From Corallium rubrum (lineage: Eukaryota; Cnidaria; Anthozoa; Scleralcyonacea; Coralliidae), in the NCBI GenBank assembly GCA_964035015.1, contig OZ035999.1:6086176-6150175 (forward strand): a DNA stretch of 64,000 nt. Direction: 5' to 3'. Shown piece after piece: positions 1 to 64,000 of the stretch (the stretch's first letter is position 1; each line of letters starts with the position of its first letter). The translations under genes and the position numbers were made by a program. The notes under the pieces were generated by a model. It searched no databases and had not been told where the DNA came from. It was given only the letters and a program-made list of their open reading frames with translations.

Positions 1-1442
1 GAAACATTCATTATAGCCTGTTGTTTACATTACAAAATCTTGTCAATAGCAAGCGTAATTTTGAAATGTGTTTTGTGTGCAGTTATTTCGTTTTAAACGA
101 TCACTGATCGATAAACAATTTAACGATCGTACCATTAATAATTCCTATTCTAACCATTTTGAAGCCGTTTTTGTAGAACTTATTACTTTTCCTAAAATTT
201 AAATGTTCAATTGCTTCTGTCATTTTTCTACTCCATTAAATTTCAGCGCCATAGACCTTATTCAAAAATGGTCGATGGATTAAAATTCTTTTGTATAATA
301 TAAATTAGCCCTTATATGAATTCGTTTTCATGTGGGAAATCCAATGGTGCTTCCGATCAGATCGGCGGCTGCCGTCTGGGACGTTACTTCGACCATGTTC
401 ACACTTGTCGTAATCCCAGACGATCGGGGATGATCGTTCCTTTTGATCTTTTCTCTTCTGTGGACAGCCTACATGCCAACTTCATCTGAAGCTCTCCATA
501 CTAATTAAGCAGATGGTTTTTCACATTAAAATGCGATCATAGTCAATCGAGAAATGGTCTGGAAACTCGGCTACAGTCTTTGCACGTTTGCGCAAACTTG
601 TGCACGGTGAAGACAATGTATTTTTGGTATAATGAAGCAATCATCCAATAGCAGCGTTTCGGTTCTATCGTTCAACCATGTTATTTAAACATTAATAAGC
701 GAAATACATTTGTGCATGGGGAGGACCGTCTCAACATAAAATCACCATTATGGGCGCTTTGAAGTTTGCCAAGTTTCTAGTCCCTATCTTGATTGACTCT
801 GATGCGATCGAACCAATCCAGACAAAGATATTAAAAGACACGCACACAACGACCTCGTACCCAGGGAATTTTGCCTCCACGTTGGGAGGTTGGCGAAAAT
901 GGCCCTGGCATCGGCTGGTCACGTGACACCCAGAATTTTGGGGTGTTTTTGGCAAGGAAATTTATGCAGTCATTTCTTTGTGTTTTGTTTTTGTATAATA
1001 CGTATACGTGAATAATAAATGAGAAACATTTAACGCTCTTGCCAAATCACTCATAAAAGCAACTGGCTAGCATTATTTATCATGATACTCCGCGATTATC
1101 CAGGATACATGTAAATGTCATGAAGAAACATATATCTAATGTTGTTCTTGACTTTAACCAAAGCTATCGTTTCCATTCTAGTTGGGTAAACTTGGCAGAG
1201 TGGATCTATTGCAATTCAAATTTTCCTGAATAAATTATACTCTATCTGAATTAATCAAGTTTTTAAACCGGCCAATCAGATTATAGAATTGACCAGCCGA
1301 TGCCAGGGCCATTTTCGGCAACAACCCGACGTGCGTCAACCTCGTACCCAGGGTATTTTGCCTCCATACAACGGAAGCAATAACTTTACTTTACTGTTCT
1401 ACACAAGCATCTGTTTAGTTTCATTAATTTCTTGACTTCTAG
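1..1442. other. IFT88 intron (5' end outside window)
   Basis: No coding exon is visible before the acceptor at 1441-1442. About 845-1345 is a degraded copy of the CAACCTCG-ended inverted-repeat element found intact at 27528-28046 and 37146-37662; both terminal regions and part of the interior are recognisable. Nothing else is supported in the first 840 bases. Confidence 0.6.
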
Positions 1443-3542
1443 GTCTAAAGTTCTTGGTGAGAATCTGCACTGATCTTGGATTGAAAGATGTTCAGGAATA
1501 CGCACAAAAATTGATGAAAGTTGAAAAAGCAAAAGAGTTAAAAGAACAGGTTGGCGACTCGCTGTCCTTTACATTACATTTTTTTTTGTAATTCGACTTG
1601 GTGTAGCGTAACCCTGATTTTTTAATTTTTTGTTTAGCGAATCCTGAGCGGAGGTCGAGGCAACAGAAGGCCTGGGACTGCTTCTCGCCAGAACAGTGCA
1701 GGCAGTGGTAAGTAGTAGCAACAACTGAAAACTATTTACATACCAAGTGTAGACAATGTGGGTTGAAAAAAGAATTTGAACTAATTTAGTTTCACAATTC
1801 TAATTTCACAAACGTTAGTCTGATACAAAGTTTTTGGCCACTGAGAAAAATTATAACGGTATTTACAGTCAAACCTGATGTTCTTTCCCGGGCGACCTTG
1901 CAATATTGATAGCAACATTGCACTTAGCAAGTTGCTAAAAAATCGTATTTTAAATATTGAACTTCACATAATACGAAGTTTTATTGAAAGTCAGAACAAC
2001 TAACTTTAAGTAAACTTCATGTTATGTGAAGTTCGATATTTAAAATGCGAATTTTTCGCAACTTGCCAAGGAGTCACTGTGTATCGTTAGCGAGTCCACA
2101 TTGGCACATTGCAATGTTGCCGTCAATATTGCAAGGTCGCGCAGTAAGGAACATCCAGTTTGACTGTAAGCACATGTAAAAAATTGGAAATATTTTCCTT
2201 CATATAATTAAGGGTGGTCATTTACGAGAAGTAAGTTTGGCATTGGTTTGGGTGAAAATAGCGTGTTTTTCTTATAATGAAATTTAGATTCAAGTAGAGT
2301 GAATAGTGGTCGTGAAAGAAGTGGCAAGAACCGAACAGGAAGCAGTAATGCGAGAAAAGGAGCAAAACCTCGTTCAACGCTTGTTGATAACGACGAAACT
2401 TTTACGATAAATAACCAGAAAGATATAGGTAAGTGCATGTATTTTAGTTACGGCCACTCAGCCAGTAAGTGTTTATTATAATGAACTAGACACATAAAAG
2501 GATACTTCCACCACCACTACCATCACGACTTCCACCACCACTTCTACTACTACTACCGCCACCACCACCACCACCACCACCACCACGACTTCCACTACCA
2601 CCACCACCACCACGACTTCCACCACCACCACTTCTTCCACCGCCACCACCACCACCACGACTTCCACCACCACCACACCACCACTTCTTCCACCGCCGCC
2701 ACCACCACGACTTCCACCACCACTACCACCACGACTTCCACCACCACCACCACCACTTCTTCCACCGCCACCACACCACCACTTCTTCCACCACCACCAC
2801 CACCACGACTTCCACCACCACTACTTCCACCACCACCACTTCTTCCACCGCCACCACCACCACCACCACGACTTCCACCACCACCACACCACCACTTCTT
2901 CCACCGCCGCCACCACCACGACTTCCACCACCACCACACCACGACTTCTTCCACCGCCGCCACCACCACGACTTCCACCACCACCACCACTTCTACCACC
3001 ATCACCACCACCACGACTTCCACCACCCCTTCTGCCACTACCACCCCTTCTGCCACTACCACCCCTTCTGCCACTACCACCACGACTTCCACCACCACTT
3101 CTAATACTACCAGCACTTCCACTTCTAACACCGTCACGACTTCCACCATCACTTCTACCACCACCATCACGACTACCACCACTTCTACCATTATCACAAC
3201 TTTCACAACCACTTCTACCACCACTCTCACGACTTCCACCACCATCATCACTACTACGACTTCCACCACCATCACTGCCACAACTTTTCTTTAATGAATC
3301 AGTATTTGAGAAATTTGATGTAAAAGTTGGCTTAATTTATACAAGTGTTCCTTTATTTTTTCTTATGAGTTATTAATGATTTTAGAATTTAATTTGACTT
3401 TTTTCACTTTGAAGATGCGTCTTACTCTGATCCTCTTGGCGAAGCTCCAGCTCGTCCTAAAACAGCGGCCAGACGAAGCACTCAACCAGCAGACGATGAT
3501 TTCGGAGATGAAGAACTTGGCGATGATCTTCTTCCGGACTAA
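1443..3542 (+). CDS. IFT88: Intraflagellar transport protein 88, C-terminal part (partial)
   Basis: Four exons join in frame: 1443-1549, 1638-1707, 2288-2428 and 3415-3542 (stop TAA 3540-3542), with GT/AG borders and intron phases 0, 1, 1. They give about 147 residues. The first exon encodes KFLVRICTDLGLKDVQEYA, matching the segment after the TPR repeats of IFT88. A basic Ser/Gly/Arg-rich linker follows, and the protein ends ASYSDPLG..., then DDDFGDEELGDDLLPD, close to the acidic vertebrate IFT88 terminus. IFT88 is a TPR subunit of the IFT-B complex that carries cargo along the ciliary axoneme and is needed for cilium assembly; here only the non-TPR tail is present, so the upstream exons lie left of the window. 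The long CCA-type array fills the last intron. The polyadenylation site is unclear; an AATAAA near 3972 lies inside a transposon hairpin. Identity is from remembered family sequence. Confidence 0.9.
2513..3286. repeat. CCA-rich imperfect tandem array in IFT88 intron
   Basis: Nearly 800 bases of CCACCA runs broken by ACGACTTCC and ACTTCTTCC blocks, with higher-order repetition of units of about 40-60 bases. It lies in the last IFT88 intron. Open frames across it are low-complexity and are not genes. Confidence 0.95.
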
Positions 3543-3848
3543 ACCAACGTCTCCCTGTCACCTAACCCCGCAATCAGATAAGTCTTTAAACTCTAGACAT
3601 CTATAATATTAATATATACCTGACGTTGTTTGATGTTGCAAATGTCAAACTTTTAGAATTTCTATTATGTAGAAACACATCGGAGCTTGCTATTTTTTGT
3701 TTTGTTTTAAGAATGCCAATAAGTTATTTCATACGTATGTTTATAGTGTACATATCACTTAAAAAGAATTATAAAATTCTTAGAAATATACAGTCATAAG
3801 ACTAAGTATATACGTGCCTGTTGTTTTTTTTCGGAAGTCGGAAACTTT
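3543..3848. other. IFT88 3' flank
   Basis: AT-rich sequence after the IFT88 stop codon, probably 3' UTR and downstream DNA. No clear AATAAA signal was seen here. Confidence 0.4.
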
Positions 3849-4431
3849 TTAAAGTGCATATGACCATAGGCAGCCCAGAGAAACGTCTTGAATTTGCCGA
3901 ACTTTTGCCGAACGTCGAGCGATAACAAAACTCGCCCTATTCTCCCTTTGCCTGTGTCGCGCCGCAATGATAATAAAGGTCTTTCATTTAATAAATAGAC
4001 TATTATAGTCTATTTATTAAATGAAAGACATTTAGACAAAGGGAGAATAGGGCGAGTTTTGTTATCGCTCGACGTTCGGCAAAAGTTCGGCAAATTCGAG
4101 ACGTTTCTCTGGGCTGCCTATGATATGACTCAAAAATTAAGTTTGTCTTGTTGAAAAGAACATTTAAAATGATAAAATAACATCTTTTGCAGTTTTTGGT
4201 TTCCTTGCTTCGTTTTTGAGATACATGTATTCCAGTTTGTTTGATATGCAAATGAAACAACTTTTTACGTCACACGTGCATAATGAGTATTGCCGAATGA
4301 CGAAGGGCCTTCGCTCGAATCGTTGGACTCCTACGTTCTCTGTTTCGGCAGTATATCTAACCTTACTATATTTCTATTGTTGTTTCTACACTGCCTACGC
4401 AGCACGCTACTTTTATTACATAATGAGTATT
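3849..4431. mobile_element. TTAA-flanked MITE half carrying two inserted elements
   Basis: The left end reads TTAA then AGTGCATATGA, and the interior matches the foldback at 10590-11072. A hairpin element (3865-4122, arms of about 85 bases, ends CATAGGCAGCCC/GGGCTGCCTATG) is inserted and flanked by ATATGAC on both sides (3858-3864, 4123-4129). A second repeat (4292-4418) is flanked by the 13-base duplication CATAATGAGTATT (4279-4291, 4419-4431). Confidence 0.75.
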
Positions 4432-5523
4432 ATATGAGTTACCGAGAGAAGGTTACATATCTTTGCTATTGTGAAACGAAATCACTTGGAATTCTACATG
4501 TTTGGTGTTGTAGCTAGAAACACGCACAAGCTTCCTTTGAGTTAAGCCCATGTTTTCATAATAGCAGAGATATGTAACCTTTTCTGTTAACTCCACACCA
4601 TTTCGAACGAAGCCATTGTGCTTACACTGATCAATATTTTGGTCAGCGGTATTTTGTGTAAACCAATTTGAACGAAGCCATTTTGTTCAAGCAAAATTTC
4701 GTTTTTACTGACCGACATCTTGGTCAGCAATATTTTGTGTAGATTACACGTGTTATACAAATTTAAATGAAGCCACTGTGTTTACCACACCATGCCAATT
4801 TAGTTGTATATATTACGTAAATGCATAAATATGATTTTCTTCAATTTAATCCATTTTATCATTCATTTCGTTTCTATCCCGCATTCTGATTGGTTAATTT
4901 ACCTGCAAATAACTGAGTGCAAATAATTTTCTGCTTGCAAATAATTTTATGAGCATGCGCACTAGCGATAAAGCTGCTGACGGCAAATAATTTTCGTAAA
5001 CATGGCGGCTAGTTCTACAGCTATCCGAGGAAATAATCGAGAGTATTTGGAAGCATCCTTAACGACAATGTACTTCAGAAAAGAAATAGTGAAAAGGAAG
5101 TTTTAGTGAGATAAAAAGCAAGACTCATGCCAACAAAAAGTAAGTTTTACGAAGATTTTAGTATGCCGAAGACAGAGAGAAGAGTGGCGATCTCTTACTT
5201 CAGGCATTTCAAATTTTTAACTATTTTATGAATGATAAATCAATTATTGAACTTGTCAATCGCAAAATATCATGATTTGACAGTGTCTCGCTGCTAGTTA
5301 TTTGCCTCTGCCTTCGGCATCGGCAAATAACTAGTAGCTCGCCACTGACAAATCATGATATTTTGCTCAGACTCATCCAATAATTGATAATTATCTGCTA
5401 GTTCAAAATGCTCTTGGCAACTTCATAAGGCAAAACCTGACCTGTCTATCATGATGTTACACAGTTACACTATTCAAATGTCAATAATACAAGCGAGAAT
5501 TAATGGTAACACAACGTTTATTT
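4432..5523. repeat. Gene-free stretch with inverted repeats
   Basis: Short inverted repeats occur at about 4450-4585 (GGTTACATATCT against AGATATGTAACC) and at 5269-5357 (TGCTAGTTATTTGCC against GGCAAATAACTAGTA). Motifs of the type TTTTGGTCAG recur near 4640 and 4720. No gene is supported. Confidence 0.5.
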
Positions 5524-5773
5524 GGCCTGCGCTAAACGTCGCCCAATCGACGAATTTAATTGCTTGAATTTTATTCGAAGAAACTGCGACGTATAACTCG
5601 ATTAAATTTGACGCACGAATTAAATTCGTCTGGGAAATTAAATTCGTCTGAGTCAGACGGATAATGCGTGTTCGAGTTACACGACGAATTATCGTCGCGT
5701 CGAAATAAATGTTTCTCTTCTGTCTGTGACAATTCGGTGCCATGTTTTCAAGAAGTTATTTTCAGGGTCTATG

Positions 5774-6268
5774 GGCGCTTTCCAATAGGCGAATTTCAGG
5801 ATATTGCGCACGCATCATTTTGCAAAGGAATTGGCGGGCTCTTGGCGGGCTCCCCACAAAGTAAGCAATGGCAAACAGACTTGCTAACGAGCCAACAACA
5901 GCAGAATAACAGTGTTAAACATCCAGAAACTGTATCTATACTTTGTTTATCTTCAACAGTATGTTTACCATGAGTGGAGCTTGCCAGTTTTTTTGAAAAA
6001 TGATGCGCGCGCAACACTCTGAAACTCGCCTATAGACAAGGTTAGACCGGTCAGAATGGACTAATGCTTTTGATTAGGACCAAATTTTCCAGTCAGACCA
6101 TCCCAGGCCTCAAACGAATCGTGTTCCATTTAACCGGACTGCAGGGGCGCAACTAGAAAATTTTGAGGGCAGGGGTTGAACGCAAGAAAAGGGCAAAGTG
6201 TTCAGTATTCTAAACAATTTGGGATACTAGATATCCTCGTTATGCTTCTTCGAGAACAGTCAACAACC

Positions 6269-6333
<65 letters not shown>

Positions 6334-6889
6334 CACTGCTGTAACAGGACAATTAGTGACTGCATTTATAGGGGGGTCTGGGGGTCCTCCCCCGGAAATT
6401 TTTGAAATCTAGAACCTCGGAAACACCATTTGCAGCAATTTGAGCGAACTTTTTCATCTAATTCTACAGCGAGTATAGTTGAAATTTTACTGTAAAACGA
6501 CGAAATTATCACACTAACATACCCTACAGGGTGCCGAAATCCAGCTCTATCTCTATGATTTATGATTGGTTAATTTTCGCCATGAGATTCGAAAGCTGGG
6601 CCCACAAATTCAGAAAAGCGGTTGTTTTTAGGAAACACTTGGTGTAGCATATTACAAACTGGGTACGAGGTTGAAGCCGAACTAGAAGCCTCTGAGTCTC
6701 GCCAGATTTGCGGAGAATTGTATTGCGTACTACAACAGACGATTAATTATTTGTTTATCTAATGTCTAACCTAGTATTAGAGGTCTCACAAAAAGGGCAG
6801 GGGTTAAAAAGGGCAGGGGTTGCAACCCCCCCCCCCCCCAGTTGCGCCCCTGCGGACTGACCAATCTAACCGTGTAAATGGAAAGCCCG
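5774..6889. mobile_element. Foldback element with GGAAAGCCC-type ends, carrying two insertions
   Basis: The element is flanked by CTATG at 5769-5773 and 6890-6894. An uninterrupted relative is at 35228-35386. This copy is split by an element at 5787-6032 (ends AGGCGAATTTCAG and CTGAAACTCGCCT) and by a hAT-like element at 6142-6852. Confidence 0.65.
6142..6852. mobile_element. Non-autonomous hAT-like element
   Basis: The terminal inverted repeats are CAGGGGCGCAACTAG and its counterpart near AGTTGCGCCCCTG. The 7-base sequence CGGACTG flanks both sides (6135-6141, 6853-6859). The interior has a (CAA)n run at 6262-6331 and a poly-C run near 6826-6839. It has no transposase frame. The hAT assignment rests on the CAGGGG terminus; 7 rather than 8 bases of duplication leaves some doubt. 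Confidence 0.65.
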
Positions 6890-6915
6890 CTATGAGTCCA
6901 AGTAAAAACAATTAA

Positions 6916-7457
6916 AGTGCTTATGTCACAAAAAAATTTTTTTAACTTTTGAGTAGAGGACAAAAAGTTAGTTAATAGGTTCTTTAACATTTTTCGGTTT
7001 TCTCTTTTCATTCGCGAGATATGCGGCTTTAAACAGCAATTTTCGTGAAAATGTCACGTATCAACAAGAGTCTGGGACGAGCGTGGTGTGACGTAGCTTA
7101 AGGGACTTATTAATTTCGACGGGCATTATATCCTTCTCTCTGCGTTTGCTTGGTTTGAGCAACCAAAAACGACACATCTATCCGGCATTTTGCTGTCTTC
7201 TCAATAGCTTTTTAGTACTCCTTCACATGTGAATTCGAACCTCCGTCCCTTAAGCTACGTCACACGGCTGTCGCCCCAGACCCTTTTCCGGGTTTTTCTC
7301 GGGCGCGACGATTTTTTGCTAAAAGCCAATTTTTCAAGGTTTAGAGCCGCATATCTCGCGAATGAAAAGCGAAAACCGAAAAATGTTAAAGAACCTATTA
7401 ACTAACTTTTTGTCCTCTACTCAAAAGTCAAAAAAATTTTTTTGTGACATAAGCACT
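6916..7457. mobile_element. TTAA-flanked (piggyBac-like) MITE
   Basis: TTAA sits immediately outside AGTGCTTATGTCAC at the left end and its reverse complement at the right end. The arms extend about 110 bases and include TCGCGAGATATGCGGC. A second copy starts at 63816. TTAA duplications are the hallmark of piggyBac elements. Confidence 0.75.
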
Positions 7458-7569
7458 TTAAATTCGACGTTTAACTCGGCGTCGCATTTACGTCGATTAC
7501 CGACGAAGTTAATTTGAATTAAATTCATCTGAATTAAATTCGTCTATTGTGCAACGTTTAGCCCAGGCC

Positions 7570-9744
7570 TTATACACCACTTTCATAAAAGCGACTAATC
7601 TGAATATTCTTTTATGTGCATTTTAATAAGCCTTTCTAGCTTCGTTTGTGTGTCTGCTATTCAAAAAAATCTTTGCTTGATAAAATCGGCCATTATGAAA
7701 GTGGTCTATTTGTTGCTAAGCTCTCGACCTGTTGACTCATATTGTGTACACGGTAACGTTTCAGGGCTGATTGTTCTCGATTCCCTTGAGAACAGTGAAC
7801 AGTACGAAAACGCAGAGAAACGTTTCCCGTTTCCGTGTGCACATAGGCCACGTCCACACGTATACGTTTTCCTGCGTTTTCATATTCATGTAATGAGACC
7901 AGTGTTTTCTGATCCCCTGAGGACGAGAACAATATAAAAACGTTATGAAAACGTACACGTGTGGACGTGGTCATAGTCTCGGTCCTTCATCATAGCAACG
8001 GCTTTCATCATTTGCAACCTTATAGCCAGGCTCTTTACTCGGCGCTCTTCACTGGCTCTGATGAAGCTCGAGTCAACTAATCAGCTCTATATATAACTGG
8101 AGTGGTATCTGCTGTTCATTCACCGGGTAAAGATTGAAGCCAAACATGGTGGACATGTACACACGTCAAAGCGCACAAGCTGTTACAGACCTGCAAGCAA
8201 GTTGTTACAAGGCTGTTCAACAGGCTGTCACCGTCATGTGTTCGCACTGGCTGTCCCAGTCTGTTAACATGTCTGTAACAGGTTGTTGACAACTTGTAAC
8301 AAGTCTGATGACTCCAACAGACTGATGACAAGTTGTTCCAACAACCTGTTACCGCTCTGCATTCGACAAGTTGTTAACAGGCTGATGGTAACAATGTTGT
8401 AGCAGCGCTTTGAATGAACAGCACTGTTACAACCTGTTAACAGCCTTGCTACAAACCTGTTGCGAACACATCCTGTTGACAAGCTGTGAGATTTTTACGT
8501 GTATAGACCAGAAGTACGTATAGTTTGAGTCTCCTACGCAGTGTCCTATATAATATATGGTCTAAAGCTCAGCAATAGATAATAATAAGCGTGGTGTTTT
8601 TACAAATTCTTGCTTCTATTAGAATTCGTCAACTTGAAAACATTCAATGAATTAAAATGTCGTCAGTTTAAAACTTTTTCATGATCACTCTCATGTGGCA
8701 ACGACTTTCTTTCGCGTCATCGGTAGCATCGCACACGGCCACTCGTCGTCGTGTCTTGCTATATTCTCCACTTAACTCTTCACGGTTTGTTCCTTTGCAA
8801 TCAATGGCTTTCCATTGAGAGTCTTCGCTTTTTACTGGCGTGGTGTGCTGCTCGTTTCCGTGGCACTAGCAATGAAATAATTACCAGAAATGTTAACCAT
8901 GCAGTTTTGAACGTACTGGAGCGAAATTTTCAGGGTGGGATGCATGTGGTACCTGTGGTATACATGTGCGAGATGGGTGTGATGTGGCATACGTTTGGTA
9001 AATGGTGCCTTTTTGAAATTAGGAGGGCCGAGAGCGGGAAAAGGCCCTGGTATCGGCTGGTGGATTCTCCATTTTCATTGGTTGATTGCTTTTCTTAAAC
9101 AATCTTCAGGAAACTGGAAAAGTTCTGCTGTATCTACGACAAAATAGTTCCAAAAGCCTTTGAATATCATGCTTTTTGAACGCTTTTGAGCGGTCCGCAG
9201 GTGGTATTTAAGACGAAGGTCTTCGGTTTCAGACAAAACGACCATTAAAAGACTTATACTCGCTGAACTCTCGCGAAGCAGCCATGTTTCTTGTTCACAA
9301 GACAGCACACAAAGCAAAACTAGTTCCCAGACCATTTCCTTTCAATAACAGAGCCAATATTATCAATATATTGCGAATATTTTACATATTACACAACGTA
9401 TCAATATGAGATTGAATGCTATTATGAGGCGATTAGCCGCTGCCCGAACGCAGCCGCAAAATGTCCCATATTTCTGGTAATGACGTAATTATACATAGTT
9501 TTGTGCCAGTTATAATCAAATAGCTTCAACGGAACCGCTAACGAGACCGTCCATTACATTGAACAATGAACTTCTCCCACGGGACCGCCATTACTCAGTC
9601 AGAATGATTTTGCATACTAAATTAAATTGTTAATTTATTACACCCAGTATTTCTGGGTGCTGTGACCAGCCGATGCCAGGGCTTTCCCCCGCCCTGCCAA
9701 TTTCAAAAAAGCCCTGGAAACGAGGTTGGTAAGCACTAAGCGAC
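7570..9744. repeat. Gene-free stretch with small foldbacks
   Basis: An inverted repeat at 7846-7970 has ends GGCCACGTCCACACG and CGTGTGGACGTGG. About 8150-8500 holds degenerate direct and inverted copies of ACAAGTTGTTACAAG-like sequence. Fragments of the GGCCCTGGCATCGGCTGG element occur near 9030-9065 and 9660-9730. No gene is supported. Confidence 0.55.
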
Positions 9745-10101
9745 AACACCGCTGCCAAACGTTTGCGCATGCGTGAATTCGCTGAGTAAACATTGCAAGA
9801 GAAGTGGGAATTAGCCGTGGCGACAACAACCAGACAGTGAAGACTAAGTAAGACTCGACTATTTATTTGTGTTTTAAAAAAAGGGTAAAGAAAATTTCGA
9901 AGGGGTAAATTCAGAATATGTTACAATATTGACAAGGAAGCCATGCACAAATTACCTACCTTATCTTTTTGGTAGTATGCTTATAATTTTAACTTGTGTG
10001 TCGGACTCTCGGACCAGTCCAAATATTTCAATGTTTTCCCGCTCTTTTTCCAAGGACGAGCTCGGACGTCGCACATGCGCAAAACGTTTGGCAGCGGTGT
10101 T
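9745..10101. mobile_element. Inverted-repeat element, AACACCGCTGCC ends
   Basis: Terminal repeats AACACCGCTGCCAAACGTTT and its reverse complement. A second copy lies at 48732-49028, sharing interior blocks such as GGGGTAAATTCAGAATATG. No transposase is visible, so it is a MITE of unassigned superfamily. Confidence 0.75.
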
Positions 10102-10589
10102 AGAGTGGATGCACCCCTTTCTAAAGACGTGTCCACTTGACGTATGGAAATTAATAGTCTGGCCTGACCCCACCCATTCACCCAACATAATGGCCTGAAC
10201 CTAATCTCACATACACGGTGCCAACCAAGACCCCAACTATTTAAGGCTCCAACCAACTATCTGTATAATAGTCTCGGACATTTATAGACAATGGCTGTTG
10301 GAGAAGCTTGTGGGATGCGCAGTAAAGTTCAATACGTCACTTTGCGCAGTCTTCAGAAGCGAGTGCTTATTCTTTGTGCGTTTGGTAGGCGTTCCTCGAG
10401 CTCAAGACAGGTATCAAACGCACAATCCTCTAATGAAACTCGCTATATTTTGACATTTCTAGATTATTGCGGTCACTCCTTGCAGTATGTGGTCAATCCA
10501 CCTCGCTCTGACCTGACGTTGTGAAGGACCCGTCGTTTGAACCGTCGTCATGGACTGAACACGTAAGTACAATTTACTTAACTCATTCT

Positions 10590-11072
10590 TTAAAGTGTAT
10601 ATGAAATGAAAATTAAGTTTGTCTAATTTGAAAGAACTCTTAACATTGTAAAGTAACATCTTCTACAGTTTTTCCATATCTTACTTCATTCTTGAGATAT
10701 TACTGTTTGTTTGATATGTAAATGAGCACACTGCATACGTCACATTGTATAATGAGTTGTTGGAAAATTAGGAATATTGTTGAAGTTATCGAACAAAGTC
10801 ACGCGAAACTGGGCATGTAGGTGTACTTGTCTCATGACTTTAAACAAACACAGGTTCAAGCGATTAAACAGATTAATATCAATGATATGCACGATTTCTC
10901 AGTAACTCGTTATACAATGTGACGTATGCAGTGTGATAATTTACATATCAAAGAAATAGTAAGATCTCAAGAACGAAGTAAGATATGGAAAAACTGTAGA
11001 AGATGTTCCTTAATAATATTAAGAGTTCTTCCAAATTAAACAAACTTAATTTTCATTTCATATACACTTTAA
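10590..11072. mobile_element. TTAA-flanked foldback MITE
   Basis: Ends TTAA-AGTGTATATGAAATG and its reverse complement, with arms of about 165 bases. The arms include TTGAGATATTACTGTTTG-like sequence. Half a related copy is at 3849-4431. The TTAA plus AGTGY start links it to the other TTAA elements in the window. Confidence 0.75.
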
Positions 11073-11576
11073 TAGATCTTTGCCCAGAGGAAAATTTAAG
11101 ACTGAGCAGAATAAATGCTATACCTACTAAGTATCAGGAGAGAAGTAGCTATATCAACACAACGAAAATTTATTCAAGCTTTTTTTGCCCCTCGAGATAC
11201 ATTGCTTTCTCGTGTTTTGATACCGTGATCAAACACTTGAAATAGTACGTTAAAATATCAGCAGTTTAGTCGAACAAATTCGGGCATAAACGTAATTTTT
11301 CATTATTTTAGTCAAATACAATTATAGAAAAACTGGCTGGCGTGAATTTTTATTGCATATAGGCATTTAAGTGTATTTCGACATGGAAGAATTTTTATTT
11401 ATCTTTTTAATATTATGACTAGAACATGCAATAACGACATAGAATACAATCTGTTTTTATCACTGAGGTAATGTTAATTGAAAATGCTTCACAATTTGCC
11501 GCCAATGGGCTACTATAATCATTATGAAAATGTTCATAATGGCCACCACTTTAAATATTCTTTTATGTACATCTTA
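11073..11576. other. AT-rich stretch, nothing recognised
   Basis: No exon, RNA gene or clear repeat was recognised here. Confidence 0.4.
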
Positions 11577-11753
11577 GACCCCGTTTACACGATGCCGCAG
11601 TACAATTTGAAAACGGAACAAAATCATGCCGTTTGGGCCTTGCGTTTACACGATACCGGCACAAAAATAACATGAAATGTTATATGCTGTATTTGCATAC
11701 CGGCATGATTTTGTTCCGTTTTCAAATTGTACCGGCATCGTGTGAACGGGGTC
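11577..11753. mobile_element. Small foldback, GACCCCGTTTACACGATGCC ends
   Basis: Almost fully self-complementary over about 177 bases, with ends GACCCCGTTTACACGATGCC. A close copy is at 24804-24985 and a partial one near 39027-39075. Confidence 0.8.
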
Positions 11754-11999
11754 TTAGTAACCTTTCTAGCCTCGTTATAAACCAAAGATTCTTTTGAATT
11801 GCAGATACACAAACGAGGCCAGTAAGGCTTATTAAAATGCACATAGAAGAATATTCAGATTAGTCGCTATTATGAAAGTGGTCTATAATTAATTCTGCAT
11901 GCGAAAGGCTTCTCGAATTCTCAGCCTGTTCGTTTGGAATTAATGGTGCATTACGTAGACTTATCTCGTTTGAGGTGTCCAGCATCGCTCGTAAGCTGC

Positions 12000-13300
12000 C
12001 AAGATTATTTTTCCCACGCTGTTGTCGAGATATAGATGATTAAAACATGATTTAGATGCATGTAAATCATGAAGCTGGCATTTAAAAAATATTTCCTATA
12101 GTTTTGGCATCAGGGCAACGCTAACAATGTGGCTTTGAGGTCTCGTACGAAAAATTAATGCAATTATTGTCACAGCATACACATCCGTCAACATTGTCTT
12201 ATTACAAGTGATTTTCAAGACTCTCTATATATATATATAGTTGCGGCTGTATATCCTCTTAAATATCACTTTGTCCTTGACTACTAAAGACAACAGAGAT
12301 GTATCCTTCCGGATAATAAATATATGATATACAAATATCCCAGAGAAAAGGAAAAACACACATTTTTTAATATCGGCAAAAACGCAGGTGGTTATTCATT
12401 TTTAGAATGACGCGACATGGCTGTTGTCGTTTAAGTCTTTTTTATACTTTTCGTCTTTGAAAAAATCGTCAGTCTAAAAAAAACATTTTTATGAACATTG
12501 AACGTGGTCTTACATGATGTCGTTTAGTGTCTACACATGACAGTAAACGACATCATCGATCGATACATTGTTGTATAGAAGGCGTTAAAAGCCGTACGAG
12601 TTTAAATTGAACAAGACGGCGAACTTACACAATAAAGAGATTTAATGTTTTGTTAGTACAAGTTGTCGTTGGATGTTAAAACTCAGGAAGTTCTGAGCTC
12701 CAGACGGGACTCGAACCCGTTTAGAGCTGGGATTTAACTGCACGAGTATAAAATACAGTTAAAGCCTTTTTGCAACCATTCTCGTAAGAGACCAGATCTC
12801 GTAAATCAATCGCCACGAATATATAACAGACCAACTGTCACAATCATCTTTGAGATTTACAAATTGGACTCTTCGTTTGTTTGTTTTTTAAGCTCTCTCG
12901 TAAACGTTTTGCTACGTACGACCACTTTTCCACATCGCTAAGGTGGTCACTTCGCGACTGCTCATGTAACTGTGTATTAATATCTAAGGGCTGCCTGTGC
13001 AAGAACTGACAAATCTAAGATTATTTTTCCCACGCTGTTGTCGAGATATAGATGATTAAAACATGATTTAGACGCATGTAAATCATGAAGCTGGCATTTA
13101 GAAAATATTTCCTATAGTTTTGGCATCAGGGCAACGCTAACAATGTGGCTTTGAGGTCTCGTACGAAATGCAATTACTGTCACAGCATACACATCCGTCA
13201 CTTTTCCACATCGCTAAGGTGGTCACTTGGCGAGTGCTCATGCAACTGTATTAATATCTAAGGGCAGCCTGTGCAGCAGGAACTGACAAATCTAAGCTGA
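12000..13300. repeat. Locally duplicated segments
   Basis: About 185-195 bases at 12000-12195 recur at 13019-13203, starting at AGATTATTTTTCCCACGC. About 95 bases at 12927-13023 recur at 13200-13300, starting CTTTTCCACATCGCTAAGG. Copies are nearly identical, so the duplication looks fairly recent. A weak Pol III B-box-like sequence (GGACTCGAACCC) is near 12709. Confidence 0.75.
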
Positions 13301-14279
13301 CAGTGCTTTTACGTACAAAAAAGAGGATCTGTTTTACAATACATTACCTGAGATTGTGGTGAGCGAGGCTTGTGCTTTGCCACTGTTTTGGATGACGAAT
13401 TTGAAAAAATTGACGATTCCATCTTATTAGCATTCATATATAAATTAACGGTCGAAAAGCGGGCTCGTCTTTGATCACTACACGAAGAGTTCTTACAACT
13501 TCAAGCTCTTTATACCATAACGACTTCTGTACACAGTACGCTCGTTTATACTGTCAGTGCTAGTGGTTTGTCCTCTTTAGCGGTTATCACGTTGTTATCT
13601 TTCTTGGGCGAATCTTACTAAAGTTAAAGGTCCACATAGATTATACATCTGCGTGTATATACGAATTGTATATCACTGACCTGATTGGTTAGGTGGGATA
13701 GCTGCATGTAGATTCATTTCAATAACGCTCCATTTCTATAATTGGCGTGGGTTTGTTCCAAGCTATATAATTGCCCCAGCAGTGTGGCTATATATGATAG
13801 CATCTGCCGAAAATCGACATGTTTTGATCTCTCGCTTTCACAACGTGAGAAAAGATTGAATTCTGATCTTTTCAAAGCTCTCGCGTTTAAATTTTGTTCT
13901 TTACTTTTCTTTTCTTTTTCTAACACAAAAGTTATAAATTGTGAATTATCGGTATCAATCAAATTTCTATATATGCACATGATTCAGTAAACTAATGACG
14001 CATTTTGCAGCCTATATACTTGAATGACGTGTACGATTTTTGACATTTATATATAAGATAGGTGTTTTATAAGCCGTAAACAACATACGAAGAATTGTAA
14101 ACATCAAAATGATAAAAAACTTATTACTGCAAGGGCGGCTATACTTGTTATGATGTGATAAGAATCGTAGCTACTACGAGATCGTCAGAGATTATTGATG
14201 TTTGTAATTTTATTTTTATGTATACTGAAAGATATATGTTATATGGAAGCTCATGCACGCGGATAACAACTGCCTCTTA
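13301..14279. other. Gene-free AT-rich stretch
   Basis: No exon, RNA gene or clear repeat was recognised. Short open frames on both strands near 13714-13990 look like chance. Confidence 0.4.
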
Positions 14280-14725
14280 TCGCTGGGGACCATAGTTAAG
14301 TATTTGGATGGGTGACCGCCTTGGGAGTAACCTTAATTCAGCATGATTATCAAGCTTAAAGGTGCTGTTACACGATGCGATTTTTCTTGCAACTTGCAAC
14401 AAATCACTGAATGTTGTAAGTTGCATAAAAAATCGCACCGTGTAAACACCCCGTATAACACCCCGTATATAACACCCCGTATATAACACCCCGTATATAA
14501 CACCCCGTATATAACACCCCGTATATAACACCCCGTAGCAGCTTGCGATTTTGTCATTTTTGCCGTGTTGCAAGTTGCAAGAAAAGTTGGATGGGTTCTA
14601 CTTTTTGCTGCAACTTACAACAAAAATCACAAGTTGCTGAACGTGTAACACCCTTCTTGCAACTTGCGATTTTTTTTTCCATATGTAAATTTGTTGCAAG
14701 AAAAATCGCATCGTGTAACAGCACC
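14280..14725. mobile_element. 5S-like fragment followed by a foldback element
   Basis: 14305-14325 resembles a 5S rRNA internal segment (TTTGGATGGGTGACCGCC), a SINE remnant. 14360-14725 is an inverted-repeat element with ends GGTGCTGTTACACGATGCG, flanked by TTAA on both sides. Its interior includes tandem copies of CCGTATATAACACC (about 14449-14540). Confidence 0.7.
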
Positions 14726-14954
14726 TTAACTCTTTCCTGTCTGAATCGGTCTTTAGTATTTTATTCTGGCTAACGCCAGACGATTTTATTCACCTCTGGG
14801 GAAGCCCCCGGACACGAATGAGTTATAAACTACCTCTCTAAGACTCGTGTGTAAATTATAGTCAGTAAAGTTGTTGCACTTGTTGTGCATGGTCTTTCCC
14901 GCGGAGAGCTATTGACTACTGCATGAAGATCTGCAGGAGGGTTAAGTGTTTGCT

Positions 14955-15800
14955 ATATGAACGGCGCTGGCGCATAAGAGGCTGGCCTTTCTAAGAAAGG
15001 CTGTACGTCTTTGATGCATGTAAACGGTGCTCAAAGAGGCTGGCCTTTCTAAGAAGATTTGGCGTCTTTGGTGCATGTTAACGGTGCCCAATGGGGCTGT
15101 TACTTCTAGGAAGGCTGGTAAACGGTGCACTCAAAGAGGGCTGTCCCTTCTAGGAAGGCTGGTAAACGGTGCACTCAAAGAGGGCTGTCCCTTCTAGGAA
15201 GGCTGGTAAACGGTGCACTCAAGAGGGCTGTCCCTTCTAGGAAGGCTGGTAAACTGTGCTCAAGAGGGCTGTCCCTTCTAAGAAGGCTGGTAAACGGTGC
15301 ACTCAAGAGGGCTGTCCCTTCTAGGAAGGCTGGTAAACTGTGCACTCAAGAGGGCTGTCCCTTCTAGGAAGGCTGGTAAACGGTGCACTCAAGAGGGCTG
15401 TCCCTTCTAGGAAGGCTGGTAAACTGTGCACTCAAGAGGGCTGTCCCTTCTAGGAAGGCTGGTAAACTGTGCACTCAAGAGGGCTGTCCCTTCTAGGAAG
15501 GCTTGGTAAACTGTGCACTCAAGAGGGCTGTCCCTTCTAAGAAGGCTGGTAAACGGTGCTCAAGAGGGCTGTCCCTTCTAAGAAGGCTGGTGAACGGTGC
15601 ACTCAAGAGGGTTGTCCCTTCTAGGAAGGCTGGTAAACGGTGCTCAAGAGGGTTGTCCCTTCTAAGAAGGCTGGTAAACTGTGCTCATGAAGAGAGCTAT
15701 CTCTTCTAGGAAAGCTGGACGTTTTTCATGTCACTCAAGAGGGTTCGCCCTTCTAAAAAGCTGGACGAGGGCTGTCTTTTTTAGGAAGGCTGGTCGTAAG
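14955..15800. repeat. 43-bp minisatellite
   Basis: About 14 or more tandem copies of a unit containing CTGGTAAACGGTGCACTCAA and GAGGGCTGTCCCTTCTAGG. Variants differ by GCACTC against GCTC and by CGGTG against CTGTG. Copies are degenerate at both ends. No spacers of varying sequence are present, so it is not a CRISPR array. Confidence 0.95.
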
Positions 15801-16537
15801 CGGTGCTCATGCACATATTCATGCAAGAGGGTTGGACTATACCTATGAAGGCGGCAGTCTCCGTATAAAAACCCCTTTAGATTTTTGTCGTACAGTGCAT
15901 GGCTACCGGGAAGGCCTTCGATATGATATGCCTTCGACTCGTCTACGTTTACGTTTACGAAACTTGTATTTGCGAAAGTCGAAAGATATGTAATCAGCTG
16001 ACAGCTGTTAACGCCATTCTGCAAACATGAAAATCATTTACTTAAACAGATATGCATGATCATGCAGTCGTTATTTCTGTCTGGCCCAGAGCCTCAGACG
16101 AATATAAAACGCCATTTCTATATTATGGAACGTTTAATATTTTTTTTTTCTTTTAATATATTATTCAAATTTTAGCTGTTTATATAGTTATATGAAATTC
16201 AGTCTAAGCATGAGTGAAACGGCTATTTTCTTTTGCACAGAAAATACGTTTTTAGTTGGAAGATTTATTCAGTCAATCGCGATTAAAATTTTTATGCTTT
16301 GGCTAAAGAAAGAAGTTTAAAAAGTTAAAAGTTGAGTCCTATATTTGTTATTAGAATCGTTTGCGAATTAGCACTTGTCTGGTAGATTAATATCTTGGTA
16401 ATTAAAATGCAATAGTCTGGAGATTTTGCAATTTGCATGTTAATATTTTAAAGCCTTTTTTTTTGCGATTTTTTGTGGGTTTTTTTAGTAAGCTCGAATC
16501 TCGTTAAACGAAGTATAAATACTGCGGTAATGTTTTT
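15801..16537. other. Gene-free stretch
   Basis: AT-rich with homopolymer runs. No gene, RNA or clear repeat was seen. Confidence 0.4.
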
Positions 16538-17535
16538 ACACTTTGAAGCCTGACGACGAATCTTTAATGTTTATTCTGGCTAACACCAGACGATTGTATT
16601 AATTCAGCACGGGGAGAGGTCCAGGCCTCAAAGTGTTAAAACCTATCTCTTTAACACTTTGAAGCCTGAGGACGGGAGTAGCTAATGGTCGTGGGTAAAA
16701 TGTCGTGGGTCGTGGGTAAAAAGTCGTGGGTCGTGGGTAAAAAGTCGTGGGTCGTGATTTTTTCCAAACACACACGGCGTTTCCGCGGACTTATTTAAAT
16801 GCAATTACTAATATTTCGAAAACTATAGCTTAAAACAACACAAAATTTACCGAGAATGGTCGGAAACGCCGTGTGCGTTTACAATATATTGCTCTGCGTG
16901 ACGTTCAGTCATACGCTATACAATAATTTTCACGCGCATTTGTTTGCATGGGCAGAATTAAGTAGTCAGAATATTTTTCTTCGTAAAGCTTGTGAAGTTC
17001 TAAGCGAAACGTTCCAAAATATCAGCTTTCGATTAAACAAGTTTCAGAGTCAATTAGCTCACTCAGGCGGTTGGTTCTATAATAGCATGGAAACGTGGGT
17101 TTCAAATTTAACTCACCCGTGACCCATCGATATCTCCGTTAATGCGCATGCAGTAGCGATTGTGATTCACCTTTAAATTATTTAGTATAATCGTATTCCT
17201 TTTAATATTGATGTTGATAATACTTCTGATTGTAATAGTTAATGTTTTCGATTACTCTTGACGATGCAATCACCTTCGCCAAGTTTTTGCAAAATCCACT
17301 TCCCCCGACCCGAATAGCTAGCTATTCAATTTATTCAACTTCAATAATACAATTATTTCATTCTATAATTTATTCACACTTTTGGGGGAAAATCACGACC
17401 CACGACTTTTTACCCACGACCCACGACCATTAGCTACTCCCCCTGACGACGAGTCTTTAAGGTTTATTCTGGCTAACGCCAGACGATTTTATTCAGCACA
17501 TGCAGGGAGAAGTCCAGGCATCAAAGTGTTAAATA
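16538..17535. mobile_element. Short TTAACACTTTG repeats, one split by a larger element
   Basis: A repeat of about 100 bases with ends TTAACACTTTGAAGCCTG is present at 16538-16640. A second copy is interrupted by an inverted-repeat element at 16675-17441, whose ends carry GGAGTAGCTAATGGTCGTGG and repeated GTCGTGGGTAAAAA. The flanking decamers CCTGAGGACG and CCTGACGACG (16665-16674, 17442-17451) look like a target duplication with one mismatch. Relatives of the short repeat occur near 14750, 18600, 26080, 27255 and 53165. Confidence 0.7.
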
Positions 17536-17822
17536 TTTGATTTCTTGAGAAACCCAAACACGCTTTTTGAGGTTTATATATACAGACTCTCTCGATTGAT
17601 TTCGGCTTTAAATTAATACAAAACTCACGACTTATTGATTTATGTTCTTTATAACTGGAGTATAATGTTCAAGAAATGTTAACGTGAAAGTCGTGAATTA
17701 TGTTCCCTCTTATTCTACAGAACATTATCGTGTCTTTCTCAAAACATACCCCGAAGGTCCACAGTAACTTTGATAATTCATTCTAATTTTAGCTTTTAAA
17801 ATATATCAGACGGATATTAACC

Positions 17823-18580
17823 GGGGTGGCGTGTGCTGTTTATTGCGCGCTGCCTCTCACCAAAAAGCTCTCACCAACAAGTTAAGCCCGGTTAGACGGG
17901 GTTACTAGGGACTAAGAAAACACAGCGACTACGACTACGGCAACGTGTTTACACAATAGAATTTTATGTCATGTACAAAGAACTTTTGCAAATGGCGGCC
18001 CCAAGAGTAATCTTTACGCCGTCGTGACTCCATTGACAACGTAGGAAAAGCATTTTTACGTTGTAAAGACAACGCGAAACCTGAGTCACTACAGAAGCCT
18101 TGGAAAAGCTTAGCATTACTCTCGCGACTACCATAGATTGAACAAGTGTTTTTCCTCAAGAATTTAAGAACAAAACGAGTCCGTGCGTTTATGTATCTTA
18201 AAATTTGAATGTGTAAATACACCACCATTTAATACCACTGTTAAACTTTCTACCGTAGCCGTAGTCCGTTGTCTGAATCTTAAAGTCCCTAGTATACTTG
18301 GATGGGTGACCGCTTAGGAATGAGCCCGTTGTCGAGCTTGGAACTTATGTGAGTAGAGTTGTAGTTGAACTCTTCTGTGCTTCGAGGGGTTTTCGCCGGG
18401 GTCTCCGGTTTTCCTCCCTCCATAAAATCCACACCTAACATCTTAGCTGTGATCCGTCGTCTGAACTATGTTGCATATGGCGGCTGCCTGAAGCGCCTTT
18501 GATATGCCTCGACACGGCCACGTTGATCTGCGTCCTTCGCAATTCAGCCACTGACTTGCTGCAAGTAAGGATGTTTAGCC
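17823..18580 (+). mobile_element. 5S-rRNA-derived SINE split by a TA-flanked element
   Basis: The head resembles 5S rRNA (AAGTTAAGCCCGG, then TTGGATGGGTGACCGC), followed by a tail with GTTTTCGCCGGGGTCTCCGG. The head is interrupted at 17905-18292 by an element with ends CTAGGGACTAAG and AAAGTCCCTAG, flanked by TA. Other SINE copies are at 22736-23245, about 47760-48105 (minus) and 60893-61110. Confidence 0.8.
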
Positions 18581-18984
18581 CCACGGCTTCCCATGCACTG
18601 ACGAGTAAAATCGTCTGGCGTTAGCCAAAATTCTAAAAGAGAATTCAGGGTTGCGAGGGTAAAAATCTGCCAAGCAGCATCAGACTGCATGCATTGTCTG
18701 CATGGATCACATCGACTTTAAATTGTTTGAACGTTAATTTACATGCAGGGAAGAGTTAAGTGGCTGTATATATAGTGGCGTCGTTGTGGCGGTATCGTTG
18801 TCCATTTGTACAAATTATTAAATTCGTCTAAATTTAATTCATTGCAAGAACGAATTAATATCTTGATTTATTGCCGAAGTTGTTAAATTCGTCTAAATTA
18901 TATATGGACAGTCTGCTTGTGGACTTTTTCGAAAAAGCAGGTCTTTATAGATGCTTTATTTAGACCTTATAGATAGATTAAGTC

Positions 18985-19165
18985 TATAAAAGTAGTGTGC
19001 TGCGTAGGCTGTGTTGAAACAACAAGCGAAATATAGTAAAGTTTGCATGATATACTGCCGAAATTAGACCCTTCATCAGAGAGAAACGTTTCTCTTCGCT
19101 CGAAACGTTCGACTCCTATACGTTCTCTGTTTCGGCAGTATATCGAACCTTTCTATATTTCGATT
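18985..19165. mobile_element. Dispersed ACTGCCGAAA foldback family copy
   Basis: Contains GATATACTGCCGAAA and TTTCGGCAGTATATC in inverted orientation around a CTTCGCTCGAAACG core. Other copies: 4292-4418, 29495-29640, 39085-39185, 39885-40076 (best foldback) and 59370-59485. Full copies end near CACTATTTGGATG. Confidence 0.7.
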
Positions 19166-19212
19166 AAGTCTATAGTTGCAGCTGTTTTTTTGTCGCATTT
19201 ACAAATGCTAAT

Positions 19213-19760
<548 letters not shown>

Positions 19761-20120
19761 ATAATTTCTATATTCATATTGCTTAAACTAGTGATTAAAC
19801 ACTACGAGGTTTCCAATACAAAAAACTCCAAGTCTATATCGTGAGAATTTCGAATACTTTTTATCTTTGAGTATACCTTTAACTTTCACTACCGTAACCT
19901 TCTAATGATGTTTGAATTTCATATTCTCAATTTTTAACGTAATATTACAAGAACACACTCGTCCAACCTAATCTAAATTTTAAGTCGATTTTCTGCATAA
20001 TTTCTTCTAAAATGTCCAAAAACAACACAGGGGTATAATATATATTAATATTTAGATTTTATTAGTTTGATAACTTCCATAAGGGCCTGTTCACATGAGG
20101 CGTGTTATCTCTAGGGGGTA

Positions 20121-20589
20121 CAGGGACCGCGGAACAGTTTTTGTACTGGGGCTGTTCACAAAAGGGACTCTTCTAGGGGGGTCTGGGGGCATGCTCCCCC
20201 GGAAATGTTTGAAATCTAGAGTCTTGGAAATGCCATTTCCTGCATTTTGGGGGAAGAGTTTACAGAATTCTGAAGGTCAGAAAACTCTCAAAAGACAACA
20301 CTTTCTTTGTTTCCATTAATAGATTAAGATTTATATATAAGAGCAAACCAGAACAAACGCCCAACACAACATATTGTCAACAGTAACAGTACTCATTTCT
20401 GGTATGCTCCCTTGCTTTGTATTGTTGATATAATGTTCAAGTGCAGACCGCTACGTGTGCTAGAGTGACTGATTGAACAATTTTTCTGTCTATTTCAATA
20501 AAATACTTTTTGGATGCACAATATTAATTTACTTAGAAAAATTATTGAGGGGGCTAAAGCCCCCCAGCCCCCCTGCTCCGCGGTCCCTG
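20121..20589. mobile_element. Non-autonomous hAT-like element
   Basis: Ends CAGGGACCGCGGAACAG and CTGCTCCGCGGTCCCTG. The flanks share GGGTA. The interior TCTGGGGGCATGCTCCCCCG resembles the hAT-like element at 6142-6852. It sits inside another inverted repeat (TTCACATGAG near 20092 and 20670). No transposase frame. Confidence 0.65.
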
Positions 20590-21120
20590 GGGTAGGGTTA
20601 TCCCTTTATCCTTCGAGAGACCTCGGTGTTAGTTCATTTCCATGCATGTTAAGAAAGTAAACCGTTCACATGAGACCGAGATAACTCGGGGGATAGCGAT
20701 AACTCGGTCTGAGCGATAGGGTAACCCTATAGGGCCAGAGTTAACCTTATATACCTCCGTATTTAAAGATGCTGATTAATCATTCATTTCTTTTTAATTT
20801 TCGTCATGAATTATTAATGAATTTGATAATATTCTATAATCGGATGCTGCACATATTTCATTATCCAGCTGTGTATTTTCAGTTGTTGACTGTTTGACAA
20901 ACAATTTGACGTTCAAAAAGAATACTTTGAAGTGTCGTCAAAGACGAAGCGTCGGGTCTTCACTTATTCTCTTCGTTGCCATGACTAAAATGAGTGCATA
21001 ACCGGCAATTGGTGTTTCGTATATTGGATTTGGAAGTGGTCTGGTCAGCGAAACCACATCATGAATCGCAAACCAGTTATGTATACATATTGTCTTTGAA
21101 TATAATAAGACGTTTACTGT

Positions 21121-22046
21121 TAAGCCCTGTTTACACGGCAAAAATTAAGCGGGATCTGAGCCACATTTGATTAAAATGTCCGTATAAACAGATCGGTGTA
21201 AATTAATCGCGATTCACCACCTCAAGGAGGTGGATTAAACTGAGCACGATCAGTTAATCGCGCTCAACTTGGCCGTGTAAACGCAACGGGATCGAAAAGC
21301 GCTTGCTATTAATACGGTGTTACTAATACGATAAAATGCATTTCTTTTGCCCTGCTGTAGAAGCTTCCATTTCGCTATTCTTTGTTCCTTTGTTTGTTTG
21401 TTTGTTTGTTTGTTTGTTTGTTTGTTTGTTTGTTTGTTTGTTTGTTTGTTTGTTTGTTTGTTTGTTTGTTTGTTTGTTTGTTTGTTTGTTTGTTTGTTTG
21501 TTTGTTTGTTTGTTTGTTTGTTTGTTTGTTTGTTTGTTTGTTTGTTTGTTTGTTTGTTTGTTTGTTTGTTTGTTTGTTTGTTTGTTTGTTTGTTTGTTTG
21601 TTTGTTTGTTTGTTTGTTTGTTTGTTTGTTTGTTTGTTTGTTTGTTTGTTTGTTTGTTTGTTTGTTTGTTTCTTTGTTTCTTTTAGCTATTACTCTTTCT
21701 CGTGTACCGATGTCTTCCGTTGTTCTTTGACGCACGCTACCCATACGAAGCTTCCAAAACCAAAAATATAGCTCGTCCGCCAAGTTGAATAATGGTGTAC
21801 GTGTTTTAGTAAGGGATTGTTAAATGACCGTGTAAACGCACCAAGGTGGAGCACTTTAAGCACGCTTAGCGTGCTTAAATTTTGGCCGTGTAAACACGGC
21901 TTTAGTGCGCCACCTTTCACCTTTGAGAACCTCGGACGAATTCGAGACCGGTCTCGAATTCGTGCTATTTCGCCGTGTAAACAGGCGGAATCGCACTAAT
22001 TCGACACCGGTTCCGTCCAGTACCGTGTAAATGGGGTCTGAGTTAT
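21121..22046. mobile_element. GTGTAAACGG-type foldbacks enclosing a TTTG array
   Basis: AAGCCCTGTTTACACGGC (21122) and GCCGTGTAAACACGGCTTTA (21884) bracket the region, with more CCGTGTAAAC motifs at about 21267, 21828, 21972 and 22022. A (TTTG)n array of about 280 bases (21388-21670) lies inside. Its long open frames on both strands are artefacts of the repeat. Confidence 0.65.
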
Positions 22047-22188
22047 GCCGACTGCATGCTTGCCCGTGCAAGTCTTGGAACTCATGTGAATATAAAGTTG
22101 TTGAGTTCTCCAGTCCCTCCTCCCCTCTCGCAAGACTAACTAATTTAATTGATCTTATAAGATTAGTTAGATGGTTTAAGTTAGTTAA

Positions 22189-22692
22189 AGTGCTTATATC
22201 ACTTGTGGGATTTTAACGTATTTAAATAGAGCAGAAAAAATCAGTTAATAAGTTATTTTGCCGTTTTTGATTTAGTCAAATAGTTCCTGACATATTGGCT
22301 TCTGAACATGCCAATTCTCAAAAATTTCCGTCGTTCATTTTAACACCTTAGGGGCCTGGGACTCAGGAACGAGTCAATCCAAAACAACTACATTTCGGCT
22401 TATTGATTCACAAAAACACATATATTTGACTGAAAAATCGAAATGTCCAGCTCACACCCGTTTTCCAGTAAGCACGAGAGTTCCAACTAAGAAGACGGTC
22501 GGCTTAGGCTCCTGAGTCCCAGGCCCCCGTGCTTAAAAATGAACGACGGAAATTTTTGGCGAAAAGCCGAAACTGGCATGTTTAAAGGCTTATATCTCAG
22601 AAAAAGTAAATCAAAAATGGCAAAATAACTTCTTAACTAACTTTTTTTGCTCTATTAAAATACGTTAAAACCCCACAAGTGATATAAGCACT
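22189..22692. mobile_element. TTAA-flanked MITE
   Basis: Left flank TTAA (22185-22188), then AGTGCTTATATCAC. The right end is the reverse complement followed by TCAA, a probable mutated TTAA. Arms are about 150 bases. Related to 6916-7457. Confidence 0.7.
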
Positions 22693-22735
22693 TCAACTGC
22701 ATATCGAACGAGCTTTTAACAAAATCATGGGGGAG

Positions 22736-23245
22736 CACGGGTGGCGTGTGCTGTTAGGGCGTTGCCACTCACGAATAAGTTAAGCCCGGTCAGACGGGGT
22801 TAGTAGGGACTTTAAGATTCACGGCAACGGACTACGGCTACGGTAGAAAGTTTAACACTGATATTAAATGGTGATGTGTTTATACATTCAAATTTTAAGA
22901 TACATTATCGCACGGACTTGCCTTGTTCTTAAATTCCTGAAGCGATACACTTGTTCAATCTATGCTAGTCGCGAGAGTAAGGTTAAGCTTTCCCAGGCTT
23001 CTGTAGTGATTCAGGTTCCACGTTGTCTTTACAACGTAAAAATGCTTTTTATACGTTGTCAACAGAGTCACGACGGCATGAAAATTACTCTGGGGACCGT
23101 CATTTGCAAAAGTTCTTTGTATATGACATAAAATTCTATTGTTGAAACACGTTGCCGTAGTCGTAGTCGTTGTGTTTTCTTAAAGTACCTAATACTTGGA
23201 TGGGTGACCGCTTGGGAATGACCTCGTTGTCGAGCTTGGAACTTG
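22736..23245 (+). mobile_element. Second 5S SINE split by the same TA-flanked element
   Basis: The 5S-like head (GTTAAGCCCGGTCAGACGGG) is broken at 22803-23192 by an element homologous to 17905-18292 but in reverse orientation. The SINE resumes with TACTTGGATGGGTGACCGC. The tail is truncated near 23245. Confidence 0.8.
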
Positions 23246-23251
23246 TTAAGA

Positions 23252-23270
23252 CGGCGGCCATCTTGAAACC
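23252..23270. promoter_or_regulatory. Possible YY1-type motif upstream of Kelch gene 1
   Basis: GGCGGCCATCTTG is the reverse complement of the YY1 consensus CAAGATGGCGGC with one change. It lies about 460 bases before the first ATG of the BTB gene. Since 23690-23707 looks like a splice acceptor (TTCTAG), a non-coding first exon near here is possible. This is inference only. Confidence 0.3.
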
Positions 23271-23725
23271 TACTTCTCGTGTATACTTTTTAGTCATGAC
23301 CGTTCGACGTGCGCCAGCTTTTGAACAAAGCAAGCTCCTTAGGAAAAACTTGTCAATGTATTTCGTAACAGGATCAACAAATAAAAACTGTCAATTAAGG
23401 AAAAAGTTGTTAAAGAAAACTTAGGTCTGGAGTTTGAGGATTTAATATGCCGTATCTTTCGCCAATAAGCTTCTTTTAATTAAACGATTCGCCGCAATAC
23501 GAAATTTCAAGGTGTCTAGCTTTTTGACATGCTGGAAGCCTTTAGAATTGAGATATCACGCAGAATGAGATAAGAGCTCGTCACAAGTGCAACCTGCATT
23601 TGTTTGCACAATTTAATATGTTTAATCTGCTTCGAGAAATCTTTGGCCATTGTGATGGAAATGCAGCTTCTCTAATAACTCAGTCTCTTCATTTTAACAT
23701 GTTCTAGATCAAGACCAAGGGTGTC

Positions 23726-35149
<11,424 letters not shown>

Positions 35150-36442
35150 GATGCTAGGAAGACAGTCATTTTTGTAGCGCTATGTTAGCAGCGCGGATAT
35201 TTCTGTCATAGCTGATCTACCTGACTATGGGGCTTTCCATTTACACGGTTAGTCCGGTCAGTCCGGTTAAATGGAACACGATTCGTTTGAGGCCTGGGAT
35301 GGTCTGACTGGAAAATTTGGTCCTAATCAAAAGCATTAGTCCATTCTGGCCGGACTGACCGGTCTAACCTTGTCAATTGGAAAGCAAGGGCGCGTGATAC
35401 GACCATGGATTGTAAAAGGACTGGATAGGAAACTAATAGTCATGTGGGGTGTTTTGAGCCTTTTGATTGGTTAAATCACATTTACTGAGTTTGCAAAATG
35501 GTTGAAACCTTAGTTGCAAATTGTGATGTCACGAATGGCGTGAGTATGCTTGTTTTACTGAGGTTTTTAATGAAATTTTCTTCAAATTCTTCATGTTCTC
35601 ACATTCTGACGACTATGTTGACGTTTCAAATGATTTTATCGCCTTACAAACCGGCCTAAGCCACAATCGAGTGATCGAGGTAAATGTTGTTGATCTTTGT
35701 TTTGATGTTTTCTGTGCTGTTTCAAAGAAACTGGCGTCCCAAAATAGTACTTTGTTTTGCTCGGAATTTGGGATGCATATTTTAACTAGTAAACCTTGAT
35801 ATTTTCTTTTAAAATGAGTAACAATAGACGGGCATTTTATCGTATTGTGGCTTTGTCGTATTTACAGGCAGTTCTATTTTCATTTTAAGTTGTATTAATC
35901 CTAAAATTTGAATATACAAGGGTTTTTTAAGCTTGTCAATTCCAACCAGGTTGTTATGCTCACGCCATCAAGTTTCCTATCCAGTTTTTTTACCATCCAT
36001 GATACGACCAGTAAACTCGCTGTCAGAGCCACAAGGCCTGTAGACGCATGTACGCTGTGCGTACCTTTGTTTATCCACGTCATGACTTTTATTCCAGCTT
36101 AATTTTTAGTGTGATGTTTTCCATGCTGGAAACACGGGGCTTATAGTATGGCCATTGTGGCATTTAAAACGTGAGCCGAAGGCAGCCATCTTGAATGTAG
36201 CCGGTAAGAGTGAACCCTCGAGCGATTACTTGTTCTTACGTCATTCTTAAATCCCAAGTTTTGGGGAAATAATTTATGTCACCTTAAAAAGTAATGACGT
36301 AGTTTTGTGGTCACAAAACCCACTTTCAGATGTTTAACGCGACAAATACAAGGTAAATTGAGAGACAGAGTCAGTAGTTGGTTTGTAATATGTGTATACC
36401 TTTGTTATTTTGGCGGATTTGATCTCGTTGCATGATAATAAT
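35150..36442. mobile_element. Intergenic inverted-repeat elements between the Kelch genes
   Basis: 35228-35386 is an uninterrupted relative of the element at 5774-6889 (CTTTCCATTTACACGG and TCAATTGGAAAGC). About 35399-36020 is bracketed by CTGGATAGGAAACT and AGTTTCCTATCCAG. No gene is supported. A short frame at 35593-35799 has no clear homology. Confidence 0.6.
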
Positions 36443-37835
36443 TAGGGTGAGGCGGTTTTTATAAAAAACCGAAAACCGCCCGAAAAAACCCAAAAAAAAC
36501 GAGTGCATGAACCGATTTTTTTAAAACGCGTTCGAAACCATAGTTATAAAAAAACATGCATGACGCTACTCGCGCAAGATTTCAGTTTCAAAAACAATTG
36601 TATTGATTATAACATCCTAACTACGAATTGCAAAGAAACATGCAGTACATAAGATAAATTTTACATTTACGAGAATGGTCCGGTTTTTCGGCTTTCTTGA
36701 AGAAATGCCAAACAGCACTTTGGCTAATTTTGGCAGAGAAATGTTACCAGTAACCAACAGTTTCGGACAGCGTAACAAAGTATTCCAAGTTCCAACGAAC
36801 GGTTACTTAAAAAGGAAAGCTGAAAGAGCACGAGTCAGAAAATATATGCGATATAACATTGAAAGCGAAAATTGGTTAATTATTCATGTTACGCTCCGAC
36901 TGTTTATGAGTCATACACCAATTTTACTTTAGACCTGTCTTCGCAGAGGTCCGCCTTCATTTGAGCCAATCAAAATTCATCTTCGTTTGATCCGCTTATG
37001 CATGCGTTCAAGCTCGTGCGAATCTGAATCGAAGCCTTTCCGTAATTTCCGTTCTGATATCGGAGATCATACCTCAAACGTACGGTATTTTGAAGACGCA
37101 AATCTCTTCAGTCGTTTTCCCGTCAATTCTGTGTGTAAACGCAACCAACCTCGTCCCCAGGGCATTTTGCCTCCACGTTGGGAGGTCGGCGAAAATGGCC
37201 CTGGCATCGGCTGGTCGATTCTATAATCGGATTGGCCGGTTAAAAACTTGATTAATTCAGATACAGTGTAATTTATTCATCAAAATATGAATTGCAATAA
37301 ATCCACTCTGCGAAGTTCATCCAAAGAATTGTAACGATAGCTTTGGTTAAAGTCAAGAACAACATTAGATATATGTTTCTTCCCGACATTTAAATGTATC
37401 CTGGATAATCGTGGGGAGTATCATGATGAATAATGCTAGCCAGTTGCATTTATGATAAAGGTTCACATGAGTGATTCGGCAGAGCGTTAAATATTTCTTA
37501 TTTATTATTCATGTATACGTATTATACAAAAACGAAACACAAAGACCGCATAAATTTTCTTGCCAAAACACCCCAAATGCTGGGTGTCACGTGACCAGCC
37601 GATGCCAGGGCCATTTTCGCCGACTCCCAACGTGGAGGCAAAATGCCCTGGGGACGAGGTTGTAAACGCAACAAAAACCCGTGTAAGTATGGTTCGACTT
37701 TATTGAAATACCGATTTTTCTTTCGATTTTTCGATTTTTTCGGTTTTTCGGTTTTCCTCCAAAAACAACATCGGTTAAATCGGTTTTCAAAAAACATCGG
37801 GTTTTTTCGGTTTATCGATTAACCGCCTCACCCTA
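36443..37835. mobile_element. hAT-like element with a MITE inserted in it
   Basis: Ends TAGGGTGAGGCGG and CCGCCTCACCCTA, with the 8-base duplication ATAATAAT (36435-36442, 37836-37843), as expected for hAT. Subterminal CGGTTTTTCGG repeats are present. No complete transposase frame was found. The Mutator-like MITE at 37146-37662 is inserted within. Confidence 0.85.
37146..37662. mobile_element. Mutator-like MITE, second intact copy
   Basis: Inverted copy of 27528-28046. TAAACGCAAC is duplicated at 37136-37145 and 37663-37672 (10 bases). Confidence 0.85.
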
Positions 37836-37843
37836 ATAATAAT

Positions 37844-38390
37844 TAACCTATTTAGCTCTAATATCCTCCCTAGTCTTCTCCCGGCAGAAACAAGCAAGAG
37901 CTCGGGTGTTCACAGACTGTGACACAGGCTATTGTGAATGAGGCTTGGTTAAAAAAGTGAGCCCAATTTGTTACTAAGCGAGCGGCCCGCTATGGCAGGT
38001 GCAAACGTCTAAAAGTACCTGTAAAGAGAAAATTCTTATATCAGGGAGGGGTGGAAGGTATCCTTTATTGGGTCTGTAGTTTATGAGATTCATAAAATTG
38101 AAATGTATAGAGAACCTTACCATATTAAAGTGTTTTTTAAACTTGCTTACAATGATATGAAAAATAATTTGTATTGTGTTATAACGTAAAAGATATGCCT
38201 TTTTACGCATTTTCCGACCATCCCCATCCCCCAGGGGAGAACTGATTCTGACCTTGCTCACACTTGATAATATATGCGCGGTTATTTCCTATTTATAGTT
38301 ACGCTTGGAAGTGCTTATAAACATTGTATCATATAATTTGTATATTTCAACATCAAGCTCGTTAGCATCTATTTACAAGCTAAAAAAAAT
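37844..38390. other. Upstream region of Kelch gene 2
   Basis: No repeat family was recognised. The sequence AAAATATGGCGGC spans the start codon at 38391 and resembles a YY1 site at the translation start. The promoter is not otherwise defined. Confidence 0.35.
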
Positions 38391-41300
38391 ATGGCGGCGC
38401 AGCGGATAGCATTCACAAATCCGAAACACGCTTCACACGCCTTTGCAACGTTTGCAGAAATGCGAGAAATGGAAGTGATGTGTGATATTAAGTTGGAAAC
38501 TAGTGTTGACGAATTACCCGCACATAGAGTCGTTTTAGCCGCTTGTAGTCCGTACTTCAGAGACGCGCTTAAAGACTTTGATGCTGACGAGGAGACGTTT
38601 GTTCTGCCTGAAGAACATGACTCGAATGTGATAGCAGCTATTGTCAACTATTTCTACACTGGACGCCTTGCGATAGAAGCCACTCTGTTGCCAGATATGA
38701 TTAGGACCGCTGTGTTTCTCCAGGTAACGAACATTTGTTTATTATATCATGACTATATGTAAGCGAAGCGATACGTTACAGTCAGTTTCGGCTTGCTTTT
38801 GAAATCCGAAACGTATAATTGAAACGAACATTCCGAACTTACGTTGCAATGTTCAGAACTACATTGCGAGGTAGATACAAATTAAGTCGGCAATTTGTTT
38901 CTGTTTAACCAGGTATCTATTATTCTTCATTTCCACCAAAGGAATTCAATTGAAAGCTTATTAAATTCGAACTTCGCGAACTTCTATAGTTCCTAACCTT
39001 CCAATTTCAAAAGCAAGCGGAGAAGACCCCGTTCACACGATGCCGGTACGAAATGAAACCGTAACGAAATCGTCATAGTTAGACTACTACACTCTCTGTT
39101 TTGGTAGTATACCTAACCTTACTATATTTCGATTGTTGTTTCAACACTGCCTACGCAGCACGCTACTTTTACTTCACTATTTGGATGATTTCATATTACT
39201 TTACTGCGGTGTGTTGTGAAGTTCATTCGCAAATTGGCAAGTCTAGTTGTAATCATGGTTGTCGATTATCCAATGAAATTGCGAGCTTTGGATCAAACGG
39301 CTCATTTTGATTGGATAATAGACCATTTGCACGATGACGTAGGATAGTGTTAACTGGGTGACTACAACTACCAGAATGCTTTGCCAGTATCCTTGTAGAT
39401 GAAGATACTGTCAAAGCATTCTGGTAGTTGTAGTCAACCACCGCTATCCTATGTCATCGTGCAAATGGCCTATTTGCAACCGTGTTACCAGAAATAACAA
39501 TGACCTACATATTCCAAAGTATCATACAGCAGCCGGCCAGAGAACATTCAAATATAGAGTGGCTAAACTATGGAATGCCTTAGACGAACCTTTAAAATGC
39601 ATTACTGATTTAAATCATTTTAAAAATATTTTAAAATTAGAATTATTAAAATTATGTAATTAATTCCCAGTTTTTAATAGGATATGTATTTTACACTGTA
39701 GATGTTTAGTAGGTTTCGCTATATTAAGATTTAAATAGTTATTTAGTTTTATAGGATAATAATATTGTAATTTGTCATCGAAAAGCCCGTTTTGAGAATG
39801 TCAATAAAGTATGTATGTATGTTGACAACGTAGTTCCCAAGTTCCGAATGAGCTTCCCAACGAACTATACGCAACATCCAAATAGTGTAATAAAAGTAGC
39901 GTGCTGCGTTAGGCAGTGTAGAAACAACAATCGAAATATAATAAGGTTAGATATACTGCCGAAACAGAGAACGTAGGAGTGTAACGTTTCGAGCGAAGGC
40001 CCTTCGTCAGAGAGAAACGTAGACTCCTACGTTCTCTGTTTCGGCAGTATATCTAACCTTACTATATTTCGATTATACGCAACAACCTGCGGTAAAATCA
40101 ACTGTAAATATCAAGTTCGAGATAAAATTACAAATATTTAGTTGTCTCATGTGTAAAGCTAACGGTCGAATATTGATTTTATTTTAATACCAGGTCCAAC
40201 ATATCGTAGACAGATGCGAAGATCACGTGGTTCCTCAACTAGACATTGTCAATTGTTTAGATTACTACTCTCTGGCTGAGGAGTATGACCTGACAGATCT
40301 GCAAAAGACCATTATTCGTTTCATCAACTGTCATTTTATCGAAATCAGCGAACTCGACGTCTTTTTGAAACTACCAGCCAAACTAATTTGCTCCATTGTA
40401 TCCAGTGATCTTTTGAACGTTGAGAAAGAAGAAGATGTCTACGAGGTTCTGTGGAAATGGTGCAAACATGATGATGAGAAGTAGGTGAACTGGTATTTAG
40501 CCTATATACTGTAACAGAAGCACACACTTTACTTTCACATACAAGAAACGCGTTTCTGTACAAGAAGCGTGCATTCTATTACTGTACAAGGAGCGCGCAT
40601 TCTACTACTCTGACTACAAGAAGCGCGCATTCTACTACTCCACAAGAAGCGCGCATTGTACTGCTGTATAAGAAGCGCGCATTGTACTGCTGTATAAGAA
40701 GCGCGCATTCTACTACTGTACAAGAAGCGCGCATTCTACTACTGTACAAGAAGCGCGCATTCTACTACTGTACAAGAAGCGCGCATTCTACTACTGTACA
40801 AGAAGCGCGCATTCTACTACTCCACAAGAAGCGCGCATTGTACTGCTGTATAAGAAGTGCGTATTATACTACTCTACAAGAAGCGCGCGCATTGTACTGC
40901 TGTATAAGAGGGTCCGGGGGTATAACCCCCGGGAAATGTTTGATTTTCTCACTCTGAAACGCGATTTCCCTGTATTTTGAGGTCAGTTTTACTACGTCTG
41001 TGCTAACTGGCAGCAGAAAACTCATGCTTTGACGTCGCATTTTTAGGGGGGCTCAGTCGCCTCCTTCCTGCGAATAGGGTAGCGCCAGCACATCCCCCTC
41101 CCCGCCCCCTGCTTCCTACGGCCGTGCAAGGAGTGTGTATTTAACTACTATATAAGAAGGACACATTCAATTACTGTATAATAAGAAGCGCACATTCTAC
41201 AACTGTGCAAAAAATGCGCATTCAACTTCTGAACAAGAAGTGCGCATTCAACTACTGTATACATGCAAGAAGCGCACGTACATACAGTACACACATATAC

Positions 41301-44300
41301 TGCATCTAATTGTGTCTTTGTTGTCTTTTTTTTAGTCGTAAATGCCACCGTGAAGAAGTTCTGTGTAAGGTACGATTTTTTCAACTTAATCCCCAATTCT
41401 TAACCGAACGAGTAATCCCGGAGTGCTGGCCAAAAGGCGAAGAAATCTGTAAAGACGCAATAAAGCAAGCACTCATTTACCACAGTTCTGAGAAGAAACA
41501 GCGACTGGAACTACAAGAAAAATTGAACCCAAGATATCCAAGCAAGGTAACAAAACACTAATTCACTGTAACGTAGAAACAGGATATTTTACAACGGCGA
41601 CGAGGACGATATCTTGGGAGTAAGCGCAGCAGCAGTGTTCCAGGGTTCCAGTGAGCAAATAATTAACCTCTCTTATTAAGCGGACAAATCCATATCAAAA
41701 TTAAGGTGGTTCGACAGTAACTCATGAAAAATTACATATTTTCTTAATGAAAAATTTTGCCCAGGTTTCATGAGCTTCATTTTATTAGTTCATTGCACAG
41801 CTCTAGTGGCGGTCTTGATTATTGAAAATATTAAAGACTTATAAACCGAGTGCGAGGTCTGTACGGGAAAGTATTTGCCTGAGGTTTTCGTACAGACCGA
41901 GCGACGAAGGAGCGAGGTTTGTGCGATAAAACCGAGGGCAAATACTTTCCCGTACAGACCGAGCAAACGAGGTTAATAAGGAATTTATTATATGGCTATT
42001 GGTTCATTTTATTTTAAAGCTTCGAGCGTTGTTTTCGTCTTCGGAGTATGCTGTTTACCTTACCTGTTGACTTTTTCGTGTCGCTTCTTGGCCTTCTTAT
42101 TTACACCAGTTCGGCTTTTATTTGTCGTGTTTTTAGATAAACAGCTTTAAAGAAAACCAGCAGTGATGTTCCAACACATTTTATTGTTCAGAATATTTGA
42201 ATAAAGATACCTATTTCTCTTTTATTTGTATTCAAATCAACTCAGAAATGTTCCCGCCAAAACTTACAGGGCCGAGAAAAAAGCGTATTGACCGGTCGGT
42301 CAATATCGTAAAATCCCGACCTCTCATGAACCAATCAGCGTGCGTCGTCTTGCGTACGGACCGAAAATCAAACCCAGCCATATAATTAATAATTATACTT
42401 TTAGCGCTTGTGTATCTAGAGGTACGCTTGTGTTTGGGGAAACACTGATGCGACTCGACTCGTAAACTTGTAGCAATGATATCTCATTAAGAATTTAATG
42501 GATTTTTCTGTGGTTATTCTACAGCTAGTATGCTATGGAATGAACTAGAATAAAGATTATTGGACCAATTTTTGTGCATTTGTCAAATACATTCTTCAAA
42601 TTTGAGCAGTTTTTAATTAAATATATAGTAAATATTTCATACTTTTGATCCGTTGGCCTAAATCAAATATCTTTAGTTCATTGCATAGACTTACCAGTTA
42701 AGTTAAGTTCCCGGTGGGGTTTTCCCCGGCTATTTCTTGGTTACTACGGCACGGATGTGCTAATAAGCATATGAATGAAGTCACCTTAACATGCATATAA
42801 TAGTTATGTAATTTATATATTTGCTTCTTAGTTAACTTTAAAAAGTTGAAATTTTGAGGGTCATACCTAATTGGCTTCTAATTGACTTTCAGGCCATTTT
42901 CATGTTCGACAGCAGGACGCCTATTATTGAAATGTACGATCCGATTACCGAGGATTGTGTGGAAGGGATAGGCATGATGGTCTGCCGAGACTGTGCTGCA
43001 GACCAAGGGTGGCGTCGAGCAGCCGTGGTGGTCGGCAACGACCTGTTTGTCGTTACAGCTTCTAAAGTTGAGAAATTCAATAATTTGTTGTTGACATGGG
43101 AAAAAGTCGCTGAAGGTTAGTCACCAAAGACAAACTGGAGTAACTAAACGAACGAACGAACGAACGAACGAACGAACGAACGAACGAACGAACGAACGAA
43201 CGAACGAACGAACGAACGAACGAACGAACGAACGAACGAACGAACGAACGAACGAACGAACGAACGAACGAACGAACGAACGAACGAACGAACGAACGAA
43301 CGAACGAACGAACGAACGAACGAACGAACGAACGAACGAACGAACGAACGAACGAACGAACGAACGAACGAACGGACGGACGGACGGACGGACAGACGAA
43401 CGAACGAACGAATGAATATGGACGAATACTCGAATGGACGAATCAATCAACTATCCATCAACTATCTATTCATCCATCTATCCATCCAAACACTCACCCA
43501 CTCATCTATCCATCCACCATCAATTAATGGACCTTTTCGCCAATAGCCGCGCCATCTTGAATTCGCAATGCACTGTGGTTGGTCTATCCAGGGTAATAAG
43601 CTCAATTAAAAGGATGATTGCTTAGTGTTGAGACACAATGCGGTAATTTTTTCTTCATAAACACTTTCATGGCAACAATGTCTAGATATGATCGTTGTCA
43701 TATTGGTAAAAGCAATAATTCTCGTACGTATAAGGATACATTTGTCATGAATCTATGCTTACACGTCCGAGAATTGTTGCTTTTACCAATATGACAATTA
43801 CACACTGCATCAGATGTATTGCGGTGCCATAACGAGTCACGACTTAGCAGCGCTTTGTATTCCGTTCGTTCGTTCGTTCGTTCGTTCGTTCGTTCGTTCG
43901 TTCGTTCGTTCGTTCGTTCGTTCGTTCGTTCGTTCGTTCGTTCGTTCGTTCGTTCGTTCGTTCGTTCGTTCGTTCGTTCGTTCGTTCGTTCGTTCGTTCG
44001 TTCGTTCGTTCGTTCGTTCGTTCGTTCGTTCGTTCGTTCGTTCGTTCGTTCGTTCGTTCGTTCGTTCGTTCGTTCGTTCGTTCGTTCGTTCGTTCGTTCG
44101 TTCGTTCGTTCGTTCGTTCGTTCGTTCGTTCGTTCGTTCGTTCGTTCGTTCGTTCGTTCGTTCGTTCGTTCGTTCGTTCGTTCGTTCGTTCGTTCGTTCG
44201 TTCGTTCGTTCGTTCGTTCGTTCGTTCGTTCGTTCGTTCGTTCGTTCGTTCGTTCGTTCGTTCGTTCGTTCGTTCGTTCGTTCGTTCGTTCGTTCGTTCG

Positions 44301-47300
44301 TTCGTTCGTTCGTTCGTTCGTTCGTTCGTTCGTTCGTTCGTTCGTTCGTTCGTTCGTTCGTTCGTTTAGGGATCTTAAGCAAGCACAACGCGAACGTCAA
44401 CAATAGTATTTTTCAACCAAAACAAAACGTTGAATAATTTGCAGTCCCAAAACAAGGGACAACAAAAGCTGTTAGTTTACTTAGGCGTTAATCTATCATA
44501 CGTCACGTTGTCGAAGTTATGGCTGCTTTTTAAAGATCTTACAAAATACATAAAGCATACAATATACCATATCCTGATCCATGGTTTCTTTTAAATGCAG
44601 TAACTTAATTACCGTATACAAGCCAGCCTTCATGTATACAGAATATACGCCCTGTAGTATATAGTGTATATTGTATATTTAGGATGTACACAGGCTATCT
44701 GACTACATAGCAACCTTGTTATAAAACATCGCTACAGCAAGTTGTTGGTTAATCCATAGTTAGTGGAAGGGGGTGGTTTGAAAGCTACATTGTCTTTCAA
44801 GATTATGCAATGGTCATGTTGATGAACGCAACAGTTCATGTTGGAGGAAGGCAATTGGTTGAAGAAAGGAAATTCTATGGACACGTGACGACGAAGGACT
44901 ACACAACGAACAAAGAACTTACACGTGATGACGAAGGACTACACCAATTAAACCCAAACGTTGGTATTGGATGACTGCTTCATTATACAGAAAATACAAT
45001 ACGTTCAGTGACCGTGAAATTAGCAAATTAAACAAAAGCATGGAACGATGACTTTTGCCGAGTTTCCAAACCATCCCCCTCCACTAACTATGGTTAATCT
45101 GCGACAGGCTTGTTGATCACAAGTCCCAACAACTTGCTACTACAAACTTGTGAGCAATTATTTGAGTTGCAACCCCACTTCCGACGCGCCCTTGCTCCAA
45201 AAACAAAAGATCTAAATATAAGTATACACAATTGCCACGTGGAATAAATGCAAACATAAAGAGCTTCACAAAAGAGAGTCTTGTTCTAATTGTTCTGGGT
45301 TGGTGAGCACATGACACTTTAATTAGCACTTAGCCAGTGACGGGGGAAGATGTTCTGTACTATTGGAGGGGATAATTTATCAATAGAATGATAAGGATTG
45401 TATTTTGACCCCTCAGCAAGTTTTAGCCAATTCTTAACCCTATTTTTAGAGAGATTGCATATTGGGAGGGCAAGTACACGAGTCGGATCGAATAGCTAGT
45501 ACGAGTCCACCGTCTAGTTTATACACGGTTTATGAGCCACAGAATGTGTCTCTGACGTTTTGCACAAATTAAGTTCACGATATCAAAAACCATAGAGGCT
45601 GACGGACATATAAGTGACTTCCCTGATTTTGTAGGCTAAAAGACGAAAATATATCAACATCTACATTTCGTTTGACATCACACCAACTATGAACTAATAT
45701 ATCAGGAAATTGCATAAAAGTATCCTGAATAAGTTTTAACTATGTAAAAAATTAGAGTTTGAGATAAATAAAACTTTGGATAAATAAAACGTTGGATAAA
45801 CAAGCACTGTGAATAAATAGAAACCTAAATCTAAAAATCTAAAAATATTTACATATATATTAAAAAAGATCACCTAGTTTGGCTTTAAATTTAAAAAGGG
45901 AGTCTGACCATTAACCAATTTCTGATCTCTAGAGCTTTGCTGTTGTAAATCGTTTAGACAATCAATCTCAAACGTTTCTAAAATGCGATCACATACCTGT
46001 TGATAGCCATTTTGAATTTATTACGGAGTATAATTCATGCAATAATCCAATAATACATGCCTGCTGAAAATAGGCAGGCACGTTCACGAGTCCATCCGTG
46101 ATTTCGGGGGAGGTGAGTGCCGGATTTTTCTTCACGGAAAATACCTAAATATTTCTTTGGTTTTTAAGTAGTTTTATTAATATCATCTTTCTTTAAATAA
46201 TAAATAAAGACATATAAGTTTTATTTTAGGTGTCGACGTACGACAAGCAGCCATTTGTGCTGACGAGGATTCCTTTTACGTGCTTGGTGGAAGAGATCAG
46301 TCTTTAGCAGTGAAGTGTTTTAATGTTGAAAGGTTATGCTGGAGTAAACCTCCGTTGGAAAATATGATTACAGGAAGACGATCGGCTGGTGAGTTGGAAC
46401 GTCAAGATTACTTTTAAGAATTAGGAAATCGAGAGTTTCTCAGTTTATTATATATAATCGAGGTAATCGAGCCAAAACAATATGATGATGATGATGGTGA
46501 TGGTGGTAGTGGTGGTGGTGATGGTGATATGGTGGTTGTAATAGTGATGGTGATGTTGGTGATATGGTGGTGGTGTTGATGGTGGTGGTGTTGATGGTGG
46601 TGGTGGTGATAGTATTGTTGATGGTGGTGGAGCATGGTGATGATGGTGGTGATGATAATATGGTGGTGGTAATAGTGATGGTAATGTTGATGGTGGTGGT
46701 GATATGATGGTGTTAATAGTGATGGTGATGGTAATGGTGATGATGGTGATATGGTGGTGGTAATAGTGTTGTTGATGGTGGTGATGGTGGTGATAATGGT
46801 GATATGGTGGTGGTAATAGTGTTGTTGATGGTGGTGGTGATGGTAGTGGTGGTGATGGTGGTGATGGTGATGGTGGTGGTGGTGATGATGGTGATATGGT
46901 GGTGGTGGTGGTGGTGGTGATGATGGTGATATGGTGGTGGTAATAGTGTTGATGTTGGTGGTGGTGGTGATGGTAATATGGTGGTGGTGATAGTGATGTT
47001 GATGGTGGTGGTGGTGGTGATGATGGTGATACGGTGGTGGTAATAATGATGTAGTTGATGGTGGTGATGGTGATGGTGAATCGACTACGGTGATTACGAT
47101 GATAATAGACTCATGATCATGAATTTACCGCCAGTCCTTGTGGCCAGGTCTTGACCTACCAGTTTTTTTTGACTGGAGATCAAGCGCATTGTGTTTATCA
47201 TTTTAGCGGCCGTTGCTAGCAATGGGCGACTCTACGTATTGGGTGGATTCGGTGTTGAGGAGCCACTAGCTTCGATGCATCGCTATTCTCACCGTCGCCG

Positions 47301-47721
47301 CGGAAATAGGCCATGGAAAGCATTAGTACCACTAAACACGGCAAGATATGATTTCTCTGCGCTTATTATTCGAAACAAGATTTATGCCATCGGCGGGAAA
47401 AACAACGAACGCTCTCCTTCAAATACAATCGAAACGTTTGACTTGAACAGTCAGGAGGAGAAGTGGGTTCAATTTGGAGATTCTTCTTGCCCAAGTATAC
47501 CCAATATGATTCGTTGCAGAAGCGAATTTGGCGCCGCATTTTTTGGCGGAAAGCTGTGGTGTCTCGGTGGCCGTGGTGAGAACAGCGTCGAGAGGTTTGA
47601 TTTTGGAACCAAAAGCTGGGAACTCGTGGCTGGTGTGAAGTTGGGAAAGGTTCGCTATGCCATGTCATGCGTCTTGTATCCGTTATTAGACTCGCAGTTG
47701 TTGAAAACCAGACGCAAGTAA
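38391..47721 (+). CDS. BTB-BACK-Kelch protein, gene 2 (six coding exons)
   Basis: Exons 38391-38723, 40194-40480, 41336-41546, 42893-43115, 46230-46388 and 47207-47721 (TAA) join in frame with GT/AG borders and phases 0,2,0,1,1, giving 575 residues. Exon 1 is a typical BTB domain (MCDIKLET, then AHRVVLAACSPYFRDAL, NYFYTGRL). Exons 2-3 form the BACK domain (VNCLDYYSLAEEYDLTDLQ; EDVYEVLWKW). Exons 4-6 give Kelch blades with SFYVLGGRD, LYVLGGF, IYAIGGK and LWCLGGRG. It is likely a Cullin-3 substrate adaptor, as for the KLHL family. The start ATG (38391) is the first in frame and precedes the BTB domain by about 30 residues. The protein ends in a short basic tail (KTRRK). Same exon plan as gene 1 about 3.2 kb upstream, so they are tandem paralogues, well diverged in sequence. 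The exact KLHL orthologue is not identified. Confidence 0.88.
39027..40076. mobile_element. Intron 1 repeats: foldbacks and a non-LTR retrotransposon tail
   Basis: 39027-39075 is a partial GACCCCGTTCACACGATGCC foldback; 39085-39185 and 39885-40076 are ACTGCCGAAA-family copies, the second a nearly perfect hairpin around CGAAGGCCCTTCG; 39329-39469 is another hairpin (CATTTGCACGATGACGTAGG). The retrotransposon tail is listed separately. Confidence 0.75.
39451..39825 (+). pseudogene. Non-LTR retrotransposon 3' end (CR1/L2-like)
   Basis: The frame to 39663 encodes NNNDLHIPKYHTAAGQRTF, then YRVAKLWNALDEPLK, a segment typical of the C-terminal end of CR1/L2-type reverse transcriptase ORFs. The 3' tail ends with AATAAAGTATGTATGTATG, a short tetranucleotide run typical of such elements. 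Heavily 5' truncated; family assigned from memory. Confidence 0.7.
40545..41285. repeat. 26-bp minisatellite interrupted by an unrelated segment
   Basis: Tandem copies of about 26 bases containing ACAAGAAGCGCGCATTCTAC run from 40545 to about 40905 and resume, decayed, at about 41125-41285. Between them lies a segment with GGGTCCGGGGGTATAACCCC, resembling the hAT-like elements elsewhere. Intron 2 of Kelch gene 2. Confidence 0.9.
41835..42385. mobile_element. Dispersed repeat with CGAGGTCTGTAC arms
   Basis: A segment of about 550 bases starting GACTTATAAACCGAGTGCG and ending CCCAGCCATATAAT, nearly identical to 62525-63045. The first 130 bases hold inverted TCTGTACGGGAAAGTATTT motifs. Intron 3 of Kelch gene 2. 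No coding capacity. Confidence 0.75.
43146..43411. repeat. (CGAA)n array
   Basis: About 230 bases of perfect CGAA units followed by CGGA variants, beginning about 30 bases after the exon 4 donor of Kelch gene 2. It decays into ATCCATCCATC-like sequence to about 43525. Confidence 0.98.
43698..43795. mobile_element. Small hairpin between the two tetranucleotide arrays
   Basis: GTCATATTGGTAAAAGCAAT and its near complement in the right arm, about 100 bases in all. Confidence 0.65.
43862..44366. repeat. (TTCG)n array
   Basis: About 505 bases of uninterrupted TTCG in intron 4 of Kelch gene 2. It is the reverse complement of the (CGAA)n array 450 bases upstream. Frames of about 200 residues here are artefacts. 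Confidence 0.98.
44367..46229. other. Rest of intron 4 of Kelch gene 2
   Basis: A foldback has arms near 44735-44795 and 45060-45150 (TAGTTAGTGGAAGGGGGTGG and complement). A direct repeat CACGTGATGACGAAGGACTA occurs near 44882 and 44923. From 45150 to the acceptor at 46228-46229 nothing else was recognised. Confidence 0.55.
46480..47080. repeat. GGT/GAT-rich imperfect array
   Basis: About 600 bases of GGTGGTGAT-type trinucleotides with higher-order units such as GATATGGTGGTGGTAATAGT. It occupies most of intron 5 of Kelch gene 2. The complementary composition to the CCA array in IFT88 is probably coincidental. Confidence 0.95.
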
Positions 47722-47759
47722 AGGATAAAGGACTGGAGGGGGGGGGGGTAATCATCCTT

Positions 47760-48105
47760 ACTTGCAGCCGGGGGGTAATCATCCTTACTTGCAGCCAGCG
47801 GCTGAATTACGAAGGACGCATTTCAACGTGGCCGTGTCGAGGCATATCAAAGGCGCTCCAGGCAGCCGCCGTACGACACAGTTCAGACCACGGATCACAG
47901 CGAAGATGTAGGTGTTAATTTTACGGAGGGAGGAAAACCGGAGAACCCAGCGAAAACCCTGGAAGCACACGATAGATCAACTACAACTCTACTCACATGA
48001 CTTCCAAGCTCGACAATGACCCATCATCCAAGTATACTAACCCCATGTAACCGGACTTAACTTTTTGGCAGTGCGCTAACAGCACACGCCACCCGTGTTC
48101 CCATC
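47760..48105 (-). mobile_element. 5S-rRNA-derived SINE (minus strand)
   Basis: Read on the minus strand: GTGTGCTGTTAGCGCACTGC, then AAAAGTTAAGTCCGG, TACTTGGATGATGGG and the same tail as at 18290-18580. Unlike the two other long copies it has no insertion in the head. It lies just downstream of Kelch gene 2. Confidence 0.8.
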
Positions 48106-48158
48106 AAGTGATCAACTCTAGCTGCTTAATATTAGCTATATAAACAACAACAATCGTT

Positions 48159-48590
48159 TTACGGGCCGTTTTCCTCCGGCTTACGCGGGGGTTGGCCGAC
48201 GGCTCCCCACAACAGTTTCCTCCACTTCTCTCGCTCCGGAGCATCCTCCCATTTCAACCCACACTCTCTCATATCCCTTTCCACCACCTGACTCCATGTC
48301 ATCCTCGGCCTTCCTCGTCCTCTTGTACCTTCCACCTCGAGCGACATGCTCTTCTTCACCCAGTCACCATCGTCTTTACGCAGCACATGATTCCGGTTGC
48401 GCTTTATGACATCAGACACCAACTCAATCCCCATTCTTTCCCTCAGTTCCGCACTCAGCACTCTATCCTTTTGCGATACACCACACATCCATCGCACCAT
48501 CCTCATCTCTGTCCGCTCCAATCTCCTCCTCTGCTCTGAAGTCATTCTGCTCTGCAGTCATGGCCCACGTCTCACTTCCATACAAATAAT
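48159..48590 (-). pseudogene. Non-LTR retrotransposon ORF2 C-terminal end (RTE-like)
   Basis: The minus frame from 48545 to the stop at 48159 encodes RRLERTEMRMVRWMCGVS, then ELRERMGIE, HVLRKDDGDWVKK and GTRGRGRPRMTW, the conserved C-terminal segment of RTE/CR1-type ORF2 proteins. YGSETWAM is still readable just upstream in a different frame, so a frameshift lies near 48540-48550. The upstream side ends in an AAT microsatellite, a 5' truncation. No reverse transcriptase core is present. Confidence 0.8.
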
Positions 48591-48731
48591 AATAATAATA
48601 TTAGCTATATAATGTAATATAATTTTAACATCAGCCGTAAAATCAACACATAAATCTTAGCTGGGCACCGTGGTCTGACAAGTCTTGTATTGTGCTGCCA
48701 TGATCATTCAACCATTTATACTGGCTGCAAG

Positions 48732-49028
48732 AACACCGCTGCCAAACGTTTGCGCATGCGTGAATTCGCTGAGTAAACACTGCAAGAGAAGTGGGAACTA
48801 GCTGTGGCGACACAACCAGACAGTGAAGACTAAGTGAGACTCGACTATTCGAAAATTACGAAGGGGTAAATTCAGAATATGTTACAATAAAGCCATGCAC
48901 AAATTACCTACCTTATCTTTTCGGTAGTATGCTTATAATTTTAACTTTTGTGTCGGACTCTTGGACAAGTCCAAATATTTCGACGAGCTATGATGTCGGG
49001 CATGCGCAAAACGTTTGGCAGCGGTGTT
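48732..49028. mobile_element. Inverted-repeat element, AACACCGCTGCC ends (copy 2)
   Basis: Copy of 9745-10101, slightly shorter. Ends AACACCGCTGCCAAACG and CGTTTGGCAGCGGTGTT. Confidence 0.75.
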
Positions 49029-49182
49029 AGCTTCAAGTATCTTGACTTAACTCCCAGTCTTAGATGTCATGATATGATTGATATTGAGTGACAATGTATT
49101 CTTTATATGGTTTATTCTTTGTATTTCTTTAAACTAGTATTTAAAAATGCAATATAAGTATTGCAGTCGTAACAAACGAATA

Positions 49183-49186
<4 letters not shown>

Positions 49187-49250
<64 letters not shown>

Positions 49251-49740
49251 CTTAATATTTTTAAACCGTTTGACGCTTATGTCATGAGGGGCCTGTGTAT
49301 GTTATGACCGGTAGCCTGCATGCCTTCAGCCTGAACATTCGGCGTCACATCGAAAATTTCTGAAATTGTGTTTCGGTATCTTTTCTGAAATTGTTTTTTT
49401 TTTGAAACTTATTAGAGCACTGTTCAGTTTTTTGAAACAAGTTTCGGAAATTTTTGTCCGAAACTTTTTTTGAAACCTGATTTTTTCGGAAACCTTTCTG
49501 AAATTGGTTTTTGGCTGAAATTTTTTTGAAATTCAATTTCGGAAATTTTTCGGAAATTTTTAGTTTGCGAAACTTTTCTGAAATTCTGTTTCGGAAAATT
49601 CTCTGAAATCGTGTGTCGGAAGCTTTTCGGAAATTCGGAAATTTTTCTCAGACTGAATGGTGTTTTGGAAATAGTTTTCATGTTTCGGAAACTTCTGAAA
49701 TTTTTAAATTTTTCTGAAATCCTGTTTGGGAAACTTGGTG
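49187..49740. repeat. AT array and degenerate TTTCTGAAATT/TTTCGGAAA repeats
   Basis: (AT)n at about 49187-49247. From 49345 to 49735 irregular copies of TTTCTGAAATT and TTTCGGAAA alternate about every 20-30 bases. Frames on the minus strand across it (FRKVSKKVS-like) are low-complexity products of the repeat. Confidence 0.8.
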
Positions 49741-50969
49741 GTTCAGTGTAACCACCTAAGATTAAAATTAACTAAGATTTAAATATTCAACATTTTTTTA
49801 GAGAAGCATCTCTGTCGCCAGACCTACAAATACAACGTGTACTAAATGTTCTCGGTCCCCATCAATCTCTCGTGTTGCGGTTGTGAAAGGACTGCAGTCT
49901 GCTACGTAGGCAGTGACAGTGTTATAATGAAGTACAAAAATAGATTACCGAATTGGAAAAGTTCAAGTTCATTTCTTTGTTTTCAAATTTAATTTCAATA
50001 ACTCTTATGCTTGCATTTTCTTAAAGATCGAAGACAAATAAACGGCGATTTGTTTGAAAACCCTCTTATTAAAGAACAGCTACATTTACTTGCTTTTATA
50101 GTTATCTGTACCATTGTAGTCTTGCCAATTTTCAATTTTCAGCCGGACAAATTAAGACTACCAGATGGCCATTTGACGCAGCAGTCAGAGTGACGCGGCT
50201 TGTGTCGTTATTGACATCTTTTTATCAATAACCGATTATTCCGTTCTACACCTGTGGAAATAATATTCAAATACACACGACTCAGATTGGAACAAAGATA
50301 TATATAAAAATATCGAAAACACGCGCTAGGTGGCTAGCCAACCTTCGTACAAGTGAAAAATATCGCTCAAATAATCTAAAATGCAATGATGTGACAGTAA
50401 AAACTAAAGCTGATTAATCCCACCCCAATAAAATTCGCCGAAATTTTTTTTATTCTTTTTACAAGCTCGAATATATATTTCAACTATTTAAATCTCAGAC
50501 ATTTACGTTGTGTCGTTGAGTATAATTTAGTCGATAATTACAGTCTTTTACGACAGCTCTGAACGCACTGACAATATTGATTCTTTTGGGTAGAATAGTA
50601 AATAATAATATTTAATAAGAAAGAGCAAGCGATCGGGGACGGCATGTTTTTCTTGTGATGCAAATCACAGGAGCGATTTCAAACGCCAGGTGTCTGTGAA
50701 AAGCTGCAAAGCTATATGGGATGTAACGTCTGTTTACTTTGAAGCAAAAAAAAAGAACGCGATGTGATAAGGCCGGGATAATCTTCCCTCCCAGCTCAAA
50801 AAAAGGTGTGAAGTGTTATTTATTGCTGACGATATATTTTAAGGAAATTCTGCGGCGGCGAGGCGGACTTTAGATCTTCACGTGTTGTGTCCAGTCTCCT
50901 TTGGCCGCACGCGGACGGGGCCAAAACGCGAAGGCCTCGCGCGCGGGGAACAGATCAAACGCAAATGCC
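49741..50969. other. Upstream region of the GSE1-like gene
   Basis: No repeat or separate gene is supported to about 50820. The segment 50840-50960 is GC-richer than its surroundings (GCGGCGGCGAGGCGGAC) and probably contains the promoter or 5' UTR. No TATA box is evident. The in-frame stop TAG at 50871-50873 limits upstream extension of the coding exon. Confidence 0.45.
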
Positions 50970-53900
50970 ATGTCTTCTACCGAGTTAGTTGATAGAGCTT
51001 ACGGAGCAAATTCTTCGCCGTCTCGGACCAACAAGCAGACGGAAACGAGTGAATGCGTTGTGTGCTACGTCTGTGGAGGAAATGGTGCGAACTGGTCGCT
51101 CTACACGAAGGCAAACGACAACGACAAGTCACCTTATTTTCCGTTTTTGGAGTCAGTCGAGAAAGCCAAAGGTGCGAAAGCGATGAAGCTGAATGGTCGA
51201 ATCGACGCTTGCACCGTTTGTTTCTCGTTTCTTCTTCAGCAATGGCGCTCTTACGAAGAAATGTGTACTCCTGTGGATAAGAGAACCTACTGGTTGAAGC
51301 GGACGGGCGCGGGAGGCATTGACTTCAGTAATTATCGGGGTCACGGCTTCGCTGTCGACGACGCTACTACACGTGAATTGACTTATTTTGACAAAAGCGA
51401 AGGTATTGTAGAGGCTTTGAAAAACGTCAAACGCTCAGAAAAGGACGAGGGGAGCGTTTCAGTATCGAGTGATAATACCGAAGATGAACACGAGAAGGCA
51501 AGGGAACGAAGTGAAGAGATCTCAGAACATGTCACAACAATGCACAATAATGTCAATAACACCAAGAAAGAAAGTGAACATTTGAAGGATGACAACTGTA
51601 TTAAAATCGTTGAAAGCGAAACACACGACTCATGTTTCGCGTGTGGCAGTCAGAAAGTTAAGGATGTTATGCGAATTATTCATACTAAGCCGCAATTGAA
51701 GACCGAGACTCCATTCTTTCCCTTCCTTGCCCACCATCATATTTCTCCTTCGAAAGCGAAGAAAATGGACTTCACTGGAAAGGTGACGGTCTGCGAAGAT
51801 TGTGAATTCGTCTTGCTGAAACAATGGAAAGTTTTCGAAAAACAAGGTACGCCATTATCAGAACGTCGATATCACCTTCCATTTGAGGAAGAGGATTATG
51901 AAAAACAACAGACGTCTTCTTCAATGGTCTGTTTTATTTGTGGAGAAAGCAATCCAGAAAATTCTGCTTGGGATTTGTATGTGAAAAAAGGGAGATTAGG
52001 GGATCCTTATTTTCCATTTCTGTCAAAGCTTTTGCCTGCACCCGGTGCGACACCACCTATTGAAGGTCAGGTTCGGGCATGTACCCGATGTCACAAATCT
52101 TTGGTGCATCAGTGGGATGTTTTTGAGACCAGAGGTGCATGCGAACACGAGAGAGAGTACAATGTTCAGAACAAGCTTAGGAGTGTTCTGACAGCTCCAT
52201 CATATTCTGAAACCAAGGAATTGAGATCAGAGGTCAGTTGCTTTCTTTGTAAAGTACTGTGCTCTGGTCATGAAATAGAATATATTAACCCACCATTGCA
52301 CAAAATCTCCACGTATAAAGAACAACATTCTGGAAAAATACCTGTTTGTTGTAATTGCAAGAAAATTCTCAATGCTAAAGCCACAAAGCTTGAATCAAAT
52401 AATAATGAACTTGAAAAGCAGTGTAGCATTCATCCCTCGTATAGTGAACGCCACTGTACAGAGAACAGCTCAAATGCAAGAGATTATTTGCATCCTGTGT
52501 CGTACGAGAACAGAATAAACATGTGCAAAGTAAATAATGAATTTGAAGTTTGTTTTCTCTGTGGTGAAAAAGTTAAAAGAGTGAACTCAAAATGCCTTTA
52601 TGTCCTCCCCCGACAAGATTCAAATGGTTTCAAGCCATTTTTTCCATCATTGGCTTACATGAGGCCGGCATACCATGCAAGACCACTCGCATCTTCAGGA
52701 ACGGTTGTTGTTTGCTGTTATTGCCATGGCAACATGACAAACCAGTGGTACGAGTTTGAAAAGCCTGATAATGATGGTATTACAAATCCATGGTCAAGAA
52801 AGTATTTTTTAACTCAATTTACATGTTATCTTTGTGGGAAGATTTATTCTCGTCAAAAGATTATATCCATATCAGTCAGGGACTATCCATTTTTAAATAA
52901 AGTGCGAAGACCTGTCCGAGCTTTCAGGATGAACAATCATGAAAATTACATTGTATGTCACCACTGCAAAGAAATAGTTTATATTCAAAAGGAAAATTTT
53001 GATAAATGTGGAGTGACTATCTGTGAAAGGGAGTATGAATTACCAATGGTCACAGCTGATTCAAAAATTGGTTGCATTTCTAAGGTATGTTACCATTAGA
53101 TGGTTTAAAGTAAAATTTTCATGGTACAATATAACTGTAGTCTGGTATTTGCAGCAGTATTAATTAACACTTTGTGGCCTGGACCTCTCCCTGTGCTGAA
53201 TAAAACCATCTGGCGTAAGCCAGAATAAGATACTAAGGACTCATTGTCAGGCTTCAAAGTGTTAAAGAGATGGGTTTTAACACTTTGAGGCCTGGACCTT
53301 TCCCTGTGCTTTCTTCCCAGAGGGTTGTGGTTAGGTTTAGGGCCACCAGGGTGTGTGGTTAGGTTTAGGGTCAGGTTTAGAGGTGGGGGGTTGGGATTTA
53401 ATTTCTTCAATATTCAGGTTTATCCTGAATTCTAGACCATTTCACAATTCACGATAATTCCAGATGAGAGAGTATCCCGGGTTGGTATCTCATGGACCAA
53501 AAGCTAAGGTAGGATCAGGATACAGAAAACCCAAGTATTTTTTTGCTTGGCATAAGCACTTATAGTTGAGCTTTACGTCATGTCAAGTCATGTAATTTTT
53601 GCATGGAATTAACTTGCTCATTGCAGCTGAGTCAATTTGCATTGCTACAAATCCAAGCAAATCTGATGACTTTGTTCATGAATGCCGTAGGTCACTCCAT
53701 AGTTACCCCAGAGCCAGTCAGCTAAACTGGTCAGTAAAGCTGAGTGGTTGTGGCAATATTTTATTTACTATTAAAAATGATGCGCGCGCAACACCCTGAA
53801 ACTCGCCTATAAACAATTAGCACCAAAATTTACTTGCCTTATGTTTTTGTAAAAAAAATAGGCTTGTGCATAAAGGTGTTGAAAAACAACCAATATAGAC

Positions 53901-56900
53901 AAACTTTTTAATACTAAAAAACTGATAATCGGTTATATAGTGAACAGAATTTATCATAACTCAAGCCCGTTCTCCACTAGGTGAATTTGTTCGCGCGAAG
54001 CAAATTCTCGGGCAATATGATTGGCAAGTAAGAAAATTGGTGCGAAAACTAGCAGCACCAACCAATTACATTGTATGAATGGGTATTTCGATTCGATTCG
54101 CGCGAACAAATTCCCCTAGTGGAGAACGGGCTTAATATCAAACTTGAAAAACATTGAGGGATTTCTTTGCATTCCTAAAGAACATTGTGAAATGGTGTTT
54201 CAGTTAAATATGATGGCTATATTTGCAAATTTTATGCACTCACAGCCTCTGTGTTTATAATGCGTAGATCAACATCACTTAAGGTGGCTCCATACAGTTT
54301 CTAAAAAAATGGAAAATACAAGTTTGAGAGTCCAAAACACGTGCATAAACAATTCGGAAAAAGAAATGTTATGCATAGTTAAACAGCCTGACAATCAAAA
54401 ACTAAATAGCAACAGTTGTTGCTATGGAAACTTAAATTTAATTTCAGAAAAACTTTGGTAACCCCCAATTTTTTTTCCATTAAAACGTTTCTTGAAGTAT
54501 AAGTAATTAATAGGCCGGTTTTAAAAAAATTCTATAAATCCAATTTCTTTAAAAATTAACAAACATGATTTTTCGGGAAAAAATTATTCGTTCTACTCAT
54601 ACTTCAAGAAAAGTTTTAATGAAAAAACCCATTTTTTTTCAAATTAAATTAGTTTGAAGGGTAATTGGCAGTGATTTTGAAATGTCATTGTTGCCATAGC
54701 TACAACTGTTGCTATTTATTTGGTAACAGTTTTTGGTTGTCAGAGTGTTTAACTATGCATAATATTGGTTTTATTCTTTTTCCGAATTGTTTATGCATGT
54801 GTTTTGGACTCTCAAACTTGTATTTTCCATTTTTCAAGAAACTGTATGGAGCCACTTTAAAATTGTCTAAAACAAGTTTGAATAACAAACAAATTAGGAA
54901 AAAGAAATTGGTTCATTTACATAAATATTGATATTACCAGTATTTTTCCCCTTGATATCAATATTCTATATTTCTTTAAATATCACAGTAATAACTATTG
55001 TGATAGCAGATTTCATCTATTGCAGTTTGTGACACAGCATCCATAGTACCTTGTGTCCATTTTAAATTAATAAAATATGTTTAATAAAATGTATGATTAT
55101 GAGAATATACAAATTTCAATGAGTGTTCACAAAAGTGTGACAATCCAGCAGAAGTTAAACGTTTTTAAATTTTGCATAAGATTATGGGTATAATTCAGGC
55201 AGATGGTTTTTGGAGACACTATGCATTGTCTTTTGAGCATTCTTTTTTTAATTAACCGCAGCAAATAAAAATATTTAAAAAAAAAAGTAAATAATTTACC
55301 ACATTGTGTCTCAAAAAATTATCTGTATATATTTCTATTGTCGCTGGAATATTTTTGAGTTCTAGCTATATTTCAAGAAATTTAAAACAAAACAATTTCT
55401 ATGAATGTCAATTGAATTAATAATAGCAGTCTGTGAATAAAAAAAGAAACACTGTCAAGCACTTTATCCCCCCCCCCCCTATTTTTAATAAATTTAAACT
55501 CTTTTTTTTTATACTTTACTAGATTTTTTTAATGGTTGATTGTAGATATTGTAAATACAGCTTCTTAATGTTCGTGAATTATCTTTTTTTTTTAAAACAA
55601 GACAAAGAAATAAAAAAAAATATGTTAAATATAAAAAAAGATTTACAAAACTGCAGTTTTTACTGTGCTGTTATAAATTTGGACTTTAATGACTGAACTT
55701 AATTTAACTTTAAAATTTTAAATTACAGTTAGTTCTATTTCAAATCTGAACTTAACTCTACACAAGCCCCCATGATGAGCTCTTAAGCTCTTGGGGCAAA
55801 TGTAAAGGTGACCTAATAAAATATTGTTTATATAAAAAAAATAAAAATCTGAACCCATTCTAATTTGAGCCAGTAAAAATTGATCTATTTGATATTTTTC
55901 TTAGTTGTCTAATTAATGCCAGAGAATTTCAAAAAGAGAACCTTTAATCAGTCTAAGCAGCAGTGTTAATTTTAACTTTAGCTAGTAATCTCAGTTATAT
56001 TGTAAAAGCTAGCTGATGGTTTACTAAGTGATCTGGGGCAATTTGTTAAACCATATGTAGTTAGATAACATACTGTATATTGGTTAGCTTTACATGTGTT
56101 TTGAATTACATTTTACATGCTTCAGTAAGCTCCATGTATACAGCCTATAAACTTACTCAGGTTGTTGAAAACAATTCACAGACAGATTTTTATTTGTATT
56201 GTCTATTGTATAATACTGTTTTACTTTTGCTAATAATTAGTTGGTGTGGAAGGAGGTTAATGTGGAAGAAACAGGGAGATTTCAAAGCAATTTAATAGAA
56301 TGGTTCCCTAGTAACCATAATTATATTCATGTTTCCTTAAGCATGCAAATAAAGCTGGATTACCTGCTTTGAAAATGTTAATTCATTGTGACATCTTAAA
56401 AACCTGCTACTCTATGGCTTTAGTTGTATAGTTTATGTACACTGTATTCAGAAATTCTCTAAGTTATGGGCACAAAGTATACTGTAGCCAATATTTTTTG
56501 AAGAACCCATAGTGTAATGTTTCTTTTCATTTTGATTTATACTAATAATAAGCTAGACAAAGCCTTTGTGTCTCTGTCAGTCCAATACATGCAAAACATT
56601 TTTCTACTTGAATCAAAGTGGGTTTAGTTTCTATTGAACAAGGCTTGCTATTCTGTATTTTGCTGTTGTTCATTGGTTTGTAGATTTACAATAGGTAATT
56701 CAAAACCGGTTAAGGTCATTGAAACAAAAATAAATAATTACTATGGTTGAGTGATTTTCTTCTCATTGAAATTCGTGAAAGCAGGTGTTTAGACAATAGA
56801 GTTAGCAAACAGTTATCCCTCAAGTATATTGGAAGACATGAGGTAGGATTTCAACTTATTTTTATCATTTGGTAATGTACTCAAACACTCTGAACTATCA

Positions 56901-59900
56901 AACAATTTCAACTGTGAACAGTTCACATCTCTTCTGATTTCTCAAATCATTTAAAAAATCTCTGCAGTCAGATAGACTAAGAAATAAGATCAAGGCTTGA
57001 AAACAAAGAAGTTCCTAATAGATGAATTATTTATGATTTGATGAATATATTTGGGTCATATCTGTATTTTTGTGGCTAATGTCCAATTTACAAGTACCTT
57101 AACAACTTTGAGGAAGCCATAATAAGTTATGTGGGCCAATAACTGATTGTTGATTTGTTCAAATAGCCTGAATGTTGAAGGAAGGTACGTAGGAGGGAAG
57201 ACTTCTAGAGGGGAAGGTAGTTGAGTGGAATAAATTTGCTGGTGGTTTAAGAAATGTTTATTGACAAATGATTATTAATGGCACTTTACACCAGAGTTGA
57301 ACAATAGTTTGTCTTGGTTACTGTCTTTTCAATCTGGAAGCATGGCCATCTCCAGATGGCCCCTTTGTAATGACATGTAAATGAATTCAGAGCTAAACAC
57401 CATGTTGCTTGCTATATGTCTTAACAAAGGTGTTATTATCTCTGCATATATTAACAGCAAGCATGTGTACCTCTTATGAACCTATTCACTCATTACTTGG
57501 TCTATGCATGCTCTTTTGAAGACTGAATCTTTACTGGGACAGGTAACAAATATTTCTCACTTGCTTTTAATTTCTAAGCTTTACTTTATTGATACAATGT
57601 TGAAAATAATTTCCATGGGGGATTCAGCTTTCATCTTGAACAGAATTTGATCACTGGAGATAGTGTGTGCTGATCAGTCAAGGTCTAGCTCTATTTAATA
57701 GAGATATGAAACCACACTTATTTCAAGGAGCAAGGGCTTATTTCCTGAGCTGGCTGACTTATATGAAAATGTAATGTTTTTCACAGGGGAACTACTGTTT
57801 ATCAAGTTGATGAATTTTCACTGTGTGTTAATATACATATTCGTGTTTGATAATTAAATTGTGATATCTAAGAAGACAGCTTAGTCAGATAAGGAGCACT
57901 GTACAGTACCTGTATCAGTAAAACAGTTTTTATATATATTACAAATTTATTCTTTGGGTTTGAATGTAGGCAAGGAGTTAACTGTTGCTTACAAGTGTTA
58001 GTTGGCCAAGCAGTGTTAGTGCTAGTCTAGACTAAATCGTGTTATTTGGAGGATTGATGTGAAATTGTCCTTTATAAAAAGTACTTATTACATTATTTCA
58101 TATTTCTGTCAAAGTAGTTTAACAGTTTAATGTCAAATTTGGTTGCAACAGTTGACAACATGGGTGTTTTCTTATTCCTTTATTTTGCTTTCAATAAGTG
58201 GTATTATTCTCTAGCGTGTGCTGTGCTACCTGCACAATGCTAATTTATTCAAGAACTTATGAATGGAAAATGCTTCTCTCTGCCTAAGATAAAGGAATAT
58301 TTTCCACATTTCTCTGGAAATTGATTTCTTTTGAAAGTTACTGGGATTAACTTGAACCTTTGAGTGTGAATGCCTTCTTTGGGGCTGTGATTATTTCAAT
58401 TTGTTCATGAAAAATCAACCTGTTATTTTCTTTTATTAGCATAATGTTAATTTAGTCCATTGAATAGATTGCTTCCCTCCTCTGTTGGTGAGCACATGGC
58501 ATATTATTTATTTGATTGTAAATGAAAATAATAATGTTTTGACATCAAACACAGGGCTGTTATTGGAAAGAAACTTTTGAAGTATGACTACACAGAGAAA
58601 AAGGGTTTAAATTTAACCAAGGCTAAAAAATATTTATTGTATGGATATTGCTTCTACGAATATCCAATGGCATAGCATTGTTTGTTAATATCTTGAAGTG
58701 ATTTTTGTGTTGTTCTAAAACTTGAAGTCTCCACTGATAATGCAAAGCTCTTAGTTCAACTGTTGTTGGTTTGCTTTGAGAAAAACTGATTTGATCTACA
58801 TGTTGTTTTGGTTTATGTAGAGGTAAATTAATTACATATATTTACCAATAACAGGTTGTTGATACCAAACTCTTGTACATGTGAAACTAGACACACCTAC
58901 TGAACATTTGTTCCAATGAAAATACTTTATAAGCCAACTTTCTGGTTGTGACAAAGTTTGTTTAATTCTACAAGGACTTACATTTAAATATTTGGAATAT
59001 AAATTACACTTAAGTTAAGTTAAGAATTTAGAATGAAAAAATTTTTAGAGTTGCTTTCTTTCCTAAAAGATTTTAAGATTTTTTTCTTCTGTACTTCCTA
59101 AATTGGCTTTAACTTTGTGTATGTAGTGTTGATTAGATTTATGTGTATTATATATTTTTTTAAGTTGAAAGGCTTTTATTGTCTTATATGTAGGTAAATA
59201 CATGTATGCTTGCAGTGTTATATTAGATTACTATAAGTGATGAAGTGTTTTTTGTATTTTTTACCCCCGTTAATTCCCCATGCTGGCTGAGGATCTTTAG
59301 ATTGAGTAAAATTGTGTTAGACAGAGCAAAACAATAAAAGGACTGTTTTTGGCCAGCTTGGGCAGGAATAATCCAAATAGTGTAATAAAAGTAGCATGCT
59401 GCGTAGGCAGTGTAGAAACAACAATCGAAATATAGTAAGGTTAAATATACTGCCGAAACAGAGAACATAGGAGTCTAACGTTTTGGCAACTCAGAAAAAT
59501 CCAATGTAAACAAATCAATGAAAATTGTGCTTCTTCATGCATCTTCGAGCGCTGTAAAAATTAAGCCTCAATTTAGATTGTTTATGAAATAATGCTTGGA
59601 GATATGATTCAATTTATTTTCTTGTGTTAAATTAATCTACCTGTAGTGTACCAATTGTGGTGGATCAAAATCATCAAATTAAACAAGCACAGATAAATTC
59701 CATATTTTTGCACAACCATGTAGTATTGTATATTTATTATTTTTTGAACTAAAACACAAAGGGTAAACAAGAGGGTAGTTGCTGTAGATGACAATTGTAG
59801 TGTTGTGCTAACCTAATTTCAACTGTCAAATAATTTTGTTCAAATATAAAACTCAGATACATGTATATACTTTTTTTTACAGACACTGAAAAGGAAAGCA

Positions 59901-62900
59901 CCAGAGAGTCATTTGTCAAGCAGTCATACAGTTGTCATTATTGGTGACAGTGAGAGTGAAGGAGATGATATTGAGTCCCCCTCGAAATTAGAAGAGTCTG
60001 TGAATGTGTCCGATGATTTGAACTCATCAAACTTGCTGACTGGTACAGGACACAAACCATTGGCGTTACAACCGCAAGCTAAAGAATCCACTGTTCAGGG
60101 TTTGCCTATGAGTTCATCTGCTGCACGGGACTCTGGTTTTGCTGCTGCACTTCGTAAACTTGCCAAGCAAGCAATGTCCCCTGGTGCCCAGTCTCCTGTT
60201 ACTATTCCACCTGCCACTAACCCCACTATGTCACCAGTCAAAAGTAAAGGTAAGTTATGACTCCAATTCATAGTTTTTGAGTTGTTGAATGATCTTCACT
60301 TGTCACCCTAAAAGTCATGGTTCCCATGTAATCCATGGTATTGGTAAACAATTTTCCAATTTTTACTTGCACTGTTTGTTTGTTTGTTTGTTTGTTTGTT
60401 TGTTTGTTTGTTTGTTTGTTTGTCTGTTTGTCTGTCTGCATGTGTACGGAATATCTCAAAATGTACCTAAGGCCAAAAAAAAAAGTATTCTGTTTCTGGT
60501 AAGGGCACATGCCCCAAATCAACGCGGTGACACGTTTTTGTTTTTTTCCCTTTTTTCCCCCCCAAGGCAAACCTTGATTGAACAGACATCTGAAACATGT
60601 TGAGTATTCTTATAAAAAGTCACATGGTATACTGAACATGTAGCATGAACACATGATTGAAATATGAAGCCTTCAATCAGTGCCCGCAAACATACCAGTG
60701 GTATTCATAGGAAACATTGGTTGAGAATAGACCGATCAAATATTTAATATCCACTGGTGTCATCTGTAGTCAATTAATATTAAAAATGTTAAAAAAAGTA
60801 TTGATGCGCAAGAAAATAGATGATGTGTGTGCTGACCAGAAACATAAGACTTTTTTTCCTAATGGAGGCATGAGTGTCACAATCTGTTAGCATACTGCCT
60901 CTCACTGCCGAAGTTAAGCTGGTCGAATGGGATTAGTATTTGAATGGGTGAGCAACTTAGCTTCATGTGATTAGAGTTGTTGGTTTGTGTCTCGAGAGTT
61001 TTTCACCAGGTTCTACAGTTTTCCTCACTCCACAAAATCATCACAATAGTTTCCCCCAGGTAATTCTACAAACTAGTCTCATCAAGGGGTGAGCCAGGCC
61101 ATTAGGTTAACACTATCTAAATACTGTCATAATAAGGCCAATTAAAAAAATAGTTCTGTTTTTCATCGCCGCCCGCCCCCAAAAATTCGTCCGCCCCGAT
61201 TTTTTTAATTTTTTTTGATCGTCAGTTATCTGTTAGAAACCAAACATTTGGCGCCGTAATGCGCTATTGTTGTTAGAAAAGAGCAGTAAATCATGTCTTT
61301 GCTTTTGTTTGTACCGTCGCGCGTGAGCAAAGTACAGTAGCCTTCCGAAGAAACTGGACAAGCAGGTAAATCGTGCAAAGCTTTGAAAGTTAAAATTAGC
61401 TTTAAACGTGCAATACCTTTGGACAGTAATCGTTAGCTATGCAGGCAAAGCGTACGAAATAGAAAACATCTCAACTTTTAACCCGTTTTCTGTAAGAAAA
61501 TACGCTACTAATAAAAATAAAAAAAAAATCCGCCCGCCCGCCCACCCCAATTTTTTCAAAAAAAGTGATGAAAAACAGAAATATTTTTTTAATGAAACCA
61601 CTGCACTGCTGCACAGTCTACTTCTTTACTTTGTATACTTTTCTAAACTATTTTCCAAAGCTTTCAGATGGATTGAAGATTTCTGATGTAGCTGTTCTGA
61701 TTGTTTTCTCGTTTTCTTTAGGTTGGGAAAGTCCAAAGCTTAATGGAGGACCAAGTAGTTTCAAGAAAGAAGTCCCAGATCCAAGCTTTCTGAGTAGCAA
61801 AGGTATCTACAGTAGTATATAGTGTATATATTTTACAGAATACTTATACAGTACTGTTTTCGAAAACCATTTTCCTATTTTTTTCACATGTATAAATTAT
61901 TAAAATAATGAATATTTCAGCTTGCTAGTCAGGCTGTAAGTATTTAGGAAAAATCCTTAAGTTCCCAGATGGGGGTTGAACCCACAACATTGTGGGCATT
62001 ACTAACTTCTTATTAACCGAACGCGAGGTCTTTACAGAGAAATATCGGACCGAGGTCTTTTTGGTACAGACCGAGCCCGTAGGGCGAGGTTTGTACACAA
62101 AGACCGAGGTCTGATATTTCTCTGTAAAAACCGAGCAAGCGAGGTTAATAAAAAGTTTATTATATGGCATTTTGAAACAACAAACCTTACATTTATACCT
62201 TGTCATGATACGTACTTTAGTCAGCTTAGTGTGACCTCGAGCGTGTGACATAAACTCATCGTTTTCAATGTTGTTGCTTTTGTTGTCGTCGCTTTCGGAC
62301 TCCTAAACTCGCTTCCAGATTGCTCTCGTCCCAATCATACATAATTTAGTCCTCAGGTTGTTGAATTCACAAAATTCTTGCGGTTTTCTTTCGTTGTTTA
62401 GTTGCAAACAACATGGCTGATAAGAAATTTGTTTGTTTTTTCTCCGTAATGGACCGCTAAAAATGTTTCTAAGCCAATCACAGCGCGCTATTTCACCGGA
62501 AGTGACGCTTGCCATATAATAATAAAGACTTATTAACCAAGTGCGAGGTCTGTACGGGAAAGTATTTGCCTGAGGTTTTCGTACAGACCGAGCGAGGTTT
62601 GTGCGATAAAACCGAGGGAAAATACTTTCCAGTACAGACCGAGTAAACGAGGTTAATAAGGAATTTATTATATGGCTATTGGTTCATTTTATTCTTAAGC
62701 TTCGAGCGTTGTTTTCGTCTTCGGAGTATGCTGTTTACCTTACCTGTTGACTTCTTCGTGTCGCTTCTTGGCCTTCTTATTTACACCAGTTCGGCTTTTA
62801 TTTGTCGTGTTTTTAGATAAACAGCTTTAAAGGAAACCAGCAGTGATGTTCCAGCACATTTTATTGTTCAGAATATTTTAATAAAGATACCTGTTTCTCT

Positions 62901-63594
62901 TTTTTATTTGTATTCAAATCAACTCAGAAATGTTCCCGCCAAAACTTACAGGGCCGAGAAAAAAGCGTATCAGGAACCAATCAGCATGCGTCGTTTCGCG
63001 TAACGGACCGGAAATCAAACCCAGCCATATAATAATTGTAATAAAAATATAATAAACACACTCTAACCATGGAGCTACTAGGCTCAGTCGCTCGCTCAGG
63101 TGACAGCCGGTAGCAGACCGAGATTATCACCAACCCGCTACAGTAACTATTTAATTCATTCAGGGTAGTTATTAGCTTGAAGTTTTACCTTGGTCCGTAT
63201 GTGAGAAGTTTTGACTCTGCCGAACACCAGGTCTTCTCCGGGTAGTCGGGTATACTCTGGTTCCTTCCTGTAGTAATACTGGACCAGTGAGTGGTGGTCC
63301 TTACTGGACCTGTAGGGAGAACAGTTTAGACATGACTGATAGGGTTATCCAGAATAAATAAAGTTAGTTTAGTTTATTTATGGCTGTTAAATAAAGTAGT
63401 TACTAGGTTCCTGTTTTATACTACAAAGACCGATTTCGATGAATATCACTCGAAAACGAAACTTTTCTTGTCTGAATTTTGATCACCAGAAAACCGTGGT
63501 CACCCAAATCTGCCAACGCCTTCAGATCTCGTTGGTATCCCTACGAGCATGGGTCATCAAGTTGTGCCTGGTGTGTTCTCTTTGGGCTCTAGAG
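50970..63594 (+). CDS. GSE1-like protein with six N-terminal Cys-rich modules (partial)
   Basis: Exons 50970-53084, 59883-60249, 61722-61802 and 63490-63594 join in frame (phases 0,1,1, then 1 at the open end), giving 889 codons so far. The start is the first ATG after the in-frame TAG at 50871. Exon 1 (705 codons) repeats a module six times, at about residues 30-107, 222-301, 321-397, 424-475, 527-612 and 618-690. The pattern is C-x2-C, PFFPFL, C-x2-C, QWxxFE and RxY; module 4 lacks PFFPFL and QW, and module 6 is reduced. The four cysteines probably bind zinc. Exon 2 starts LKRKAPES, then an acidic Ser-rich stretch, then FAAALRKLAKQA at about 791-802. That motif matches the N-terminal region of vertebrate GSE1, a nuclear protein of HDAC/CoREST-type co-repressor complexes. 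Later exons continue a Pro/Ser-rich, probably disordered chain. I do not recognise the module family by name. Confidence 0.7.
53085..59882. other. Intron 1 of the GSE1-like gene
   Basis: 6.8 kb. The left 1.8 kb holds repeats: TTAACACTTTG repeats (53165-53290), a GGTTAGGTTTAGGG-rich patch (53325-53400), a fragment near 53765-53815 matching 5995-6036, a MITE at 53963-54132 (AAGCCCGTTCTCCACTAG ends) and a foldback at 54281-54862 (AAGGTGGCTCCATACAGTTT ends). From 54863 to about 59370 it is AT-rich with no recognised repeat or exon. An ACTGCCGAAA-family copy lies at 59370-59485. Confidence 0.65.
60250..61721. other. Intron 2 of the GSE1-like gene, with TTTG array and 5S SINE
   Basis: (TTTG)n at 60374-60437. 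A degraded 5S-derived SINE at about 60893-61110 (CGAAGTTAAGCTGG, then TTTGAATGGGTGAGC) on the plus strand. Near 61165-61200 and 61530-61560, CCGCCCGCCC-type sequences form a weak direct repeat. Confidence 0.65.
61965..63110 (-). mobile_element. tRNA-like SINE split by two tandem CGAGGTCTGTAC repeats
   Basis: On the minus strand an A-box-like TAGCTCCATGGTTAGAG (near 63068-63084) and a B-box-like GGGTTCAACCCCC (near 61970-61982) belong to one tRNA-like head. They are separated by about 1 kb of inserted repeats: 62012-62520 and 62525-63045. Both begin TTATTAACC, carry inverted CGAGGTCT arms and end near GCCATATAATAA. The second is nearly identical to 41835-42385. Intron 3 of the GSE1-like gene. 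Confidence 0.65.
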
Positions 63595-63609
63595 GTACGT
63601 ACTTTGTGC

Positions 63610-63680
63610 CATCCTCGTTCCCAGGGCCCTTATCTCCGCTCGAGCGGGGAGCGGAGATAAGGGCCCTGGGAACGAGGTTG
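63610..63680. mobile_element. 71-bp MITE of the CCTCGTTCCC family next to a splice donor
   Basis: Palindrome CATCCTCGTTCCCAGGGCCC to GGGCCCTGGGAACGAGGTTG flanked by ACTTTGTGC (63601-63609, 63681-63689). The ends match the family at 27528 and 37146. It lies 15 bases after the donor of the last visible exon of the GSE1-like gene. Confidence 0.85.
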
Positions 63681-63815
63681 ACTTTGTGCATTTTCATTGC
63701 TGCGGAGGAAGGGAGTGGGGCGTTCGCGTCACTTGTTGGATACACAATGTGGAGTAGATATTTATGGATCAAGTCTTTGTTATAAAACAATGCAATTTTG
63801 ATTGATTAAACTTTA

Positions 63816-64000
63816 GTTAAAGTGCTTATGTCACAAAAAAATTTTTTTAACTTTTGAGTAGATGACAAAAAGTTAGTTAATAGGTTCTTTAACATTTTTC
63901 GGTTTTCTCTTTTCATTCGCGAGATATGCGGCTCTAAACAGCAATTTTCGTGAAAATGTCGCGTATCAACAAGAGTCTGGGACGAGCGTGGTGTGACGTA
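63816..64000. mobile_element. TTAA-flanked MITE, left part (runs off window)
   Basis: GTTAAAGTGCTTATGTCAC onward is nearly identical to 6912-7090, including the TCGCGAGATATGCGGC block and GACGAGCGTGGTGTGACGTA. The right end is outside the window. Confidence 0.85.

Follow-up and report, generated by a model that had tools for sequence, protein, structure and literature searches.

In a 64,000-nt stretch of Corallium rubrum DNA (here called the window), an open exon encoding six tandem CxxC...CxxC modules is followed by an exon that carries the N-terminal motif of vertebrate GSE1. The explanation that we favor, with a probability of roughly 0.45, is that this locus represents the 5' part of an anthozoan GSE1 gene whose product would bear a six-module docking head for a co-repressor complex. 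From the sequence features described below, we judge it highly probable that the exon with the array is fused to the exon of GSE1 type in one transcription unit.

Coordinates and properties of the features at the array/GSE1-type locus, in window positions
Feature	Position	Strand	Properties
Exon 1	50970..53084	+	705 codons, stop-free; ATG at 50970; donor AAG/GTATGT at 53084/53085
Module 1	51057..51299	+	Full pattern; 62.1 bits, best shuffle 9.3
Module 2	51627..51887	+	Full pattern; 66.3 bits, best shuffle 10.0
Module 3	51921..52163	+	Full pattern; 63.0 bits, best shuffle 8.6
Module 4	52227..52445	+	Decayed; 13.8 bits, best shuffle 10.4
Module 5	52545..52811	+	Pattern kept; 49.2 bits, best shuffle 7.9
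Module 6	52815..53042	+	Partly decayed; 29.9 bits, best shuffle 11.0
Intron 1	53085..59882	+	6798 nt; CpG strongly depleted along most of its length
Interspersed repeat in intron 1	53164..53310	+	Contains AATAAA at 53199
Exon 2	59883..60249	+	367 nt; phase 0 in, 1 out; TTTTACAG/ACA at 59883; AAAG/GTAAGT at 60249/60250
Probable exon 3	61722..61802	+	WESPKLNGGPSSFKKEVPDPSFLSSK; phase 1 in, 1 out; acceptor strong (8.1), donor weak (1.3)

Six CxxC modules in one exon

The initial annotation described a single 705-codon exon with six cysteine modules, and our analysis confirmed this description: both CxxC pairs are retained in 6 of 6 modules, each of which spans 73 to 89 residues when the boundaries are cut by hand. 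We aligned the six array modules with one further module found on another contig (C8; see below). In this seven-row alignment, A1, no column is invariant apart from those of the four cysteines; A2, a second alignment of these modules, lists one Y as invariant in addition. Identity to module 2 in A1 is only 21 to 33%, suggesting that the module copies are old. A pattern scan built from A1 was given up because the alignment was too variable.

Each module was then scored with a leave-one-out profile HMM and compared with the best of 2000 shuffles of its own sequence. On this basis, modules 1, 2, 3, and 5 are far above chance (49 to 66 bits, versus shuffles of at most 10), module 6 is clear, and module 4 is marginal. 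The claim that modules 1 to 3 and 5 keep the pattern stands, with module 5 having PFFPSL instead of PFFPFL and a 4-residue insert ahead of R-x-Y. Modules 4 and 6 have indeed decayed differently, as had been proposed: module 4 retains its four cysteines while its PFFPFL, QW, and R-x-Y blocks are gone, whereas module 6 retains the four cysteines, YPFL, and R-x-Y and has QK in place of QW.

Relatives and predicted fold of the module

Three queries were run against the genome: the whole of exon 1, module 1, and the C8 module. Because scoring was limited to the top candidates and modules 2 to 6 were not used singly, more copies may exist. The search yielded one clear additional copy, on contig C8, in what is probably a first exon ahead of RING-type exons; a profile built from modules 1, 2, 3, and 5 gives it 49.3 bits (best shuffle, 12.0). 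It is of the same type but occurs as a single module rather than as an array of six. The C8 module exon leaves in phase 1, and the RING-type exons chain in phase; no GSE1 part was found in this gene, and its first intron, unlike intron 1 here, is not CpG-poor. Outside this genome, a search of other genome contigs with module 1 returned 85 stretches, none of which was confirmed. Among viral contigs, the whole-exon 1 query detected no relative and the C8 module query gave 14 pattern-matching stretches with none confirmed, and a tblastn search of phages with whole exon 1 gave no match. A short frame by GTG-type repeats (C13:1041851-1042012; E 0.066) has CxxC and PYFP without a second CxxC and was rejected as a chance match or a remnant.

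The C8 copy, the one clear relative that the genome search yielded, lies upstream of RING-type exons, and modules 4 and 6 have decayed. Both observations are consistent with an origin of the modules in a lineage-specific family, like that of the C8 gene, from which they were captured by GSE1 in this lineage and are now decaying with little function left. We consider this scenario unlikely, however: intact cysteines in all six modules are unexpected under neutral decay, and the A1 identities argue that the copies are old.

Structure prediction for a two-CxxC zinc site, which the initial annotation had suggested, yielded a confident AlphaFold model of module 1 (mean pLDDT 86.4), but the structure matches to it were weak. 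Many of these were treble-clef-like, and none was significant (best E values of 2.1, 0.25, and 0.25 in the structure searches; nothing below E 0.2 in BFVD). Searching PDB by sequence gave single matches for exon 1 (E 1.1) and for A1 (E 9.1), which we judged to be due to chance. In Pfam, no family reached its cutoff for any of the seven modules (six plus C8). The best match to zf-FLZ (FCS-like zinc finger), on module 3, scored 17.8 bits (E 0.0023) versus a cutoff of 23.4 and covers the second CxxC only, with the six other modules unlisted; zf-AD, the profile of the zinc-finger-associated domain (ZAD) of Drosophila C2H2 proteins, which we count among the closest known systems, was unlisted for 7 of 7 modules at E values up to 10, although weak matches may be concealed by HMMER filtering. 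Each module probably holds a single zinc site and has a treble-clef-like fold in which a helix follows the second CxxC.

Probable linkage of the array to GSE1-type exons

The proposed phase-0 join of exon 1 to a GSE1-type exon probably reflects one transcription unit, a conclusion based on the ranks of the splice sites, the phase chain, and a shared CpG-poor stretch, with GSE1-like coding sequence downstream. When splice sites were scored with a generic metazoan matrix, the score of the exon 1 donor was reached by 2 of the 546 GT sites in 50970-59882, and that of the intron 1 acceptor by 2 of the 400 local AG sites, the predicted site itself being included in each count.

The CpG-poor stretch spans exon 1 and intron 1 and extends beyond exon 2. 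Of the seven 1-kb bins that cover 53001-60000, six have a CpG observed/expected ratio of at most 0.37 and one (54001) has 0.70; across the eight 250-nt bins of 58001-60000, the ratio ranges from 0.0 to 0.59. A normal value of 1.32 at 53751-54000, within intron 1, is unexplained. From 61001 to 74000 (window count), the 1-kb bins range from 0.39 to 1.33, with 2 of 13 below 0.45, and most of the presumed GSE1 exons past 61 kb lie outside CpG-poor bins. Together with the C8 gene, whose first intron is not CpG-poor, these exons indicate that the CpG proxy is not universal. A separate low-CpG stretch, C12:6173176-6177175 (0.10 to 0.41), coincides with two long plus-strand frames.

Exon 2 carries FAAALRKLAKQA, which matches the GSE1 N-terminal motif, as we know it, at 12 of 12 residues, and no second copy of this exon was found in the genome. 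It also contains HTVVIIGDSESEGDD, which we take to be a SUMO-interaction-like stretch by its consensus. In-frame ATGs are present at 60108, 60174, and 60228. The 75 codons before the first of these score 3.3 bits in codon usage, a value equaled or exceeded by 80 of 336 open intron stretches; an alternative frame of this part scores 11.5 bits but has 7 stops.

Candidate exons farther downstream were taken as the best non-overlapping ones after the most repetitive frames had been dropped, and ten of them, several with weak splice scores, were chained by hand according to phase and likeness. This chain omits other candidates, some of them higher scoring (e.g., 63490-63594 and the repetitive 69095-69242). 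An eleventh candidate, 73120-73752, had the top score of all and was dropped for phase misfit. The ten chained exons are phase-compatible and include, past the end of the window, a GSE1-like coiled coil, RRLRQEK...FRQ, in the frame C12:6153927-6154223 (score of 81 versus controls of at most 51). Four of the six human GSE1 segments, c to f (FLQLFGL, FLTIFNL, YIYDEF, and WEPFV), were not above controls; by eye, KLKFMKDLGLMTVSEKK and KVDFLYNLGLVTHRKRQ, each from a candidate exon of 52 nt, look like FLQLFGL and FLTIFNL. Pfam DUF3736 (PF12540) had no match in the eight downstream frames scanned or in the genome, but the control for the genome search matched in 0 of 14 genomes, which makes that negative uninformative.

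Two adjacent genes would account for part of these data: an intronless gene ending at the TAG at 53097-53099, and a GSE1 gene whose own first exon lies within the 6.8-kb gap. The frame of exon 1, if read through the donor, meets this TAG only 15 nt on, which makes an intronless reading possible, and AATAAA follows about 100 nt past the stop; however, this signal lies within a repeat present at no fewer than 148 genomic places, counting the one in the window (of 2108 candidates at first look, 40 were scored). A donor as good as that of exon 1 is rare in the region, and no CpG-normal promoter is visible ahead of exon 2 in the bins of 53001-60000. Exon 2 has its own ATGs, and the codon usage before them is no proof of coding, but the 75 codons are open and hold the SUMO-interaction-like stretch. 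Most downstream exons are not CpG-depleted, as two genes would allow. On balance, we regard a pair of genes as improbable and retain the fused unit.

Possible role of the head and comparison with known systems

We can point to no folded domain in GSE1 whose role is known; in vertebrates, the protein is also named KIAA0182. In human cells, GSE1 has been reported to partner with the HDAC1/LSD1/CoREST co-repressor (PMC10681733). We infer that the coral gene is a strict GSE1 orthologue and that its product belongs to the CoREST complex. The protein would be of GSE1 type except at its N terminus, where the first coding exon would add a head made of six CxxC...CxxC modules in tandem. This head could serve as a multivalent protein-docking array for the LSD1-CoREST-HDAC complex, holding it on chromatin or on partner proteins, with the SUMO-interaction-like stretch of exon 2 placed immediately after it. 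Protein docking is the most likely role, by analogy with ZNF198 and its tandem MYM zinc fingers. We consider it unlikely that the head binds DNA sequence-specifically (or binds RNA) and so provides GSE1 with targeting of its own.

A conserved multimodule head on a cnidarian GSE1 would offer a direct handle on how GSE1 acts in relation to the CoREST complex, and a domain that lacks a Pfam model would be open ground for structure work. It is conceivable, though we think it doubtful, that the module represents an undescribed family of animal zinc domains, that the ancestral animal GSE1 had a six-fold head docking the LSD1-CoREST-HDAC complex to partners on chromatin, and that vertebrates lost it, leaving the job to separate proteins such as ZNF198. 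If the head is old, vertebrate GSE1 would be a reduced form.

The likeness to vertebrate GSE1 consists of FAAALRKLAKQA and, after it, the coiled coil RRLRQEK...FRQ, an order common to both as far as the human segments compared go; the four other segments were not recovered here. To our knowledge, the array is absent from human GSE1, which begins only a little ahead of FAAAL. An N-terminal array in GSE1 is named nowhere among the open-access literature matches listed. A pull-down of Lsd1 from the cnidarian Nematostella recovered CoREST, HDAC1/2, and HMG20-like and PHF21a-like proteins, and GSE1 is not named in the part of that report considered (PMC9400249). A close functional parallel is ZNF198/ZMYM2, whose MYM fingers are reported to bind the LSD1-CoREST-HDAC1 complex as well as HDAC1 in its sumoylated form (PMC2532748). 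The MYM-type consensus given there is CX2CX19-24[F/Y]CX3CX3[F/Y], which none of the six array modules matches; from module 1 to module 6, the residues between the CxxC pairs number 45, 49, 46, 32, 50, and 40, that is, CX2C-X32-50-CX2C with PFFPFL and QWxxFE blocks. ZNF198 is, moreover, a separate protein and not part of GSE1. What the two systems would share is a set of tandem zinc modules, with zinc binding predicted in the coral protein, acting on the same co-repressor as GSE1.

Cysteine modules in exon 1

The initial annotation had described exon 1 as a six-module cysteine array, and this description was borne out by profile scores set against 2,000 shuffles and by conserved cysteines. The exon is an uninterrupted open frame of 705 codons starting at its first ATG, and within it lie six CxxC...CxxC modules of 73 to 89 residues each, with module borders that we set. 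In an alignment of these with a further copy on contig C8 (seven rows), the four cysteines were the sole invariant columns; when only modules 1, 2, 3, and 5 and the C8 module were aligned, P, F, P, L, G, Q, W, E, R, and Y were invariant as well. Profiles were trained on the other canonical modules only, with modules 4 and 6 left out of training. Modules 1 to 6 scored 62.1, 66.3, 63.0, 13.8, 49.2, and 29.9 bits, and since the best of 2,000 shuffles per module reached only 7.9 to 11.0 bits, the array in exon 1 is real. Module 4 scores weakly but retains all four cysteines. An upstream frame of seven codons (50965-50988, ATG at 50965) overlaps the exon 1 start codon out of frame.

Six-frame protein searches of the genome (474 Mb, 312 contigs) revealed one other clear module site, the C8 module, to which the window profile gave 49.3 bits, against 12.0 for the best shuffle. 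Its exon has an ATG of its own and is probably the first of the gene; two more exons chain to it in phase, and the last has a RING-type match (PF13639, E = 0.00028) that, at 21.5 of 27.3 bits, is under the curated cutoffs. Pfam returned no family at its cutoff for any of the seven modules or for the whole of exon 1, no solved structure matched the module or exon in sequence above chance, and no relatives of the module turned up in viral, prokaryote, or phage collections.

Coordinates of exons, candidate exons, and repeat arrays
Feature	Position	Remark
Exon 1	50970-53084 (+)	six modules
Exon 2	59883-60249	GSE1 N-terminal motif
Candidate downstream exon	61722-61802	in phase, no stop
Candidate downstream exons beyond the window	C12:6151172, 6152025, 6152743, 6153984, 6154831, 6156266, 6157368, 6158224	in phase, no stop
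C8 module	C8:12047601-12047852	
C8 gene exons	C8:12047541-12047850, 12053207-12053356, 12054067 on	phase-compatible chain
Simple arrays, 4- to 6-base units	29642-29926, 31275-31653, 32477-32889, 33238-34171, 43147-43416, 43863-44366	near perfect, very long

Probable joining of the array exon to GSE1-type exons

Only 2 of the 546 GT sites in 50970-59882 score as high as the donor AAG/GTATGT, the donor itself counted, and the same holds for 2 of the 400 AG sites up to 60249 and the acceptor TTTTACAG/A, likewise counted; both rankings use generic metazoan matrices. Exon 2, which has a single place in the genome, exits in phase 1, and the candidate exons in the table follow. The next candidate, C12:6159295, has the highest score of all and is out of phase with the chain, which means that one or more exons are absent or incorrect; moreover, the chained exons were hand-picked from the candidate list, which makes the chain weaker evidence than it appears. 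Six segments of human GSE1 were compared with controls (eight shuffles each and the C8 stretch). FAAAL, the N-terminal motif, scored 72 in exon 2 (controls, at most 43) and the RRLRQEK coiled coil scored 81 at C12:6153927-6154223 (at most 51), while the other four did not rise above these controls.

Alternatively, exon 1 could be an intronless gene of its own ending at 53099, which would fit the stop 15 nt past the donor and also an AATAAA at 53199. That AATAAA, however, lies inside an interspersed repeat (53164-53310) found in at least 147 other places in the genome. If GSE1 had a promoter of its own in the gap, a CpG-normal patch would be expected before exon 2, but none is present in 58001-60000, where CpG o/e is 0.0 to 0.59 in eight 250-nt bins. 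The repeat itself, with at least 148 places among the matches listed (the window's own included), is tandemly arrayed at other sites, at a period of about 113 (e.g., C49:805795, 805908, and 806021).

Germline methylation of gene bodies is described as depleting CpG over time in cnidarians (PMC8857923), and in a sea anemone low CpG o/e is reported to accompany measured methylation (PMC8496274). Values below 0.45 occur in 7 of the 64 one-kb bins of the window, all within 53001-61000 (0.37, 0.23, 0.08, 0.07, 0.12, 0.34, and 0.39); bin 54001-55000 has 0.70. Around the start codon, the bins at 50001 and 51001 have 1.35 and 1.28, and that at 52001 has 0.51. This pattern would be the expected trace of one gene, unmethylated at its 5' end near exon 1 and methylated through intron 1 and exon 2. 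Against this, the 13 bins of 61001-74000, where most presumed GSE1 exons fall, span 0.39 to 1.33, with only two below 0.45; insertions, or methylation restricted to the 5' part, could account for the mixture. The proxy is not universal, since the first intron of the C8 gene lacks CpG depletion. Within CpG-poor intron 1, a CpG-normal patch (53751-54000; 1.32) is perhaps a recent insertion.

The proposed splice of the array exon to a GSE1-type exon is well supported, though indirectly: splice ranks, phase, two segments, and the CpG-poor stretch speak for it, and mixed CpG beyond 61 kb against it. We put the probability that array and GSE1 form one gene at roughly 80%. The gene is one of the GSE1 type plus an added domain array; such an array in GSE1 is described in none of the matches listed in open-access literature, and some annotated invertebrate GSE1 proteins may already show it.

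Other features of the window

One GFP-family exon is present in the window (C12:6086176-6150175), whose nearest solved relatives, among the best 60 of 309 matches, are red fluorescent proteins, drFP583 (DsRed) included. From this the animal is very probably an anthozoan cnidarian. The six simple arrays, up to 934 bases long, have the units GACA, AGTC, TGTTCG, TCACT, AACG, and CGTT. A minus-strand open frame at 48159-48557 resembles a LINE-type reverse transcriptase tail.

Possible function of the array

The array head may act in multivalent protein docking, followed in exon 2 by a SUMO-interaction-like stretch, HTVVIIGDSESEGDD (59925-59969, upstream of the GSE1 motif), which we take to fit the SUMO-interacting motif consensus. 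This role is tentative, at somewhat under even odds, and DNA or RNA binding by the array is unlikely; net charges (+2 to +5 in five of six modules, -1 in module 3, and +5 for the exon) decide nothing between these readings. Against docking to CoREST, a Nematostella Lsd1 pull-down names CoREST, HDAC1/2, HMG20-like, and PHF21a-like proteins and not GSE1, and "suppressor element" has 0 occurrences in the main text of that paper (PMC9400249).

In human cells, GSE1 is reported in a complex with HDAC1/CoREST (PMC10681733). ZNF198, another partner of this complex, binds LSD1-CoREST-HDAC1 and sumoylated HDAC1 through tandem MYM zinc fingers and is described as helping to retain LSD1-CoREST-HDAC1 on chromatin (PMC2532748). 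Although the array is not MYM by consensus, it likewise would join tandem zinc-type modules to the same corepressor machine, and because it appears to be placed as the MYM fingers are, with a SUMO-motif-like stretch following, we favor protein docking over DNA or RNA binding by analogy with ZNF198.
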